Shown here one piece after another: positions 1 to 64,000 of a stretch of DNA of 64,000 bases (within the stretch, counting starts at the first letter, position 1; each line of letters opens with the position of its first letter). The notes beneath the pieces were generated by a model that was given only the letters and a program-made list of their open reading frames with translations, had not been told where the DNA came from and ran no database searches. Made by a program: the position numbers and the translations under genes. This stretch comes from Pseudobutyrivibrio ruminis CF1b (GTDB lineage: Bacteria; Bacillota; Clostridia; Lachnospirales; Lachnospiraceae): NCBI RefSeq assembly GCF_000424005.1, contig NZ_AUJB01000010.1, forward strand, positions 62,001 through 126,000. The letters run 5' to 3'.

Positions 1-128
1 TCGATGATATCAAGTACATCCAGCGTGGATACGAGGATATCGTTGGTAAGTTCAACAAGCTTGGTGCTGTTATGGAAGAGATTGATTCCGAGAGGGATTT
101 ACAGAAATTTAAATTAAAGGTGAGCTAA
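1..128 (+). CDS. C-terminal end of an unidentified protein (5' truncated)
   Basis: An open frame enters from the left edge and stops with TAA at 126-128. It reads about 41 residues, charged and probably helical, ending in QKFKLKVS. The stop lies one base before the ATG of the next gene, so the two are probably cotranscribed. Too little remains to name a family. Confidence 0.6.
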   Translation, partial: DDIKYIQRGYEDIVGKFNKLGAVMEEIDSERDLQKFKLKVS

Positions 129-129
129 T

Positions 130-351
130 ATGGATATTACAGAAAAGATTGAACTTGATGATTGCCCAATCTGCGGAGGGGCAGGCCTTATTGAAGAGGA
201 AGATCACGGATACTACGTAGCTTGCCTCGATTGCGGAAGCTATACAGGAACTGTTAGCTACAAAAATGAAGATGGTCGTTTACAGGCAGCTGAGAAATCA
301 GCAATGCTTTGGAACACAGGTAAGGTTATTAACAGTGCTCCAGGAGAATAA
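130..351 (+). CDS. Lar-family-like small zinc-ribbon protein
   Basis: A 73-residue protein with two cysteine pairs, CPIC at residues 12-15 and CLDC at about 32-35, followed by a C-terminal A..LWN segment. This spacing (CPxCGG, then xCxxCG, then AxxxWN) is the pattern of the restriction alleviation protein Lar family, whose phage Rac member modulates type I restriction. In bacteria most such proteins are uncharacterised small zinc-binding proteins, so a role in restriction is not implied here. It starts one base after the upstream stop and is followed by a strong terminator, so it is the last gene of its operon. Confidence 0.6.
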   Translation: MDITEKIELDDCPICGGAGLIEEEDHGYYVACLDCGSYTGTVSYKNEDGRLQAAEKSAMLWNTGKVINSAPGE

Positions 352-372
352 AAACAAATACGAATAGTTTTA

Positions 373-408
373 GGACATTTCAGAATAAAATTCTGAGATG
401 TCCTTTTT
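373..408 (+). terminator. Rho-independent terminator
   Basis: GGACAT-TCAGAAT and ATTCTGA-ATGTCC form a near-perfect stem, followed by five T. It ends the operon of the Lar-like gene. Confidence 0.9.
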
Positions 409-512
409 TAGTATTAGAAGAATTATGCTACTAATAGAAAGACGTGTTGGAATATAAGCAAAATGAAAGTTTTGTGAAAATTCTGCCAAAATTTTTAAAA
501 TGACAGAAAAAG

Positions 513-541
513 TTGATATACTTATTCTACTAGAGTAGGGG
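513..541 (+). promoter_or_regulatory. Candidate promoter of the chemoreceptor gene
   Basis: TTGATA and TAGGGG are separated by 17 bases, about 40 bases upstream of the ATG. The -10 box is poor. The stretch TAGAGTAG around it recurs at the -10 of the next gene's promoter (about 2225-2232). Confidence 0.35.
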
Positions 542-582
542 AATAATATGTTTTTTATTTTTATAAATGGAGGACAGAACCT

Positions 583-2085
583 ATGCCAGAAAGAGAAGAA
601 ATTCGTGATGATTCTATGGATTTGAAAACTAAACAGATGCTGGAGAAAAATAGGCTGGCCAGATATTGTGGAACAATTACTTGTCTGGCTTTGATATTTT
701 GTACGGTGAGGTCGTTAGTGTTAGATGGCATGAATGTGCTGGATTTAATTCGACTTGCTGTTACCATTATAGATATAATTCTCTTCCAAGTAACATATAA
801 AATGTATGGAGAGAAATATAGATATAAATATGTGGTGACGCTTTCAATGGTGGCAATGTTTGTTCTTAACATATATGCACCAAATGACCGCAATATGTAT
901 ATCTTTATGTATACAATCATTTTGATTGTAATGATATATGGTGAGGCCAATACAGTACGAATTGGTTGCTTTATCGCAAACTTTTGCTTAATCACTTCGG
1001 GCTTTATGGAACTCAGAAAAGGTAATATTACAGGCCGTGAGCTTGTTACGGAGATGGTATTCAGTCTTATTGCATGTACCATTTCGGTTGTAGTATGTAA
1101 GCAGCAGAGACGTCAGACAACAGAGGTACTTGATACAATCAAAGAACATGCGGAAGAGCTGAAGGAAACATCTGATACGATTGTTGATTTGGCAGAACAG
1201 CTAAATCAGAAATTTGTTGAGGCAAATGATGTATCTGATAGACTTAACGGGTCAATGGAGGCTACACATTCATCAGTAAATGAAATTGTAGAGGGTACAA
1301 AGAATACAGCTGAGGCTATCGAAAATCAGACAAATAAAACTGCTGTAATTCAGGAAAGCATTCAGGCAGTTGAGCAGGAAGCAAACAATATTGATGATGT
1401 TTCTGGCCGTGTAGAGGAATCTGTTAACGAAGGTGTTGATCTTATTAATCAGCTTAAGAGTCAGGCTGAGGAAGTAGCAAAGATTAACCTGGAGACAGCC
1501 TCAACAACACAGGCATTAAATACAAGTATTCAGGATGTACAAGCAATTACAGAGACAATTCTTGGTATTTCAAGTCAGACAAATCTTCTTGCATTAAATG
1601 CATCAATCGAAGCTGCAAGAGCTGGTGAGGCCGGCAAGGGCTTCGCAGTAGTAGCTGATGAAATTCGTGCTCTTTCAGAAAGTACACGAGAAGCTACAGA
1701 AGAAATTTCAAGAATTATTGAAAGGCTTACAAGTGATGCTCGCTCAGCATCGGCTGCAATGTCGAAATCTGCTGAGTATGCTCAGAAACAGAATGATCTT
1801 ATTGCAGAAACTGGAACTAAGCTGGATGCTATCAAGGAAGGTTCGGATGAACTTAGAGATGGTGTTGTTCAGGTAAAGGGATCTGTTAGCGAAGTACTTA
1901 GTGCAAATACACAGATTATGGATAACATCACAAATCTTTCTGCAACATCTGAGGAGGTTGCTGCAGCGGCTGATACAGTAGGTGCAGTAAGTGATGATGC
2001 AATGGATGCCCTTAAAAATATGAATGAGACTCTTAAGGTAATCAATAAGATTGCAAAAGATATGGAAGAGATGGCACTGAAGTAA
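583..2085 (+). CDS. Methyl-accepting chemotaxis protein with multi-pass membrane N-terminus
   Basis: A 500-residue chemoreceptor. Residues about 28-172 form five or six hydrophobic segments with short loops and no large extracellular ligand domain, so the sensing input is probably membrane-borne or comes from another protein. After residue 180 the chain is a long heptad-rich coiled coil. The highly conserved cytoplasmic hairpin tip lies at about 329-352 ([20 protein letters not shown]), the site that contacts CheA and CheW. Known MCPs relay signals to CheA to bias flagellar rotation. No che gene is adjacent, so it is an orphan receptor. GGAGG at 569-573 supports the ATG. Confidence 0.9.
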
Positions 2086-2105
2086 ACTAAATAATGAACA
2101 CTGAG

Positions 2106-2206
2106 AAGGCACTGTTACGCTCTCAATCCTGAGGTATTACTCCATCGAGCTGAAGAAAGCTCTCCTTGAGTAACACTCAGAGATTGATAGCTACAGTGCT
2201 TTTATT
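2106..2206 (+). terminator. Long imperfect hairpin, probably a terminator
   Basis: A ~95-nt self-complementary stretch: AGGCACTGT near 2106 pairs with ACAGTGCT ending at 2200, CTCAAT-CCTGAG pairs with CTCAG-AGATTGA, and TTACTC pairs with GAGTAA around a GAGCT/AGCTC core. It is followed by TTTATTTT. Unlike ordinary terminators it is three times longer and interrupted by bulges. Confidence 0.6.
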
Positions 2207-2235
2207 TTGCACATTTATTTATATTAGAGTAGAAT
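2207..2235 (+). promoter_or_regulatory. Promoter of the clostripain-like gene
   Basis: TTGCAC at 2207-2212 and TAGAAT at 2230-2235 with a 17-base spacer, about 40 bases upstream of the start codon. Confidence 0.55.
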
Positions 2236-2275
2236 TACCTCATAATCCATTTATTCGTGTTGGGAGGAAATACGT

Positions 2276-4699
2276 ATGGCAGACAGACCAGTATCGAGAA
2301 AGAAGACTGTAACCGGGTCGGGTTCGGTTAACAGACGTGGTAGCGGACTGGGCAGTGGTCCAGTAGGTGGTGGCCATGGAGGCCATGTGCCAGGAGGTTC
2401 TGGCTCTGGAGGTTTTAGTGGAAATCGTGATGGAGGCTATGGCGGAGGCGGTGGTCTTGGAAAGCTTATTATCATTGCACTAGTAGTATTACTAGGCGGT
2501 GGAGGCGGTCTTGGTGCGTTCTTTGGGGGCGGCTCAGGCGGAACTGGTACAGGCTCTCTTTCTGGGGATAGTGCTACAAGTACCATAAATACAATTGGTA
2601 CGATGGCGTCTCTGCTTCTAGGTAGTGGAGGCTATACGAGTACGGCTGCCAGTGGAAATTCCAGCTGGAGCAGCAAGGCCAACACCGGAGTATTGGATGA
2701 AACTGTAGCTGCTGGTGCCAGAGAAAAATATACAGTAATGAAGGGTGATGGTAAGGACACAACTACCATCATGGTTTACATGTGCGGAACTGACCTGGAG
2801 TCTAGAGGAGCTATGGCTTCGAAGGATATGCAGGAGATGCTGAATGCTACAGTTGCGGACAATATCAATCTGATTGTTTATACAGGCGGCTGCGCTAGAT
2901 GGCAGAACACTGTAATCAGTAATAAGACAAACCAGATTTACCAGATTAAAAATGGAAAGATGGCTCTTTTGAAGGATAATCTGGGTGATCTACCAATGAC
3001 CGATCCAAAGACTCTTTCAAGCTTCATCAAGTGGGGCGGTGAGAATTTCCCTGCAGACCGCTACGACCTTATTTTCTGGGATCACGGCGGCGGTTCAGTA
3101 ACTGGTTACGGCTATGATGAGAAGCATCAGAGCGCAGGTTCAATGGACCTTGCAGAAATCAATAAGGCTCTTACTGATGGCGGATTGAAATATGACTTTG
3201 TGGGATTTGATGCATGTCTTATGGCTACAGTTGAGACTGGTCTTATGCTTGATGCCCACAGTGATTACATGATTGCCTCAGAGGAGACAGAGCCTGGTAT
3301 TGGCTGGTATTATACAAACTGGCTAACAGAGCTTAGCAAGAATCCATCACTTTCTACTCTCGAAATTGGAAAGATTATCGTAGATGATTTTGTCGCTCAG
3401 TGCGGACAGCAGTGCGCAGGCCAGAAGACTACATTGTCAGTGGTTGATTTGGCTGAGCTTACAGCTACCGTTCCTGAGGATTTGAAGAGCTTTGCAGATT
3501 CTACAACAAGCCTTATCGATAAGAAGGAATACAAGGTAGTTTCAAATGCCCGTTCAAGCACAAGAGAGTTTGCCACATCTTCTAAGATTGACCAGATAGA
3601 TTTAATCGATTTTGCAATCAAGATGGATAACGATGCCGGTAAGGAGCTGGCTGACTCATTGAAGGGAGCTGTTAAATATAACAAGACCTCTTCAAATATG
3701 ACCAATGCTTACGGCCTTTCAATCTATTTCCCATATCGTCAGACTGGCAAGGTAGATACCATGTCAGATACTTACGATGAAATCGGCATGGATGAAAGCT
3801 ATAAGAACTGCATCCAGAAGTTTGCATCTATGGCTTACTATGGACAGGCTACAAGCCAGAGCGCAGGAAACGGTAATCCAGCAAGCATGCTCTTTGGAAC
3901 AGGTTCTGGCAGCTCTAGCTCATCTGGTCTTGATAGTGCCCAAGCAGTGGCTCAGATTTTGAACGCAGTGCTTTCAGCAAGCTCACAGGCATCACCTAGA
4001 TTCCTGAATAGCGGTGTGTCAGTGGATGATGCAGCAGCATATATCTCTGATAACAATATTGCTCCTGAGGATTTAGCTTGGAAGATGAATGGAAACGGGG
4101 ACAATGTAATCGCGTTGACTGAGGCTCAGTGGGAGAACGTTCAGGGCATCGAATTCTCTACATTTGTAGATGACGGTCAGGGTTACATCGACCTTGGATT
4201 AGACAATGTATTTGAGTGGGATGATGACAACAATCTCATCGCAAATACAGATAGAAGCTGGCTTGCTATCGACGACCACATTGTGGCTTACTATCACATC
4301 GATACTACTGGTGACGCCAACAATTACACAATTACTGGTCGCGTGCCTGTTCTTTTAAATGATGAGAGAGCTGATTTGATTCTTGTATTCGACAGTACCA
4401 ACGAGGATGGCTATGTAGCAGGTGCTACCTATGATTACAAGGACGGCGAAACTGAGGTAGTTGCAAAGAATCTTACAGAGCTCCAGGCTGGAGACAAGAT
4501 TGATTTCATCGCTGATTACTATGATTACAGCGGTAATTATACTGACAGCTATTTGCTGGAGGGAGATTACACTGTAAGCGGAGCCATGAGCGACATGAAG
4601 ATAACAAATTTAGTAATTGAGGATAAAGATATATTGGTTTCTTATGTCTTTACCGATATATATGGTAACAGCTACTACACTGATGGACTGTCGGAGTAG
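2276..4699 (+). CDS. Clostripain-like (family C11) cysteine peptidase, membrane-anchored
   Basis: An 807-residue protein. Residues 1-60 are basic and then glycine-rich, a single hydrophobic helix lies at about 63-73, and more Gly/Ser-rich linker follows to 140. The peptidase C11 domain begins near 163 (TTIMVYMCGTDLES). It contains the expected catalytic pair: His270 in FWDHGGG and Cys314 in GFDACLM, which is how clostripain, an Arg-specific cysteine peptidase, is organised. The C-terminal third (about 560-807) is Ser/Asp-rich and beta-rich and of unknown role. Arrangement suggests an exported, membrane-tethered protease, although the N-terminus is not a classical signal peptide. It stands alone between two long hairpins. 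GGAGG about 8 bases upstream supports the ATG. Confidence 0.85.
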   Translation: MADRPVSRKKTVTGSGSVNRRGSGLGSGPVGGGHGGHVPGGSGSGGFSGNRDGGYGGGGGLGKLIIIALVVLLGGGGGLGAFFGGGSGGTGTGSLSGDSATSTINTIGTMASLLLGSGGYTSTAASGNSSWSSKANTGVLDETVAAGAREKYTVMKGDGKDTTTIMVYMCGTDLESRGAMASKDMQEMLNATVADNINLIVYTGGCARWQNTVISNKTNQIYQIKNGKMALLKDNLGDLPMTDPKTLSSFIKWGGENFPADRYDLIFWDHGGGSVTGYGYDEKHQSAGSMDLAEINKALTDGGLKYDFVGFDACLMATVETGLMLDAHSDYMIASEETEPGIGWYYTNWLTELSKNPSLSTLEIGKIIVDDFVAQCGQQCAGQKTTLSVVDLAELTATVPEDLKSFADSTTSLIDKKEYKVVSNARSSTREFATSSKIDQIDLIDFAIKMDNDAGKELADSLKGAVKYNKTSSNMTNAYGLSIYFPYRQTGKVDTMSDTYDEIGMDESYKNCIQKFASMAYYGQATSQSAGNGNPASMLFGTGSGSSSSSGLDSAQAVAQILNAVLSASSQASPRFLNSGVSVDDAAAYISDNNIAPEDLAWKMNGNGDNVIALTEAQWENVQGIEFSTFVDDGQGYIDLGLDNVFEWDDDNNLIANTDRSWLAIDDHIVAYYHIDTTGDANNYTITGRVPVLLNDERADLILVFDSTNEDGYVAGATYDYKDGETEVVAKNLTELQAGDKIDFIADYYDYSGNYTDSYLLEGDYTVSGAMSDMKITNLVIEDKDILVSYVFTDIYGNSYYTDGLSE

Positions 4700-4705
4700 C
4701 TGATG

Positions 4706-4797
4706 ATTCTATTCTATAGATGTGTGTTAGAAGTCCAGACAAGATCCACAGCGACTTGTACCGGACTTTTGACACATATGAATCTATGTGATAGAAT
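4706..4797 (+). other. Long imperfect hairpin downstream of the clostripain-like gene
   Basis: ATTCTAT at 4706-4712 pairs with ATAGAAT at 4791-4797, ATAGAT with ATCTAT, GTGTG with CACAT, AGTCC with GGACT, and an inner ACAAG with CTTGT. It is about 92 nt long with bulges and is not followed by a clear T run, so it may be a 3' stabilising structure or a processed RNA rather than a plain terminator. The rest of the gap to 4897 holds a small CTTCT-ACC-AGAAG hairpin just before the ribosome site of panT. Confidence 0.5.
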
Positions 4798-4897
4798 TCA
4801 TGTGCTGTTAAATTTTTATCAATTAAATTAGCTTGCAAAGAACTGTTTTAACAGGAGGAGACCCGCCTAAGGGCTTCTACCAGAAGGAGGAAACAAT

Positions 4898-5818
4898 ATG
4901 CAAAGCAACAATTCTAAGACCTATGAGCTCGTGCTCACAGCGTTATTCGTAGCCATTATTGTAGTTATGGCTTCAACCCCACTCGGATATATTCCACTCG
5001 TAGTTATTAATGCAACAACACTTCATATTCCAGTTATCATTGGTTCTTTATTCTTAGGACCAAAGAAGGGAGCTTGCCTCGGCGGAGTATTTGGTATCAC
5101 AAGCTTTATTAAGAGCTCACTTACACCTACTCCATCAGCATTCGCATTCTCACCAGTGGCTGCACTTACTATGCTTCCACATGATACTGTAGGACAGGCA
5201 ATCGGACTTGTTTTCAAGAGTACATTCATTGCAATCGTTCCTAGAATTCTTATTGGTGTAGTTCCTTACTTTGTATACGTAGGAATCAAGAAGGCAATCA
5301 GCTCAGAGAAGAAGGTTGTTTACGGTTCAATCATCAACGTAATCATCTCTTTCATCATGGGATTTGGTGTATTTGCTTTCTTCAATAAAATGATTTCTGA
5401 AGGCAAGGTTGGATTCTCAGTTACAGCTGCTCAGATTATCGGCGCTGTTGTTGGAATCGCATTTTTCGTGGCTATCGAGTATTTATTTATGAATAAGGAC
5501 GCAAAGGCACTTGGATTTATCACAGCTGGTATTTCTGGTGCTATGACAAATACACTTCTTGTTATGGGAAGCATCTATGCATTCTACAGAATCCCATACG
5601 CAGAGGTTCTTCAGATCGACCCAAGTGCTCTCATGGGAGTAATTGGCGGAATCATCAGCTTCAACGGTGTTATCGAAGCTATCGTTGGTGCGGTAATCGT
5701 TTACCTTGTTGGTATTGTATTAGACAAGATTAAGCCAGCAGGTGTATATTCAGGAAAGAAGAATAATAAGATTCAGTCAGTTTCAGAGGTAAATTCTGCT
5801 CGCCAGATGGCACAGTAA
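4898..5818 (+). CDS. panT: ECF transporter S component, probable pantothenate transporter PanT
   Basis: A 306-residue hydrophobic protein with about eight or more membrane helices. The N-terminal part has the features of the PanT-type ECF substrate-binding subunit: TALFVAIIVVMASTPLGYIP, then TLHIPVIIG, GPKKGACLGGVFGITSFIKS and FAFSP. Such S components bind a vitamin and use shared EcfA/EcfT subunits, encoded elsewhere, for ATP-driven uptake. The next gene is coaBC, the second step of coenzyme A synthesis from pantothenate, which supports pantothenate as substrate. At 306 residues it is longer than a typical S component (about 180-200); the extra helices after about residue 140 are unusual. 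AAGGAGG at 4884-4890 precedes the start. Confidence 0.75.
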   Translation: MQSNNSKTYELVLTALFVAIIVVMASTPLGYIPLVVINATTLHIPVIIGSLFLGPKKGACLGGVFGITSFIKSSLTPTPSAFAFSPVAALTMLPHDTVGQAIGLVFKSTFIAIVPRILIGVVPYFVYVGIKKAISSEKKVVYGSIINVIISFIMGFGVFAFFNKMISEGKVGFSVTAAQIIGAVVGIAFFVAIEYLFMNKDAKALGFITAGISGAMTNTLLVMGSIYAFYRIPYAEVLQIDPSALMGVIGGIISFNGVIEAIVGAVIVYLVGIVLDKIKPAGVYSGKKNNKIQSVSEVNSARQMAQ

Positions 5819-5819
5819 A

Positions 5820-5868
5820 CACCTCATCAGTCTGCTACCGCAGACAGCTTCCCTTCAAAGGGAAGTCT
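5820..5868 (+). repeat. Double-hairpin intergenic repeat
   Basis: CACCTCATCA is followed by two perfect hairpins, GTCTGC-TACC-GCAGAC (5830-5845) and CTTCCC-TTCAAA-GGGAAG (5848-5865). From memory, this organisation (CCTCATC, a GC-rich palindrome, then a CTTCCC palindrome) resembles a dispersed palindromic repeat seen many times in genomes of gut Clostridia. It lies between panT and coaBC and lacks a T run, so it probably does not terminate. Confidence 0.6.
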
Positions 5869-5920
5869 TGGTATGCTAAGCTAAGATATAAAACAGCAAT
5901 ACGACAGTCCGGAGGTAATT

Positions 5921-7108
5921 ATGTTAAAAGGTAAATGTGTGGTACTTGGAGTAACAGGCTCCATTGCAGCATATAAGATTGCAAATCTTGCATCAGCTCT
6001 AGTGAAATTGGGCGCTGATGTTAATGTCATCATGACTAAAAATGCCACTAATTTTATCAACCCAATTACCTTTGAAACTTTAACAAGTAATAAATGTCTT
6101 GTGGACACATTTGATAGGGATTTCCAGTTTAATGTGGAGCATGTGGCCCTCGCAAAGAGAGCAGATATTTTCATGGTGGCACCAGCCAGCGCCAATGTCA
6201 TAGGGAAGATGGCACATGGAATCGCTGACGATATGCTTACTACTACCATTCTTGCTGCAAAGTGCAAGAAGCTTGTGAGCCCAGCCATGAATACAAACAT
6301 GTTTACAAATCCTATTGTCCAGGACAATTTAGAGATTTTGAAAAAATATGGATTCGAGATAATTCAACCAGCCAGCGGCTATTTAGCATGCGGCGACACT
6401 GGTGCAGGTAAGATGCCTGAGCCAGAGGTTTTATTACAGTACATACTTAGAGAAATCGCTTTCGACCACGACCTCGATGGGAAGAAGGTTATGATAACAG
6501 CAGGGCCTACTCAGGAGGCAATTGACCCAGTAAGATACATTAGCAACCACAGCACAGGCAAGATGGGCTATGCTATCGCCAGAGCGGCAATGCTTAGGGG
6601 AGCTGAGGTTACACTTGTAAGCGGTCCAGTGGCTATTCAGCCACCTATGTTTGTAGATGTAGTGAATATCAAGAGCGCGGCAGAGATGGCTGAAGCAGTG
6701 AAGTCTCGAGCCGGGGAGATGGATATAATAATCAAGAGTGCAGCAGTGGCGGACTATCGTCCAGCGACTGTGGCAGCTGAGAAGATTAAGAAAAAAGATG
6801 GTGAAGCTTCTTCTATTGAGCTTGAACGTACAGAAGATATTTTGTCATTCCTTGGGGCTAATAAAAAGCCAGGCCAGTTTATCTGCGGATTCTCTATGGA
6901 GACGGAAAACATGCTGGAGAATTCCAAGGCAAAGCTTAAGAAGAAAAACGTAGATATGATTGTAGCCAACAACCTGCGCACTGCAGGCGCAGGCTTCGGC
7001 ACCGACACCAATGTAGTGACTCTGATTACTGCTGATGATGCCCGAGAGCTTCCAATCATGTCCAAGGAAGACGTAGCCCAGGCTATATTGGATGAAATAG
7101 TTAAATAG
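5921..7108 (+). CDS. coaBC: Bifunctional phosphopantothenoylcysteine decarboxylase / phosphopantothenate-cysteine ligase
   Basis: A 395-residue fusion of the two coenzyme A enzymes. The CoaC half (about 1-180) is a flavoprotein decarboxylase with GVTGSIAAYK at 10-19, the active-site His74 (VEHVALAK), the PAMN motif at 121-124 and the conserved Cys157 of the substrate lid (LACGDTGAGKMPE). The CoaB half starts near 187 (KKVMITAGPTQEAIDPVR), with NHSTGKMG, and ligates cysteine to 4'-phosphopantothenate using CTP. Length is typical. GGAGG about 10 bases upstream sets the start. It sits about 100 bases after panT across a repeat element, making a pantothenate-to-CoA unit. Confidence 0.95.
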   Translation: MLKGKCVVLGVTGSIAAYKIANLASALVKLGADVNVIMTKNATNFINPITFETLTSNKCLVDTFDRDFQFNVEHVALAKRADIFMVAPASANVIGKMAHGIADDMLTTTILAAKCKKLVSPAMNTNMFTNPIVQDNLEILKKYGFEIIQPASGYLACGDTGAGKMPEPEVLLQYILREIAFDHDLDGKKVMITAGPTQEAIDPVRYISNHSTGKMGYAIARAAMLRGAEVTLVSGPVAIQPPMFVDVVNIKSAAEMAEAVKSRAGEMDIIIKSAAVADYRPATVAAEKIKKKDGEASSIELERTEDILSFLGANKKPGQFICGFSMETENMLENSKAKLKKKNVDMIVANNLRTAGAGFGTDTNVVTLITADDARELPIMSKEDVAQAILDEIVK

Positions 7109-7120
7109 AAGATTTTTATT

Positions 7121-7152
7121 GGACCCCTGCTTTTGTCAGGGGTCCTTTTTTT
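7121..7152 (+). terminator. Rho-independent terminator of coaBC
   Basis: GGACCCCTG and CAGGGGTCC form a perfect 9-bp stem, followed by TTTTTTT. Confidence 0.95.
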
Positions 7153-7257
7153 GTGTGCGGGATTGGTGGGGAATTATTAGGTTGTAGTATTTTGGGGTAT
7201 AAAGATAGTTGTTCTTGGAATATTAGCAGGTTGATTTGGATTTTATGTTATTTAGTG

Positions 7258-7286
7258 TTTACAAATTTACTTACGCGTGTTAATAT
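7258..7286 (+). promoter_or_regulatory. Candidate promoter in the long gap before the repeat array
   Basis: TTTACA at 7258-7263 and TAATAT at 7281-7286 with a 17-base spacer. The -10 region sits inside an inverted repeat, CGCGT (7274) and ACGCG (7290), a possible operator. If used, its transcript would run through the repeat array at 7483-7686 into the nuclease gene, giving a leader of over 400 nt. No coding frame with a ribosome site was seen between 7153 and 7482. Confidence 0.4.
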
Positions 7287-7482
7287 ATAACGCGATTTAA
7301 AAGAAATCTCATAGGAAATTCTTTTTATTGATGTCTGCGGTGTTCGCGTGCAGATAAATTCCCACATTTTCATAGTTTTATAGAAATAAATTGATAGTTA
7401 TGGGGCTTATTGCAGGTTAAATGCAAGGTTTAGGGCTGCGATTTAAGGATTAATACGGGAGATATAGGACAAAATGCTTTGA

Positions 7483-7686
7483 CCTCACGTAGTGTTTGGA
7501 GCTTGTGAAACTGCTTGCTACGTGAGGTGGGAAAGAACTGTTCTAAACCTCACGTAGGATTTCCAGCGAAAAAGGGATTTCACTACGTGGGGTTAACCAA
7601 TAAAACGCCCTACCTCACGTAACCGGTCAAGAAATAGAGCAAAAACCTACGTGAGGATTATAAGGAAAATGCGATACCTCACGTAA
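7483..7686 (+). repeat. Array of seven 10-bp motifs in alternating orientation (65-bp period)
   Basis: CCTCACGTAG or -A occurs at 7483, 7548, 7613 and 7677, and its exact or one-mismatch complement CTACGTGAGG at 7518, 7583 and 7647. Distances alternate 35, 30, 35, 30, 34, 30. Each forward/reverse pair could form a 10-bp stem around 24-25 bases of variable sequence, and units are joined by 20 bases. The joiners share AAAA-YGC just before the motif. A degenerate eighth copy (CTACGAGAG) follows at 7687. The last unit ends about 30 bases before the ATG of the nuclease gene. It is not a CRISPR array: repeats are too short and alternate in strand. Confidence 0.85.
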
Positions 7687-7718
7687 CTACGAGAGAAATA
7701 GAAAGAAAAGGAAGTAAT

Positions 7719-8516
7719 ATGGAAAATTTGAAAGTAAAAATGGAAGAGCAACTAAGAGAAATAGACAGGCTTATAACTAAATCCAATAAAACATTAGAGA
7801 GACTAAAGGATACTCCTAATAAAAAAATAATGGTAAGCAAGAGTAATGGAAGTACACAGTATTATTGGGTAGATTGGAAGACAAAGGAGCGAAAATACGT
7901 ATCAGTATCAGAAAAGAGGCTATTAAGAAATGTGGCTCAAAGGGATTATGAGGAAGTGGTTAACCGCAAATTATGCTCCCTGAAGAGCACATTAGAAAAG
8001 TTTATTAATAAGTATGATATCGATGAAATATATGCTGTTTACAATAAGATGTCTGAAGGTAAGAAAGCACTAGTTACCCCTATTGAAGAGGTAGATGAGG
8101 TTTATATTAAAAATTGGCTAAATGATACCTACGACCCTATGGGGTTTATGGATAATACTGAGTTTTATTCCAACAATGGGGTCAGGGTCAGATCAAAGTC
8201 AGAGCTGATAATAGCTAATCTACTGGAGCAGTATGAGATTCCTTATAAGTATGAGAGACCTATACAGCTGCGAGGATTGGGAAATGTCAGGCCTGATTTC
8301 ATTTGCTTGAACAAAAGAGAGAGGAAAGAGTTTGTTTGGGAGCACTTCGGGATGATGGATAATGGTGAGTATGCTAATAAAAATATCTCTAAGCTGAACA
8401 TGTATCAGCAGAATGGATATTATCTCGGGGAAAATATGATAGCATCTTTTGAAACTTCTCAGCAGCCAATTAGCTCTAAAAATATAAAAACCCTGATTGA
8501 GCAGCATTTACAGTAA
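7719..8516 (+). CDS. PD-(D/E)XK-like nuclease of unknown role next to the repeat array
   Basis: A 265-residue protein. Residues 1-125 are charged and helical, with a small YYWVDWKTKERKYVS segment at about 45-60 that resembles a DNA-contacting beta element. The C-terminal half has the layout of an endonuclease fold: RSKSELIIANLL (helix with Glu), YKYERPIQL, RPDFICLN (Asp of the PD motif), then KEFVWEHFGMMDN (Glu and a conserved His) and a final YYLGENMIASFET strand. I read this as a PD-(D/E)XK nuclease by motif order only. Proteins of this shape are frequent, unnamed genes in Lachnospiraceae. GGAAG precedes the ATG. Its position immediately behind the repeat array suggests it acts on, or is controlled by, those repeats. 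Confidence 0.6.
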   Translation: MENLKVKMEEQLREIDRLITKSNKTLERLKDTPNKKIMVSKSNGSTQYYWVDWKTKERKYVSVSEKRLLRNVAQRDYEEVVNRKLCSLKSTLEKFINKYDIDEIYAVYNKMSEGKKALVTPIEEVDEVYIKNWLNDTYDPMGFMDNTEFYSNNGVRVRSKSELIIANLLEQYEIPYKYERPIQLRGLGNVRPDFICLNKRERKEFVWEHFGMMDNGEYANKNISKLNMYQQNGYYLGENMIASFETSQQPISSKNIKTLIEQHLQ

Positions 8517-8548
8517 TTGTGATAATTCCGTGTAATCTTGGCAAATCG

Positions 8549-8577
8549 TTGAATATGGCCACGGTTAAACCTATAAT
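8549..8577 (+). promoter_or_regulatory. Promoter of the CDP-polyol-like operon
   Basis: TTGAAT at 8549-8554 and TATAAT at 8572-8577 with a 17-base spacer, about 60 bases before the first ATG of the operon. Confidence 0.65.
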
Positions 8578-8635
8578 ATTCATATAATAATATTTGGGTA
8601 TTTTCGCTTTTGTTGTCTATTCGTGGGGAGTTGAG

Positions 8636-9994
8636 ATGAGAAAAAGCAGGTTCAAGCAGGTAGAGAATTATATTGAGCTGTTTCGAAAGCTTTGTGAAGG
8701 TGTTTATCAGGAGCTGGATAGGAAGGACCCTGGTATTCAAAAGGCATGCGAGTACCTGGAAATGGCACAGCAAAAGGCTATAGATTTGGGCAATTACATA
8801 GAGGAAACTGAAGGTGAGGGACATAAGACGGTATCTCATCTGGAAGAATTTTGTGAAGTTCTCTTTCAGATACATGAAGAAATTCAATCTGACAGAGGAC
8901 TTTCTGCGTCTTCGGCGAAGGTTAGAATCGAGCACTGCGTTAACAACATCGAAAAAAGTGCGCACTCAGACATAAAAATCAAAAAGGTGGCAGTTTTCCT
9001 GCCGTACAAGGCTTCCATGTGGGATTCGCTGGAGTCGGTGTGGATGAAGGCCAGGGATGACGAGAATGTCGACGATTTTGTAATACCTATTCCTTACTTT
9101 GAGCGAGATGCTGAGGGTGGATTGAAGGAGATGTTTTACGAGGGGAATCAGTATCCGAAGTATGTGCCAGTTACTGATTTTCAGAAATTTGATTTTGAGG
9201 GAGTGCACCCTGACGAAATCTATATTCATAATCCGTATGATGATGCGAACTACGTGACAAGTGTGCATCCGTTTTTCTATACGGAGAATTTAAAGAAGTT
9301 TACAGATAAGCTGATTTATATTCCTTATTTTGTTTTGTCGGAGCCGAATTTGGATAACGAAGCAGAGATGGATCATATTTTTAATTTCGCGTTGACTCCG
9401 GGAGTAGTTTATTCCGATGAGGTGATTCTGCAGTCGGAAAATATGAAGAAGGCCTATGTGGCGTGCCTAGTGAAACACTTTGGTGAAGATAGCAGGGATG
9501 TCTGGGAAAACAAGATAAAGGGCACAGGATCACCTAAGTTTGAAAGGCTTCTTCGAGCAAAAGAAGAGGAGCAGGATATTCCAGAGGAATGGAAGAAGAT
9601 TATCATGAAGCCTGATGGCACAAGAAAGAAAATTGTCTTTTACAACACTGGCGTTGTGGCGATTTTAAATCAGGAACAAAAGATGATTGATAAGATCAAG
9701 GATGTCTTTGCAGTTTTTAAAGAGAACAAGGATGATGTGGCATTGCTTTGGAGGCCACATCCATTGATTGAGGCTACATTACAGAGCATGGTGCCGGAGA
9801 TTTTAGAGCAGTACCGCCAGATTGTAAAAGAATACAAAGAAGAGGGTTGGGGAATTTATGACGATAGCCCGGACATGAACAGGGCGATAATTATAAGCGA
9901 TGCCTACTATGGGGATGGCAGCAGCATCGTCCAGCTATACGAGAAGCTGGAAAAACCAATTATGATACAGAACCCGGAAGTGTTATGTCAGTAA
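8636..9994 (+). CDS. Putative CDP-polyol (glycero/ribitol) phosphotransferase-like protein
   Basis: A 452-residue protein from the ATG at 8636, which has GGGGAG 6 bases upstream; an upstream in-frame start at 8594 lacks a ribosome site. The first 110 residues are helical. From about 115 the chain begins a Rossmann-like domain (KKVAVFLPYKASMWDSLESV) and a second follows near 325 (KKIVFYNTGVVAILN). The latter contains LLWRPHPL and, later, a SDAYYGDGSSIVQLYE segment. This two-domain order, with an HP motif and an acidic D-G-S-S loop, resembles CDP-glycerol/CDP-ribitol poly-phosphotransferases (TagB/TagF/TarL). The assignment rests also on its neighbours, which look like enzymes making a CDP-activated polyol phosphate. 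It could instead be another GT-B transferase. Confidence 0.5.
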   Translation: MRKSRFKQVENYIELFRKLCEGVYQELDRKDPGIQKACEYLEMAQQKAIDLGNYIEETEGEGHKTVSHLEEFCEVLFQIHEEIQSDRGLSASSAKVRIEHCVNNIEKSAHSDIKIKKVAVFLPYKASMWDSLESVWMKARDDENVDDFVIPIPYFERDAEGGLKEMFYEGNQYPKYVPVTDFQKFDFEGVHPDEIYIHNPYDDANYVTSVHPFFYTENLKKFTDKLIYIPYFVLSEPNLDNEAEMDHIFNFALTPGVVYSDEVILQSENMKKAYVACLVKHFGEDSRDVWENKIKGTGSPKFERLLRAKEEEQDIPEEWKKIIMKPDGTRKKIVFYNTGVVAILNQEQKMIDKIKDVFAVFKENKDDVALLWRPHPLIEATLQSMVPEILEQYRQIVKEYKEEGWGIYDDSPDMNRAIIISDAYYGDGSSIVQLYEKLEKPIMIQNPEVLCQ

Positions 9995-10016
9995 TTGCAT
10001 TTAGGAGAGGGGAGCT

Positions 10017-10679
10017 ATGGAGTTTGAGTTAAATGCATCAATGATGTGCGCAAACTACGGTCACTTGGCGCGGGAGATAAACGAGCTGGAGGAGGGAGGA
10101 ATCGATTCGTTCCATATCGATATTATGGATGGTCGATTTGTGCCTAACTTTGCAATGTCGCTGAACGATTTGAGCTATATTGCAAGCGTGACATTTAAGC
10201 CGATGGATGTGCATCTCATGGTTGAACATCCTAATAACACCATCGAGCTGTTCATCAGGAATCTTCGTAAAGGCGACACCATTTATATTCATCCTGAGGC
10301 CGAGTACCATCCTTCGACAACTTTGCAGAAAGTAATAGATGCGGGAATGGTGCCAGGAATCGCTATCAATCCTGGAACCAGTATCGAGACGGTTAAGGAG
10401 ATGCTGAAGATTGTAGATAAGGTGCTGGTAATGTCAGTAAATCCAGGTAATGCGGGCCAGATGTACCTGCCTTATGTTGGCGAGAAAATCGATAAGCTTC
10501 TGAAACTGAAGGAGCGCTATGGCTTTAAGATATACTGGGATGGAGCATGCTCGGGAAGTAAGATTTTGGAGTTTGCACCAAAGGGTGTGGATGGTTTCAT
10601 TTTGGGAACCACATTGCTTTTTGGTAGAGGACGAGGATATAAAGAAATCTTGGCAGATATCAGGAAGATGAGAGTATGA
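10017..10679 (+). CDS. Ribulose-phosphate 3-epimerase family protein
   Basis: A 220-residue TIM barrel of the Rpe family. Metal and catalytic residues are in place: His33 and Asp35 in SFHIDIMDG, His66 in DVHLMVEHP, and Asp175 in IYWDGACSG. The phosphate-binding NPGNAGQ loop is at 142-148. It should interconvert a ketopentose 5-phosphate pair (xylulose/ribulose 5-phosphate), but the WDGACSG segment replaces the usual VDGG, so a different ketose phosphate is possible. It is second in a four-gene operon, 22 bases after the transferase and overlapping the next gene by 4 bases. In this context it probably supplies the ketose phosphate that the operon's dehydrogenase reduces, rather than serving the pentose phosphate pathway. 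Confidence 0.75.
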   Translation: MEFELNASMMCANYGHLAREINELEEGGIDSFHIDIMDGRFVPNFAMSLNDLSYIASVTFKPMDVHLMVEHPNNTIELFIRNLRKGDTIYIHPEAEYHPSTTLQKVIDAGMVPGIAINPGTSIETVKEMLKIVDKVLVMSVNPGNAGQMYLPYVGEKIDKLLKLKERYGFKIYWDGACSGSKILEFAPKGVDGFILGTTLLFGRGRGYKEILADIRKMRV

Positions 10680-11380
10680 CGGTTGCAATTTTGCTTTCAG
10701 GGGGCAAGGGCAGCAGGATGGGGACAGATATCCCAAAGCAGTACATCACCGTGGAGGGGGTTCCGATTCTGGTCTATTGCCTGAAGACGCTGAACAAAAG
10801 TGAATACATAGATAAGATTCAGATTGTGGCGGACAAACAGTGGCATGATGGAATTATTGGCTGGCTGTCACAGTTTGGATTGGAGGATAAATTCCTGGGA
10901 TTTTCAGCTCCAGGAGCTACCCGTCAGGAATCTATTTTGAATGGCTTGAGGGACATTAGGCGAGTAGTGTCAGATGACGATTTCGTATTTGTTCATGATG
11001 GGGCAAGACCGCTGCTGACGCTTGCAATGATAGAGGAATCCATTCACGGAATGAAAGGATATGATGGGGTGATACCAGTGCTTCCAATGAAGGATACGGT
11101 ATACATGAGCAAGGATGGCGAGTGCATCGATTCCCTTTTGAAGCGAGATGAGATTTTCGCTGGACAGGCGCCGGAGACATTCATTTATGGAAAATATTTC
11201 GAGGCCAATAAGACACTGGAAGAATCAGGTGAGATTGCAAATATTAAGGGCTCCACAGAACCGGCAGTCATGGCGGGAATGAGAATGCATCTGATAGATG
11301 GTGACGAGAGAAATTTCAAGATAACAACCAAGACCGATTTGGAGAGATTCGAGGAAATAGCAAAAAGCAGGGAGATTTAG
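10676..11380 (+). CDS. IspD/TarI-family cytidylyltransferase
   Basis: A 234-residue nucleotidyltransferase. It carries the CTP-binding signature LLSGGKGSRMG at 6-16 followed by PKQY, the conserved HDGARPL at about 103-109, PMKDTVY, and GQAPETF. These are shared by IspD (methylerythritol phosphate pathway) and TarI (ribitol 5-phosphate cytidylyltransferase). Because it overlaps an Rpe-like epimerase and precedes a polyol dehydrogenase, as tarJ pairs with tarI in wall teichoic acid loci, I favour activation of ribitol 5-phosphate or a similar polyol phosphate to the CDP form. Sequence alone does not exclude IspD. Confidence 0.7.
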   Translation: MTVAILLSGGKGSRMGTDIPKQYITVEGVPILVYCLKTLNKSEYIDKIQIVADKQWHDGIIGWLSQFGLEDKFLGFSAPGATRQESILNGLRDIRRVVSDDDFVFVHDGARPLLTLAMIEESIHGMKGYDGVIPVLPMKDTVYMSKDGECIDSLLKRDEIFAGQAPETFIYGKYFEANKTLEESGEIANIKGSTEPAVMAGMRMHLIDGDERNFKITTKTDLERFEEIAKSREI

Positions 11381-11396
11381 GCGAGGAACAAAAATC

Positions 11397-12434
11397 ATGA
11401 AAGCTTTAGTGCTAAGAGATGTTGGAAAAATTGGAATAGAGGAAATTGAGAAACCTTCCCCAAAGCAGGGGGAGGTTTTAGTGCATGTGAAGGCTTGCGG
11501 AATATGTGGTTCAGACATCCCGAGGGCTTATAAAGATGGTGCTCACAATATGCCACTTGTTATCGGGCATGAATTTTCTGGGGTAGTGGAGGATAAGGAT
11601 AGAACCTGGAATGTGGGAGTTTTCCCATTGATACCTTGCGGAAAATGTGAGTGTTGTAAGATTAAAAAATATGAAATGTGTAAGAATTATTCCTATCTTG
11701 GCTCTCGTAGAGACGGAGGATTTGCAGAATATGTAGCGGTTCCTGAATGGAACCTTTTAGAGCTTCCAGCAGGAATTGGTTTTGAAGTGGCGGCAATGTT
11801 GGAACCTATGGCTGTAGCGGTGCATGCTATAAGACAGGTATGGACAGAGGCGCTGGATAGGATTGATGTAAATGTGGCGGTCATGGGGCTTGGAACTATC
11901 GGATTGTTGGTGACAATGTTCCTGAAGGACATGGGAATAGATAACGTATATACGATAGGAAACAAGGAGTCTCAGAAGAAATTAGTGATGGAAATGGGCA
12001 TTCCTGAGTCACATTATTTTGACGCAAGTAGTGGTGACGCAGTAGAATGGATTATCGTAAATACGAATTCAAAGGGAGTAGATGTGTTCTTTGAATGTAT
12101 TGGCAAGAACGAGTCGTTAAATGTGGGACTGGATGCAGCAGCACCACTTGGCAGAATATGTACAGTGGGAAATCCTCACTCAGATATGTCGCTGGACAGA
12201 AATATGTATTGGAAGATACTTAGGAATCAGTTAACAGTGACGGGGACCTGGAACTCATCATTTACACATGAGGTGGATGACGACTGGCACTACGTGCTGG
12301 ACAGGTTGCAGCAGGGCAGGATTCACCCAGAGAAGTTGATTACACATCGATATGATTTGGAAAACATAGTGGATGGCTTTGAGATTATGAGGGATAAAAC
12401 AGAGCCTTATGTCAAAGTGATGTGGGAGCAGTGA
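11397..12434 (+). CDS. Zinc-dependent medium-chain dehydrogenase (GatD/TarJ-like)
   Basis: A 345-residue MDR-family dehydrogenase. The catalytic zinc site is visible in ACGICGSD (about 34-41) and GHEFSG (about 59-64). The structural zinc site is CGKCECCKIKKYEMC, with four cysteines. A Rossmann segment VAVMGLGTIGLL follows near 162. Closest in character to galactitol-1-phosphate 5-dehydrogenase and to TarJ, the NADPH-dependent ribulose 5-phosphate reductase. As last gene of the operon it could reduce ribulose 5-phosphate to ribitol 5-phosphate, the substrate for the cytidylyltransferase before it. A terminator follows 40 bases later. Confidence 0.7.
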   Translation: MKALVLRDVGKIGIEEIEKPSPKQGEVLVHVKACGICGSDIPRAYKDGAHNMPLVIGHEFSGVVEDKDRTWNVGVFPLIPCGKCECCKIKKYEMCKNYSYLGSRRDGGFAEYVAVPEWNLLELPAGIGFEVAAMLEPMAVAVHAIRQVWTEALDRIDVNVAVMGLGTIGLLVTMFLKDMGIDNVYTIGNKESQKKLVMEMGIPESHYFDASSGDAVEWIIVNTNSKGVDVFFECIGKNESLNVGLDAAAPLGRICTVGNPHSDMSLDRNMYWKILRNQLTVTGTWNSSFTHEVDDDWHYVLDRLQQGRIHPEKLITHRYDLENIVDGFEIMRDKTEPYVKVMWEQ

Positions 12435-12471
12435 GGCTGGTTTGCTAAAGGTTACAGAGAGCGATGAGTGG

Positions 12472-12497
12472 GCGCCACCGGAGGGTGGCGCTTTTTT
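12472..12497 (+). terminator. Rho-independent terminator
   Basis: GCGCCACC and GGTGGCGC form a perfect stem with a 4-base loop, followed by TTTTTT. It closes the four-gene operon. Confidence 0.95.
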
Positions 12498-12595
12498 GTA
12501 TAGTTTTGTCGTTATTTGACGCGCGTAAAATAACATTTTTATATGGAGAAGACGATTTATATATATTAAGAAAGCTTGAAAAATCAATGATTTAG

Positions 12596-12624
12596 ATGAC
12601 AAAATAAATTTTTTGTTTTATAAT
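12596..12624 (+). promoter_or_regulatory. Promoter of the AlbA_2 regulator, with repeated motif around it
   Basis: ATGACA at 12596-12601 and TATAAT at 12619-12624, 17 bases apart. AGACGATT occurs three times in the gap, near 12549, 12627 and 12660, one copy just upstream and two just downstream of the promoter. These could be binding sites of the regulator encoded next. Confidence 0.5.
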
Positions 12625-12713
12625 TTAAGACGATTAGAGGAAATCATCTGGATTAAAACAGACGATTATATAGATATGATTTTATTTTTCGGATGAAAAG
12701 GAGAAAATAAAAA

Positions 12714-13958
12714 ATGGAAAACAAATACTTAGAATATAAAGAATCAGTCACAAAAAGGTTTTTAAAGACAGTTAGCGCTTTTGCAAATTACGAAGGAGGA
12801 AAAATCATCTTTGGGATAGATGATAATGGAAAAGAGCTTGGGTTGGAAGAACCTGTTGCTGAAAAATTAAAAATAGAAGAGATGATTAACTCAAATTTAA
12901 AACCTATACCAGAATATGAATTAAGTATACATAATAAAAGTGTAATACTAGAGGTTCAACCTGGAAAAAACAAACCTTATTTCTATGAAAATAAAGCATA
13001 TAAAAGAAGTGATACTTCAACAGTAGAGATGGATACCTTTGAATTAAAGAATCTAATTATTGAAGGTATTAATATAGATTTTGAAGAGGTCAAATCACGA
13101 AATCAAAATTTAGAATTCTTATACTTGGAAAACGCATTTAAGAAAGAGCTAAAGATAGAAGGACTAAATAAGGATGTGTTAAAAACACTAAGACTTTTCA
13201 ACGACAAAGACGGTTTTAATATGGCAGCATACTTACTGTCTGATAATCTTGAGGGCGTGGGAATTGATGCCATAAAGTTTGGCCAGTCCATTAATGAAAT
13301 CGTTAAAAGGATTACACTAACTAATGGATCAATTTTGAAGCAGTTTGATAAAATTGAAGAAATATATGAAGACTATTATGTTGTTGAAAAAATAGAAGGT
13401 TTAAGGCGTGAGATAGTTGAGAAAATACCAAGAGCAGCGTTCAGAGAAGCAGTTGCGAATGCACTTGTGCACAGACAGTGGAATATAAATGCGAATGTTC
13501 AAATCTCGATGTTTGATAATCGAATAGAAATTGTTTCGCCAGGAGGTTTGCCAAGTGGGATAACAAAAGAGGAATATATCAATGGAAGATATTCTCTTCT
13601 AAGAAATCCTATATTGGCAGATGTATTCTTGAGACTAAACCTTATAGAAAAATTTGGAACAGGGATAATTAGAATAAAATCATTATATTCAGACTATATT
13701 GCGCAACCAAGTTTTGTGGTTAATGAAGGATCTATAATGGTTACGTTACCGACTATAGATAGTATTGATTTAACAGAAAACGAATTTATTGTTCTCAAAT
13801 ATATAAGGGAAAATGGACCAATCTCCAGTGGACAAGTTGTGTCTGAACTGGGAATTGAGAGAAATAAGACGATAGAAACATTGAATTCATTGAAAAATCA
13901 AGGGATTATACAAGTTGAGGGACATGGAAGAGCTACAAGATATGATGTAGTAAGATAA
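12714..13958 (+). CDS. AlbA_2 (Schlafen-like) / HATPase_c / winged-helix regulator
   Basis: A 414-residue protein of the COG2865 type. The N-terminal AlbA_2 DNA-binding domain has LEYKES at 6-11, then TVSAFANYEGGKIIFGIDD. Near 235-330 lies a HATPase-like part with AFREAVANALVHRQW, an IVSPGGLPSG loop and FGTGI. The last 60 residues form a winged helix (ISSGQVVSELGIERNKTIET). Such proteins are widespread accessory regulators often near mobile or defence genes; some are called ATP-dependent helicases in databases without support. Single gene with its own promoter and terminator. Codon use is AT-rich compared with the operon before it. GGAG precedes the ATG. Confidence 0.8.
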   Translation: MENKYLEYKESVTKRFLKTVSAFANYEGGKIIFGIDDNGKELGLEEPVAEKLKIEEMINSNLKPIPEYELSIHNKSVILEVQPGKNKPYFYENKAYKRSDTSTVEMDTFELKNLIIEGINIDFEEVKSRNQNLEFLYLENAFKKELKIEGLNKDVLKTLRLFNDKDGFNMAAYLLSDNLEGVGIDAIKFGQSINEIVKRITLTNGSILKQFDKIEEIYEDYYVVEKIEGLRREIVEKIPRAAFREAVANALVHRQWNINANVQISMFDNRIEIVSPGGLPSGITKEEYINGRYSLLRNPILADVFLRLNLIEKFGTGIIRIKSLYSDYIAQPSFVVNEGSIMVTLPTIDSIDLTENEFIVLKYIRENGPISSGQVVSELGIERNKTIETLNSLKNQGIIQVEGHGRATRYDVVR

Positions 13959-13969
13959 AGATGATTCAG

Positions 13970-13999
13970 GGCCAGCCGCTAAAATCGGCTGGCCATTTT
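13970..13999 (+). terminator. Rho-independent terminator
   Basis: GGCCAGCCG and CGGCTGGCC form a perfect 9-bp stem followed by ATTTTAAAT. Confidence 0.85.
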
Positions 14000-14095
14000 A
14001 AATTATAGGTTCAATGACATGTAATGATTTTAACTATAGAATATGAATAAGGGTAATTCATTCTAAAAAAGAAATGTTTTGTTTACATTTGTTCG

Positions 14096-14155
14096 CAGCT
14101 GAATATCATATAAAAAGTGAAAGATAAACGGCTGCTAACAGCATAAAAATATAAT
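14096..14155 (+). repeat. Intergenic repeat, copy 1 (upstream of the DUF234 ATPase)
   Basis: CAGCTGAATATC, then A-rich sequence, GTG, GATAAAC, GCTG, AAC and an AT-rich tail. It matches the copy at 15767-15826 over about 60 bases at roughly three quarters identity with two small gaps. The two copies lie in the same orientation on either side of the ATPase gene, each a short way after a gene's terminator. Confidence 0.6.
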
Positions 14156-14232
14156 TGACAGCTGATTATAACGCGAATTATAATAAAAACAAGAAGAAAT
14201 AGTGTTATGATAGCGTAAATGAGGATATAGAT

Positions 14233-15672
14233 ATGATAGGAAGAAATAAAGAAGTTGCTGAGCTGCTTGAACTATATGCTGGGAATAAAGCTGAACTTGT
14301 TGCGGTTTATGGTAGGCGTCGTGTTGGAAAAACATACCTTATAGACGAGACGTTTAGGGATAAAATAACCTTTAGGCATGCTGGTCTTTCACCTGTGGAA
14401 ATGAGTAATGATCATCAAAAGAATCAACCGTTAAAAAAACAGTTGGAAGCGTTTTATTATTCTCTAATAACGCAGGGGATGAAAAAAAGCCATTGTCCAA
14501 AGGATTGGCTCGAAGCTTTTTTTATGCTGGAAATGCATTTGCAAAGTATAGATAATGGCGCCAGACAGGTTATATTTTTGGATGAGTTACCATGGATGGA
14601 TACACCTAAATCAGGATTTATCACTGGCTTCGAAGCATTTTGGAATAGCTGGGCTTGCCACAGAAATATTATGGTTATTATATCTGGAAGTGCTAATTCT
14701 TGGATGGAAAATGAGCTTATAAATAATCATGGTGGCTTATATGGGCGTGTTACATATGAAATAAAACTTTCTCCATTCACGCTTAAGGAGAGCGAGATGC
14801 TTTTAAAAGAGCGCGGAATATCACTTTCTAGATATGATATTGTTCAAAGCTACATGATATTTGGCGGAATACCATTTTATTTGAACTATTTTAAACGTGG
14901 AAATAGTTTAGCACAAAATGTGGATGATTTGTTTTTTTCAAAAGGGGCAAAATTATCACAAGAGTATAATAGACTATTTTCATCTATATTTACTAACCCT
15001 GATGCGGTAAAGACTATTGTGAAGTTGCTTTCTAAGCGTAGTAAAGGATTTACCAGAAAGGAAATAGTTAGTGAGGCTGGATTGTCAGATGGAGGCTCTC
15101 TATCAAAGAGTCTTAACGCGTTGATTGCAAGCGACTTTATCATAAAATATACACCATTTGAATGCGGTAAAAGGGAAGAACATTATAAACTAGTTGATCC
15201 GTTTTGTATTTTTTATATAAGATTTGTGGAAAATAAGGATTCAATAGAAAATGGATTTTGGTTACAGAATATTGAGGCTCAGTCAATCATAACATGGAGA
15301 GGATATGCATTTGAAAATGTATGTTTTAATCATATTCCTGAGATTAAGCGTGCTTTGGGAATAAGTGGAGTGAACACTTCTGAGTCAGCATGGACGAAAA
15401 CAGGAGATGGTGAGAGAGGTACTCAGATAGATTTATTAATACTTCGAAAAGATAACATTGTTAACATGTGTGAAATGAAATTTTATAGTGATTATTTCAT
15501 GGTTGACAAAGATTACGATGCAACGCTAAGGCATAGACAAAATTTACTGTATGAGAAACTTCCTAAGAAGAGCGCGATACATAATACTCTTATTACAACA
15601 TATGGAGTTAAGGACAATGAGTATAAATGGTCGTTTGAGAGGGTTATTACTTTGGAAGATCTTTTTGCCTGA
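14233..15672 (+). CDS. ATPase with C-terminal DUF234 nuclease-like domain
   Basis: A 479-residue protein of the archaeal-type ATPase (PF01637-like) plus DUF234 family. Walker A is GRRRVGKT at 27-34 and Walker B is VIFLDELPWMD at 113-123. A winged-helix-like stretch follows around 275-300 (KGFTRKEIVSEAGLSDGGSL). The C-terminal domain ends with TQIDLLILRK and MCEMKFYSDYF, a D and E-x-K arrangement typical of PD-(D/E)XK folds. Function of this family is unknown; it is common as single accessory genes in gut anaerobes and archaea. It lies between two copies of a 60-bp direct repeat. GAGGA about 9 bases upstream supports the ATG. Confidence 0.8.
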   Translation: MIGRNKEVAELLELYAGNKAELVAVYGRRRVGKTYLIDETFRDKITFRHAGLSPVEMSNDHQKNQPLKKQLEAFYYSLITQGMKKSHCPKDWLEAFFMLEMHLQSIDNGARQVIFLDELPWMDTPKSGFITGFEAFWNSWACHRNIMVIISGSANSWMENELINNHGGLYGRVTYEIKLSPFTLKESEMLLKERGISLSRYDIVQSYMIFGGIPFYLNYFKRGNSLAQNVDDLFFSKGAKLSQEYNRLFSSIFTNPDAVKTIVKLLSKRSKGFTRKEIVSEAGLSDGGSLSKSLNALIASDFIIKYTPFECGKREEHYKLVDPFCIFYIRFVENKDSIENGFWLQNIEAQSIITWRGYAFENVCFNHIPEIKRALGISGVNTSESAWTKTGDGERGTQIDLLILRKDNIVNMCEMKFYSDYFMVDKDYDATLRHRQNLLYEKLPKKSAIHNTLITTYGVKDNEYKWSFERVITLEDLFA

Positions 15673-15697
15673 AACAAGATTTTTAATAAACAGTTGT

Positions 15698-15724
15698 AGC
15701 ACCGCCGGTTGGCGGTGCTTTTTT
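15698..15724 (+). terminator. Rho-independent terminator
   Basis: AGCACCGCC and GGCGGTGCT form a perfect stem with loop GGTT, followed by a T run. Confidence 0.95.
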
Positions 15725-15766
15725 AACCACAGTTTCAATGATTTTCATTATTATAGACTGGCTTTA

Positions 15767-15826
15767 CAGCTGAATATCCACATAAAAGTGCAGGATAAAC
15801 AGCTGTGAACGGTATAATATAGTGTT
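15767..15826 (+). repeat. Intergenic repeat, copy 2 (downstream of the DUF234 ATPase)
   Basis: Begins CAGCTGAATATCC and continues with ATAAAAGTG, GATAAAC, AGCTG and GAAC in the same order and spacing as copy 1 at 14096-14155. Weaker similarity also extends upstream, where both copies are preceded by TTCAATGA. Confidence 0.6.
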
Positions 15827-16090
15827 TACAAGCTAAATATATCGAAAAAATATAGATGATAAAAAGCTTATATGTTTGAGTAAGGAATGGAAAGGACGAA
15901 ATATATATATGATAATGCGGCTGGCATTTCTTATACCCTAAAAATCTGATAGTTTCAAGAAAATTCGCAACAATCTGTGAAAAGAGGAGTATTTTCCGAC
16001 AAAATGCGGTAAAATAGTAGCACAAAAATAGGTTATAAATGGTTTATCGCAGCTTGATAAATGAATATAGATAGGGCGCCAAAAAACTCC

Positions 16091-16229
16091 TTGAAACGTT
16101 TCCCAGAAAACAGAACAAAGTTTTCTCGCAAAATGACAAAAACAGCTACCGCTTTTTTGTGAACTGTTACAAAAGATTAAAAGAGATAAAAAAATTAACA
16201 GTTTTTTAACAGATAGGGTTTATTATAAT
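16091..16229 (+). promoter_or_regulatory. Palindrome and promoter in the long gap before the surface-protein locus
   Basis: The gap from 15827 to 16338 has no supported gene. It holds a perfect GAAACGTTTC palindrome (16093-16102, in TTGAAACGTTTCCC), a core typical of LacI-family operators. About 120 bases later there is a consensus -10, TATAAT at 16224-16229, with only a weak T-rich -35 seventeen bases upstream. A 24-codon frame from GTG 16262 to TAG 16336 could be a leader peptide but has poor spacing to its purine tract. Confidence 0.35.
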
Positions 16230-16338
16230 CACACTCACACCGATATAGATACTATAAGGGGGTGAGTCGCGCGGAACAGCAACAACTAAATATTGTAAGA
16301 ATGGAGCATGAACACAGAAGAATTTGGAGGGCTTAGTC

Positions 16339-16866
16339 GTGTCAGAAAATACAAACAGCAAGGTAAATAACGGTTTGAAAATTGCGATAGCAGTTGGTGT
16401 AGTAGTTATAGTCGCCTTGTTGGGAGTAGTAATCTTCCTATTAGTAGGAAGGGGCAAGGCAGAAGAGCCTGAAAAGAGGAATGTGGTAGTTACTCAAGAC
16501 AATGTAGAAACAGTTGTAGAAGAACTGGCAGAGGAAGAGTATATCCAACCAGGATATTACGAGGCATCGATGAGCACAACATGGACGTTTGCTACGGGAT
16601 CTGACGTTTCAGAAGACGCATATGTTGCGAATAAGGAAGGAAACACCAATGATGTGTATTTTGATGTTGTCTTAGCAGAGGACGAAGAACAGGTAATATA
16701 CAAGTCACCAGTACTACCAAGAGGAAGTGAACTTGATAATATTGCTCTGGATACTCCATTAGACGCTGGTACTTATGATTGTGTTTGCATATACCATTTG
16801 GTAGATGAAAATCAGAAAACAGTTAGTACTCTTCGCGTCGGTATCACTATAGTAGTGAACCAATAA
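16339..16866 (+). CDS. Membrane-anchored beta-rich protein of unknown function
   Basis: I place the start at GTG 16339, because GGAGG lies 8 bases upstream; an in-frame TTG at 16324 overlaps that ribosome site. The 175-residue product has a short cytoplasmic head, one strong membrane helix at about 16-38 and a Glu-rich linker to 65. An extracellular domain with alternating hydrophobic residues follows (VYFDVVLAEDEEQVIYKSPV, then LDAGTYDCVCIYH), probably a beta sandwich. It precedes a secreted protein gene by 87 bases and is probably in the same operon, suggesting a joint role at the surface. No catalytic motif is visible. Confidence 0.7.
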   Translation: MSENTNSKVNNGLKIAIAVGVVVIVALLGVVIFLLVGRGKAEEPEKRNVVVTQDNVETVVEELAEEEYIQPGYYEASMSTTWTFATGSDVSEDAYVANKEGNTNDVYFDVVLAEDEEQVIYKSPVLPRGSELDNIALDTPLDAGTYDCVCIYHLVDENQKTVSTLRVGITIVVNQ

Positions 16867-16953
16867 GTTTGAAAATTTAATATTGGGGAACGTATTAACA
16901 AGCACCTCGACATGGATGGCGGGGGAAGGCTATGTTTTCAAGGAGGAAACTAT

Positions 16954-18045
16954 ATGAAGTTAAAAAGAATTTTTGCAGTTGTAATGGCAACAACTATGAT
17001 TATGGGTATGTCACTCACAGCTTTAGCAGAAACTCCAACTAGTGGAGCATCAGAAGGTGATGGAGCATCAGAAGGACATGTTGATAAAGAAATAAAAGAT
17101 GTTGTATTACCAACAAATACAACTGGTGAAGATTCTCCATTTGCATTTATTATGGATCCTGAGCGATTAATTAGGGCCACAGTTGGTAAAAATGCAAAAT
17201 ATGAAGGATTTACATTCCCTGCCGAGACAGGTGACACAGGTGTTTATTTTAAAAATGGCACCGAGTATAAAAATTCAAGCACAAAACTTCAGGTTGTAAA
17301 TAAGGGTGCTGTTTCTCAGAAGATAACAGTTGGTATTGAAAAAGTAGGAGCAGCTACAGATATTGGACTTGCAGCTGGAAACGCAGCAGCTCAGCTAAAG
17401 GATAGTGATGATAACCCACTCTTATATCTAGCATTGGTTTGTGCTGGACAAACAAAAGTAGTTGGAGATGATGCAGCTTCAGTTACAGTTATTGTTCCTG
17501 GAAATGACGATAATTATGAGATTAAGCTTAAAGACGATAAGAGCGGATATGAGTATGTTAAGAAGGCAACTCTGGCAGATTGGAAGGGTATTGAGCTTCA
17601 AGTAGATGGAGCAGTTGGTAATGCACCAATATCTGATACAACCACAGCACCTAAGCTTAAAGTTACATGGAGCTTTACAGATTTAGCAGATGGTGATGTA
17701 GATGCAACAAGTGGATTAGTTGATGTAGCTGATGCTTCAGATCCAGTTATTAGTAGCGTAACATCATTCACAAAGGCAACACCAGCAGATGTAGTAATTT
17801 CATTTACACTTGGTACTGGCGATAAGGCAGTGGATGCAAATGGTGTAACATTGTTACAGGGTGCTAGTGATACAGCAGTTAACACAGCTAAGTATACAGT
17901 TAATATGACTAGCAAGACAGTTACTATTGATAAGTCAGCTGGTTTCATGACCGGTGCTACAGCTAATGTTCCAATTAAGGTTCAGTTAACAAAGGATGGA
18001 ACAGTGGTTGAGACACTTACAGGAACAATTACAATCGTTCAGTAG
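16954..18045 (+). CDS. Secreted beta-rich surface protein (paralogue of the 47.6-kb protein)
   Basis: A 363-residue protein starting at ATG 16954 behind AAGGAGG. It has a clear signal peptide (basic MKLKR, hydrophobic core, cleavage after ALA at about 23-25). The mature protein has DSPFAFIMDPERLI near 63-76, VYFKNG, LQVVNKGAVSQKITVGIE, LYLALV and LKVTWSF. The same blocks in the same order occur in the protein at 47637-48668, so the two are paralogues. The last 120 residues look like an added immunoglobulin-like or Big-type domain (VDANGVTLLQGASDTAV). No LPXTG anchor or SLH domain is seen. Function unknown; a surface or fibre protein is likely. Confidence 0.75.
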   Translation: MKLKRIFAVVMATTMIMGMSLTALAETPTSGASEGDGASEGHVDKEIKDVVLPTNTTGEDSPFAFIMDPERLIRATVGKNAKYEGFTFPAETGDTGVYFKNGTEYKNSSTKLQVVNKGAVSQKITVGIEKVGAATDIGLAAGNAAAQLKDSDDNPLLYLALVCAGQTKVVGDDAASVTVIVPGNDDNYEIKLKDDKSGYEYVKKATLADWKGIELQVDGAVGNAPISDTTTAPKLKVTWSFTDLADGDVDATSGLVDVADASDPVISSVTSFTKATPADVVISFTLGTGDKAVDANGVTLLQGASDTAVNTAKYTVNMTSKTVTIDKSAGFMTGATANVPIKVQLTKDGTVVETLTGTITIVQ

Positions 18046-18070
18046 TACAAATTAAATATAGAGTAATTGA

Positions 18071-18106
18071 CGTCCTCGTCAGCGTAAGCTGGCGAGGGCG
18101 TTTTTT
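18071..18106 (+). terminator. Rho-independent terminator
   Basis: CCTCGTCAGC and GCTGGCGAGG pair around GTAA with flanking CG pairs, followed by GCGTTTTTT. It separates the surface-protein locus from the glycan cluster; no good promoter is seen between it and cysC at 18133. Confidence 0.85.
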
Positions 18107-18132
18107 ATAATATTATGAAAGGGGAATAACAC

Positions 18133-18648
18133 GTGATTATTTGGTTAATAGGGATTTCGGGAGCAGGAAAAACTACATTAGGAAAACTACTGGAACAACA
18201 TTTAAAAGAATGTAACAAAAAATGCTATCTAGTCGATGGAGATGAAGTGAGGTCGTTATTTAATAACGATTTAGGATATACAGATAAAGACAGACGGGAA
18301 AATATAAAAAGAATTATATTAGGCGCTTATTTATTGGATAAGAATGACATTATAGGGATTATTTGCAACATTTCACCATTCCAAGAATTAAGGGATTTGG
18401 CTAGAGATAAGATTAAGGATTATAACGAGATTTTTCTTGATAAAGATTTAAATATAAGTGTTAGGAACGATGTAAAGGGAATGTATAAAAATAATATAGG
18501 AAAAACCGATATTGTTGGAATTGGGCAAAGATTTGATGATCCGATTACCTGCGATTTGCGAATAAAGGTAGACGATATGACAGAAGATGAATCTTTTAAA
18601 ATTATAAAAGATTATTTAGTTAGAAAATATGGAGAGGAGTATGAATAA
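18133..18648 (+). CDS. cysC: Adenylylsulfate (APS) kinase
   Basis: A 171-residue kinase starting with GTG at 18133 behind AAAGGGG. Walker A is GISGAGKTTL at 7-16. It is followed by the APS kinase signature DGDEVRSLFNNDLGYTDKDR and RENIKRI, then CNISPFQELRD. It phosphorylates APS to PAPS, the donor for sulfotransferases. It is slightly shorter than usual and overlaps sat by one base. No reductive genes (cysH, sulfite reductase) are nearby, and the rest of the locus is glycan synthesis. The likely use is sulfation of a glycan rather than sulfur assimilation. Confidence 0.9.
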   Translation: MIIWLIGISGAGKTTLGKLLEQHLKECNKKCYLVDGDEVRSLFNNDLGYTDKDRRENIKRIILGAYLLDKNDIIGIICNISPFQELRDLARDKIKDYNEIFLDKDLNISVRNDVKGMYKNNIGKTDIVGIGQRFDDPITCDLRIKVDDMTEDESFKIIKDYLVRKYGEEYE

Positions 18649-19727
18649 TGCTATCAGACAAATATGATGCTGACGACAAGTACATGGAAATCGATGAAGA
18701 ATCTTTTCAAGATATCATAAATATAGCTACAGGAGTCTTAGCTCCACTTAAAGGATTTATGTGTGAGGAGGATTATCATAGTGTAGTTGAAAAAAATACA
18801 TTGGTAAATGGGGATGTTTTTACTATCCCTATTACCTTAGAGTACACACTTCGGGACGAGATACAAAGTGGCGAAAAAATATCTTTAATTTTTAATGGGA
18901 AATATATAGCGAATATAAGTGTTGAAGATATCTTTGAAACAACAGATGCTGATTGGAAAAAGGTTTTTGGGACGGGAGATTATAATCATCCAGGCGTAAA
19001 AAAGGAAATAGAGAAATGCAGAAAGAGAGTTGGTGGCCAGATAGAAGTAGTAGATGAAACAATTCTTGATAATGCACTAAAGCCTTTAGATACAAAAAAA
19101 GTCTTTTTGGATAGAGGATGGGAAACTATTGTAGGGTTTCAGACAAGAAACCCTATTCATAAGGCTCATGAATATATCCAAAGATTAGGATTAGAAATGT
19201 GTGACGGACTATTTATAAATCCACTTGTAGGCTGGAAAAAGAAAGGGGACTTTTCTGAAGAGGCAGTTATGTCGGCTTATGAGGTGATGATAAATAATTA
19301 TTATCCTAAGAATCGTGTGTATATAGCGGGGTTAAAAACACAGATGAGATATGCAGGTCCAAGAGAAGCTGTTTTTCATGCTATTATACGCAGAAATTTA
19401 GGATGTACTCATTTTACTATTGGAAGAGATCATGCTGGTGTAGGAGGTTATTATGGTGAATACGATGCACATAAGTTTGCCAAAGAAATAGAATCTAAGT
19501 ATGATTTAGGGATTAATTTAATATTAACTAGAGAACCTTATTATTGTTCTGTTTGTAATGAAATTGTTACTGATAGGACATGCGGTCATTATGAAACTGG
19601 TCGTGTATCAATCAGTGGGACAAAAATAAGGCAATATATCACGGAACAAACAATGCCAGATGAAAGATTTATGCGAAGAGATATTTTGGAAGCTATTATT
19701 CAGTGTGGTGATATTTTTATAGATTAA
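18648..19727 (+). CDS. sat: Sulfate adenylyltransferase (ATP sulfurylase)
   Basis: A 359-residue enzyme of the monomeric Sat type, with a PUA-like N-terminal domain (to about 155) and the catalytic domain. The nucleotide-binding motif QTRNPIHKAHEY is at about 165-176 and GRDHAGVG at about 260-267. Cysteines near 302-315 (CSVCNEIV, DRTCGH) fit the zinc-site of such enzymes. It makes APS from sulfate and ATP, feeding the kinase that it overlaps (TAATG). Together they form a complete sulfate-to-PAPS pair at the head of the glycan cluster. Confidence 0.92.
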   Translation: MLSDKYDADDKYMEIDEESFQDIINIATGVLAPLKGFMCEEDYHSVVEKNTLVNGDVFTIPITLEYTLRDEIQSGEKISLIFNGKYIANISVEDIFETTDADWKKVFGTGDYNHPGVKKEIEKCRKRVGGQIEVVDETILDNALKPLDTKKVFLDRGWETIVGFQTRNPIHKAHEYIQRLGLEMCDGLFINPLVGWKKKGDFSEEAVMSAYEVMINNYYPKNRVYIAGLKTQMRYAGPREAVFHAIIRRNLGCTHFTIGRDHAGVGGYYGEYDAHKFAKEIESKYDLGINLILTREPYYCSVCNEIVTDRTCGHYETGRVSISGTKIRQYITEQTMPDERFMRRDILEAIIQCGDIFID

Positions 19728-19749
19728 AAATGTAAATGGTAAAAATGAA

Positions 19750-19998
19750 ATGAACTCAAAAGATGCATTGGAAACAATACGAAAAATAGTTGGAGAAGAC
19801 TCATATATGGAAATATTACAACAAGTTGCAGGATCAACAGTTTACTTTCCTGAGAGTTTTGAGTGGCAAAATAAATCAGTTAGAGATGTACAATTGCGGG
19901 AAGATTATTACAGTGGCGAATATGAAATATCAGATTTAGCGTTAAAGTATGATTTAAGCATTTCCAGAGTATATAAAATTGTTCAAAGAAGGGAATGA
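19750..19998 (+). CDS. Mor-like helix-turn-helix protein
   Basis: An 82-residue protein. The N-terminal half (residues 1-35) is helical and ends in AGSTVYFPES, matching the dimerisation part of the Mor transcription activator family, which usually reads GGxxVYIP. The C-terminal half has a helix-turn-helix, SDLALKYDLSISRVYKIVQR. Mor activates phage Mu middle genes; chromosomal relatives are small regulators. Located 22 bases after sat and inside the cluster, it may regulate glycan genes. The ribosome site is weak. Confidence 0.6.
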   Translation: MNSKDALETIRKIVGEDSYMEILQQVAGSTVYFPESFEWQNKSVRDVQLREDYYSGEYEISDLALKYDLSISRVYKIVQRRE

Positions 19999-20133
19999 TA
20001 ATTAGAATATAACGCTTAAGTATTAGATTCCTGTTTTCTAAGAGAAAAGCTAAATAAGTACAAAAAACATAAGTTAGTAACAACTATATCCGAAAATGAA
20101 AGTGAGGACGTGAATTTATAAGGAGGTTATGTA

Positions 20134-21402
20134 ATGAAATTAGAAACACTTTCAGAAAACGAGATAGCTGTTACTTTTGTTGCCCTAGCACTGTTATTAT
20201 TATTTGCTTTCTTGACAGGAAATGTAATGGAAAAAATTAAAGCGCCAAGAGTTGTTGGAGAAATTACTGGAGGCATTTTATTAGGTGCAACTTTTTTACA
20301 GAGATTATTTCCAAACATGATAGAAAGTATTTTTTCAGGATATGAGAATGAGGGTAAAGTGCTTAACATTTTTTATCAGCTAGGATTAATCTTGTTGATG
20401 TTCTTATCAGGATATAATACGCAAATAGAATTTGATAGAAAGAATATAAGAACGATAGCGAGTATATTTGTTGGTTCAACTTTATTACCGATGTCGGTAG
20501 GTTTATTTTTTGTATCATATTTTATAAATGATTTCATAGGTGAAAAAGGTAATTACATCTCATTTTCAATAGTTTTTATTATTGGGATTGCTATTACATC
20601 TATACCAGTAATATCAAAGATATTTTTTGATTTAGGTGTTATGAATACGCATTTTTCAAACACTGTACTTACAGTGTCTACATTTCAAGATTTGCTTTTA
20701 TGGATAATGTTAAATGTAGCACTAAGAATTTCATCAACAGGAGAAATAGATATTGTTGATTTGCTTATTGTAGTGTTTGCGACAATAGGTATGTTTGTAG
20801 TTGTAAAAATAATAGCAGAACATAATATTATTAAAATTTTAAAGGAAATCAATAGTATTACATTATATGCTGGATCAATAGCAATTCTGTTGTTGGTTTG
20901 TGCATTACTATCAAGAATTGGTATCAATAATATGTATTCTGCTTTTTTAGTAGGATACGTTATTAAAAAATTTACAGGAGATAGTATTAATGCAAAAGAA
21001 AAAATAGATTATTTGGGAAAGGTTAGTTTTGCATTTTTTATACCGATCTATTTTGCATTGGTGGGAATTCAGTTAGATTTAATTAATAATTTTTCATTAT
21101 TTAGATTCATAGCCTTTTTTATGATAGCATTTTGTCTAGAAGGAATGGGCACATATTTGTTTGCAAATCTATCTAATCTGAATACTAAAAGCAAAATTAA
21201 CTTTGCGATAACAATGAATGCACGGGGCGGACCTGGTATAGTTTTAGCCACAACAGCATACGCGTACGAAATTATTAACCTTGAGTTTTTTACGGTATTA
21301 ATACTTACCACAATGTTGTCGTCTCTTATAGCTGGATATTGGCTTAGATACCAATTACAGAAGGACAAAAGTGTATTTATGGTATTAACGAAGGACGTAT
21401 AA
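20134..21402 (+). CDS. Cation:proton antiporter family (CPA2/Kef-like) membrane protein
   Basis: A 422-residue protein with about 12 hydrophobic segments throughout. It has the CPA2 pattern: early PRVVGEITGGILLG (about 37-50), LGLILLMFLSGYNT near 87-100, a helix with TSIPVISKIFFDLGVM and an acidic SNTVLTVSTFQDLLLW at about 177-192, and late NARGGPGIVLATTA. Related proteins exchange Na+ or K+ for protons. No C-terminal TrkA-N or USP domain is present. Its placement between sulfate activation and a pyruvate-kinase-like gene is unusual; transport of sulfate or another anion cannot be excluded. AAGGAGG precedes the ATG. Confidence 0.75.
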   Translation: MKLETLSENEIAVTFVALALLLLFAFLTGNVMEKIKAPRVVGEITGGILLGATFLQRLFPNMIESIFSGYENEGKVLNIFYQLGLILLMFLSGYNTQIEFDRKNIRTIASIFVGSTLLPMSVGLFFVSYFINDFIGEKGNYISFSIVFIIGIAITSIPVISKIFFDLGVMNTHFSNTVLTVSTFQDLLLWIMLNVALRISSTGEIDIVDLLIVVFATIGMFVVVKIIAEHNIIKILKEINSITLYAGSIAILLLVCALLSRIGINNMYSAFLVGYVIKKFTGDSINAKEKIDYLGKVSFAFFIPIYFALVGIQLDLINNFSLFRFIAFFMIAFCLEGMGTYLFANLSNLNTKSKINFAITMNARGGPGIVLATTAYAYEIINLEFFTVLILTTMLSSLIAGYWLRYQLQKDKSVFMVLTKDV

Positions 21403-21423
21403 GAAGTTTGGGGAGGGGATTCT

Positions 21424-22386
21424 ATGAAACGTTTAATACTTACAACTGGACCAGCACTATTACATGAAGTACCACTAACTGATGTTCATTCAAAAGAAAA
21501 CATATACAGAATAAATGGTGCACATGGAGATATATCTGATATTGAAAACTATATAAAGAATATAAAAGCTCAAGTACCTGATGCAGATATATTAATAGAT
21601 TTACCTGGAAATAAAGTAAGAACATGCAATCTAGATAATGGAGGAGTTAGGTTAGAAAAGGGAAAAGAGTTTATCATAAGTTCTGATTGCTTTAATTACA
21701 GGGAGTTTTACAAACATTTAAAGCCAGGAATGACCGCTTGGGCAAATGACAGTATTTTTGAATTTGAAGTTATAGCAGCAAATGAAGAAGAAATAGTATT
21801 CTTATCTAAATCTGATGGAATATTAATAAATAATAAAGGCGTTCATGTAAGAGGAATACATGATGAAATTCCTTTTCTATTTGAAAAAGATCGGCTGCTT
21901 ATTGAAGTGGCAAATAAGTGGGATATATCCTTTGTCGGCCTGTCTTTTGTTAGAAAAGCTGATAATGTAAAGGAAGCAACATCACTACTGAAAGAGAATA
22001 TAGAAGTAATAACAAAAATAGAAACTTTAGATGCAGTTAATAATATAAATGAAATATTACCGTTGACAAAATATATCTTAATTGACAGGGGTGATTTGTC
22101 AACTGATGTTGGAGTTGAAAATATACCTAGATATCAAAGATTTATAATAAATAAAGGGTTGTTCTTTGATGTGAAGGTGTTCTTAGCAACTCAGATATTG
22201 AAGAGTATGGAAACAAAACCGCTTCCTACGATAGGGGAAATAGAGGCTTTATATGACATTATGAAATCTGGCGTTTATGGAGTACAAATGTCTGAAGAAA
22301 CTGCTGTTGGAAAATATGTTACAAATTGTGTAGATGTACTTAAGCGAATGCAACAAATTGTAATGGCAGAAAGAATAGGGGATTAA
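21424..22386 (+). CDS. Pyruvate kinase-like protein lacking the C-terminal domain
   Basis: A 320-residue protein with the pyruvate kinase TIM-barrel features: YRINGAHGD (in place of RxNxSHG), DLPGNKVRT, ITKIET (the catalytic Lys region), IDRGDLSTDVG (in place of ARGDLGVE), LKSMETKPLPTIGEIEAL and MSEETAVGKYV. A shortened B domain lies at about 70-140. The whole C-terminal regulatory domain, about 120 residues or more in ordinary enzymes, is absent. It is therefore not the glycolytic enzyme. It may transfer phosphate to or from a 2-keto acid or enolpyruvyl-like group in glycan or donor synthesis, but the substrate is unknown. GGGGAGGGG precedes the ATG. Confidence 0.75.
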   Translation: MKRLILTTGPALLHEVPLTDVHSKENIYRINGAHGDISDIENYIKNIKAQVPDADILIDLPGNKVRTCNLDNGGVRLEKGKEFIISSDCFNYREFYKHLKPGMTAWANDSIFEFEVIAANEEEIVFLSKSDGILINNKGVHVRGIHDEIPFLFEKDRLLIEVANKWDISFVGLSFVRKADNVKEATSLLKENIEVITKIETLDAVNNINEILPLTKYILIDRGDLSTDVGVENIPRYQRFIINKGLFFDVKVFLATQILKSMETKPLPTIGEIEALYDIMKSGVYGVQMSEETAVGKYVTNCVDVLKRMQQIVMAERIGD

Positions 22387-22388
22387 TC

Positions 22389-23474
22389 ATGTATGGTATT
22401 GTTGCTATGGTAGAAGTAGACGAAAATATATTTTTTTCCCACCCGAGGCATAATGGACTTTATAAAATTAGTAAAAATATGGGAACAATTTCCTTTTTAT
22501 CATGTTTTCCAGAAGAGGATTTGGAATCAGTGTGTTTACATAATAGAGCAGAATACCTAGAAAATAGGATATTCTTTTTCCCGTGTAATGCAAAAAAAGT
22601 AGCCGTATATAACATATCAGAAAATAGAATTGATTATATAAAACTAGAGGGTATTTTAGATGAAGAAGACTATTTTAACTGCCAAGCAACTTTTAAGTGT
22701 GGTAATTATATACTTGCGTTAGGTAATAATGGTAAATATATTTTTTTAATAGGCACTAAGGGAATACTTAAAAATGTATACGACAATGTTGCACAATTTT
22801 TTGTTGAGGAAAAGTCTTCTGTTAATAATCATATAGGTAATAAAACGATTAATGTCTTGAATAGGACAATTTATATACCAGGGATTAATAGTGATATTTA
22901 CGTATTAAACAATCAAAATAATAAATATGAAGTAATAGACACAGGTGAGGGATTGTTGAGCGCATTAGTTGCAAAAGACGCTGAAGATAATGTATTGTTT
23001 GTTAAAAGAGGCAGAGGGGGTATAGGTGTACTAAATTGCGAAACCAACAAATATAAAATTTATAAAAATTTTCCATTAGAGTATTACTGTGAAGAAATAA
23101 GACAGCCATTTTTATCGGTTCATTTTGTTAAAGAATACGCGATTTTTATTCCAGCAAAAGCAAACGCAATTACATTGTTGAATTGCAATAATGGTGATAT
23201 GAAAACGATATCATTAGTTAATGAGCTATTTGAAACTAATTGTTTATTTCCTTTTTATTATTCTTATGAAATTCAAAATTATATTGTGGCTTTATGTTCG
23301 GATATGGAGACAATGGTTTTGATTAGCAAGAAAGATTTTTCTGTTAAAATGTCTGAATTAGTTGAAGGAGGAGAAATATTAAAAGAGAAACGTTTTGAGG
23401 AAATATGTAGATTGAAAAAAATAATTCATGAAACGGAGTATTTTAGTATAAAGAATATGACTGAATGCCTTTAG
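22389..23474 (+). CDS. Unidentified protein, possible beta-propeller
   Basis: A 361-residue soluble protein that I cannot assign. It consists of repeated short strands with aromatic and hydrophobic alternation (GLYKISKNMGTISFLSCF, then KKVAVYNISENRIDYIKLEG, then GNYILALGNNGKYIFLIG and later KYAIF-type segments). Repeats of about 45-50 residues would suit a WD40- or Kelch-like propeller. No signal peptide or membrane helix is seen. It starts two bases after the pyruvate-kinase-like gene, so translation is probably coupled. Confidence 0.55.
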   Translation: MYGIVAMVEVDENIFFSHPRHNGLYKISKNMGTISFLSCFPEEDLESVCLHNRAEYLENRIFFFPCNAKKVAVYNISENRIDYIKLEGILDEEDYFNCQATFKCGNYILALGNNGKYIFLIGTKGILKNVYDNVAQFFVEEKSSVNNHIGNKTINVLNRTIYIPGINSDIYVLNNQNNKYEVIDTGEGLLSALVAKDAEDNVLFVKRGRGGIGVLNCETNKYKIYKNFPLEYYCEEIRQPFLSVHFVKEYAIFIPAKANAITLLNCNNGDMKTISLVNELFETNCLFPFYYSYEIQNYIVALCSDMETMVLISKKDFSVKMSELVEGGEILKEKRFEEICRLKKIIHETEYFSIKNMTECL

Positions 23475-23512
23475 CCAGTAGATTAAAACCTATAAATATG
23501 GAGGTGTGACTA

Positions 23513-24541
23513 ATGCGTCTGATTAAAATAGCTGAGAATTTTAATAATATAATCATTTATGGAGCTGGTGAGTATGGAGGTATATGCCGCAAATGGATGG
23601 GATTATGCTCTGAATTGGTAGAGAAAAGAATATATGTAGCAGTTAGTGTTAAAAGTAATGAAGATGAGGATGTAAAGGAAATTTCTGAATATATAAAAAT
23701 GAAAGAAGAATGTCTTGTGATAATTGCAACATCAGAAGATAAACAAACGGAAATAAAAGAATTATTAAAACACCTTGGGTTTAAGCATGTATATTCTATG
23801 ACAACGCAGTTATATGAATTCATGAAGTCTGAGCTAAGTATTAAAAATACACTACAAGATTTAAGCAAGTATACAGCATATAAAAATGAAGCAAGTGAGA
23901 TATTGAATGGGATGATTTTTTTATCGGCGGCTCAGAATTGTTCATGGATTGAAAAAAAAGATTTTAGGGCTAATCATGCAGCAGTTGGTTATTACTATTT
24001 ATATGTTTTGTTAAAAGCGCTCGATTCAAATAGGTTTGATTCTATATTGGATATTGGAATGGGACAAACAACAAAATTGATTAGTCAGTATGTTAGAAAT
24101 ACCTCTAAGAAGCATATATGTGTAGAAAATGACGTGAATTGGATTGATTTTTCTAATAAGGAGCTAAATCTTTCCAATCAAACAAAGATTATTAGACTTG
24201 AGACTGGTTATGATGAAGATTGTAAAACTAGAATATATTTGGGATTTGAGGAGGAATTAAAGGGAGAGAAATTTAATATTATTTCAATTGATGGTCCTCC
24301 AGGGTATGATATGGAAGATGATTCTAGAGTTGATATATTGAGATTATTACCAAATTGTTTGAAAGAATCTTTCATAATAATGATAGACGATACCAATAGA
24401 CAAGGTGAAAGTAATACTTTTCTAAAAATATGTAATATATTAACACGAAACAAAATTGAATATTGTACTGGAAAGTACACAGGCAAAAAGAGTTTTTCCA
24501 TCTGTACATCAATAGATAACAAATATTATTGTAGCTTATAA
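23513..24541 (+). CDS. SAM methyltransferase-like protein with N-terminal Rossmann module
   Basis: A 342-residue protein in two parts. Residues about 12-100 form a small Rossmann-like module with NIIIYGAGEYGGICRKW and a later VIIATSEDKQTEI, the same kind found in many proteins of this cluster. Residues about 120-342 look like a methyltransferase-related fold: SILDIGMGQTTKLI at 177-190, CVEND, and a conserved ISIDGPPGYDMED segment that suggests the active site. Resembles uncharacterised glycan-cluster proteins. GGAGG precedes the ATG. Confidence 0.55.
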   Translation: MRLIKIAENFNNIIIYGAGEYGGICRKWMGLCSELVEKRIYVAVSVKSNEDEDVKEISEYIKMKEECLVIIATSEDKQTEIKELLKHLGFKHVYSMTTQLYEFMKSELSIKNTLQDLSKYTAYKNEASEILNGMIFLSAAQNCSWIEKKDFRANHAAVGYYYLYVLLKALDSNRFDSILDIGMGQTTKLISQYVRNTSKKHICVENDVNWIDFSNKELNLSNQTKIIRLETGYDEDCKTRIYLGFEEELKGEKFNIISIDGPPGYDMEDDSRVDILRLLPNCLKESFIIMIDDTNRQGESNTFLKICNILTRNKIEYCTGKYTGKKSFSICTSIDNKYYCSL

Positions 24542-24559
24542 AAATAAAGTTAAAAGAAA

Positions 24560-26755
24560 ATGGACAAACATATGATAGTATGCGATGAAATAGATAGTTT
24601 AATCCTAAAATATAATCTGGATAGATTTTATCCTAATTATAGAAAAAGTATATTCGCGAAAGAATTATTAACGGAAATTTTTGCTCAGTTACCTCATGGA
24701 GAAATCGTACACCTACTAGGCGAGAGTCAAGATGATGTTGATCACGTATGTGAGTGTATAGCAAATGATAATATTTCCATTACAAAAGCTGTTGTACCAA
24801 GTGAAAATGATAGTAGAGTATCAGTAAGTGAATACAACCATGTTTTTTGGACATCATTAAAAGATTCAACAAATATAAAACAAAAGATGAAAAACGATGG
24901 AATAGTATATGTTGATATATATGACATATTTAAAAATGCTAATCTTGAGTTTGGAAATGATTTTTATCATGTTTTTGATGAAGAACAAAGTTATGCAGAA
25001 TGGGATAATGATACTAACTATAAAAAAGATGAATTATATCAATATGAATTTAATATGCATTATAAGAAATATGAGGAAGCAGAGTGTTTGCTAGAAAGAA
25101 AGGAATGTTTAATTAGATGTGTATTTATCGCTTTGCTGGCGAGGGATTTTGTGTTATTTAATTCATTAGCTAATTATGATGAGATAAAAAAAGAATTTGC
25201 GATATTACAAGAAGAGATTAATAAAATTTTATCGGGGATAGAAAAAAAGATAAAAGCAAAACTATCGGATGACATATTAGTTTTTTGGATAGATGCAGTT
25301 GCGTATGGAGATAGGAGTCTAATATCATTTTGGAATAAGAAAAAAGAAAATGCTTTAACTTTTGAAAATGCTTACACAGTAACGCCTAATACAAAACCGA
25401 CGCTTAGGGCCATGTTTTGTCAAAAAACAGAAGTATCAGATAGGGGATATAAAATAAAGGAAATTAATAAGGAAAACAGTCCTCTGATAAGATATTTGGA
25501 GAATTCTGGGTATAGAGTAAAGTCTATTAGTGGTTACTATGGCACGTTGGCAGATAAAATTGAAATTAAAAGAAAATTTGGATTTCGTGCTCAGGCGTCT
25601 TTAATTTTATGGAATCTTGTGCAACAGTTAGTAAATTCAGATGAGAATCAGTTCATTATATCTCATTTTTTCATTGAAACTCATTATCCATATTTATCAC
25701 TTGGTAAATATGGATATGATAATGACGAGCAAATTAGAAAGGATGCAGGGGAGAAAAAAATTGATGAGCAACTCACTTTTTATGAGCGATTTATGCCAAA
25801 CAATGCAATACGAATTTATATGAGTGATCATGGAAAAGGGAGAGATTTGTCGGATCATCATATAAATTTTGATATCGTTTCTTCCAGCATAACGAAAAAA
25901 AGAATAAGTAAGTTTTTTTCGATAATTGATTTTTATTATGTAATAAAAGATTTGGCTGAGTATGGGGAATTGAAAAGTAAAATATATAGGGATTCTGTAC
26001 CTATAGAAGTTCTTGATATATACAACAAGAATAATGTTAGAAAAAATTTAGAGTCGCGAGTCAATATGAGTCCATTAAATTTTGGCTATGTAGGAGACTT
26101 GGATCGAAAATATGTTAGAAAGAGCTTCTCAAATGGGATTAAGTGGGGAGCACCTCTTAAGTGCTACGATAAATATTTACCAGATAATTCTGCAAAGGAG
26201 CAAATATATGCGTTGGGCTTAAGGATAAGGGGCCTTCATGAAGCTTTTCCTAATGAAATATTGATGGATGATAAATTTAAATATTCTCGGTTAATGCATG
26301 TTCTTTATGCTGAATATATGGATAGATTGTCAGAAAGATTGGGGATTATAGAAAGGATTTTTTTTAATTATAGTAATAATGAGATAGTTTTACGTATGGG
26401 TGGAGTACATTCATTTATGCTATTAAAAATGCTTTCACCAAGGGCAAAAAAGAAAATAAGTTTAATTATAGATAATAATGCAGATTGTGTATGTAATGGT
26501 CAGGGAAAGCAGATATTAAGCCAAAAAGATTTTTTAGAACAGGGAATAAAAAATTGTAAAGCTATACTTATCTCAAGTTATCATAACCGATGTTTTATAT
26601 ATGATGAAATCAGACAAGGATTGTATGATGGCTTGGAAATAATAGATTTGTATACGATTTTTGAACAAGAAGAGATTGCATGTACAAGTGATTTTTATGA
26701 TGCAATTTATGAGGATGACTACAAGTTAGCGATTACAATGCTAGAAGAATTGTGA
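24560..26755 (+). CDS. Alkaline phosphatase/sulfatase-superfamily transferase, multidomain
   Basis: A 731-residue protein. The middle (about 238-440) has the superfamily's metal-binding elements: VFWIDAVAYGD at 241-251, a candidate nucleophile threonine in TPNTKPTLRAMF (275-286), ETHYPY at 373-378 and YMSDHGKG at 420-427. Members in glycan loci are often phosphoethanolamine, phosphoglycerol or similar transferases. This one has no membrane helices, so it would act in the cytoplasm, which is unusual for the LtaS/EptA type. The N-terminus (about 45-130) and the C-terminus (about 600-725, EIVLRMGGVHSFMLLKML) look like nucleotide-fold modules. A role as a sulfate- or phosphate-group transferase is an inference. 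Confidence 0.6.
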   Translation: MDKHMIVCDEIDSLILKYNLDRFYPNYRKSIFAKELLTEIFAQLPHGEIVHLLGESQDDVDHVCECIANDNISITKAVVPSENDSRVSVSEYNHVFWTSLKDSTNIKQKMKNDGIVYVDIYDIFKNANLEFGNDFYHVFDEEQSYAEWDNDTNYKKDELYQYEFNMHYKKYEEAECLLERKECLIRCVFIALLARDFVLFNSLANYDEIKKEFAILQEEINKILSGIEKKIKAKLSDDILVFWIDAVAYGDRSLISFWNKKKENALTFENAYTVTPNTKPTLRAMFCQKTEVSDRGYKIKEINKENSPLIRYLENSGYRVKSISGYYGTLADKIEIKRKFGFRAQASLILWNLVQQLVNSDENQFIISHFFIETHYPYLSLGKYGYDNDEQIRKDAGEKKIDEQLTFYERFMPNNAIRIYMSDHGKGRDLSDHHINFDIVSSSITKKRISKFFSIIDFYYVIKDLAEYGELKSKIYRDSVPIEVLDIYNKNNVRKNLESRVNMSPLNFGYVGDLDRKYVRKSFSNGIKWGAPLKCYDKYLPDNSAKEQIYALGLRIRGLHEAFPNEILMDDKFKYSRLMHVLYAEYMDRLSERLGIIERIFFNYSNNEIVLRMGGVHSFMLLKMLSPRAKKKISLIIDNNADCVCNGQGKQILSQKDFLEQGIKNCKAILISSYHNRCFIYDEIRQGLYDGLEIIDLYTIFEQEEIACTSDFYDAIYEDDYKLAITMLEEL

Positions 26756-26772
26756 TTTGTGTAGGTGAATCT

Positions 26773-28032
26773 ATGAGAAGAGTGTTTATCAAGGAAAAAT
26801 CTGAATATATTGATGTATCTGATAGAAGGATGGTTCTATGGTCAGCCGGATTTAATTCTAGGAAAATTAGTATTGAATATCAACTAAATAACATTGATTG
26901 TGTAGTTGATGGTAATCCAGAAAAACAGGGTACAAGTCTAATCCTTTGCGGGAAAGAATACACGGTTTTAGCTCCGGAAATTATTAGAAAAGAAAATGTA
27001 AATGAATATTTCATTTTGATTGGTAGCACAGATTATAAAGCTAGTATAATGAAAGATATTAATACAATTCTTGGTGAAAAAGTAATTGTATGTGACGACA
27101 TAGAAAATTTGATTTATGGCTATAATGAGCTAGATGAGTTGTTTTGGGATCCCAGGTTATTTAAGGAGATTTCAGAAAAAAATATTTCTCTTAAGATTCC
27201 GTATTATATAGATAAAATTAAACAAATTACAAAAGATTTTTTCAAAGGCGAGGTTGTGTTTATTCCATTATACTCGGGTACACGTTTGTGTTTTAGAACG
27301 CTTGGTCAAAATGAAGATATTGTGTTTCACATACCTGCATTTGTATTTAGAGAAGAATATTCACAATCTTCCAAAACATTTATATACAATAGTTGTTTAG
27401 CAATTAAAAATATAAAAAAAATAAATACGCCTATTATATATATTGATGAGGAAGGATTAGTTATTGAAAAATATTGTAAACCTATAAATTGGAGTAAAAA
27501 GTTGGTGGAATCCGCTGTTTTACTTTTAAAAGATATACACTTATCTGGGAACGTTATCAATGTAAAACATAGTTTTAAAGAAAAACTACAAAGTAAAGAG
27601 CAATTTATATTGGGGAAAAAGGCTGAAATATCAGATGACTTTTTAGACGTCTTACACAATATCATATACGCAGAATTAGAAGAATATGAAGCTTGTTTAT
27701 GTCATGGAGATGCCTATTCACAAAATATGGGTATGCTTGATAATAAAATAGTAATGTACGATTGGGAATGGGTAGGGATGTCTGACCCAATGTTTGATTT
27801 GGTAAATTTTTATTATGATATAGGAAAGAAATATTATGGCATGGATGAAATATTGGAGTTATATTTGGGAAGGATTGTAACAAATGAAGAGCTGTTCCAT
27901 GCAAATATTATATATGTAGCCATACAAACCAAAGACTATTTCAATTTATTAAGAAATAATCTTTTGTACAATAATCATACATATGAAAAGCTTTTGGTAG
28001 AGGAAGTTAATTTATTGCTTACTTATAAATAA
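26773..28032 (+). CDS. Choline-kinase/aminoglycoside-phosphotransferase-like kinase with N-terminal Rossmann module
   Basis: The start is ATG 26773 with AGGTGA 6 bases upstream; an in-frame TTG at 26752 overlaps the previous stop. The 419-residue product has a Rossmann-like module at about 15-110 (RRMVLWSAGFNSRKISIEYQ). A kinase domain ends with the catalytic loop CHGDAYSQNMGML and the metal site VMYDWEWVGMSDPMFDLVNF. These are the Brenner and DWE motifs of choline kinase and APH enzymes. It probably phosphorylates a small amino-alcohol or a sugar used to decorate the glycan; substrate unknown. Confidence 0.7.
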   Translation: MRRVFIKEKSEYIDVSDRRMVLWSAGFNSRKISIEYQLNNIDCVVDGNPEKQGTSLILCGKEYTVLAPEIIRKENVNEYFILIGSTDYKASIMKDINTILGEKVIVCDDIENLIYGYNELDELFWDPRLFKEISEKNISLKIPYYIDKIKQITKDFFKGEVVFIPLYSGTRLCFRTLGQNEDIVFHIPAFVFREEYSQSSKTFIYNSCLAIKNIKKINTPIIYIDEEGLVIEKYCKPINWSKKLVESAVLLLKDIHLSGNVINVKHSFKEKLQSKEQFILGKKAEISDDFLDVLHNIIYAELEEYEACLCHGDAYSQNMGMLDNKIVMYDWEWVGMSDPMFDLVNFYYDIGKKYYGMDEILELYLGRIVTNEELFHANIIYVAIQTKDYFNLLRNNLLYNNHTYEKLLVEEVNLLLTYK

Positions 28033-28049
28033 TGTAATGGGGAAATGGT

Positions 28050-29309
28050 ATGGATGTTGTTTATATAACAGATGAATATTATATAATGCCAACGACGGTA
28101 TCTATAGTTTCATTAATAGAAAACAATAAGGAGGCATTTGGTACTATTTATGTAATATGTGAAGGGTGCACTGCTAAAGAACTTGAAAAGATATTAAATT
28201 TAAAAACTTATAGATGGGATATAAAAATTATTAATGTTGACTCTGAAAAATATATTGAATTAGAGCAGGAGTTAAAGGATAAAACAAATACACATGTTTC
28301 CCGTGCTGCATTGCATAAGTTTAGCATTCCAAACTTAATTAAAGATGTTGACAAAATATTATATATAGACGGCGATATAATAGTTAACAAAAGTATAAAA
28401 AATCTATTTGATATTGATTTAGAAGGATACTATATGGCTGCTGTAGAAGACATGGGTAATCTTATGTTTTGTTACAAGGGAGAGCCGTCTCATTCTGATA
28501 GGATAGAAATGAAAGGCGAAAAGTATTACAATTCCGGGTTAATGCTTTTGAATCTTAAAGAGATGAGGAAGGATTCTGTTGGAGAGAAATTGTTAGATTA
28601 TAGAATAAATAAGATAAATTATTTTATGGATCAAGATGCTTTTAATTATTGCATGCATGAAAGGATATTAGAACTTTCTTATAAATTTAACTTTCGAGCT
28701 CCTTTGTTTTATGAAGCAAACTTTGATGAAATTAATACATTGTTCTTTGAATCAAGATATACTAGTTACGATGAATTATTAAACGATATGGTGATATTGC
28801 ATCTTTCTGCAAATTATAAACCATGGGAATATTACACCCAATTTTTCTCGGATATATTCTTGAAATATTATAAAAAAAGTCCTTATAAAGACATTTCTAT
28901 TTCATTAAGGTCGCTAGAACATCAAATATGGGATAATTGGTATACTTTATATAAGGAAAATGGAGAACTATTGGCAGTACAGAGTTTATATCAAAATGAT
29001 ATAGCACATATGGATTATAAGTTCCCGTATGAAAAAATCCCTAAAGGATCACAGCTGGTTATCTATGGCGCTGGAAAGGTGGGAAAAAATTTTGTGGAAC
29101 AACTTAATAAGACTAACTATTGTGAAGTAGTCCTATGGGTTGATTCGAGATATAAAGAGCTGAAGGATGTAAGTTCTCCAGATAGTATAAGAAACGCTGA
29201 GTATGATGCCGTATTAGTTGCTGCAATATCTAAAGATGTTATAGAAGATATTTTAACAAAACTAAGTATGTATGATGTACAGAAGGAATGTATTGTTACA
29301 ATCTACTGA
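28050..29309 (+). CDS. Family 8 glycosyltransferase with C-terminal Rossmann module
   Basis: A 419-residue protein. Residues 1-270 are a GT8 domain (retaining, GT-A fold), with VYITDEYYIMPTTVSIVSL at the start and the metal-binding DxD motif as YIDGDIIVNKS at 105-115. NSGLMLLNLKEM and a FMDQDAFNYC segment follow. Relatives such as LgtC use UDP-galactose or UDP-glucose. Residues about 330-419 (LVIYGAGKVGKNFVEQL, then AVLVAAISKDVIEDIL) form the Rossmann-like module shared across the cluster. It is followed by a 15-bp perfect terminator hairpin, so the first half of the cluster ends here. Confidence 0.8.
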   Translation: MDVVYITDEYYIMPTTVSIVSLIENNKEAFGTIYVICEGCTAKELEKILNLKTYRWDIKIINVDSEKYIELEQELKDKTNTHVSRAALHKFSIPNLIKDVDKILYIDGDIIVNKSIKNLFDIDLEGYYMAAVEDMGNLMFCYKGEPSHSDRIEMKGEKYYNSGLMLLNLKEMRKDSVGEKLLDYRINKINYFMDQDAFNYCMHERILELSYKFNFRAPLFYEANFDEINTLFFESRYTSYDELLNDMVILHLSANYKPWEYYTQFFSDIFLKYYKKSPYKDISISLRSLEHQIWDNWYTLYKENGELLAVQSLYQNDIAHMDYKFPYEKIPKGSQLVIYGAGKVGKNFVEQLNKTNYCEVVLWVDSRYKELKDVSSPDSIRNAEYDAVLVAAISKDVIEDILTKLSMYDVQKECIVTIY

Positions 29310-29334
29310 CATAATTAAAACATATGTAAAGATT

Positions 29335-29369
29335 AATGTTTCAAGAGTAATATATACTCTTGAAACATT
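29335..29369. terminator. Bidirectional terminator hairpin
   Basis: AATGTTTCAAGAGTA and TACTCTTGAAACATT form a perfect 15-bp stem with a 5-base loop. A T-rich tract follows on the plus strand and A-rich sequence precedes it. It lies between the convergent GT8 and AAA/DUF4143 genes. Confidence 0.8.
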
Positions 29370-29403
29370 TTGGATTTTTATGGCGTCTAGACACTTTGAA
29401 GAT

Positions 29404-30756
29404 TTAAAATTCTTCCAGTACAAATGGGAGCATGTATATAGGTTTGAATTTCAAAGCATTATCATGACCAACATCTTTTTGTGAGAACAAGAATGATTCT
29501 AAAACATATTTTGAATATTTCTCACAAAAAATGTCCATAGAGACATGCTTTTTAGAGGCGGAAGATTTGATTTCAAATGGGACAATTTTAGCTTTTTTTT
29601 GCAGTATGAAATCCACCTCGTAAGAATGTGTGCTGGTCTTACTTTGCCAGGTATGGTAATAAAGGTCTGTATTTGTTGCTGTAATTATTTGAGCTGCAGC
29701 GTTTTCGTACATGTATCCTAAATCTGCTGGTAATTTATCACTTAATAATTTACTATAGATATTTTCATCAGTTTTCGATGCAGCTTTAAATATAAGAGTT
29801 GTAAATAAACCGATATCTGATAAATATAATTTGTATGTGGAAGTATCTTTTGTTTGTGATAATGCTATGCTAGGATTAGTGGAGTTATAACAAGGAATAA
29901 CGGTTTTAGAATCTAATAGGTCAGATAATCGTTCAACATCCTTGTTTGTTTTTCTTTTTTGTGTGGCCTGAGATATTTGGTATTTTTTCTTGTCAGTTGC
30001 TAATTGGCTTGGTATTGACTCATACATTTTACCGATTAATCCTGAAGAATCAATCTTTTTAAAATCATCTATATAGAGATCAATAATAGCTCTCTTTATT
30101 CTGTCGATTTCCGAGAAATTTTCACCTCTAACATAAGCATCTACAGCCTGAGGCATACCACCAACGGCCATATATATACGAAAATCTCGCATAAGCTTTC
30201 GGTTTGTTCCATTACCGACTTCAATATTAAGTTTATAAAGCTCACGTAATCTTCCATATGTGTCATTATCTGCAGCCCACATAAATTCTTCGTAATCCAT
30301 AGGATGGATAGCAATTTTGTGTTCTTCTGAAGGAATAACAATATCCTTTACGTTTTTCTTAATACTAATTAATGAGCCAGTTTCTATATAATCATATCTA
30401 CCATCTGCGACCAGATATTTTATCGCCTGTCTAACCTTTGGCTGACGTTGAATTTCATCGAAAATAATAACGGATTCTCTTGGATATAGTGTGATATCTG
30501 TTACAGTTTGTAAACGTAAGAAGAATACATCAAGTGATGCAATATCCTCAAATACATCTAATAAATCTTTTGTAACATTTGCAAAGTCAATTTTAATATA
30601 GGATTTATAGTTTTCCTGAGCAAAAATTTCAGCGATAGTTGATTTTCCTACACGACGAGGGCCTTCGAGTAGAGCAGCATAATTAGGCGCATATTTATCT
30701 TTCCATATTTTTAAATCATCGATAGCTTTTCTTTTAAAAATAGTTTTATTAGACAT
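29404..30756 (-). CDS. AAA ATPase with DUF4143 domain (antisense insertion in the cluster)
   Basis: A 450-residue protein on the minus strand. The ATG at 30756 has GGAG 5 bases upstream; the ATG at 30768 overlaps that ribosome site. Walker A is EGPRRVGKST at 31-40 and Walker B SVIIFDEIQRQP at 95-106. The C-terminal DUF4143 part ends in a nuclease-like stretch (SYEVDFILQKKAKIVPFEIK). Family role unknown; such genes behave as mobile single-gene cassettes in gut anaerobes. It splits the glycan cluster, being opposite in strand to every other gene in the window. Confidence 0.85.
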   Translation of the reverse strand: MSNKTIFKRKAIDDLKIWKDKYAPNYAALLEGPRRVGKSTIAEIFAQENYKSYIKIDFANVTKDLLDVFEDIASLDVFFLRLQTVTDITLYPRESVIIFDEIQRQPKVRQAIKYLVADGRYDYIETGSLISIKKNVKDIVIPSEEHKIAIHPMDYEEFMWAADNDTYGRLRELYKLNIEVGNGTNRKLMRDFRIYMAVGGMPQAVDAYVRGENFSEIDRIKRAIIDLYIDDFKKIDSSGLIGKMYESIPSQLATDKKKYQISQATQKRKTNKDVERLSDLLDSKTVIPCYNSTNPSIALSQTKDTSTYKLYLSDIGLFTTLIFKAASKTDENIYSKLLSDKLPADLGYMYENAAAQIITATNTDLYYHTWQSKTSTHSYEVDFILQKKAKIVPFEIKSSASKKHVSMDIFCEKYSKYVLESFLFSQKDVGHDNALKFKPIYMLPFVLEEF

Positions 30757-30804
30757 ATTTTTCTCCATAAATTGCGTAAAATTTCATTAAATCTAAATCA
30801 TAAA

Positions 30805-30896
30805 AATGACATAATTTCAATATAATAATAAATCCAAAATGTCATTATTTCAATATAATAATTTAGAATTAATGTCAGTATTTCAATTTGAATATA
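30805..30896 (-). repeat. Three tandem iterons over the promoter of the AAA/DUF4143 gene
   Basis: Three copies of ATGWCAnTATTTCAAT plus an AT-rich tail start near 30805, 30839 and 30871, about 33 bases apart. Read on the minus strand each copy contains TTGAAAT-ATGACAT. TTGAAA of the middle copy followed 17 bases later by TATTAT of the next makes a good promoter for the minus-strand gene. They may be operators for autoregulation. Confidence 0.65.
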
Positions 30897-30996
30897 TAAT
30901 GTGTGACAATTCGGTGTTCAAGAGGTAATTGTATTGTAGATATATACTAGTTTTAATATAATTATTACATAAATAGATGCATGGTGGGGATAAAAT

Positions 30997-32001
30997 ATGA
31001 TAATTACACAAACTCCTTTTAGAATGTCCTTTTTTGGTGGCGGCACAGATATGGAAGAATTTTTCCGTGAATATGGTGGTGCTGTTATATCTACCACATT
31101 TGATAAATATTGTTATGTGAATGTACGTCATTTGCCTCCATTTTTTGACTATTCAACAGAGTTGGCATATTCAAAAATGGAGCGAGTGTCTGATATAGAG
31201 GAAATAATTCATCCAGCTATCAGAAATGCAATGCAGATGCTCAATATGAAGGATATTAGGTTAACTTATGAAGCTGATTTGCCGGCGCGTTCAGGCCTTG
31301 GTACGTCAAGCTCTTTTGCAGTAGGAATGTTGAATGCATTTTATGCATTAGAAGGAAAATATGTAAGTAAAAAAAAGCTAGCAGATGATGCTATATATTT
31401 GGAGCGAAAATTATGTGATGAAGTTGGAGGATGGCAAGATCAGATAGCAGCTTCTTTTGGAGGGCTTAATAGAATTAATTTTAATGCGAATGGGTATGAA
31501 GTATTACCAATAATTATATCACCTGAGAGAAAAGAAAAACTAAATAGTAATTTAATGATGTTTTTTACAGGATTTACCAGACTTTCTTCAGATGTGCAAA
31601 AAGCTAATGCCGCATCGGTTAAGGACGAAAAGGCTAAAATTGAAAGTTTAAAGGAGATGCTTTCACTGGTAGACGAAGCTGAGAAAATACTAGTAGATAA
31701 CAATACTGAATTAGATGAGTTTGGAAGATTATTGGATTATACCTGGAAATTAAAGAGAAAAACTGGGGGTGCTGTTTCAACTAGTGGGATAGATGAATTG
31801 TATGATAAAGGAATTAGGGCTGGTGCTATTGGAGGCAAACTTTTAGGTGCTGGAGGCGGAGGCTTTTTAGTTTTTTATGTTGAAAAAGATAAGCAGGAGA
31901 ATGTAAGAAAGAAAATGTCTAATTTATTGTCCATACCATTTATGTTTGAAGATGGAGGAACTCGTGTGATTCATTATTCTCCTGAGATACAAGAAATATA
32001 A
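30997..32001 (+). CDS. hddA: GHMP kinase, D-glycero-D-manno-heptose 7-phosphate kinase-like
   Basis: A 334-residue GHMP kinase resembling HddA. It begins with TPFRMSFFGGGTD, has the ATP-binding GHMP motif LPARSGLGTSSSFAVG at about 95-110, EVGGWQDQIAASFGG and the late GGKLLGAGGGGFLVFY. HddA phosphorylates D,D-heptose 7-phosphate at C1 with alpha stereochemistry in the GDP-heptose route. The next gene encodes the matching nucleotidyltransferase and phosphatase in one chain, which strongly supports this. GGTGGGG precedes the ATG. Confidence 0.8.
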   Translation: MIITQTPFRMSFFGGGTDMEEFFREYGGAVISTTFDKYCYVNVRHLPPFFDYSTELAYSKMERVSDIEEIIHPAIRNAMQMLNMKDIRLTYEADLPARSGLGTSSSFAVGMLNAFYALEGKYVSKKKLADDAIYLERKLCDEVGGWQDQIAASFGGLNRINFNANGYEVLPIIISPERKEKLNSNLMMFFTGFTRLSSDVQKANAASVKDEKAKIESLKEMLSLVDEAEKILVDNNTELDEFGRLLDYTWKLKRKTGGAVSTSGIDELYDKGIRAGAIGGKLLGAGGGGFLVFYVEKDKQENVRKKMSNLLSIPFMFEDGGTRVIHYSPEIQEI

Positions 32002-32019
32002 ATAATTTCAGGAGGCAGT

Positions 32020-33309
32020 ATGAAGGCTGTAATAATGGCAGGTGGACAGGGAAAAAGAATTTCAGAAATTTTTCCGGATATTCCCAAACCTATGATTCCT
32101 ATCGAGGGAGTGCCTGTTCTAGAACGTGAGATATCTGTTCTTAGAGAACAGGATATTACTGAAATAATATTAACTGTAGGTTATAAAGCAAAAAAAATAA
32201 TAGAATATTTCGGAGATGGTAATAAATATGGAGTTAATATTGAGTATTATGTGGAAGAGCAACCATTAGGGAATGCGGGAGCCTTATATGAAATAAAAAG
32301 TAAGCTCACAGAAGATTTTCTATTACTAAATGCAGATTCTCTTTTTAATGTAGACTTTCAGAGATTTATTGAATACCACAATAGAAAAGGTGGAAAGGCT
32401 ACAATTTTCACACATCCCAATTCACATCCATATGATAGCAGTCTTATTATTGCAAAGGACGGAAAAGTAACTGATTGGATAATGAAAGATGAGGAACATC
32501 CTAAGTTTTATCAAAATAGAGTTAATGCTGGATTACATATACTTTCACCCAAACTATTGAATGAACGTCCAAATACGGAAAAAGTAGATTTAGATAAACA
32601 AATATTACAGCCATTGGTTAAGTCAGAAGATTTATATTGTTATGACAGCCCAGAATATGTAAAGGATATGGGAACTCCTGAACGTTATTACCAGGTGAGC
32701 GAGGACTATAAGCGAGGGATTATAGAAAAAAAGAATTTACATAGTAAGCAATGTGCAATTTTCCTAGATAGAGATGGCACGATAAATGTTGAAAAAGGAT
32801 TCCTTAGTAATATCGAACAGTTTGAATTATTGCCGAAAGTTTCAGAAGCTATTAGGAAGATAAATGAAAGCGGATTTTTGGCAATAGTTATAACAAATCA
32901 ACCGGTAATTGCTAGAGGTGAAATAAGTTTTACGGGTCTAGAAGAAATCCATAATAAAATGGAGACATTGTTGGGGGCAGATGGTGCATACTTAGACGAT
33001 ATTTACTATTGTCCTCATCATCCTGATAAAGGCTTCAAAGGTGAAGTTAAAGAACTAAAAGTAAATTGTAGTTGTAGAAAGCCGAAACCGGGGATGATAT
33101 TAAGTGCAGCTGAAAAGTTCAATATTGATTTGTCAAAATCATGGATGATTGGAGACAGTGAGCGAGACGTTTTGGCTGGAAAAGCGGCTGGATGTAAAAC
33201 AATACTTATCGCTGATGATACAAGAAAAAGATATGGGCAAGATTATACCGTGTCAAATTTATACGAAGGAATAAATTTATTGATTCAAATTCATAATTTA
33301 GAGGTGTGA
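32020..33309 (+). CDS. Fusion: HddC-like nucleotidyltransferase + GmhB-like heptose-bisphosphate phosphatase
   Basis: A 429-residue two-enzyme protein. Residues 1-235 are a sugar-1-phosphate nucleotidyltransferase (MAGGQGKRI at 5-13, IPKPMIPI, EEQPLGNAGAL, LLNADSLF). Residues about 243-429 are a HAD phosphatase of the GmhB type, with AIFLDRDGTIN, TNQPVIARG, the zinc cysteines in YYCPHHP and CSCRKPKPGM, and MIGDSERDVLAG. In the GDP-D,D-heptose pathway these are the last two activities: 7-phosphate removal and transfer of GMP. Gene fusion of the two is seen in other bacteria. A separate gmhB at 41917 in the same cluster makes this phosphatase domain a second copy. Confidence 0.8.
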   Translation: MKAVIMAGGQGKRISEIFPDIPKPMIPIEGVPVLEREISVLREQDITEIILTVGYKAKKIIEYFGDGNKYGVNIEYYVEEQPLGNAGALYEIKSKLTEDFLLLNADSLFNVDFQRFIEYHNRKGGKATIFTHPNSHPYDSSLIIAKDGKVTDWIMKDEEHPKFYQNRVNAGLHILSPKLLNERPNTEKVDLDKQILQPLVKSEDLYCYDSPEYVKDMGTPERYYQVSEDYKRGIIEKKNLHSKQCAIFLDRDGTINVEKGFLSNIEQFELLPKVSEAIRKINESGFLAIVITNQPVIARGEISFTGLEEIHNKMETLLGADGAYLDDIYYCPHHPDKGFKGEVKELKVNCSCRKPKPGMILSAAEKFNIDLSKSWMIGDSERDVLAGKAAGCKTILIADDTRKRYGQDYTVSNLYEGINLLIQIHNLEV

Positions 33310-33315
33310 ATAAAA

Positions 33316-34461
33316 ATGGGTGTCATGAAGTTGCAAGACTATTTTGATACGGATGCAAATAAAGAATATTTGGAAATAGGGCCTCTTTATAATCCAATGT
33401 TGAAAAAGGGAGAATATAACGTAAGATATTTGGATTTTAGAACTACTGAAGAAGTTAAGGCGACCTATGAAGGTTCTTATGCAGATGTAAGTGGAATAGT
33501 AGATATAGATTATGCCACAGGAAGTAGAAGTTATAAAGAAACTGTAGGGAATCAAAGATTTGATGGAGTATATTCACGACATTGTATTGAACATACATAT
33601 GATGTCATTGGGCATCTTATGGACGTGGCAAGTATTTTAAAGGAAGTAGGAAGGTATGTAATTGAAATTCCGGACGGAAGTTGTTGGTTTGATTATTTTA
33701 GGCAGCCGACTACTTTTCGTGAAGCATACTGTGTATATAAAGGGGCATCTCTAAACTGTTTTATATCCGAAAGTGGCTTAGATACAATTCCTCTATTTAG
33801 TGGTTCTGACATCGAAAAGTTTAAAAGAAAGGATGTTTCATTTATAGGGGAACTGATTGGAGAAGAGTATAGAATAAAAAAAAGTAAAGAGATTATGGAA
33901 GGGGAAGATATCTTCTACCCTGAAGACAGTCCTCATATTTGGGTATTTACTACAAGGAGTTTTTTGGAGCTGTACCGAGATTGTTTACGATTTAATATTT
34001 TCCCATACAAAATGATTTTTTATAGTGGTCCTGATAGTGAAGGTAGAGATTGTACTATAAAAGTAGTATTGGAAAAGTGTTCAAGAATTCTTGAAGATGA
34101 TGACTATAGACTATCAGAAATTATTCGTACGCAGTTAAGGATTGAAGAAATTGGAGGAGAAACTGGTGGAAGAATAGCTAGTGCCTTTAAAAATAATAAA
34201 GAGGTTTATTTATATGGTAAAGGGAAGGTTTCCAAGATTTTATATGATGCTTTCAGAGAATTCTTTGATAAAAATGTAGGATTTGTAGTTTCAGATGATG
34301 TGGAACAAGACGGTGATGACGTATTGAAGCTTTCGCAGCTAAAACCATCAGAAAATGTGTTTATTATTATAGCTACAAAGACAAAAGAATATGTTGAACA
34401 GATGGAAGAAAACTTAGTAATAAACGGATTTATACGGGGGGAGCACTATATAACTATTTAG
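33316..34461 (+). CDS. SAM methyltransferase-like protein with C-terminal Rossmann module
   Basis: A 381-residue protein. The first 130 residues contain YLEIGPLYNPML (residues 18-29) and FDGVYSRHCIEHTYDVIGHL, then KEVGRYVIEIPDG, the order of motifs in class I methyltransferases of glycan loci. The middle is unassigned. Residues about 295-381 (EVYLYGKGKVSKILYDAF, then VFIIIATKTKEYVEQM) are the shared Rossmann-like module. The transferred group could be a methyl on a heptose or other sugar; this is inference. It lies 6 bases after the HddC/GmhB fusion. Confidence 0.6.
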   Translation: MGVMKLQDYFDTDANKEYLEIGPLYNPMLKKGEYNVRYLDFRTTEEVKATYEGSYADVSGIVDIDYATGSRSYKETVGNQRFDGVYSRHCIEHTYDVIGHLMDVASILKEVGRYVIEIPDGSCWFDYFRQPTTFREAYCVYKGASLNCFISESGLDTIPLFSGSDIEKFKRKDVSFIGELIGEEYRIKKSKEIMEGEDIFYPEDSPHIWVFTTRSFLELYRDCLRFNIFPYKMIFYSGPDSEGRDCTIKVVLEKCSRILEDDDYRLSEIIRTQLRIEEIGGETGGRIASAFKNNKEVYLYGKGKVSKILYDAFREFFDKNVGFVVSDDVEQDGDDVLKLSQLKPSENVFIIIATKTKEYVEQMEENLVINGFIRGEHYITI

Positions 34462-34472
34462 GAGCGAATAAG

Positions 34473-36137
34473 GTGCAGAGAAAACAGATTACGGCAGTAA
34501 ATCATTATGATGTATATCCTTTTAATCACGGGGGCTCTTTAGGAATAAGAGGCCTTTATAAAGCGCTGTCCGAATGGGTTGATGTTAATTTAATTACATT
34601 GGTTAGGGATGATTCCTATGCTGATGAAATCTTTATTAATAATCATATAAAAATCATACCTATAAAAGTTCCTAAAGAGTTTGATGATGATTTACTTAAA
34701 AGATTTATGGATAGTGAGGGGATAAGGGATGTAGATGATGTTGACTGGGATCAGATTATAATTCGGTATTATCATGAAAATATTAAGATAATTGATGAGA
34801 TAAGGAGACTATCAAAGGATTCGATACTAGTAATTGCAGAACATGTTTATACATGGAAATTAGTGAAATTATCCTGTCCTGATAAGCATTTATGGTATAG
34901 GGCGAATAATGTTGAGTATGATTATAAAAAAACTTTATATGGAAATAGGTTTTGTAAAGATAACTATTTGAAGTTTTTGTACGATTTTGAAAAAGATTGT
35001 TGTTATAACTGCGAAAAGATAATGACAGTATCACAGCTTGAAGCAGATAGATTCATTGAGTTATACCAATGTCCTGAAGATGTGGCTTCACATTTTATGG
35101 ATATTAAATCGGGGTATGATGCAGACAGTGTATCACCAATTTTGCCATCGAAACGCAGGATAGATGATGGATGTAAATATCATGGTCTTTATATAGCATC
35201 TGCTACAGTAAATGCATTCGATGCAGCCAAATACTGTGTTGAATATGCAAGAAGCAATCCTACTGTAAAGATGTTTATAGTAGGAAGTGTCTGTTTTTTA
35301 TTTAAAAACGAGAAAGACCTACCTTCGAATGTAGAAATTACAGGAATTGTTTCTGACGAAAGAAAGATAAATCTATTATCTAGTTGTGATTTCGCGATGA
35401 ATTTAATGGAGACAGGTGCAGGTATCAACGTGAAGATGTTTGAGTATTTTGCTTATGGAATACCTGTAATTACAACGTCATATGGAGCCAGAGGAATAAA
35501 CATGGAAGATGGAGTGAATGGAATAATTACAACTCCTGATACATATATAGAAGATATAAATACTTATTTAAATGAGTCTGAAGAAAAAAAAGATCAGATA
35601 TCAAATAATGCAAGAAAATTGCTTGAGAAAGAGTATAGCTGGCGTTCACTTGGAAGAAAAATAATTGAAGAAATAGATGATATGTATGGATATGATTTGA
35701 TTAATGAAGCCGTTACATTGGATGACATTAAATTATATTCCGAATCATCTATTATGCCAGATGGAAAATTTTATATTAGATGCGCTGGATTATATGGAAC
35801 GAAAACATTATCGTATATGCGAAGTAATGGGTATGAGCCAGAGTCATTTATTGATACAGATAAAGAGAAAATTGGAACCCTAATAGATGGTTTAAATGTT
35901 ATTTCTGAATCTGAATATATAGATAAATATAGGAACTATATTGTTATCGTAGCGTCATCTAAGTGGGATGAGATTACGGCAGAACTTTTAAGCGAGGGGG
36001 TTCCAGAGGAGAATATATATATTTCTTGGGAGATAACAGGAGAAAGTATTATTCGATTTTCTGATATGCAAGGTAAACGAGGCTTTGTGGATTGGGAAAG
36101 ATGGAAGAGAAGGGTCTTAAGTAATGTTAATAGATGA
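34473..36137 (+). CDS. Group 1 (GT4-like) glycosyltransferase with C-terminal Rossmann module
   Basis: A 554-residue protein with GTG start behind GGAG at 34461-34464. The GT-B fold shows HYDVYPFNHGGSLGIRGLYK at about 11-30, CEKIMTVSQLEADRF for the domain boundary, KMFIVGSVCF, then VEITGIVSD, and the C-terminal GAGINVKMFEYFAYGIPVIT with the conserved E of retaining transferases. Residues about 425-520 (FYIRCAGLYGTKTLSYM, then IVIVASSKWDEI) look like the shared Rossmann module with a degenerate glycine loop. It overlaps the next gene by 14 bases. Confidence 0.75.
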   Translation: MQRKQITAVNHYDVYPFNHGGSLGIRGLYKALSEWVDVNLITLVRDDSYADEIFINNHIKIIPIKVPKEFDDDLLKRFMDSEGIRDVDDVDWDQIIIRYYHENIKIIDEIRRLSKDSILVIAEHVYTWKLVKLSCPDKHLWYRANNVEYDYKKTLYGNRFCKDNYLKFLYDFEKDCCYNCEKIMTVSQLEADRFIELYQCPEDVASHFMDIKSGYDADSVSPILPSKRRIDDGCKYHGLYIASATVNAFDAAKYCVEYARSNPTVKMFIVGSVCFLFKNEKDLPSNVEITGIVSDERKINLLSSCDFAMNLMETGAGINVKMFEYFAYGIPVITTSYGARGINMEDGVNGIITTPDTYIEDINTYLNESEEKKDQISNNARKLLEKEYSWRSLGRKIIEEIDDMYGYDLINEAVTLDDIKLYSESSIMPDGKFYIRCAGLYGTKTLSYMRSNGYEPESFIDTDKEKIGTLIDGLNVISESEYIDKYRNYIVIVASSKWDEITAELLSEGVPEENIYISWEITGESIIRFSDMQGKRGFVDWERWKRRVLSNVNR

Positions 36138-37572
36138 CTTTTGCAGGAAACACAAAAAAATATATATTTATGGCGCAGGAAAATATGGAAGGGCTTGTAG
36201 TGAATACGTTAGTGATGAGGTTTTTGCAGGTTTTGTATCGTCATCAGGTGAAGAAATAGTTAACGGGGTGAAGGTATGTAAATATGCTGACATAGAGTCG
36301 AATATTGAAAGAGATACTGGGATAATTATAGCCATGACTCATGAGAATCAGCTGCAAGTGTTGCAGAGCGTTTCTTTTAATTGTGACACGTTGTGTGTGG
36401 GGGAACTTGAGTTATTAAAATGTCGATTAAAAGAGGTAGAGTTTAGTAATACTGAGGGATATTACTTATCATATACCCAGGAAGCATTAAAGAAGATACT
36501 TGTTATTCAGATTGAAGTAACGTACGGGGATGTTATATGGGCAAGTGCATTTCTAAGGAGTTTAAGGGAGAGTTTTGATTATGCGCAAATCGACATGGTT
36601 ATTAATCAACGACATGAAGCAATAATTCAACATTGCCCATATATAAATAATATATACAAATATGATAAGGTGCAGCGTGATAGAAGACTATCAAAAGGTA
36701 TGATAGATGATATAACTGATTTTTATACAAACAATCTATTGGGGCAGTCTTATGATGCAGTCTTTTTGGTTAGGCATATTCCATTTGACGATATGGATTT
36801 ATGGGAAAATATTCTACTCATGGAATTAGTCGATGCCAAATATAGGTTTGGGCATGTGTACATGTCAGATCTTATAGTGGAAGGTGTTGTGGATTATATC
36901 AGACCTTTTTTTACAAGAATGCTTGTGGAAAAGAATCCAGAGCATGTCGCAAGACAGTATGTGAGATTACTGGAGACAGTGAATGTAGAGACTAAAGATA
37001 TACCCATGGAAATGTGGGTGGGCCAGGATGAAAAACAATCGGTAGACAAGCTTCTGTCAAATATTGATGGAGAACTGATTGGAATTGTTCCAGTAGGTAG
37101 CACAAGAAATAGAGCATGGAATCCGGAATATTTTGTTCAAGTAATTAGAGAATTAAAAGGTTATAATTCGGAATTTAGGTTTGTGATACTTGGTGGTAGT
37201 GACGCTGAAGAGGCTGCTAGTGTTATAAAAAACGAAGTAGATATATTAGATTTGACTGGTAAGACATCATTGCTGGAGGCTTCGGAAATAATTAGAAGAT
37301 GCAGATTATATATTGGTGTTGACACAGGGTTAATGCAAATGGCATCAGCCAATGGAGTGCCAATCGTCGAAATATCACACATAATGAAGAACACCCCGAA
37401 ATCTTATTCCGGTGCAGCAGAATGGACTGGGCCATACTGCGTTAAAAATATTATACTTAAGCCAGAGAAGGGCTTAGAAGATTGCAAGTATGTATGTAGG
37501 CACGATTCTCATTGTATAAATCAGATAAGCCCAGAAGATGTAGTAATTGCAGCAAAAGAACTTCTTACATGA
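36124..37572 (+). CDS. Family 9 glycosyltransferase (heptosyltransferase-like) with N-terminal Rossmann module
   Basis: A 482-residue protein. Residues 8-95 (KIYIYGAGKYGRACSEYV, GIIIAMTHENQLQVL) are the shared module. The GT9 domain runs from about 122 (KILVIQIEVTYGDVIWAS) to the end, with IGIVPVGSTRNRAWNPEYF, VILGGSDAEEA and YIGVDTGLMQMASANGVPIV. These are the motifs of ADP-heptose:LPS heptosyltransferases (WaaC/WaaF). The cluster makes activated heptose, so this is a probable heptosyltransferase in a Gram-positive glycan. A final CKYVCRHDSHC segment fits the GT9 C-terminus. Confidence 0.8.
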   Translation: MLIDDFCRKHKKIYIYGAGKYGRACSEYVSDEVFAGFVSSSGEEIVNGVKVCKYADIESNIERDTGIIIAMTHENQLQVLQSVSFNCDTLCVGELELLKCRLKEVEFSNTEGYYLSYTQEALKKILVIQIEVTYGDVIWASAFLRSLRESFDYAQIDMVINQRHEAIIQHCPYINNIYKYDKVQRDRRLSKGMIDDITDFYTNNLLGQSYDAVFLVRHIPFDDMDLWENILLMELVDAKYRFGHVYMSDLIVEGVVDYIRPFFTRMLVEKNPEHVARQYVRLLETVNVETKDIPMEMWVGQDEKQSVDKLLSNIDGELIGIVPVGSTRNRAWNPEYFVQVIRELKGYNSEFRFVILGGSDAEEAASVIKNEVDILDLTGKTSLLEASEIIRRCRLYIGVDTGLMQMASANGVPIVEISHIMKNTPKSYSGAAEWTGPYCVKNIILKPEKGLEDCKYVCRHDSHCINQISPEDVVIAAKELLT

Positions 37573-37587
37573 TGAGAAGGAGAAAAA

Positions 37588-38511
37588 ATGAAGCTGATTA
37601 TAGTTGGGGCGGGGAAGACCGCTGAACAGTTTTTAAAATACAAAACAAAAAAAGGAGTAGAGATTCCCTTTGTTTGTGATAATGATTCTGCAAAATGGGG
37701 GGAAAAGATATGCGGATATAGGATTACTCCCTTGGAAGAAATTCTGAAAACTAATTATGACCTAGTGCTTCTGGGGTTATGCAATGGGGGAGCACTAATT
37801 GAATTGATAAATCAATTAGATAGTCTTGGAGTACCAAGAGAAAAGATAAAGTTTTCTTATGATCCGTCATTTATAAGGTTTTGTGAAAGTGATTTAGACG
37901 AATTATTTGAGATTCCTAAATTTGAATATGAAGTTAAATTCGAAAAAAATAAGATTACACCTAGAGAAGGTTGTAAAGGTGAGACTGAAAAAAGTCATGA
38001 CAGAAGGGAACGTGAAGGGTTTTTTGAAAAGTATTGTCAGGGAGAAGGACTAGATATTGGCTGCGGTGAAGATCCTATAGTGCCAGGTGTTTCTGGATGG
38101 GATATTTTAAACGGTGATGCCCAATATTTAAATGGAATTGATGATGAGAGTTTTGATTATGTCTATTCTTCTCATTGTCTTGAACATATGCGTGATGTCA
38201 GAGTGGCAATCAAAAATTGGTATAGGGTGGTTCGAAAAGGTGGGTATCTGATTATTGCAGTTCCACACAGAGACCTATATGAGAAAAGAAAGTGCCTCCC
38301 ATCTCGCTGGAATGGAGACCATAAGCACATGTTCCTATTAGGAGTGGCCGAAGCCCCTGATACTTTGGATTTAGAGGAGGAAGTTAAACAAAGTATTTCA
38401 GAATATGATTTGATTTATGCAAAGGTTTGTGACGAAGGGCACACTATTACAGATCCTCTGATCCACAGTGATGGTGAGTATCAGATTGAGATGGTAATCA
38501 AGAAGAAATAG
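37588..38511 (+). CDS. Type 11 methyltransferase with N-terminal Rossmann module
   Basis: A 307-residue protein. Residues 1-95 begin KLIIVGAGKTAEQFLKYK and contain LVLLGLCNGGALIELI, the shared module. The methyltransferase follows from about 150: GLDIGCGEDPIVPGVSGWDI, DYVYSSHCLEHMRDV, and RVVRKGGYLIIAVPH. A HKHMFL segment follows. It should methylate a sugar or lipid-linked intermediate. AGAAGGAG precedes the ATG, and it lies 15 bases after the GT9 gene. Confidence 0.75.
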   Translation: MKLIIVGAGKTAEQFLKYKTKKGVEIPFVCDNDSAKWGEKICGYRITPLEEILKTNYDLVLLGLCNGGALIELINQLDSLGVPREKIKFSYDPSFIRFCESDLDELFEIPKFEYEVKFEKNKITPREGCKGETEKSHDRREREGFFEKYCQGEGLDIGCGEDPIVPGVSGWDILNGDAQYLNGIDDESFDYVYSSHCLEHMRDVRVAIKNWYRVVRKGGYLIIAVPHRDLYEKRKCLPSRWNGDHKHMFLLGVAEAPDTLDLEEEVKQSISEYDLIYAKVCDEGHTITDPLIHSDGEYQIEMVIKKK

Positions 38512-38546
38512 AAGGAGTTGAATCTTTCTATAAGAAATAGTTGGCT

Positions 38547-39905
38547 ATGGATAGAGTGGTAGTATATGGTCTAGGAAACAATTTTATTTTTTCGTATTAT
38601 GAGCTGTCACAGTATTATGATATTGTGGCTGTTTCTGATGCATCTGAAGAAAAGATTGGGGAAAGTTTTTATGGTCATGTAGCTCAAAAGATAACATCAA
38701 TTCCTAAGCAATTATACCAATATGTGGTCATAACACCAGCAAATCATAAAGGAATTATAGAATCTTTATCGAATCAAGGTATTGAGAGAAAGAAGATAAT
38801 TACCCTACAAGAGGCCTACGATAGAATTCCTGTTGAAGAGTGGACTAAAGGCAAGATAAATAATATTAATATGAATATTAGTTATAAATATGCCTTCATT
38901 TTATATGGCGGAATGGGTGATTTGATAGTTGCTAAGCTATGGATAAATAAACTGATCAACATATACAAGCTTTCTCCGGATAAGATTAGTTTATTTTTTT
39001 CAAAATCTAATTTGGAAGATGGTAGATTTATATTTAATGATTTAGTTGCTGAAGACAGATGTTTTATCATAAACGAACTGGCTGGGTGTGAAATAGTTGA
39101 TAAATTTAGTGTTATTTTTCGTTTTTGTATTATTCCGGAAGTTTTAAAGTTTTATAAGGAAATTGTAGAAAGTAATGATGACTTTCATGTTTATGTAAAA
39201 AGAATATTTGATGAAAATATAAGAGGTTATAACAGGGGATTATTTACTTCGGAGAAATATTACAAGACACTTACCAAATACCTAATAGAAAAGAACGTTG
39301 TATATCATACTGCATATGATATCTTTGGGGAGTTGGGGGCAGATCTAGATGATAGAGCAACTTTATCAGCGGCCAATATTAACGAACAAGAATACTTGAA
39401 ACAAGTGGGGCTTTTTGGGAAAAAGTATATAACTATAAACACAGGATTAAATACAGAATATTCTAAGAAGAAAAATACTAGAGAATGGCCTTTTGTAAAA
39501 TGGAATCAATTGGCAGAAGAAATAAAGAAGAAATATCCGGAAAAACTTGTTGTGCAAGTTGGATTAAAACTTAAAGAAGATGATGACATAGTTGCAGATG
39601 TACATTTGAACGGTAGAACAAATTTAGAGCAAATTGCGATTGTTTTGAAAAATGCTGAAAAGCATATTGATTATGATGGAGGGCTTGTTCATGTGAATCA
39701 TTCTGTTGGTGGGAAAAGTGTTGTTCTTATGGGACCATCTTCAGAAGAAAATCATGCGTATCCGGAAAATATCTATATAAGTTCAATAGTTTGTAAAGCT
39801 TGTGAGTGGACTAGTTCAGACTGGCTTTCAAATTGCCCAAAGGGTTATGAATGTCCGAAATGTATGACGGAAATAAATGTGGAGACAGTATTAAACTTTA
39901 TTTAA
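38547..39905 (+). CDS. Second family 9-like glycosyltransferase with N-terminal Rossmann module
   Basis: A 452-residue protein; ATG 38547 or TTG 38541 are the only possible starts after an in-frame TAG, and the ribosome site is weak. Residues 3-90 (RVVVYGLGNNFIFSYYEL, YVVITPANHKGIIESL) are the shared module. From about 110 a GT9-like part follows (YAFILYGGMGDLIVAKLWI, ITINTGLNTEYSKKKN, REWPFVKWNQL, HIDYDGGLVHVNHSVGGKSV). The catalytic DxGxxH-type acid is present as DYDGGLVH. The C-terminus has a four-cysteine cluster, CKACEW and CPKGYECPKC, that could bind zinc and is not usual in this family. Confidence 0.7.
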   Translation: MDRVVVYGLGNNFIFSYYELSQYYDIVAVSDASEEKIGESFYGHVAQKITSIPKQLYQYVVITPANHKGIIESLSNQGIERKKIITLQEAYDRIPVEEWTKGKINNINMNISYKYAFILYGGMGDLIVAKLWINKLINIYKLSPDKISLFFSKSNLEDGRFIFNDLVAEDRCFIINELAGCEIVDKFSVIFRFCIIPEVLKFYKEIVESNDDFHVYVKRIFDENIRGYNRGLFTSEKYYKTLTKYLIEKNVVYHTAYDIFGELGADLDDRATLSAANINEQEYLKQVGLFGKKYITINTGLNTEYSKKKNTREWPFVKWNQLAEEIKKKYPEKLVVQVGLKLKEDDDIVADVHLNGRTNLEQIAIVLKNAEKHIDYDGGLVHVNHSVGGKSVVLMGPSSEENHAYPENIYISSIVCKACEWTSSDWLSNCPKGYECPKCMTEINVETVLNFI

Positions 39906-39918
39906 TTTGGGGGCAAAG

Positions 39919-41352
39919 ATGGGGAAGAAAATTTTGGTAATTGGCGATGCTATGCTAGATTCATATCATTTTGGTGATGTAAGAAGAATATCGCCTGAGG
40001 CTCCAGTACCTGTTTTTTTGGAAGTTGGTAAAAAGAAGTATTCTCCAGGTGGAGCTGCTAATGTGGCAATAAATATAGCTGCAATAGGAATGGATACAAC
40101 ACTTTTTGCAATAGCTGGAAATGATGATTATGGAAAAATATTAAAAGAACAGCTTGAAAAAAGTGGAATCAGTACGGAATATTTGCAGGTACGTGACGAT
40201 TATCGAACAATATCAAAGCTTAGATATATAGGGCCGGGGAACCAGCAGATTTTGCGTGTTGATACAGAAGATACAACTCCTGAAAAGATATCTGTACTAG
40301 AAGGGTTATTTGATAAATTAGAAAAGGAGATTGATCAATACCATCTAATAGTTGTATCAGATTATCTGAAGGGATTATTAACAGAAGAAATAACACAACG
40401 AATTATTCAGTTGGGGTTAAAAAGAAAAATCCAAGTTATAGTGGATGTAAAAGATAAGAATATTTCAAAATATAAAAAGGCCACTATTTTGAAACCTAAT
40501 CGAAAAGAGTTAGCAGAGTTATCTGGATGTAATACTGATACGCTTGACTTTGCAATATTAGCTGCCATGAAACTATGTAAGCAGGCTGAGTGCAAATACG
40601 TATTAGCAACTCTTGGAGCAGATGGAATGATATTGGTTAATGAAAATGGTCTTATCCGAAGGATTAAGAGTATGGCTCGCGAAGTTTTCGATGTAACAGG
40701 AGCTGGTGATACCTCAATCGCATATCTTGCAGCAGAGTTGGTTAAGGGAACGGATATTGAGCGTGCAATGATTATTTCTAATTATGCAGCAGGTGTACAG
40801 GTTTCAAAGGTAGGCACAAGTATTGTATATCCAGAAGAAGTCTGTGCAGCTATGCAGGAAGATGGCCGTTCTAAGACCGCAGGTATACTGAATTATTACA
40901 CAGACGGTGGTTTGGAACCTTTAGCCAGAGCCAAGGCCCAAGGAAGAAAAATCGTATTTACGAACGGATGCTTTGACATTTTACATGTTGGGCATATTAC
41001 ATATTTGAGAAAAGCAAAGAGATTGGGCGATATTTTAGTGATTGGTGTGAATAGTGATGAGTCTGTAAGAAGACTTAAAGGGGATTCTCGTCCAATTAAC
41101 ACATGTGAAGACAGAATGGTTCTTTTATCATCTCTGGATTTTGTAGACTACGTAGTTGAATTTAAAGAGGATACACCTGCGGGATTGATTGAAAAAATAA
41201 TTCCAGATGTTTTGGTGAAAGGTGGAGACTATAAACCAGAAGAAATAGCTGGTGCTGATTTTGTTTTAGCTAATGGTGGGGAAGTAAAGATACTTGATTT
41301 TGTAGAAGGAAAATCTACTACCAGTATTGTTGAGAAAATGAAAAGGAGCTAG
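39919..41352 (+). CDS. hldE: Bifunctional heptose 7-phosphate kinase / heptose 1-phosphate adenylyltransferase
   Basis: A 477-residue protein from ATG 39919, preceded by a G-rich ribosome site (an in-frame TTG lies at 39907). Residues 1-320 are a ribokinase-family kinase (KILVIGDAMLDSYHFGDVRR, SPGGAANVA, VFDVTGAGDTSIAYLAAEL). Residues about 340-477 are a cytidylyltransferase-like adenylyltransferase (IVFTNGCFDILHVGH with the HxGH motif, VIGVNSDESV, RVLLxSL-type MVLLSSLDFVDYV, VLVKGGDY). Length and order match HldE (RfaE). It makes ADP-D-glycero-beta-D-manno-heptose. No hldD epimerase is in the window, so the D,D form is the probable product. Confidence 0.93.
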   Translation: MGKKILVIGDAMLDSYHFGDVRRISPEAPVPVFLEVGKKKYSPGGAANVAINIAAIGMDTTLFAIAGNDDYGKILKEQLEKSGISTEYLQVRDDYRTISKLRYIGPGNQQILRVDTEDTTPEKISVLEGLFDKLEKEIDQYHLIVVSDYLKGLLTEEITQRIIQLGLKRKIQVIVDVKDKNISKYKKATILKPNRKELAELSGCNTDTLDFAILAAMKLCKQAECKYVLATLGADGMILVNENGLIRRIKSMAREVFDVTGAGDTSIAYLAAELVKGTDIERAMIISNYAAGVQVSKVGTSIVYPEEVCAAMQEDGRSKTAGILNYYTDGGLEPLARAKAQGRKIVFTNGCFDILHVGHITYLRKAKRLGDILVIGVNSDESVRRLKGDSRPINTCEDRMVLLSSLDFVDYVVEFKEDTPAGLIEKIIPDVLVKGGDYKPEEIAGADFVLANGGEVKILDFVEGKSTTSIVEKMKRS

Positions 41353-41354
41353 GT

Positions 41355-41924
41355 ATGGGGCTTGTTGAAGCTAGGATTAGTGAAAGCATTGAGGTAAAGC
41401 AGAGTATTCTTGCGGATAAGGACTTGCTTAGGAAAATTGAAGAGGCAGGCAAATTGGTTAAGCAGACATTTGTTGAAGGGGGAAAGGTCTATCTCTGTGG
41501 AAATGGTGGCTCGGCATCTGACTCAATACATATAGCAGCTGAGTTATCAGGAAGGTTCCAGAAAGAGAGAAAGTCATTACCGGCATTGTCTCTTAATGCG
41601 GATGTCGCCGCACTTACTGCGATTTCTAATGACTATTGCTATGATCAGGTCTTCGAGCGAATCCTCAGTGGTATTGTTCACGAGAAGGATGTATTGATTG
41701 GAATAAGTACTAGTGGTAATTCTGAAAATGTTTATAGAGCTATAGTTGAGGCAAAGAAACATGGCAGTAAGACAATTGGGCTAATAGGAAAAGATGGTGG
41801 AAAGATTAAGGATGTAGCCGATGTGTCAATAATTGTACCATGTGATAACACAGCTCGAATTCAAGAATCCCACATTATGATAGGACATATTATTTGCGAA
41901 ATTGCTGAGGAAGATTATGAATAA
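41355..41924 (+). CDS. gmhA: Sedoheptulose 7-phosphate isomerase
   Basis: A 189-residue SIS-domain protein. It has VYLCGNGGSASDSIHIAAEL at about 43-62, IGISTSGNSENVYRAI at 115-130, and the C-terminal NTARIQESHIMIGHIICE with the Glu and His characteristic of GmhA. It converts sedoheptulose 7-phosphate to D,D-heptose 7-phosphate, the entry to both heptose routes here. It starts 3 bases after hldE and overlaps gmhB by 8 bases. Confidence 0.93.
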   Translation: MGLVEARISESIEVKQSILADKDLLRKIEEAGKLVKQTFVEGGKVYLCGNGGSASDSIHIAAELSGRFQKERKSLPALSLNADVAALTAISNDYCYDQVFERILSGIVHEKDVLIGISTSGNSENVYRAIVEAKKHGSKTIGLIGKDGGKIKDVADVSIIVPCDNTARIQESHIMIGHIICEIAEEDYE

Positions 41925-42453
41925 AGCAGTTTTCTTGGATAGAGATGGGACAATAAATATCGATAAAGATTATCTGTATAAAGTTGAGGATTTTGAATAT
42001 ATACCAGGGGCTGTAGAGGGGATGCGAAGACTTTTTGACGAAGGTTATTTGCTAATCGTAATAACAAATCAGTCAGGTATTGCCAGGGGATTTTATACAG
42101 AAGAAGATTATAAAAAGATAGATGAGTGGATGAAGGCTGATCTTTTATCTAAGGGAGTGGAGTTGGCCGGTTCCTATTATTGCCCACATCATCCTTCGGC
42201 TGATGTTTCGGAATATAGGCGTAATTGTAAATGTCGTAAACCTGGAACAGAGCTGTTTTGGAAGGCACAAAAAGATTTTGATATAGACATGAATCGAAGC
42301 TTTGCAATTGGAGATAAGATGCGAGATTTGGCCATATGTAAAGAGGCTCCTGTAACAGGAATACTTTTTGGTGATGATGCAGCAGGGGTTAAAGGTGTCG
42401 AATGCTGTAGTGGATGGCATGAGGCTGTGGAGAGGATATTGGAGATGGAATAA
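41917..42453 (+). CDS. gmhB: D,D-heptose 1,7-bisphosphate phosphatase
   Basis: A 178-residue HAD phosphatase from ATG 41917. The motifs are AVFLDRDGTINIDKDY at 4-19, VITNQSGIARGFY, YYCPHHPS, CKCRKPGTELFW (zinc cysteines) and AIGDKMRDLAICK. Removes the 7-phosphate from heptose 1,7-bisphosphate. Start choice: an in-frame ATG at 41902 lies further inside gmhA; the one at 41917 has GAGGAAG upstream. It completes a gmhA-gmhB-hldE set. Confidence 0.92.
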   Translation: MNKAVFLDRDGTINIDKDYLYKVEDFEYIPGAVEGMRRLFDEGYLLIVITNQSGIARGFYTEEDYKKIDEWMKADLLSKGVELAGSYYCPHHPSADVSEYRRNCKCRKPGTELFWKAQKDFDIDMNRSFAIGDKMRDLAICKEAPVTGILFGDDAAGVKGVECCSGWHEAVERILEME

Positions 42454-44489
42454 TGGCTCTGATGCAGAATTGGAAGATTACTTCAGATAAAATTGCATTA
42501 TATGGTCTAGGTACAGAAACTGAAAGGCTCATTTCCCAGTGGGGAGGTGGGCCTAAAATTATTGGATTGTTAGATGGGTTTAGAGAAGAAGGGGAGCTTT
42601 ATGGCTATCCAATTATTTCACTGCAGCAGGCGGTGGAAGCAGGGGTGCAGCAGATTCTTGTTGTGGCTAGGCCAGGGTCTTGTAAAGTTATTGCCAAGAG
42701 GATAGGAGAAGTCTGTCGTGAAAACGGGATTTCTGTTTATGATGTCCGTGGCAATGATTTATTAGAAGAGAAAGAAGCTAAATTTGATTTTAGTGGGATT
42801 AACGTATATACGAAGCAGAGTCTGCTAGCTGCTATTGATGATGTGGATGTAGCAAGTTTTGATTTGTTTGACACACTTATTGTGAGAAAAGTGTTGTATT
42901 ACACTGATATTTTTCAACTGGTGGAATCCAGATTGAAAGCTAACGGTATAGTCATAGATGATTTTGCGTCAAAACGAATTGCTGCTGAAAAAGAGCTTTC
43001 TGTGGGAGCTGCGCCAAAGCTTTCAGATATTTATGAAAGGCTGTTGGCTGAGGAGTCTGTCAAAGAAATAACGGATGGTGAATTGGCAGAATTGGAATGG
43101 GAAATAGATTCATCATTATTTATTCCTAGAGACGGCATGTTAGAAGTAATTAAGTACGCCAAGGATAGTGGGAAAAAGGTAGTAGTCACAACAGACTGCT
43201 ATTACGCTAAATCACAGCTTGTGGAGATGCTTAGAAGATTTGACTTGGATGTCTTTGATGAAATCTTTGTATCTTCAGAATATGGAAAATCAAAGGCAGA
43301 TGGTCTGTTTGGCGTTGTAAAAGACCAATTTACAGGCAAAAGAATTCTCCATACCGGTGATGATGAATATGTGGATGTGGAGAAAGCTGCAGAAGCAGGA
43401 GTGGACGATTATCGTATATACGGTGCAAAGGATTTGTATGACGCAGTAGGTTGTTTAGGACTGGCTGGCTGTGGAGACAGTTTTGCTGATAAAGTGAAAA
43501 TTGGCTTGTTGCTCTCGAAATTATTTAATAATCCATTTTTATTTGAGGAAGAAGATAAAAGAATCAAAATAGAAGATGCTAAGAATATTGGGTATTTTAT
43601 CTGTGGACCTATGATTTTAGATTTCGCTTTTTGGTTCAGAGAAAAGGTTCAGAAAAACGAAATGGTCAATGTATTGCTATGTGCAAGAGATGGCTATCTG
43701 ATGGAGAAGATTTTTGAGAGGCTTTCGCTTGATGTGCAGGGGAGGGTTGTATATTTTCTTACATCCAGAACAGCAGCTATTAGAGCTGGTATAGATAGTC
43801 AGGAAGATTTGGACTATGTGGATAGCATGAAATTCTTTGGAACCGATGATGAGAATCTTAGCATTAGATTTGGGATTAGTCTTGAACCTGGAGAAGACAG
43901 GAGTCAGGCGATTTTGAATAAATCTTTGGTTCAAAAGAGGAATTACAAGAAATATATAGATAATCTTAATTTGTTATCAGGGCGTTCAACAGTGTTTGAC
44001 TTCGTGGCGAAGGGAACCACTCAGCTCTTTTTGAAAAAGTTGATGACGCAGGAGCTATACGGGATGTATTTTCTACAGCTTGAACCAGAGTTTATGTCTG
44101 ACAAGGGATTGAATATTGAATCTTTCTATACAGAAGCAGAGCGAGATAAGAGCGTAATTTTTGATAATTATTATATTTTGGAAACCATTCTCACTTCGCC
44201 GATGCCATCGGTTGATGAGTTTGATGAGCAAGGGAACCCTGTTTATGCATCAGAAACAAGAAGCAAGGAGAACTTATTATGTGTTCAGCGGATGCAGGAA
44301 GGAATTTTGGAGTATGTAGATGATTATCTGAGCATCGTGCCAGAGGAACAGCGTGTGATTAATAAGCAACTAGACGAGGCCATGCTATCTTTGGTGGGCA
44401 AGCTTGAGATAACAGATAGCAAGTTTAGGAAGCTTGTGGTAGAAGATCCATTTTTTGGAAGGATGACGAAGATGGTGGATGTGTTGTAG
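42453..44489 (+). CDS. HAD hydrolase-containing glycan-cluster protein with N-terminal Rossmann module
   Basis: A 678-residue protein sharing one base with gmhB's stop. Residues 10-105 (KIALYGLGTETERLISQW, QILVVARPGSCKVI) are the shared module. Residues about 135-330 are a HAD-type domain: ASFDLFDTLIVRKV with the two aspartates, VVVTTDCYYAKSQLVEML, and ILHTGDDEYVDVEKAAEAG. The last 300 residues contain MVNVLLCARDGYLMEKIF and FDFVAKGTTQLFLKKL and are unassigned. Large HAD proteins of this layout occur in polysaccharide loci; the substrate is unknown. Last gene of the cluster. Confidence 0.65.
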   Translation: MALMQNWKITSDKIALYGLGTETERLISQWGGGPKIIGLLDGFREEGELYGYPIISLQQAVEAGVQQILVVARPGSCKVIAKRIGEVCRENGISVYDVRGNDLLEEKEAKFDFSGINVYTKQSLLAAIDDVDVASFDLFDTLIVRKVLYYTDIFQLVESRLKANGIVIDDFASKRIAAEKELSVGAAPKLSDIYERLLAEESVKEITDGELAELEWEIDSSLFIPRDGMLEVIKYAKDSGKKVVVTTDCYYAKSQLVEMLRRFDLDVFDEIFVSSEYGKSKADGLFGVVKDQFTGKRILHTGDDEYVDVEKAAEAGVDDYRIYGAKDLYDAVGCLGLAGCGDSFADKVKIGLLLSKLFNNPFLFEEEDKRIKIEDAKNIGYFICGPMILDFAFWFREKVQKNEMVNVLLCARDGYLMEKIFERLSLDVQGRVVYFLTSRTAAIRAGIDSQEDLDYVDSMKFFGTDDENLSIRFGISLEPGEDRSQAILNKSLVQKRNYKKYIDNLNLLSGRSTVFDFVAKGTTQLFLKKLMTQELYGMYFLQLEPEFMSDKGLNIESFYTEAERDKSVIFDNYYILETILTSPMPSVDEFDEQGNPVYASETRSKENLLCVQRMQEGILEYVDDYLSIVPEEQRVINKQLDEAMLSLVGKLEITDSKFRKLVVEDPFFGRMTKMVDVL

Positions 44490-44511
44490 AATATGTAAAT
44501 TAATTAATAAG

Positions 44512-44554
44512 TTGACAAATGGCTTTCCGGCCTCCATAATCAAATTATGGAGGC
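44512..44554 (+). promoter_or_regulatory. Promoter with 11-bp palindrome covering the -10 box and ribosome site
   Basis: TTGACA at 44512-44517 and CATAAT at 44535-44540, 17 bases apart. GCCTCCATAAT (44530-44540) and ATTATGGAGGC (44544-44554) form a perfect inverted repeat with a 3-base centre. It overlaps the -10 box on one side and the GGAGG of the next gene on the other. Protein binding would block transcription, or in RNA the stem would hide the ribosome site. Confidence 0.75.
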
Positions 44555-44561
44555 TATCTTT

Positions 44562-45809
44562 ATGTCTAATGAAAGAAATGCAGGGCGAAAGCCATTAATA
44601 AGCGAAGAGCAGATAAATGAAATAGAAGAACGATACAATAGCGGCGAAAGTCTTAGCACTTTGGCTAAGGAGTATGGTGTTACACGGCAGGCGCTTCATA
44701 AAAGATTGCAGGATAAATCCAATAAGCCAGTGAAAATTGACTGGATTGAGGATGGAGAATGTGTATCCTCTATGCAGATTGATTTCAAGAGGAGAGGTAT
44801 AGTTCTTGCTAATTATGCTGTGGAAATATCTAAGCTGCCTTTTGGATTTAATGTCCAGCCAACCTGGCAAAATTTCATTAGCTTATTGGAAGAAAAATAC
44901 TTAAAAGAACACGGTGTTGATGAACCTGGAACATATCTGGTTATAGACGATGGAAAAGGATTTGCGGTTGATGATGTTTTGGATTTGCCCGAAGATTTCC
45001 AAGGAGAAATCCCAGTTTTCGAATTTCAAAAGAAAGACCTTATTCTCACCAGAACAGATACTGACGGCTTCCAGATGAAAGCTATGTCTTCTGATAGAAG
45101 GTTATTTATAAAATCTCAGGCAGTGATTTCAGGAGTGGAAATGCAGGATTGGGCAGTGGAGATAATAGCGTCAGATTTGGCAGATCAGTTGGGAATTCCA
45201 TGTGTTAAACAACATCAGTGTAAATTTGCTTTCGGAAATAGAAAGTGGGAAGGTGTATATTCAAAGAATTTTGAGATTGATGGGTACACATTCTTGTCAT
45301 TTGAATCATTGATATCAACAGAGCATCTTTCTACTAAAGATGATGCCTTTATAAGAATGGGTAGTCTGGAAAAACTAGAATGGTGTGCTAATCAGCTTGC
45401 AAGAATAGGTGGAATTCCATGCGCCAAGGCCGAAAAATACATGATAGATTTGGCAGTGATAGATTGCCTGGTTGGAAATGTGGACAGGCATACAAGAAAC
45501 TTCGGTTTATTCTTTAATTCAAACAAAGGTGAATACTCGATTCCACTAGTGTTTGATAATGGTATGGGCTTGTTTCAGCATGACTATTACAGGGACAATT
45601 ATAAGAGCTTCGAGGAAGCAATGAACAATGTGTATGTTTCGCCATATGGAGAGGATCCTTTTGATTTCTTACATGAGTTAAATAAAAAGTATCATCTAAA
45701 GGTAATTTATGAGGGAGTGGAGGAAATTCATTACCTAAAAATTTTGCACACACCATTTGCTGAAGAATACGAAAGGAGGATGCAGCAGTTATGGCAGAAG
45801 TTAGATTAA
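44562..45809 (+). CDS. HTH-HipA-like kinase fusion protein
   Basis: A 415-residue protein from ATG 44562 (GGAGG 8 bases upstream; ATG 44547 lies within the palindrome). Residues 12-52 form a resolvase-like helix-turn-helix (ISEEQINEIEERYNSGES, LAKEYGVTRQALHKRL). The rest is a HipA/CtkA-like kinase: LFIKSQAVISG near 181-191, EIIASDLADQLGIP, the catalytic loop GNVDRHTRNFG at 305-315, and the metal site PLVFDNGMGLF at 328-338. HipA toxins phosphorylate glutamyl-tRNA synthetase and are held by a separate DNA-binding HipB. Here the DNA-binding part is in the same chain. It overlaps a small downstream gene by 19 bases. Confidence 0.75.
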   Translation: MSNERNAGRKPLISEEQINEIEERYNSGESLSTLAKEYGVTRQALHKRLQDKSNKPVKIDWIEDGECVSSMQIDFKRRGIVLANYAVEISKLPFGFNVQPTWQNFISLLEEKYLKEHGVDEPGTYLVIDDGKGFAVDDVLDLPEDFQGEIPVFEFQKKDLILTRTDTDGFQMKAMSSDRRLFIKSQAVISGVEMQDWAVEIIASDLADQLGIPCVKQHQCKFAFGNRKWEGVYSKNFEIDGYTFLSFESLISTEHLSTKDDAFIRMGSLEKLEWCANQLARIGGIPCAKAEKYMIDLAVIDCLVGNVDRHTRNFGLFFNSNKGEYSIPLVFDNGMGLFQHDYYRDNYKSFEEAMNNVYVSPYGEDPFDFLHELNKKYHLKVIYEGVEEIHYLKILHTPFAEEYERRMQQLWQKLD

Positions 45810-46147
45810 TAAATAATTTAAAGGGAATCCTTTATTACATAGACACTCCACTAATGGATTTTGAGATAAAGAACCGCGAGCTTGTAAAGGCTGAAGATTT
45901 GAGCAATGGTAAGCTATATCCATGGGAATTAGCCAAGCTTGGTGTATCCTATGGAAGCTTTAATCAGTTTTTTCAACGCAGAACTATGCGCGAGGGTTGC
46001 ATGTTTTACAGAGAACATCTCAAGGCATTGGGGATGGACAAAATGGATTTCGACCTATACATCAAAAAGAATAATGGAAATAATCACTTGGATAATTACT
46101 GGGTGAAGTTTGAGGATTTTGGAGCTAAGTGTTTTGCGGAATTATAA
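45791..46147 (+). CDS. Small partner protein of the HipA-like kinase, unknown
   Basis: A 118-residue protein whose ATG lies 19 bases before the end of the kinase gene, with AGGAGG about 10 bases upstream. No family recognised. It contains LYYIDTPLMDFEIKNRE and an aromatic-rich centre (GVSYGSFNQFFQRRTMREGC). A tight overlap with a HipA-like kinase suggests a co-produced partner, possibly an antitoxin or a HipA N-terminal subdomain (HipS-like). Confidence 0.55.
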   Translation: MAEVRLINNLKGILYYIDTPLMDFEIKNRELVKAEDLSNGKLYPWELAKLGVSYGSFNQFFQRRTMREGCMFYREHLKALGMDKMDFDLYIKKNNGNNHLDNYWVKFEDFGAKCFAEL

Positions 46148-46177
46148 AAGGGAGGATTAAGAGAAAGGAGATTCAAT

Positions 46178-46336
46178 ATGGATAGTATAAACATGAGAAA
46201 TAGTGCAGAAATAGATGATAATGATGCAATTCGAGTAATGAAAGAAATTAGCAAAAGGGCTGAGGAGAACGGAATTGCCGATATGTCTTTAGAAGAAATT
46301 AATGCTGAAATACAGGAAGTACGTAAAAATAAATAA
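46178..46336 (+). CDS. 52-residue antitoxin-like protein
   Basis: A short frame behind AAAGGAG with good spacing. It encodes a 52-residue acidic helical protein; its end reads MSLEEINAEIQEVRKNK, a tail seen on small antitoxins in Clostridia (T/SLEEINAEI-x-x-R). No toxin gene follows before the terminator at 46372. It may belong with the HipA-like kinase upstream or be an orphan antitoxin. Confidence 0.6.
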   Translation: MDSINMRNSAEIDDNDAIRVMKEISKRAEENGIADMSLEEINAEIQEVRKNK

Positions 46337-46371
46337 TTATGCAGTAGTTTGTTTTAGGTATCTTAATGATG

Positions 46372-46407
46372 AAAAATCACTGTTTTTTAGAAAAACAGTG
46401 ATTTTTT
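46372..46407. terminator. Bidirectional terminator / palindrome
   Basis: AAAAATCACTGTTTTT and AAAAACAGTGATTTTTT form a long stem around TAG. A further AAAAACAGTGA direct copy lies at 46434-46444, next to the TATAAT-rich promoter region of the Fic gene, so the same sequence may double as an operator. Confidence 0.8.
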
Positions 46408-46477
46408 GCTTTAGAAATACTATAATATAATCAAAAACAGTGAAAAATTTAAGTTAGGAGTATTAAAAAATATCAAA

Positions 46478-47551
46478 ATGGAACCATATGTAGCAAAAAA
46501 TATGCCATTAGAATATGAAATGGATAAGGAGCTTCTGAGGCTTATTGCTGAAGCGAATTCTAGGTATGGAGAATATAAAGCAATTCTTAATACTCTTGAG
46601 TTTGATGCATCCTATTTCTTAGATTCAGTTATTCTTACTGAGAGTTATAAGTCAACTCAAATTGAGGGAACACAAATCTCTCAGGATGAGATGTTTTATT
46701 TAAAATATCTAGATGAAACTGATGATAAGAAAGAGATACAGAATTTAAAGAAGGCTTTATCTTATGCTGAGGAAAACAAAGGCACCGGTATTAATTATGA
46801 ACTGGTTAATGAAATGCATAGGATATTACTTGATAGTGTTAGAGGTTCAGAGAAAACACCTGGCAAAATTCGAACTACTCAGAATTGGATAGGACCAAGA
46901 GGATGTACTCTTGAAACAGCAACCTTTGTTCCACCGGTTCCAGAACAGGTATATGGACTTCTTATCAATCTATATGAGTACATGAATAATATGTTTATTG
47001 ATCCTTTTTTGATAAATGTAGCTATTTCTCATGCTCAGTTTGAGACTATTCATGCATATAAAGATGGAAACGGAAGACTAGGGAGAGCTTTGATTCCAGT
47101 GCAAATGTCAGTGCTTGACGATACACGACCTTTGTTATTTATGTCTGAAATAATTGAATTATATAAACCTTCATATCAAAGAAGTCTAATGGAATTACGA
47201 CGTGGGAACATAATTGGTTACCTTAAATTTTTCCTACAATGTACAATAGACCAGTGTTCATCCTATATCTATAAGCTAGAAAAGGTTAAAGAAATATATA
47301 AAGAAGACATGGAATTAATAAAGGCAATTAGAGGCAATTCTGTATATAAGATTATGCCTGTAATTTATAAGCAGATAGTATTTACAAAGAAGGAGATAGT
47401 AGATGCTTCAGGTGTTTCTGTAAATGTTGTATCTAGAATTATTGAACAGTTGGTTGATTTAGGAATACTAATAAGAGATCCAAGTGTAATGAAGAAGGGA
47501 TATAGATATCAAAAAATGTACGAAGTTTTTGTAAATTCAGGAATGGAATAA
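46478..47551 (+). CDS. Fic-family AMPylase with N-terminal inhibitory helix
   Basis: A 357-residue Fic protein. The catalytic motif is HAYKDGNGRLGR at 192-203, keeping the essential His, the DGN anion hole and the GR. The N-terminal inhibitory motif is STQIEG at 59-64 (S/T-x-x-x-E-G/N), which places it among Fic proteins whose own helix blocks ATP. A winged helix is at the C-terminus (TKKEIVDASGVSVNVVSRII). Fic enzymes transfer AMP to proteins. The ATG lacks a close ribosome site: TAGGAG lies about 18 bases upstream, so translation may be weak. Confidence 0.85.
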   Translation: MEPYVAKNMPLEYEMDKELLRLIAEANSRYGEYKAILNTLEFDASYFLDSVILTESYKSTQIEGTQISQDEMFYLKYLDETDDKKEIQNLKKALSYAEENKGTGINYELVNEMHRILLDSVRGSEKTPGKIRTTQNWIGPRGCTLETATFVPPVPEQVYGLLINLYEYMNNMFIDPFLINVAISHAQFETIHAYKDGNGRLGRALIPVQMSVLDDTRPLLFMSEIIELYKPSYQRSLMELRRGNIIGYLKFFLQCTIDQCSSYIYKLEKVKEIYKEDMELIKAIRGNSVYKIMPVIYKQIVFTKKEIVDASGVSVNVVSRIIEQLVDLGILIRDPSVMKKGYRYQKMYEVFVNSGME

Positions 47552-47636
47552 AAAAGAAAATCAAAGTTTTTTAACACATAGGGAGTATAATGCAAGGTAC
47601 AGATTTATGTAGTTTTTTAATCTGCGAGGCATTGCT

Positions 47637-48668
47637 ATGAAGAAATTTAGATTTATCAAGGGAATAGAGGCATTGATGCTGGCTGCAATTTTGGCAGCTC
47701 CAGTTAATGTGCTTGCCGGTGAGCCAGAAGAAAAGCCAGTGGAAGAGAAGACAGATGAACCTTCCGCTGAAACGCCAACAGAGGCTCCTGCAGAGTCTAA
47801 AATAGAAACCATGATTCTGGAAACCACTCCGGAGCCATCAGCTCAGCAGACATCTGGTGAAAATCTTCCAGAAACACCAGAATATAGAGAACCTGTAGTA
47901 TCTGTGATTTTCCCATCCCTTCCAGAAGATGGTGAGTCACCACTGGATTTCCTTATTGATCCAGAGCAGCTGGTTTATCTTACTGATGCTGAAGCCTACG
48001 GCGGAGGCAGGGTAGATAGCGGAGCTACTATATTGTTTAGAAATTACGAGGGAGATTATGATTTCTCCCGCTATAGCGATAGATTTGAGGTTATCAACCA
48101 AAGTGACGTGCCTGTAGTTGTCACTGTTACAGCTCAGATGACCAATCTCGGTGAAATAGACATGGTGGACAATCCATACTTCGGTGACAGTGAAGCATGC
48201 ACCATGTACATGGCGGTGGTGGACAATGAAGGCCATGAGCGACCACTTATCGATAATGGTTCAGTCACTATCCAGACAGAGATGGCAGCTGTGGATCAGT
48301 ATTCATTCGGGCTTATTGGCTACTGCAATCCACTTGGAAGATGGCAGGATATATATGTAGCTCCTCGCGTAACGTTGACTTGGAACATGGAGCCAGTACT
48401 CCCAGAGGGGAAAGCACCTGAAGTAGAAATATACAATGAGATTCTTGAAACAGAGCCATACGAGGAACCAGGAGAACCTGATCCAGACCCAACGCCTACA
48501 CCAGATGCAACTATTCCAGAAATTGACAAAGTACAGGAAGAGCACACATCAGAACCTCAGGCAAATACTACACCAGAATCACCTGCCGATGGCCAGGAAA
48601 CCCCGGTAGACGAGGAACCACCGCCACCAGACGATTCTGATGAACCAGGCCCACCAAGTGATGATTAG
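47637..48668 (+). CDS. Secreted beta-rich surface protein with acidic Pro-rich tail (paralogue of the 17-kb protein)
   Basis: A 343-residue protein with a signal peptide (MKKFRFIKG, hydrophobic core, cleavage near VLAG at 23-26), then a Glu/Pro/Thr linker to about 80. The folded domain has ESPLDFLIDPEQLV at about 100-113, ILFRNYEGDY, FEVINQSDVPVVVTVTAQ, MYMAVVDNEG and VTLTWNMEPV, matching block by block the protein at 16954. The tail from about 260 is rich in Pro, Glu and Asp and ends PPPPDDSDEPGPPSDD, with no LPXTG. The tail may span the wall or stay flexible outside. Function unknown. Confidence 0.75.
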   Translation: MKKFRFIKGIEALMLAAILAAPVNVLAGEPEEKPVEEKTDEPSAETPTEAPAESKIETMILETTPEPSAQQTSGENLPETPEYREPVVSVIFPSLPEDGESPLDFLIDPEQLVYLTDAEAYGGGRVDSGATILFRNYEGDYDFSRYSDRFEVINQSDVPVVVTVTAQMTNLGEIDMVDNPYFGDSEACTMYMAVVDNEGHERPLIDNGSVTIQTEMAAVDQYSFGLIGYCNPLGRWQDIYVAPRVTLTWNMEPVLPEGKAPEVEIYNEILETEPYEEPGEPDPDPTPTPDATIPEIDKVQEEHTSEPQANTTPESPADGQETPVDEEPPPPDDSDEPGPPSDD

Positions 48669-48705
48669 TAAAATAGAAAATAATTTTCCGTTATATATAA
48701 ACTTT

Positions 48706-48929
48706 CCGATTCATCATCCGATAATATAAGTAACAAAACAAAAATGAATTATCCATCAAAGCAAGCGGACCAATTCTCCGTTATCAGGTTTGGCAGAGGT
48801 CTTATCGGATGATGCGAAGGGAAAGTAACTTTGAACGATGATTCGGCAGAAAGGACCTACAAATGAATATCTCTAAATTTGATTAGAGCTGCTTTTCGAC
48901 TTCGAATACCGAGGCCGTAAGGCAGCTCT
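48706..48929 (+). ncRNA. Structured leader RNA, candidate riboswitch, upstream of the c-di-GMP enzyme
   Basis: CATCATCCGATAA (48712-48724) and TTATCGGATGATG (48802-48814) are perfect complements and would close a 100-nt domain that contains GGACC and GGTC. CCGATTCATC (48706-48715) can alternatively pair with GATGATTCGG at 48837-48846 with one mismatch. Downstream, CTCTAA (48871-48876) pairs with TTAGAG (48883-48888), which excludes the larger AGAGCTGC (48885-48892) with GCAGCTCT (48922-48929) stem. Such mutually exclusive stems are typical of riboswitches. I compared it mentally with GEMM-I, GEMM-II, c-di-AMP, THF, SAM and FMN classes and saw no match. The gap 48669-49053 has no supported gene. 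Confidence 0.45.
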
Positions 48930-49053
48930 CTTATTGTTCAGCCAACTAGTAAATTCTTTAGGCACCCAATCTCAACACACTTATTAGATAGAAAGTTCAC
49001 AATTGAGTGATAGAATGAAATGACTCAGAATGGAACAATTAGGGGATAAATTT

Positions 49054-52000
49054 ATGGAGGACTTTCGTGAGTTCAGAATGTCAACAGATGAACTGACAGG
49101 TTTGTTGGACAAGCAGACCTTCTTCGAGTGCGCCCAAAATCTCATAGATACAGCCCCCGAAGGTCAGGAATATGCATTCATTTTCTTTGACCTGGAAAAT
49201 TTCAAAATCTTTAATGCCAACTATGGATATGAAATAGGTGATGAACTGTTAATATCCATCGCATATATTCTCAAAGACGAATTTGAAGGCCAGTTGCTCG
49301 CCCACTTTACTGGGGATCATTTTGTGGCTTGCGTTAACACAATTCAGGTTATTCAATCAATCAAATCTATTCGCGACAGAATTAAATTAATAAGAAAGAG
49401 CGTAAGTGTCGAGCTTAAAGCGGGCATTTTCCTATACGACGGAGAGGAAAAGGACGTAATTAAATGCTGCGACAAGGCTCGTATGGCCTGCATCAGCATC
49501 AAGAAAAAATATGATGTTGGATATCGTGTATACGATAAGGAGCTGGGTGGTACCATCCAGCGTAAACAGTCGATTCTTGACAGACTGGATGAGGCTATCG
49601 CAAAGAGATATATCAAGGTTTATTACCAGCCAATCGTCCGCTCATTTACAGGCGAAGTCTGCGCCTGGGAGGCACTGGTAAGATGGCAGGATCCAATAAA
49701 AGGTGTTGTATATCCTAATGAATTTATCCCTGTTCTTGAGGAATACAGACTGATTCAAAAGATAGATATGTTTGTAATTGAAGAGGTATTTTCCCGATAT
49801 CATCACGAGGTTGAAGGAAAGATGCCTGCAGTTCCTGTGTCTATTAATCTCTCAAGAATTGATTTTGAGGTTATGGACATTGTTGAGTTCTTCGAAGAGA
49901 AGGTGCGCCAATACAAGTGCCCTAAGAACCTGTTCCACCTGGAAATTACAGAAAGTGCCCTGATGGAGAACACAGAGCATATCATGAATCAGATTACAAG
50001 GCTCCGTGAGAACGGTTTTGAAGTGTGGATGGACGATTTCGGAAGTGGATATTCGTCTCTTAACCTTTTAAAGAATTACCAGTTTGACCTTGTAAAGATA
50101 GATATGGATTTCCTTAGTGAATTTGAGGAATCTGAGAACGATAAAATCATTCTCAAGCATATCGTTTCAATGATTAAAAACCTTGGTTCACACACGCTTA
50201 TCGAGGGTGTAGAGACCCAGGAGCAGTTTGATTTCATGAAGAGCATCGGCTGCGAAATGATTCAGGGTTATTTTATCGCCAGACCTATGCCATATCTGGA
50301 GGGTCTCGACAGTATTAAAAAGAACGGAAGAACTCTGGAAACACATGAGGAACGTCTCTTCAACGATGAAATCGGTAAGATTGATATCTTAAGGCAAAAT
50401 CCACTGCAAAATGTTGAACATCCTGATGATGACAGCGCTCTTCCTCTTGCAGTACTGGTAAATGAGGATGGTATTTGGAGCTTCAAATATTTCAATGAAG
50501 AGTTCATGAATATCATGAAACTTTTTGGCTATATAGATGAAGCTGATATTGAGCTGATGCTGAACAAGGAACATACCCGCTGGCTTCAGTATCATCACTT
50601 TATAGATATATGCGCCCACAGTAAACAAGAACATATTTCCGAGAGCATGGATTACATAATAAACGGACGAATTGTAAACATGCGTGTTCGCCATATAGGA
50701 GAGTCAAAGGAAGGCAAGCGTGATGCTTACATGGTTTCCTACAGACTGTTATCACGTTTTAGAAATTCTGATTATGACAACAGAATTAGTGCAATCAGTC
50801 ATTCAATGTTCTCTTTGTACGAAAGTGTAGACTTGTTCGGAATACATGATGATTTTTATGAGAACATTTACCTTAGCGACAGCAGACTGCATGTGGAATT
50901 TGATGAGGGAAAGGGAAAGTCTCGAGAAGTAATAGAAGGAATTTGTGAGAACCTTGTTCATGAAGATGACCGTGTTTATTTCCGACAGCTGTTTGATATG
51001 AACACAATTGAACAACGTATTGCAGAAGAGCCCGGCGGAGCAGCTGTGGGATTCTACAGAATTCTCAACTCCAAACATAATTATGTTTGGAAGATGGTAA
51101 CTATCTCTCTAATGCATTTTGAGAATAATGAGTGTGTCCTTTGTTGTGTAAACGAGGCTCCTAATGAGATTGCTCGACGTATGGCAAGTAGCCAGCATGA
51201 AAGATGTCTAAGTACAGATGCGGAAAATACTGAGATTCCAACAAGGTTAAACCCGACCTTCGAAAATATTCTTCAGCTTATTCCGGTAGGTGTTTTTTGG
51301 AAGGATAAGGAGAGAAGATTCCTTGGCGCCAACCAGATGTTTTTGGATTATTACGGTCTTCAGTCTGTTCAGGAGATTCTTGGAAAGACCGACGAAGATA
51401 TGGGCTGGCATATCAATCCGGAGCCATTTAAAAAGGATGAGATGGATGTTATTAACAATGGACGAAGCATCGAGAATGTACGAGGTGAGTGCATTGTAAA
51501 AGGCAGTGTTCGAAAGATCGTAGCCAGCAAGCAGCCATACGTTGTTGATAGAAAAATCGTTGGTCTCGTAGGCTATTTCAAGGATGTAACAGATGAGCTG
51601 AAAGAGCAGGAAAAGTTGGAAATGCTTACAATGACAGATGCCCTTACAGGATTATACAACCGCCGAGCATTTGCAGAAGTCGTTGAAAAGTTCATGAATC
51701 AGTATGCCAGCGACAGAACAGATTTTGCACTGCTGATGGTAGATATCGACAAGTTCAAGCAGATTAATGATTTGTACGGCCATGATTATGGTGATTTGGT
51801 ACTTACAAAAGTCAGCTACATTCTGAAGCATGTTGCATCCGACAACAGCGTAGTATTCAGATTTGGCGGTGATGAGTTTGTTATTCTCCACCAGCATAAA
51901 AACGAAGCTGAGCTTGAAAGTATAAAGATGGAAATCCTGGCAGAATTGAATCGAGCTAATCAGATGGCAAGCACTTCCATTAGCGTTCAGTTGTCAATTG

Positions 52001-52101
52001 GTGTTGCAGTCTATTCAAATTATGGAAATTTGAGAGACTGTCTGGATGCTGCTGACAAAGAGATGTATGCAGAGAAGGAACAACACAAAAAGGAGCAATA
52101 G
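49054..52101 (+). CDS. GGDEF(degenerate)-EAL-PAS-GGDEF c-di-GMP turnover protein
   Basis: About 1015 residues from ATG 49054, which has AGGGGA upstream; the in-frame ATG at 49030 has no ribosome site. Domain order: an N-terminal GGDEF domain with TGDHF at 86-90 in place of GGDEF, probably inactive. Next an EAL phosphodiesterase with WEALVRW, ITESALMEN, DDFGSGYSSL, KIDMDF and EGVETQEQ all present, so likely active. Then two PAS-like segments, the second with IPVGVFWKDKERRFLGANQMF. Last a C-terminal GGDEF domain with DALTGLYNRRAF and RFGGDEFVIL near 935, likely an active diguanylate cyclase. No membrane helix. It may make or degrade c-di-GMP depending on the PAS signal. Confidence 0.9.
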   Translation: MEDFREFRMSTDELTGLLDKQTFFECAQNLIDTAPEGQEYAFIFFDLENFKIFNANYGYEIGDELLISIAYILKDEFEGQLLAHFTGDHFVACVNTIQVIQSIKSIRDRIKLIRKSVSVELKAGIFLYDGEEKDVIKCCDKARMACISIKKKYDVGYRVYDKELGGTIQRKQSILDRLDEAIAKRYIKVYYQPIVRSFTGEVCAWEALVRWQDPIKGVVYPNEFIPVLEEYRLIQKIDMFVIEEVFSRYHHEVEGKMPAVPVSINLSRIDFEVMDIVEFFEEKVRQYKCPKNLFHLEITESALMENTEHIMNQITRLRENGFEVWMDDFGSGYSSLNLLKNYQFDLVKIDMDFLSEFEESENDKIILKHIVSMIKNLGSHTLIEGVETQEQFDFMKSIGCEMIQGYFIARPMPYLEGLDSIKKNGRTLETHEERLFNDEIGKIDILRQNPLQNVEHPDDDSALPLAVLVNEDGIWSFKYFNEEFMNIMKLFGYIDEADIELMLNKEHTRWLQYHHFIDICAHSKQEHISESMDYIINGRIVNMRVRHIGESKEGKRDAYMVSYRLLSRFRNSDYDNRISAISHSMFSLYESVDLFGIHDDFYENIYLSDSRLHVEFDEGKGKSREVIEGICENLVHEDDRVYFRQLFDMNTIEQRIAEEPGGAAVGFYRILNSKHNYVWKMVTISLMHFENNECVLCCVNEAPNEIARRMASSQHERCLSTDAENTEIPTRLNPTFENILQLIPVGVFWKDKERRFLGANQMFLDYYGLQSVQEILGKTDEDMGWHINPEPFKKDEMDVINNGRSIENVRGECIVKGSVRKIVASKQPYVVDRKIVGLVGYFKDVTDELKEQEKLEMLTMTDALTGLYNRRAFAEVVEKFMNQYASDRTDFALLMVDIDKFKQINDLYGHDYGDLVLTKVSYILKHVASDNSVVFRFGGDEFVILHQHKNEAELESIKMEILAELNRANQMASTSISVQLSIGVAVYSNYGNLRDCLDAADKEMYAEKEQHKKEQ

Positions 52102-52144
52102 TGTACAAAAATAAAACCTGAAAAATGTGTATTATGACGGAATT

Positions 52145-52222
52145 TGATTATTTGTGATTGAATATGATTGTTTATGATTGCCACCGCGATTTAGTAATGT
52201 TATATTTTGATTGTAATAATCA
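52145..52222 (+). promoter_or_regulatory. fruR operon promoter with DeoR-type operators
   Basis: TTGCCA at 52178-52183 and TATATT at 52201-52206 are 17 bases apart. Two direct copies, TGATTATTTGTGATTG (52145-52160) and TGATTGTTTATGATTG (52165-52180), start exactly 20 bases apart and overlap the -35. A third related site, TGATTGTAATAATCA (52208-52222), follows the -10. This fits autorepression by the DeoR-family regulator encoded next. Confidence 0.75.
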
Positions 52223-52258
52223 TAAATGAGCAGAAATGCTCAAAGGGGTGGTGGACAG

Positions 52259-53011
52259 ATGCTCACTGAAGAGAGAAGGACACGAATAATCGAAATCGTC
52301 AATGAAAAGAAGGCTGTATCAGTTAATGAGCTGGTTGAGCTTTTGGACACATCGGCAGCCACAATCAGACGAGATATTAACGAGTTAAATCGTTCTCGCA
52401 AGCTTATAAAGGTGTTTGGTGGTGCTACATCAATCTCAGCGAAGGATGTTATTACCAAAGAAGATGCCGTAAAGCAAAAGGCTCAGAAGAATGTCACAGA
52501 AAAAGGCAACATCAGCCGATATGCCGCAAGCCTTATTCAGGATAATGATTTTGTTTATATTGACGCTGGTACTACTACACTTGCCATGCTGGAATACATT
52601 AATAACCACAAAGCAAAGTACATCACAAATGGTGTTGTGCACGCACGTATCCTTATGGAAAAGGGGCTTGAGGTTGTTATGATTGGTGGAAGACTAAAAG
52701 CCTCCACCGAGGCAGTTGTTGGTCCAGATTGTACAGAGTTCATTCGTAAGTATCATTTTACAAAAGCCTTTATGGGTACCAATGGTATTTCCGTACACGC
52801 AGGCTTTACTACACCTGATGCTGACGAGGCAATGATTAAGACAGCCGCCATCAGACATGCATATAAGTCATTTATCCTGGCGGATCACACTAAGTTTGAT
52901 GAAGTAAATTCTGTGACATTTGCAGAGATTGGTGATTGCACCATCATCACAGACAAGCTTCCATCAAAGGATTACATGAACAACACTACAGTGAAAATCT
53001 GTAGCGAATAG
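52259..53011 (+). CDS. fruR: DeoR-family fructose operon repressor
   Basis: A 250-residue regulator from ATG 52259 behind GGGGTGGTGG (ATG 52226 is less likely). N-terminal winged helix: ERRTRIIEIVNEKKAVSV, LVELLDTSAATIRRDINEL, with the DeoR signature. C-terminal sugar-phosphate sensor domain: YIDAGTTTLAML, MIGGRLKASTEAVVGP, and DHTKFDEV. In Firmicutes such repressors sense fructose 1-phosphate and control fruRKA. It is first in the operon and is followed 24 bases later by fruK. Confidence 0.9.
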   Translation: MLTEERRTRIIEIVNEKKAVSVNELVELLDTSAATIRRDINELNRSRKLIKVFGGATSISAKDVITKEDAVKQKAQKNVTEKGNISRYAASLIQDNDFVYIDAGTTTLAMLEYINNHKAKYITNGVVHARILMEKGLEVVMIGGRLKASTEAVVGPDCTEFIRKYHFTKAFMGTNGISVHAGFTTPDADEAMIKTAAIRHAYKSFILADHTKFDEVNSVTFAEIGDCTIITDKLPSKDYMNNTTVKICSE

Positions 53012-53035
53012 GAAATAGAATACGGAGGTACGAAG

Positions 53036-53944
53036 ATGGTTTATACGGTTACATTTAACCCTGCAATCGATTATGTAGTACGAATGGATGGGGATTTACT
53101 CCCAGGTATGACAAATCGTTCTGCTAGCGAGGAGTATTATTTTGGCGGAAAGGGTATCAATGTATCCATGGTTTTAGCTGAGCTTGGCGTAAAGAGCACA
53201 GCCCTTGGTTTTGTAGCAGGCTTCACAGGCCGTGCAATCGAGGAAGGTGTTAAAGAGCAGGGCATTGATACAGATTTCATTAAGCTTAAAGAAGGCAATT
53301 CCAGAATTAATGTAAAGCTCAAGGCTACAGAGGAAACAGAAATTAACGCGCAGGGACCTAAGATTGACGAAGCTTCTCAGAAAGAACTTTTTGACAAGCT
53401 TTCAAAATTAGTAGAGGGTGACACACTTATCCTTGCAGGCTCTATTCCAAATTCACTTCCAGATGATGTATATGAAAGAATCCTTTCATCCCTCGATGGA
53501 AAGGGAATCAATTTTGTCGTTGATGCAACAAAAGATTTGCTGACAAACGTTCTTAAGTATCATCCATTCCTTATCAAGCCAAATAATTTCGAGCTTGGTG
53601 AGATTGTGGGAAAGGTGCTTACAACAGACGATGAGATATACGAGGGAGCTTTAAAGCTTCAGGAAATGGGAGCTAGAAATGTTCTTATTTCAATGGCAGG
53701 TGATGGCGCTATGCTGGTTGATGAAAACGGCCAGAGATACCGCATCGGTGTGCCAAAGGGACAGGTAAGAAATTCAGTAGGTGCCGGAGATTCAATGGTA
53801 GCAGGCTTTGTTGCAGGCTACATGAAGGAGAAGAACTACGACACAGCACTTAAGATGGGAACCGCAGCAGGTTCAGCAACAGCATTCTCAGACGGACTCG
53901 CAAAGGCAGCTGATATTGAGGCGTTGTATAAAACATTGAAATAA
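53036..53944 (+). CDS. fruK: 1-phosphofructokinase
   Basis: A 302-residue PfkB-family kinase. It has YTVTFNPAIDYVV at the start, FGGKGINVSMVLAELG at about 36-51, the AGSIPNSLPDDVY segment, and the ATP-site motif NSVGAGDSMVAGFVAGY at about 243-259 with the catalytic Asp. It phosphorylates fructose 1-phosphate to fructose 1,6-bisphosphate, taking the product of the PTS permease encoded 44 bases downstream. Confidence 0.93.
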   Translation: MVYTVTFNPAIDYVVRMDGDLLPGMTNRSASEEYYFGGKGINVSMVLAELGVKSTALGFVAGFTGRAIEEGVKEQGIDTDFIKLKEGNSRINVKLKATEETEINAQGPKIDEASQKELFDKLSKLVEGDTLILAGSIPNSLPDDVYERILSSLDGKGINFVVDATKDLLTNVLKYHPFLIKPNNFELGEIVGKVLTTDDEIYEGALKLQEMGARNVLISMAGDGAMLVDENGQRYRIGVPKGQVRNSVGAGDSMVAGFVAGYMKEKNYDTALKMGTAAGSATAFSDGLAKAADIEALYKTLK

Positions 53945-53988
53945 ATGTTTATATAAAAATTTATTAATGTTTTAATGTAGGAGGGAAT

Positions 53989-55890
53989 ATGAAAATTTCA
54001 GAGTTTATCGATCCTAAAGGGATCAAGCTTCAGGTTGCGTTAGCAGACCAGAACGATGCAATTGATCAACTTATTGCACTTCACGATTCTGTAGGTAACT
54101 TGAAAGACGTAGCACAGTTCAAGGAAGCTATCCTTGCTCGTGAGGCAAAGGGTTCAACAGCTATCGGAAATGGTATTGCTGTTCCTCACGGAAAGTCAGC
54201 AGCTGTAGCTAAGGCAGCTGTTACAGCTATTACTTGCCCAGCAGGTGTTGATTATAAGGCGCTTGATGGCAAGCCAAGCAATCTTTTATTTATGATTGCT
54301 GCTCCAGAAGGTGGTGCAGATACTCACCTCGAGGTGCTTTCTAAGCTTATGACAATGCTTATGGATGCATCATTCTGCAAGACTCTTGTAGAGGCAAAGA
54401 CAGTTGATGAGTTCCTTGGACTTATTGACAAGAAGGAAGCTGAGAAGGACGCTGCTTCAGGCGTTAAGGCTACTTCTGGAAACAAGAAGATTGTTGCAGT
54501 TACAGCTTGCCCTACAGGTATTGCTCATACATTTATGGCTGCAGAGGCTCTTGAGCTTAAGGCTAAGGAGCTCGGCATTGGTTTCAGAGTAGAGAAGGAC
54601 GGCTCTGCAGGAGCTAAGGATCCTCTTACAGCAGCTGAAATCGCTGAGGCAGATGCAGTTATCGTAGCATGCGATAAAAATATCGACATGAGCGTTTTCG
54701 ATGGCAAGAAGGTTGTGCTTGCATCTACAAAGGATGCTATTCACACACCAGAGAAGCTTTTCGAGAAGGCTGAGACAGCAGCTGTTTATCATCATACAGG
54801 CGCTGTTACAAAGAAGGCAGATGATTCTAATGAGACATTAGGACGTCAGCTTTACAAGCACTTAATGAATGGTGTATCTCACATGCTTCCATTCGTTATT
54901 GGTGGTGGTATCCTTATCGCTATCGCATTCTTGCTTGATGATTATTCAATTGATCCTAGCAACTTCGGTTCTAATACACCTGTAGCTGCTTGGTTCAAGA
55001 CAATTGGTGGTGGAGCATTTGGATTTATGCTTCCTATCCTTGCTGGTTTCATTGCTCAGTCAATTGCTGACAGACCAGGTCTTGCAGTTGGTTTCGTAGG
55101 TGGTCTTCTTGCATCAACAGGAGCCACTTTCGCTAACCCAGGTGGAGCTATTCCATCAGCCTTCCTTGGTGCATTAGTAGCAGGTTTTGCAGCTGGTTAC
55201 TTTATGAAGTGGCTCGAGAAGGTTTGCGACGTACTTCCACAGTCTCTTGAAGGTATCAAGCCAGTACTTATTTACCCACTTTGCGGTATCACAGTAATCG
55301 GTATTATAATGTGCGCAATCAACCCAATCGTTGGTGCCCTTAACGCATGGATTTCAGGTGTTCTTACAGGAATGGGAACAACATCACTTATTCCTCTTGG
55401 AATCATCCTTGGTGCTATGATGGCTACAGATATGGGTGGTCCACTTAACAAGGCAGCATATGTATTCGGTACAGCTGCTCTTGCAGAGCAGAACGAAGTA
55501 GGCTGGATGATTATGGCAGCAGTTATGGTTGGTGGTATGGTTCCTCCAATCGCTATCGCTCTTGCCACACTTATCTTCCCTAAGAAGTTCACAGTTGCTG
55601 AGAGAAAGGCTGGTCCTGTTAACTTTATCATGGGCTTCTGCTTCATCACAGAGGGTGCTATCCCTTATGCAGCAGCAGATCCACTCCACGTTATCCCATC
55701 ACTTATGGTTGGTTCAGGCGTGGCAGGTGCTCTTTCAATGGCATTCAAGTGTACACTTATGGCTCCACATGGTGGAATCTTCGTATTCCCAGTAGTTGGA
55801 CATGCTGTACTTTACCTTGTAGCCCTTGCAATCGGCTCGTTAGTAAGCTGCTTACTTCTTGGCTTATTAAAGAAGACAGTAGAAGATTAA
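53989..55890 (+). CDS. fruA: Fructose-specific PTS enzyme IIABC
   Basis: A 633-residue fused permease. Domain IIA (1-145) has the phosphorylatable His67 in GIAVPHGKS. Domain IIB (about 165-270) has Cys174 in VTACPTGIAHTFMAA. Domain IIC (about 290-633) has about ten membrane segments starting with MLPFVIGGGILIAIAF, and MATDMGGPLNKAAYVF and FCFITEGAIPYAA. It imports fructose and releases fructose 1-phosphate in the cytoplasm. Codon use is highly biased, suggesting strong expression. GTAGGAGGG precedes the ATG. Confidence 0.95.
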   Translation: MKISEFIDPKGIKLQVALADQNDAIDQLIALHDSVGNLKDVAQFKEAILAREAKGSTAIGNGIAVPHGKSAAVAKAAVTAITCPAGVDYKALDGKPSNLLFMIAAPEGGADTHLEVLSKLMTMLMDASFCKTLVEAKTVDEFLGLIDKKEAEKDAASGVKATSGNKKIVAVTACPTGIAHTFMAAEALELKAKELGIGFRVEKDGSAGAKDPLTAAEIAEADAVIVACDKNIDMSVFDGKKVVLASTKDAIHTPEKLFEKAETAAVYHHTGAVTKKADDSNETLGRQLYKHLMNGVSHMLPFVIGGGILIAIAFLLDDYSIDPSNFGSNTPVAAWFKTIGGGAFGFMLPILAGFIAQSIADRPGLAVGFVGGLLASTGATFANPGGAIPSAFLGALVAGFAAGYFMKWLEKVCDVLPQSLEGIKPVLIYPLCGITVIGIIMCAINPIVGALNAWISGVLTGMGTTSLIPLGIILGAMMATDMGGPLNKAAYVFGTAALAEQNEVGWMIMAAVMVGGMVPPIAIALATLIFPKKFTVAERKAGPVNFIMGFCFITEGAIPYAAADPLHVIPSLMVGSGVAGALSMAFKCTLMAPHGGIFVFPVVGHAVLYLVALAIGSLVSCLLLGLLKKTVED

Positions 55891-55919
55891 ATGAATTTTT
55901 AACTTCGTATATTTAAACA

Positions 55920-55955
55920 CCATTCCGAGGGGGTGACCCCTCGGAGTGGATTTTT
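55920..55955 (+). terminator. Rho-independent terminator of the fru operon
   Basis: CATTCCGAGGGG and CCCCTCGGAGTG pair around GTGA with one wobble, followed by ATTTTTG. Confidence 0.9.
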
Positions 55956-56094
55956 GTTTATATTTGTTAGAATTTTGAAAAAACTTGTATTTTTTTTAGA
56001 GAAACAATTATAGACAAATGGGTTGTTTTTCTATAAAGTATATAAGTACTTTTTTAGGGATAATTACGTTTATTGAAACGAAAGGAGTTTTATT

Positions 56095-56358
56095 ATGGTT
56101 TCAAAAGTAGTTAAGGTTACAAACGAGCAGGGTATGCACATGCGTCCAGCTACAGTTTTCAGCGCAGCTGTTACACCATTCGAGTCAGATGTTAAGATTG
56201 GTTACAATGGTATGCAGTACGATGGAAAGAGCGTTATGATGCTTATGGCAGCTTGCATTAAGTGTGGTGCTGAGATCGAGATCATCTGCGATGGTTCTGA
56301 TGAGGAAGCAGCACTTGCTAAGGCTGTTGAGCTCGTTGAGAGCGGTTTAGGAGACTAA
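56095..56358 (+). CDS. ptsH: Phosphocarrier protein HPr
   Basis: An 87-residue protein. His15 in GMHMRPAT is the site phosphorylated by enzyme I. Ser46 in DGKSVMMLM is the regulatory site used by HPr kinase in Firmicutes. The sequence reads GMHMRPA instead of the common GLHARPA. It has its own long AT-rich leader (55956-56094) after the fru terminator and AAAGGAG before the ATG, so it can be expressed apart from fruA. ptsI follows 36 bases later. Confidence 0.95.
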   Translation: MVSKVVKVTNEQGMHMRPATVFSAAVTPFESDVKIGYNGMQYDGKSVMMLMAACIKCGAEIEIICDGSDEEAALAKAVELVESGLGD

Positions 56359-56394
56359 TCGTTACACTATTCATATTTAGAGGGAGGAACATCT

Positions 56395-58098
56395 ATGTAC
56401 AAGGGCATAGAAGCATCTAGAGGAATAGGTATTGGAAGTATCTGCCTCATCGTAGAGCGCGACTTATCTTTTGAGTCAAAGCACATTGATGACACAGATG
56501 CAGAAAAAGCAAGATTTAACTCAGCTATCGATAAGTTCAAGGCTGAGACAGCCGAGATGGCTGAAAATATTAGAAAGAACATCGGTCCTAAAGAGGCTGA
56601 AATCATGGAAGGTCACTTAGCTATGATCAACGATCCAACAATGGCTGGTGAGATGACAAAGATGATTGAGGCTGGTCAGTGTGCAGAAGCTGCAGTTACA
56701 GCTGTTTGCGACATGTTCATTGGCATGTTCTCTAAAATGGAAGATGATATGATGCGTCAGCGTGCATCAGACATTTCTGATATTAAGATTAGCTTGCTTA
56801 AGATTTTACTTGGGGTTGAAGATGTTGATATTAGTAAGGTTGCACCAGGCACAGTTTTAGTTGCCCACGATCTGACACCTTCTATGACATCTCAAATTGT
56901 AAAAGAGAATGTTGTTGGTATTATCACAGAGGTTGGAGGTAAGACTTCACATTCTGCTATTCTTGCAAGAGCCTTAGAGATACCTGCTGTTCTTTCAGTT
57001 CCTGGAATTACTGAGCTTGTTAAGGACAAGGATACTGCTATCGTCGACGGTACAGAGGGTGATGTATACATTAATCCAGATGGTGACGTAGTTTCGAAGT
57101 ACGTTATCAAGCGTGAGGAGTTTATCCGCGCTCAGGCTGAGCTTAAGAACTTCTTCGGTAAGGAGACAGTTACAGCTGATGGCGACAGAGTAGAGCTCTT
57201 CTGCAACATTGGAACACCTAAGGACGCTAAGAAGGCTATCGAATGTGATGGCGAAGGTATCGGCCTTTTCCGTTCAGAGTTCTTATTTATGGACAAGCCA
57301 CATCTTCCAACAGAGGATGAGCAGTTCGAGGCTTACAAAGAAGCCGTTGAGACTATGGCTGGAAAGACAGTTATCATCCGTACTCTTGATATTGGTGGTG
57401 ACAAGGATATCCCTTATCTCGGTCTTGAGAAAGAGGAGAATCCATTCTTAGGATACAGAGCAGTTCGTTACTGCTTAGCTAATAAGGATATTTACAAGAC
57501 ACAGCTTAGAGGTCTCCTCAGAGCTAGTGCTTATGGAAAAGTTAAGATCATGGTACCACTTGTTACTTGTGTTGATGAGGTTCGTGCTGTTAAGGCTCTC
57601 GTTGAAGAGTGCAAGCAGGAGCTTAAGGCAGAGGGTATCAAGTACGATGAGAACATCGAAGTTGGTTGTATGGTAGAGACAGCTGCAGCTTCTCTTATTG
57701 CAGATCTTCTTGCAAAGGAAGCAGACTTCTTCTCAATCGGTACAAACGACTTGACTCAGTATACAATGAGTGTTGATAGAGGAAATGCTAACGTTGCATA
57801 CCTTTACTCAGCATTCCAGCCAGCAGTTCTTCGTTCAATCAAGAACATCATTCAGGCTGGTAACGCAGCTGGTATTCCAGTTGGTATGTGTGGTGAGGCA
57901 GCAGCAGATCCACTCATGATTCCACTTCTTATGTCATTCGGACTTGATGAGTACTCAGTGAACCCAGTTCTCGTACTCACAGCCCGCAGCATTATTTCTA
58001 AGTGGTCTAAGGCTGAGGCAGACGCTTTAGCTGAGAAGGCTCTTAGCCTTTCAACAGAGGCTGAGGTTGTAGCTCTTCTTAAGGCTTCAGCAAAATAA
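56395..58098 (+). CDS. ptsI: PTS enzyme I (phosphoenolpyruvate-protein phosphotransferase)
   Basis: A 567-residue protein of normal length. The phosphohistidine is His186 in GGKTSHSAILARA. The PEP-binding half has GIGLFRSEFLFM, RTLDIGGDKDIPYL, VGCMVETAAA, SIGTNDLTQY and a late CGEAAADP with the active Cys. It takes phosphate from PEP and passes it to HPr, encoded just upstream. Biased codon use fits high expression. Confidence 0.96.
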   Translation: MYKGIEASRGIGIGSICLIVERDLSFESKHIDDTDAEKARFNSAIDKFKAETAEMAENIRKNIGPKEAEIMEGHLAMINDPTMAGEMTKMIEAGQCAEAAVTAVCDMFIGMFSKMEDDMMRQRASDISDIKISLLKILLGVEDVDISKVAPGTVLVAHDLTPSMTSQIVKENVVGIITEVGGKTSHSAILARALEIPAVLSVPGITELVKDKDTAIVDGTEGDVYINPDGDVVSKYVIKREEFIRAQAELKNFFGKETVTADGDRVELFCNIGTPKDAKKAIECDGEGIGLFRSEFLFMDKPHLPTEDEQFEAYKEAVETMAGKTVIIRTLDIGGDKDIPYLGLEKEENPFLGYRAVRYCLANKDIYKTQLRGLLRASAYGKVKIMVPLVTCVDEVRAVKALVEECKQELKAEGIKYDENIEVGCMVETAAASLIADLLAKEADFFSIGTNDLTQYTMSVDRGNANVAYLYSAFQPAVLRSIKNIIQAGNAAGIPVGMCGEAAADPLMIPLLMSFGLDEYSVNPVLVLTARSIISKWSKAEADALAEKALSLSTEAEVVALLKASAK

Positions 58099-58129
58099 TG
58101 TGAATTAAATCAAGAAATGGTATAATAAA

Positions 58130-58161
58130 CCTTGAGCAATTTGATTGCTCAAGGTTTTTTT
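58130..58161 (+). terminator. Rho-independent terminator of ptsHI
   Basis: CCTTGAGCAA and TTGCTCAAGG form a perfect 10-bp stem, followed by TTTTTTT. Confidence 0.95.
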
Positions 58162-58179
58162 ATTGTACGAGGTGAAAAG

Positions 58180-59319
58180 ATGAAAAATACTAACATGAAT
58201 GTTGCGGACGCTGTAGACAATCGAAACCAAGTCATTGTAAAAACAAGTATCATTGGAATCATTGCCAATCTTTTACTGGCGGGATTCAAGGCATTAGTTG
58301 GAGTTTTATCAGGTTCAATTGCCATTATTCTTGATGCAGTTAACAACTTATCAGATGCCCTGTCATCTGTAGTTACTATAGTAGGAACCAAGCTGGCAGG
58401 AAAGATGCCAGACAAAGAGCATCCTATGGGACATGGACGCGCGGAATATTTGAGTGCTCTTTTGGTAGCTGCGATTATTATTTATGCAGGTCTTACTTCC
58501 TTAAATGAATCAATCCTTAAGATTGTTCATCCTACAGAGGTTAAATACGAAACTCTCACTTTAGTAGTTCTTGTGGCAGCTATTTTTGTAAAGTTCTTCC
58601 TTGGAAGATTTGTAAAATCTACAGGTGAAAAGGTAAATTCAAGCGCACTTATAGCTTCAGGTGCAGATGCAAGCTTCGATGCTATCATCTCCACAGGAGT
58701 TTTGCTTTCAGCTATTGTATATATTGCTTTTGGTATTTCTTTAGAGGCATACGTAGGCGTTATTATTTCCTTAATCATCGTTAAGGCTGGTTGGGAAATG
58801 ATGTCAGATACACTTGATGATATCCTTGGTCGTCGTCCTGACAGAGAGCTTACAGTAGGAATCAAGAGACTTATCTGTGAGGAACCAGAGGTTCGCGGAG
58901 CTTATGATTTAGTTCTTAACAACTATGGTCCTAACAAGTTTTTCGGTTCTGTTCATGTGGAGCTTCCGGATGTTATGACAGTAGAAGAGGTGGATGTCAT
59001 TACAAGACGTATCCAGGCAAAGGTCTTCAAGGAGACCGGTGTTGTTCTCTCAGGCGTGGGCGTATACTCATTTAACACAAAGAATGATGAGGCTGCTCAG
59101 ATTAGAAATCGCGTGCTTGAAATTGTAAAGCAGCATGACTGGGCTCTTCAGCTCCACGGATTTTACGTTAATACAGAGACAAAAGAGATGCGTTTTGACG
59201 TTGTACTTAGCTTTGAAATCAATCACACCGAAGGTGTTGAAATTATACATAATGAGGTGCTTGCAGAGTACCCAGAATACGATATTCAGATTGCCGCTGA
59301 CGTAGATGTGGCAGATTAG
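58180..59319 (+). CDS. Cation diffusion facilitator (CDF) family efflux protein
   Basis: A 379-residue protein from ATG 58180 with GAGGTG upstream; an in-frame TTG at 58132 falls inside the terminator stem and is rejected. Six membrane helices at about 22-200. Metal-binding residues of the family are visible: AIILDAVNNLSDALSS (D and the NxxD pair) and HPMGHGRAEYL, plus a second SGADASFDAIISTG. The C-terminal cytoplasmic domain is extended (about 180 residues against about 90 usual), with two ferredoxin-like segments. Relatives export Zn, Mn or Fe in exchange for protons. Confidence 0.88.
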   Translation: MKNTNMNVADAVDNRNQVIVKTSIIGIIANLLLAGFKALVGVLSGSIAIILDAVNNLSDALSSVVTIVGTKLAGKMPDKEHPMGHGRAEYLSALLVAAIIIYAGLTSLNESILKIVHPTEVKYETLTLVVLVAAIFVKFFLGRFVKSTGEKVNSSALIASGADASFDAIISTGVLLSAIVYIAFGISLEAYVGVIISLIIVKAGWEMMSDTLDDILGRRPDRELTVGIKRLICEEPEVRGAYDLVLNNYGPNKFFGSVHVELPDVMTVEEVDVITRRIQAKVFKETGVVLSGVGVYSFNTKNDEAAQIRNRVLEIVKQHDWALQLHGFYVNTETKEMRFDVVLSFEINHTEGVEIIHNEVLAEYPEYDIQIAADVDVAD

Positions 59320-59341
59320 GATAGGACAGGAGAATGGAGTA

Positions 59342-60844
59342 ATGAAACAGACACAGGATAAAGAAAGAAACCTTACCATGATGATGGATGAGTATGAGTT
59401 GACAATGGCCAACGCATACTTCAATGATCCTACCATCGACCCAAAGACAAGGGTAAGTTTTGATGTATTTTACAGAAAGAATCCAGATGGAGGCGGTTTT
59501 GCAATCTTTGCAGGTCTTCAGCAGATAAAGGATTATCTTTTAAATATGCATTTCACAGATGAGGATATTGCTTATCTTAGAAGTGTGGGACATTTTACAG
59601 AGGACTTTTTGGAGTACCTTAAGAACTTCAAATTTACAGGTGATGTGGATGCATTTCCAGAGGGTACTATCATGTATCCTAATGAACCTATTATCACAGT
59701 TACAGCGCCAATTATTGAGGCACAGCTTGTGGAAACAGAGATTCTTGCTCAGGTAAATCATCAGTCTCTTATTGCCACAAAAGCCAGCCGTATTGTTAGA
59801 GCTGCAGCAGGCCGTCCAGTGTCTGATTTTGGTGCAAGACGTGCACATAATAATGACGCAGCAATCTACGGCGCAAGAGCTGCCTACATTGGTGGCGCAG
59901 CAGGTACAGCTACAGTTTCTGCAGGTCAGTATTTTGATATTCCTATCGGCGGAACAATGGCTCACAGCTATGTAATGTATTTTACAAGTGATAATAATGA
60001 TTATAGTAAGTCTGAGCTTCAGGCATTCCGAAGCTTTGCAAAGAGCTATCCTAACAACTGTATTCTTCTTGTGGATACTTACAATGTCCTTAAGTGTGGT
60101 GTGCCAAACGCTATAAAGGTATTCCAGGAGATGAAGGATGCTGGTATCCAGTCAAAGAGCTTTGGAATCAGAATCGATTCAGGTGACTTGGCTTATCTTA
60201 CAAAGAAGTCTCGTCAGATGCTTGATGCAGCAGGATTTACAGATGCAAAAATTATCGTAAGTAATTCTCTTGATGAGTATACCATCACATCTATTCTCCA
60301 GCAGGGAGGACAGGTAAGCTCATTTGGTGTTGGCGAGCGCCTTATTACAGCAAAATCAGAGCCAGTATTTGGTGCAGTTTACAAGCTTTGTGCTGTTACT
60401 GATGCAAAGACTGGAAAGACTATTCCAAAGATTAAGATTTCTGAGACAGTGGAAAAGATTACAAATCCAGGCCTCAAGGATGTATATCGAATCAAGGATG
60501 AGCACGGTAGAGCTGTTGCAGATATGCTTGCAATCAAGGGTGAGCAGGTAGATATGTCTGTGGCAGGTGGATATAAGTTCGTGGATCCAGAGCAGCCATG
60601 GAAGAGCACTCACGTATTTGAAAATTGTACAGCAGAGCTTCTTCAGAAGCCTCTTATCAGAGATGGCAAGTCAGTAGCTGAAGATGAGGATATTCAGATA
60701 ATTCGTGCTAGAGTAAAGGAACAGCTGGAGACCAGTGTATGGCCTGAAGAGCAGCGTTTCGAGAATCCTCATAAGCACTATTTGGATATGACTCCAGCAT
60801 ATTACAACATGAAGATGGAACTCTTACGTGAAGAGGATAAATAA
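59342..60844 (+). CDS. pncB: Nicotinate phosphoribosyltransferase
   Basis: A 500-residue protein from ATG 59342 with GGAG close upstream (an in-frame GTG at 59306 lies in the CDF gene). It opens with DEYELTMANAYF, then SFDVFYRKNPDGGGFAIFAG, SDFGARRAHN, GGAAGTATVSAG, PIGGTMAHSYVMYF with the active-site His, and SFGIRIDSGDLAYL. It makes nicotinate mononucleotide from nicotinate and PRPP, salvaging NAD. The family has long (this type) and short forms. It is followed 3 bases later by an rRNA-methyltransferase-like gene. Confidence 0.92.
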   Translation: MKQTQDKERNLTMMMDEYELTMANAYFNDPTIDPKTRVSFDVFYRKNPDGGGFAIFAGLQQIKDYLLNMHFTDEDIAYLRSVGHFTEDFLEYLKNFKFTGDVDAFPEGTIMYPNEPIITVTAPIIEAQLVETEILAQVNHQSLIATKASRIVRAAAGRPVSDFGARRAHNNDAAIYGARAAYIGGAAGTATVSAGQYFDIPIGGTMAHSYVMYFTSDNNDYSKSELQAFRSFAKSYPNNCILLVDTYNVLKCGVPNAIKVFQEMKDAGIQSKSFGIRIDSGDLAYLTKKSRQMLDAAGFTDAKIIVSNSLDEYTITSILQQGGQVSSFGVGERLITAKSEPVFGAVYKLCAVTDAKTGKTIPKIKISETVEKITNPGLKDVYRIKDEHGRAVADMLAIKGEQVDMSVAGGYKFVDPEQPWKSTHVFENCTAELLQKPLIRDGKSVAEDEDIQIIRARVKEQLETSVWPEEQRFENPHKHYLDMTPAYYNMKMELLREEDK

Positions 60845-60846
60845 TA

Positions 60847-61536
60847 TTGATATCAGATTTACAGATTAAAGAATATAATAAAAAGCTTGCGCAGCATGAT
60901 TTAGCCCTTGTGTTTTCGGACCAAGGGCTTTGCCTTACTGATGGCAAGCTTCAAATAATGGCAGATTTCAGGGAAATGCTTCCTAGATTAAAACAGAGTA
61001 ATCTTCAAAGAGAAATGCTTGTGAAGGCTGCAAGGATAAAGGGGCAGGAGATGCCTCAGACTCTAGTGGATGCCACGGCAGGCTTTGGAGAGGATTCCCT
61101 TATATTAGCGGCCGCTGGATTCCAGGTTCGTCTATATGAATTTGATGAAATAATCGCAGTGTTGCTGCAGGATTGCATGGAAAGAGCAGCGGAAATTCCA
61201 GAGCTAAAGGCGGCAGTAGGTCGCATGGAGCTTATTTGTGGAGACAGTGTGGAGGGCATGAAGAATCTGGATTATACGCCGGATATTGTTCTTCTTGACC
61301 CAATGTTTCCAGCACGTCAGAAGAGCGGGCTGATTAAAAAGAAATTCCAGCTGATTCAAAGGCTTGAAAGTCCATGTAGCACTGAAAATGAGCTGTTAGA
61401 AGCAGCTGAGATGGCTGGACCTAAGCGAATAGTAATCAAACGTCCTCTCAAGGGACCATATCTGGCTGACAGAAAGCCAAGCTACAGTTTAGAGGGGAAA
61501 GCTATTAGGTACGATTGCATGGTTTACGCAAGATAA
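60847..61536 (+). CDS. RsmJ-like 16S rRNA guanine-N2 methyltransferase
   Basis: A 229-residue SAM methyltransferase starting with TTG at 60847, behind GAAGAGG. Motifs of the RsmJ (YhiQ) family are visible: REMLVKAARIKG, VDATAGFGEDSLILAAAG (motif I), DIVLLDPMFPARQKSGLIKK (the catalytic NPPF-like DPMFP), and RIVIKRPLKGPYL. E. coli RsmJ methylates G1516 of 16S rRNA. The family is best known in Proteobacteria but occurs in Clostridia. Confidence 0.75.
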   Translation: MISDLQIKEYNKKLAQHDLALVFSDQGLCLTDGKLQIMADFREMLPRLKQSNLQREMLVKAARIKGQEMPQTLVDATAGFGEDSLILAAAGFQVRLYEFDEIIAVLLQDCMERAAEIPELKAAVGRMELICGDSVEGMKNLDYTPDIVLLDPMFPARQKSGLIKKKFQLIQRLESPCSTENELLEAAEMAGPKRIVIKRPLKGPYLADRKPSYSLEGKAIRYDCMVYAR

Positions 61537-61571
61537 AGGGCCTTTGAGTATAATTCATCAAATGGCATTTT

Positions 61572-61601
61572 TTGTTCACGGAATACCCTTATTTTTATAC
61601 T
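61572..61601 (+). promoter_or_regulatory. Candidate promoter of the Cache-domain protein
   Basis: TTGTTC at 61572-61577 and TATACT at 61596-61601 with an 18-base spacer, about 55 bases before the ATG. Confidence 0.45.
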
Positions 61602-61656
61602 AAAATCAATGATATATAACACAAGTAGTGTGCGTGTCTTTAAAAAGAGGGTAAAA

Positions 61657-63096
61657 ATGAAAAAGAATAAGCGTACAACAGTCAGAAGAAGAATAACTAG
61701 GCATGTAGTAATTGCAATTGCAATAACTATCACGGTTATGACTATTGTTAATCTTATATATTTGTCTCGACGAATTATCGAGCAGCAGGAGATGAAGCTG
61801 GAGCTTGCTACTCAAATGAGTGCTAGCGAAGTGCAGAATTGGATTAGGGACATGTCTACTGTTACAGAAGATATGGCAAGTTCTCTTACTGCTTTAGGTG
61901 ATTTGAATGAGGTTACCGTGCGAGCCGTCGTAGACAGAGTGGCATTGAATCATCCTGAGCTCTATTATGTATATTTCTCAGACAGACTGGGTAATGCGAC
62001 TATGGCTAGAGGAGTTCAGTTTGCTGAAGGGGTAGACCCTAGAGAACGAGTTTGGTATAAGACTGCAGAAGCGCTAGGCCATACGGTAGTAATAGATCCT
62101 TATTCCAGCGTATCGCGACCAGACATTATGATGGTAACAGTTGCCACCCCTGTTTATTGGGGAACAATGCTAGTTGGAGTTGTTGCTGTTGATGCAGATA
62201 TTGCAACTGTTCAGGATTTTATTAATTCGATAGATTTTGAAAATGGTTCCTATGGGTTCCTTTTAGATAGCAAAAATAATATAATCGCTCATCCAAACGC
62301 CGATTTTAATCCAAAGAATGGAAACATAACATCAGCAGTGGATGTTATGCCTGAACTGGATGATATTTTATCCACTTCAAAGCAGGATAAATATATAACA
62401 GCTCCTGACTATACAGGTAAAAGAATGGTATATTCAGCTCAAACGCTTGAGGGTAGCAGGTGGACAGTGGCTGTGGCCTATCCAGAGTCTAACTTTCTTT
62501 CGCATGTGGATCGAGGAATTCGAATTAGTTTGTTTGTGGCAATACTGTGTGCAATTCTAGCAGTTGGTGATATTACAGTTACAGTTAGCAGAGTACTGAA
62601 GCCTCTAGGTAAGATTAATCCGGCAATGCGAAAAATCGTTGAAGGCGATTTCTCTACCAAGCTAAATTTCGCTGAAGCAAATGATGAGATTGGTGATTTA
62701 CAGGATGAACTAGCTATTGTGTTAGCGGCTTTGTCAAAGGTAATTGACAAGCAGGCTTATGTGCTTTCTGAGATGGAAAATGGAAATCTTATTGTGGAGG
62801 ATATTGAGAACTTCCCAGGAGAATTGAATCAGATTGCCAAGTCAGTTAATTCAATCAAGGAAACCTTCAACGATATTATTTCAGATATTCAGTTCTCAGC
62901 AATCAATTTACAAAGCTATGCTATGGGTATTAATGAGACAACTGATATGGATGAAATGAGGATGATATTTGAGGAGCTTTCTGCAGAGGCAAATGCCCTG
63001 ATGGATAAGACTTCAAGGTTCGTCACAATGCCAGGTGGCCCAAAGGTAACATCACCTTCATCTGGTGGAATTCCAGAATATCGTGATGACTTTTAA
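61657..63096 (+). CDS. dCache-HAMP sensor lacking the chemoreceptor signalling tip
   Basis: A 479-residue protein from ATG 61657 behind AGAGGG. A membrane helix at about 14-36 is followed by a double-Cache-like extracellular domain (about 40-290; VYFSDRLGNATMARG, DPRERVWYKTAE, PVYWGTMLVGVVAVDADI). A second helix comes at about 293-315 and a HAMP-like segment (RVLKPLGKINPAMRKIVEGD). A helical region follows to 450, then a Gly/Ser/Pro tail. The conserved hairpin tip of chemoreceptors (E[24 protein letters not shown]) is absent, as are kinase, GGDEF and EAL domains. It may be a sensor that works through a partner, or a shortened receptor. A terminator follows directly. Confidence 0.7.
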   Translation: MKKNKRTTVRRRITRHVVIAIAITITVMTIVNLIYLSRRIIEQQEMKLELATQMSASEVQNWIRDMSTVTEDMASSLTALGDLNEVTVRAVVDRVALNHPELYYVYFSDRLGNATMARGVQFAEGVDPRERVWYKTAEALGHTVVIDPYSSVSRPDIMMVTVATPVYWGTMLVGVVAVDADIATVQDFINSIDFENGSYGFLLDSKNNIIAHPNADFNPKNGNITSAVDVMPELDDILSTSKQDKYITAPDYTGKRMVYSAQTLEGSRWTVAVAYPESNFLSHVDRGIRISLFVAILCAILAVGDITVTVSRVLKPLGKINPAMRKIVEGDFSTKLNFAEANDEIGDLQDELAIVLAALSKVIDKQAYVLSEMENGNLIVEDIENFPGELNQIAKSVNSIKETFNDIISDIQFSAINLQSYAMGINETTDMDEMRMIFEELSAEANALMDKTSRFVTMPGGPKVTSPSSGGIPEYRDDF

Positions 63097-63111
63097 TTAA
63101 ATAATTTATTT

Positions 63112-63143
63112 AGAGCCTCTGACGAAATTCAGGGGCTCTTTTT
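63112..63143 (+). terminator. Rho-independent terminator
   Basis: AGAGCCTCTGA and TCAGGGGCTCT pair with one mismatch around CGAAAT, followed by TTTTTG. Confidence 0.9.
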
Positions 63144-63163
63144 GTGCCCTTTTTACAAAATTA

Positions 63164-63202
63164 GCGCAACCGATTGCAAAGCGCAACAGGTTGTGCTAGG
63201 GT
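63164..63202 (+). promoter_or_regulatory. Promoter with two LacI-type operators
   Basis: GCGCAACCGATTGC (63164-63177) and GCGCAACAGGTTGTGC (63181-63196) are imperfect palindromes starting 17 bases apart, both with the GCAAC/GTTGC half-sites of LacI-family operators. The likely -35 is TTGCAA (63174-63179) and -10 TAGGGT (63197-63202), 17 apart. One operator thus covers the -35 and the other the spacer, fitting autorepression. Confidence 0.65.
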
Positions 63203-63223
63203 TTGTACTGAGGTGGAAAATAT

Positions 63224-64000
63224 ATGGGATACACATTAGATTCAATAGCTAAGGAGCTTGGTCTTTCAAAGACCACGGTCAGCCGTGCAATTTCTGGTAA
63301 AGGCCGCATTTCCGAGGAAACAAGACAAAAAGTTAATAAATACATCAAGGAGATTAACTACAGACCTAGCGCTGTGGCTCGCTCTCTTGCGGCCAATCGC
63401 ACATTCAACGTAGGTCTCGTAGTGCCTGCAGATTCAGCTCTTGGCGAGATGCCATACTTCCAGACTCTTATGACAGGAGTTTGCGACAGAGCTATGGATT
63501 ACGATTATGATGTCCTTATTCTGCTTGCTGATAACGATGGAATTACACCACTTAAGCACGCTGTTCAGAACCGCAAAATTGACGCAGTTATTGTCAGCCG
63601 TTGCGAGAGAGATTCCAAGGTTATCTCATTTTTAAAGGATTCTAATATCCCTTATATTGTTGTGGGAAATCCTATGGATGACAAAGTTCTCTATGTGGAC
63701 CATGACAACCAGGGCGCAGCAGCAAGAATGATTGAAACCCTTATAGATAAAGGGATTACCCGTATGGCTCTTATTGGCGGTGGTGAAAATATCAATGTAA
63801 CCCACAGCCGTCTACAGGGCTTTAGAGAGGGCTTTAAAAACAAAGGTCTTAAGGCAGACGAAAGTCTGATTTTCTTAAACATGCATAAAAGTGCAAGGAT
63901 GGACTCAGTATTGCGCGAGGCAATTTCGGAAGGGGCAGAATGTATTGTCTGTATGGATGATATGCTTTGCAACTCTGTTTTGAATTGCCTTCACAATGAT
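63224..64000 (+). CDS. LacI-family transcriptional regulator (3' truncated by the window end)
   Basis: The frame is open from ATG 63224 (GAGGTGG upstream) to the window edge, 259 codons. The N-terminal helix-turn-helix reads YTLDSIAKELGLSKTTVSRA, followed by the hinge helix AVARSLAANRT at about 48-58. The periplasmic-binding-protein-like effector domain begins with NVGLVVPAD and continues with AVIVSR and the middle D-N-QGAA segment (DHDNQGAAARMIETL). The effector, probably a sugar, cannot be told. Two operators sit directly in front, so it probably represses itself and perhaps an adjacent sugar operon. Confidence 0.9.
   Translation, partial: MGYTLDSIAKELGLSKTTVSRAISGKGRISEETRQKVNKYIKEINYRPSAVARSLAANRTFNVGLVVPADSALGEMPYFQTLMTGVCDRAMDYDYDVLILLADNDGITPLKHAVQNRKIDAVIVSRCERDSKVISFLKDSNIPYIVVGNPMDDKVLYVDHDNQGAAARMIETLIDKGITRMALIGGGENINVTHSRLQGFREGFKNKGLKADESLIFLNMHKSARMDSVLREAISEGAECIVCMDDMLCNSVLNCLHND

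Follow-up and report, generated by a model that had tools for sequence, protein, structure and literature searches.

A 64,000-nucleotide stretch of the Pseudobutyrivibrio ruminis CF1b genome (hereafter the window) carries an array of short repeats that alternate in strand directly ahead of a gene for a nuclease-like protein, which raises the question of what the repeats are to the protein and what form of nucleic acid they act in. An initial annotation had taken the two together as a nuclease-plus-palindrome module and had suggested selection on the motif or on hairpins of RNA or single-stranded DNA, with REP palindromes and their RAYT nucleases as the known parallel.

The array in the window and the protein encoded next to it

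The features of the locus are the following:

7121–7152, + strand: terminator-like hairpin of the preceding coaBC, the left limit of the inserted unit
7151–8144, + strand: segment that does not align to the same site in two relatives, G008 and G022 (BLAST)
7258–7286, + strand: promoter-like TTTACA-N17-TAATAT, a consensus match only, upstream of the array
7454–7685, no strand: array of four 38-bp dyads TACGTGAGG-N20-CCTCACGTA (from the arms, the register and the helical spacing of the class)
7719–8516, + strand: gene for a 265-aa PD-(D/E)XK nuclease-like protein, cognate of the array (open reading frame, family, fold, HMM matches)
7719–8144, + strand: N-terminal half (aa 1–142), proposed reader of the half-site (model, motif correlation, replacement together with the array)
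8145–8513, + strand: C-terminal PD-(D/E)XK domain (alignments, HMM, DNA identity from 8145)

As originally described, seven copies of CCTCACGTAG start at 7483 (+), 7518 (−), 7548 (+), 7583 (−), 7613 (+), 7647 (−) and 7677 (+), with start spacings of 35, 30, 35, 30, 34 and 30; four copies are exact and three carry one mismatch, and the seven matches in the window compare with a mean of 1.05 in shuffled sequence, none of 100 shuffles containing as many. The last arm ends at 7686, 32 bases before the start of the open reading frame at 7719, and a degenerate eighth arm, TACGGGAG, lies 5′ of the seven at 7454–7461. Using TAC/GTA, orientation could be assigned to 79 of the 135 arrays of the nuclease family, and 56 of these 79 start TAC-first and end GTA-last (8 show the reverse and 15 are mixed), which makes TACGTGAGG-N20-CCTCACGTA a better description of the unit than CCTCACGTAG-N25-CTACGTGAGG. 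The window array then comprises dyads at 7454–7491 (with the degenerate first arm), 7519–7556, 7584–7621 and 7648–7685, separated by gaps of 27, 27 and 26 bp. Copies and spacings of the initial annotation are thus retained, whereas its unit register and its number of arms are replaced. A consensus search of the region returned 9 promoter-like sites against 5.7 expected; given the putative promoter at 7258–7286, the array would fall in the 5′ leader.

The AlphaFold model of the protein (pLDDT 91.7, pTM 0.59) pairs an N-terminal part of long helices and a beta hairpin with a C-terminal alpha/beta domain, in which R158-S-K-S-E162, Y178-E179, P192-D193, E208-H-x-G211, Y218 and E245 are conserved and E162, D193 and E208 are invariant in two sets of 32 (A1) and 59 (A3) aligned members. 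Foldseek matched the model at probabilities of at least 0.89 to Bax1 (0.99, 0.97, 0.90), R2 (0.96) and DrdV (0.89), with MunI, BamHI and FAN1 also among the matches, all of which we take to be PD-(D/E)XK enzymes, at E-values that are weak (best 0.009). The C-terminus of the PADLOC model PDC-S68 was matched by 59 of the 59 A3 members (in the window protein at residues 150–263, E 8.9e-27) and the PADLOC model HEAT_CxxC_PDDEXK by 52 of them, and these matches bear out the PD-(D/E)XK fold proposed at the outset. By model, HMM and the invariant D193 and E208, the window protein has the core fold with its acidic active-site residues; the usual lysine of (D/E)XK is out of its usual place (E-H-x-G), so that catalysis is not assured. 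In Pfam the window protein had nothing above the curated cut-off and one weak match (E 0.0082), in NCBIfam it had zero matches, and scans of 59 members against both collections gave no family common to most and no transposase among the listed matches.

The likeness to the two PADLOC models is confined to the C-terminal nuclease domain: the PDC-S68 models span 1202–1273 positions and HEAT_CxxC_PDDEXK spans 288, whereas the protein considered here stands alone at 265 aa, has a different N-terminus and is accompanied by an array. The name PDC-S68 was not found in the literature searched. As both models are defence candidates, the matches favour the main rival to the reading proposed below, an autoregulated defence or toxic nuclease attacking foreign or stressed DNA, for which the array would be no more than an operator and a sink, holding the protein and keeping expression of its gene low, arrays elsewhere being extra sinks or relics. 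The position of the window array between promoter-like site and gene also suits this rival, which on balance we hold to be rather unlikely.

Homologues and the DNA around them

A whole-genome search found nine family members in the genome of origin (G000), the window gene included. The family is present in 28 of the 29 genomes of the genus, again counting the genome of origin, and in 32 of 61 genomes overall, with up to 11 enzyme genes per genome. At least 565 relatives were confirmed, the best 80 being kept for analysis; those named belong to Pseudobutyrivibrio, Butyrivibrio, Lachnospira and metagenome-assembled Lachnospiraceae. The bacteria concerned are from gut and rumen. When the order was sampled, 82 of 392 genomes were positive at an E-value of 1e-15 or better; they represent 38 of 174 genera, mostly from two families. 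The dN/dS ratio was 0.06–0.17 in 13 close gene pairs, three of the 16 pairs being left out: L030/L031, which is saturated; L094/L105, whose ratio of 0.92 probably stems from a misread frame; and L013/L052, the replaced pair (0.13).

No conserved partner gene was seen, the commonest neighbour family occurring at 10 of 101 loci, and neither a methylase nor a transposase was a conserved neighbour among these 101. A stand-alone gene of this kind accords with a defence nuclease, whereas many exact sites in self DNA, together with the lack of a conserved methylase-like neighbour, speak against one. Tn7 carries arrays of sites for the TnsB transposase at its ends, and its TnsA is a PD-(D/E)XK nuclease. 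The linkage of repeated protein sites to such a nuclease is shared by the loci described here; unlike Tn7, they have no conserved transposase neighbour, and their arrays are symmetric.

At most of the loci viewed, the DNA upstream of the homologue contains an alternating inverted-repeat array, the motif being common to close relatives and different between lineages. We scored such arrays with a detector of alternating 8-mers and compared the scores with those of dinucleotide shuffles. The upstream score exceeded the maximum of 179 shuffles at 137 of 179 loci, some of which may be false since other parts of the window include low-complexity tiles that score up to 11.0 (15 of 211 window tiles, the array's own included, lie above 8.2); at 111 of the 179 loci it exceeded this top score of 11.0. 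In a later set of 57 loci, many of them from other genera, which is not wholly independent as some of L343–L370 come from genomes possibly in the best-80 set, the maximum of 111 shuffles was exceeded upstream at 38 loci, downstream at 11 and, counting either side, at 44; the second family of the order, included in this set, had a scored array at 3 of 7 loci.

Where both flanks were available (163 loci, cut 9), arrays were found upstream only at 109, downstream only at 9, on both sides at 12 and on neither at 33, compared with the flanking of the gene on both sides by inverted repeats that is a feature of REP/RAYT. Degenerate arms are visible by eye at two loci scored as lacking an array (L044, L045), and four loci sit at the cut of 9.0 (L034, L040, L041, L065); some of the 33 have degenerate arms, and others may truly be without an array. 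Arrays are not confined to the upstream side, lying downstream of some members and occurring as orphans elsewhere, and at three loci (L120, L138, L048) the array is, by eye, upstream of the promoter-like site. Arrays in these positions, downstream of the gene or ahead of its promoter-like site, weigh against an operator as required by the defence reading. The upstream array of L124 (AAACATG) has a period of 51 bp, a multiple of three, and might overlap a coding repeat.

Two control regions were analyzed for comparison. Upstream of larE-like genes, 23 of 24 regions had no array, the exception being an orphan array of G000; downstream of coaBC, 24 of 27 had none, the exceptions being the three sites with the nuclease. 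The highest score among the array-less control regions was 7.6. At the one site where arrays might have proved equally frequent without the nuclease, downstream of coaBC, the gene is present in 3 of 27 genomes and arrays occur in exactly those three. The nuclease-plus-repeat module of the initial annotation is supported, and likewise its suggestion of selection on the motif.

An origin of the family in phages or plasmids was considered and rejected. Relatives were found in 3 phage records (one covering at least 80% of the query) and in 8 plasmid records, six of the latter annotated as AAA family ATPase; these records are all below 60% identity, and the 8 relatives from IMG/VR had upstream array scores of 4.8–6.8, under the cut. 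One phage entry from human faeces, MT839528.1, which is 4.2 kb long, lacks annotation and bears the name "Bacteriophage sp.", encodes a near full-length homologue at positions 383–1120 (90% of the query, 32.7% identity). Another homologue, L064 (G003:C1:1149922-1150644), has three stop codons and keeps its array as well as a matching orphan array in G003.

Specificity, replacement and helical spacing of the half-sites

Across 106 arrays, motif similarity was related to identity of the N-terminal half once C-terminal identity was allowed for, with a partial rank correlation of 0.184 that none of 300 permutations equalled; the converse value, for C-terminal identity given N-terminal, was 0.017 and was reached by 71 of 300. 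This division is clearest at the site of the window gene, as compared with two relatives, G008 and G022. Both align to the window at ∼90% DNA identity over 5901–7150, on the coaBC side, and again, at 79–83% identity, from 8145, the start of the nuclease half; in between they carry another promoter region, a ATTATATG array and another N-terminal half, and the sole BLAST match within 7151–8144 is one of 34 bp at 7350–7383 in G008 only. As read from these alignments, the two relatives differ from the window by a joint replacement of the promoter region, the array and the N-terminal half, the nuclease half being retained, and comparison supports the N-terminal half as the part that would set which half-site is used. 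In a further relative, G009, the site is empty, homology ending at about 7157 and resuming at 8514, the stop codon. Presence and absence at the same site between species, with specificity replaced, would also be in keeping with a defence nuclease.

Distances between neighbouring same-strand arms, with each distinct value counted once per array, pile up at 52–53, 62–64, 73–74, 83–86 and 93–94 bp in 109 representative arrays. The best period is 10.5 bp (10.65 within 45–100 bp) with R = 0.76 and a phase near 0, and none of 2000 and none of 1000 jittered sets reached the same-strand phasing. At 10.5 bp the later loci gave R = 0.68, and 12 orphan arrays were phased with R = 0.77, which 0 of 5000 sets reached. 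Among the 109 consensus motifs, 63 contain one of TAC/GTA, 6 contain both and 40 neither, the dyad register being unproven for those 40. Of 83 dyad lengths measured between TAC/GTA anchors, 54 are 36–38 bp; the gaps that separate the dyads measure 14–17, 25–27, 35–37, 47–49 or 56–58 bp in 85 of 100 cases. The comparison thereby supports a reading of the sites as inverted dyads of nearly fixed length (37–38 bp where the anchors are measurable), whose gaps would step by one helical turn, which would place all half-sites of one strand on a common face of the double helix.

The suggestion of RNA or single-stranded DNA hairpins did not hold up in these analyses. Predicted RNA folding of the window array looked favourable (z = −5.93), yet compensated arm changes in orientable arrays with at least three distinct arm pairs did not exceed permutation under either register (10 observed against 10.3, and 11 against 12.8), nor did flank complementarity within units, and stems were not extended unit by unit; with the spacing following the B-DNA helix, the RNA hairpin reading was rejected. 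Rfam gave zero matches in the window or in 13 further loci. The arrays look like sites in duplex DNA on one face of the helix, and not like hairpins, as far as comparative sequence can tell.

These results bear on two further explanations. In one, modelled on type III toxin–antitoxin systems, the repeats would be transcribed into RNA hairpins, and these would neutralise the nuclease by binding it. In ToxIN and CptIN, as here, a nuclease gene has repeats immediately ahead of it, and the folding z-score points the same way, although any inverted repeat gives such a value; the repeats act as RNA in those systems, whereas the comparison here points to duplex DNA. The lack of compensatory excess and of unit-specific stems, the 10.5-bp phasing, the arrays downstream of the gene and the zero Rfam result at the window and the 13 further loci make this explanation very improbable. 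The ToxN fold differs from that of the window protein. The other is an RNA-guided system with variable spacers, for which features of CRISPR and TIGR were used for comparison: constant repeats with variable intervals are common ground, but a repeat that varies between lineages and an interval length set in helical turns leave a CRISPR-like or TIGR-like system with next to no likelihood.

Orphan arrays and a candidate two-part unit of nuclease and repeats

An orphan array of the window motif is located in G000 at C1:54223-54458, with no nuclease near and inside a dispersed structured repeat; the matching place in G022 has no array, and copies of the outer repeat elsewhere contain arrays of other motifs. 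Over five genomes, 13 orphan arrays were collected, and 9 of them match a motif linked to a resident nuclease, where 1.08 would be expected from 25 other genomes; this count uses detected words only, and the G003 match, TACAGTGT, is to L064 with its three stops. Of the four arrays left unmatched, three belong to G011, and the fourth is L311 of G000. The motif of L311, TGCGATAA, equals the one flanking L050 of the same genome, whose arrays lie under the detector cut (upstream score 7.4; 6 copies on each side, a one-base variant included). Pairs of TATCAAT number 38 in G003 and 13 in G000, both of which have a cognate (L139 and L049), and 9 in G013, against 0–4 in the other 26 genomes. Comparison between genomes supports that a motif found in an array beside the gene recurs in arrays at distant places of the same genome, and that motifs differ between lineages.

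In G011, L317 and L321 are GACACGAA orphan arrays of 10–14 arms for which no resident cognate was found, and G013 has 9 TATCAAT...ATTGATA pairs (C14:215096-215321, C23:525517-527328) with no evident cognate, possibly a relic or a sign of a missed one.

At six contig ends of G000, array stretches of 135–202 bp are 98–100% identical, and in two of the six the DNA ahead of the array is unlike that of the others (33% and 32% identity across the preceding 150 bases), this flank being, at L309, the other arm of the outer repeat. Such near-identity points to recent copying or to exchange between repeats. Several of the contig ends L302, L303, L304, L305, L306, L307, L309 and L310 stop inside TTTATCAAT or TTTGTCA arrays, which places the arrays among the repeats that break the G000 assembly. 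The outer repeat, TTTCAACCTGC ... GCAGGTTGAAA, is a dispersed intergenic structure (L004:5060-5510, corresponding to G000:C1:54059-54509, with copies in L302-L318) that lies downstream of gene terminators, has inner stems that vary and stay paired by eye, and hosts orphan arrays; it had no Rfam match at gathering score.

Orphan arrays that carry the motifs of resident nucleases in several genomes, with no nuclease gene near, argue against the defence reading. A chromosome organiser, in which a nuclease fold now bridges arrays in the manner of other site-specific nucleoid proteins, would suit the occurrence of helically phased sites at several places in the chromosome. The invariance of the active-site-type residues E162, D193 and E208 in both alignments is at odds with such a role, and several differing motifs per genome, as well as presence and absence between species, are ill-suited to housekeeping, so that we consider an organiser improbable.

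The closest known counterpart in layout remains REP/BIME with RAYT, described in PMC2817692 as alternating repeats in arrays and dispersed copies that are cognate to a resident gene; RAYT enzyme and repeat co-diversify (PMC2817692, PMC3733652). The alternating arrays, the enzyme gene beside them and the dispersed copies matching the motif of the resident enzyme recur here. In contrast, the enzyme is by HMM and fold a PD-(D/E)XK protein and not a Y1 HUH (IS200/IS605-type) transposase; the palindrome is not kept by complementary mutations; the repeats are inverted dyads of duplex DNA with helical phasing, whereas REPs are conserved palindromic hairpins; and a genome may hold up to 11 enzyme genes, the N-terminal half being replaced together with the array. 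For the same reasons, namely a PD-(D/E)XK in place of an HUH enzyme and a palindrome whose pairing is not conserved, a true REP/RAYT system, its hairpins moved as single-stranded DNA by a Y1 HUH transposase, is scarcely credible in spite of the like layout of alternating repeats, dispersed copies and cognate gene (PMC2817692).

Overall, we favour, as probable by a small measure, a two-part unit in which a stand-alone PD-(D/E)XK nuclease-like protein is paired with its cognate array of duplex-DNA sites, repeats that the nuclease would spread. In the corresponding model, a protein dimer would bind each dyad, and neighbouring dimers may assemble cooperatively along one face of the DNA; where the array lies between promoter and gene, the protein would control its own expression. 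Once brought to array DNA, the nuclease domain could cause nicks or breaks, whose repair would copy arrays to new places and lengthen them. Nuclease and repeats would then maintain each other in the manner of RAYT and REP, but with duplex DNA in the place of single-stranded hairpins. Copying driven by the nuclease would be the weakest step of this mechanism. Joint gain and loss of array and nuclease as a unit needs no nuclease action, and proteins that bind arrays along a single face of the helix could act as regulators and contribute nothing to the spreading of repeats. Somewhat short of an even chance, in our estimate, is the further step to a new class of repeat-maintaining or selfish element, in which PD-(D/E)XK nucleases with exchangeable N-terminal readers would copy helically phased dyad arrays through the host genome as duplex DNA, about nine independent nuclease–array specificities existing side by side in one cell.

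Within the literature covered (titles and the starts of abstracts, with preprints and most subscription papers outside coverage), arrays of this kind with PD-(D/E)XK proteins were not found, and the nuclease-plus-repeat system is apparently undescribed, the window being one case of a large system. If the favoured two-part unit is real, bacteria would have, alongside RAYT/REP, a second cognate nuclease–repeat system of unrelated origin, acting on duplex DNA. Its hundreds of natural pairs of protein and motif, with an exchangeable reader half, would offer material for studying both the recognition of DNA by a small protein and the retention of a nuclease on phased dyads. The unit would, moreover, explain part of the intergenic repeats and some of the contig breaks in genomes of rumen and gut Lachnospiraceae.
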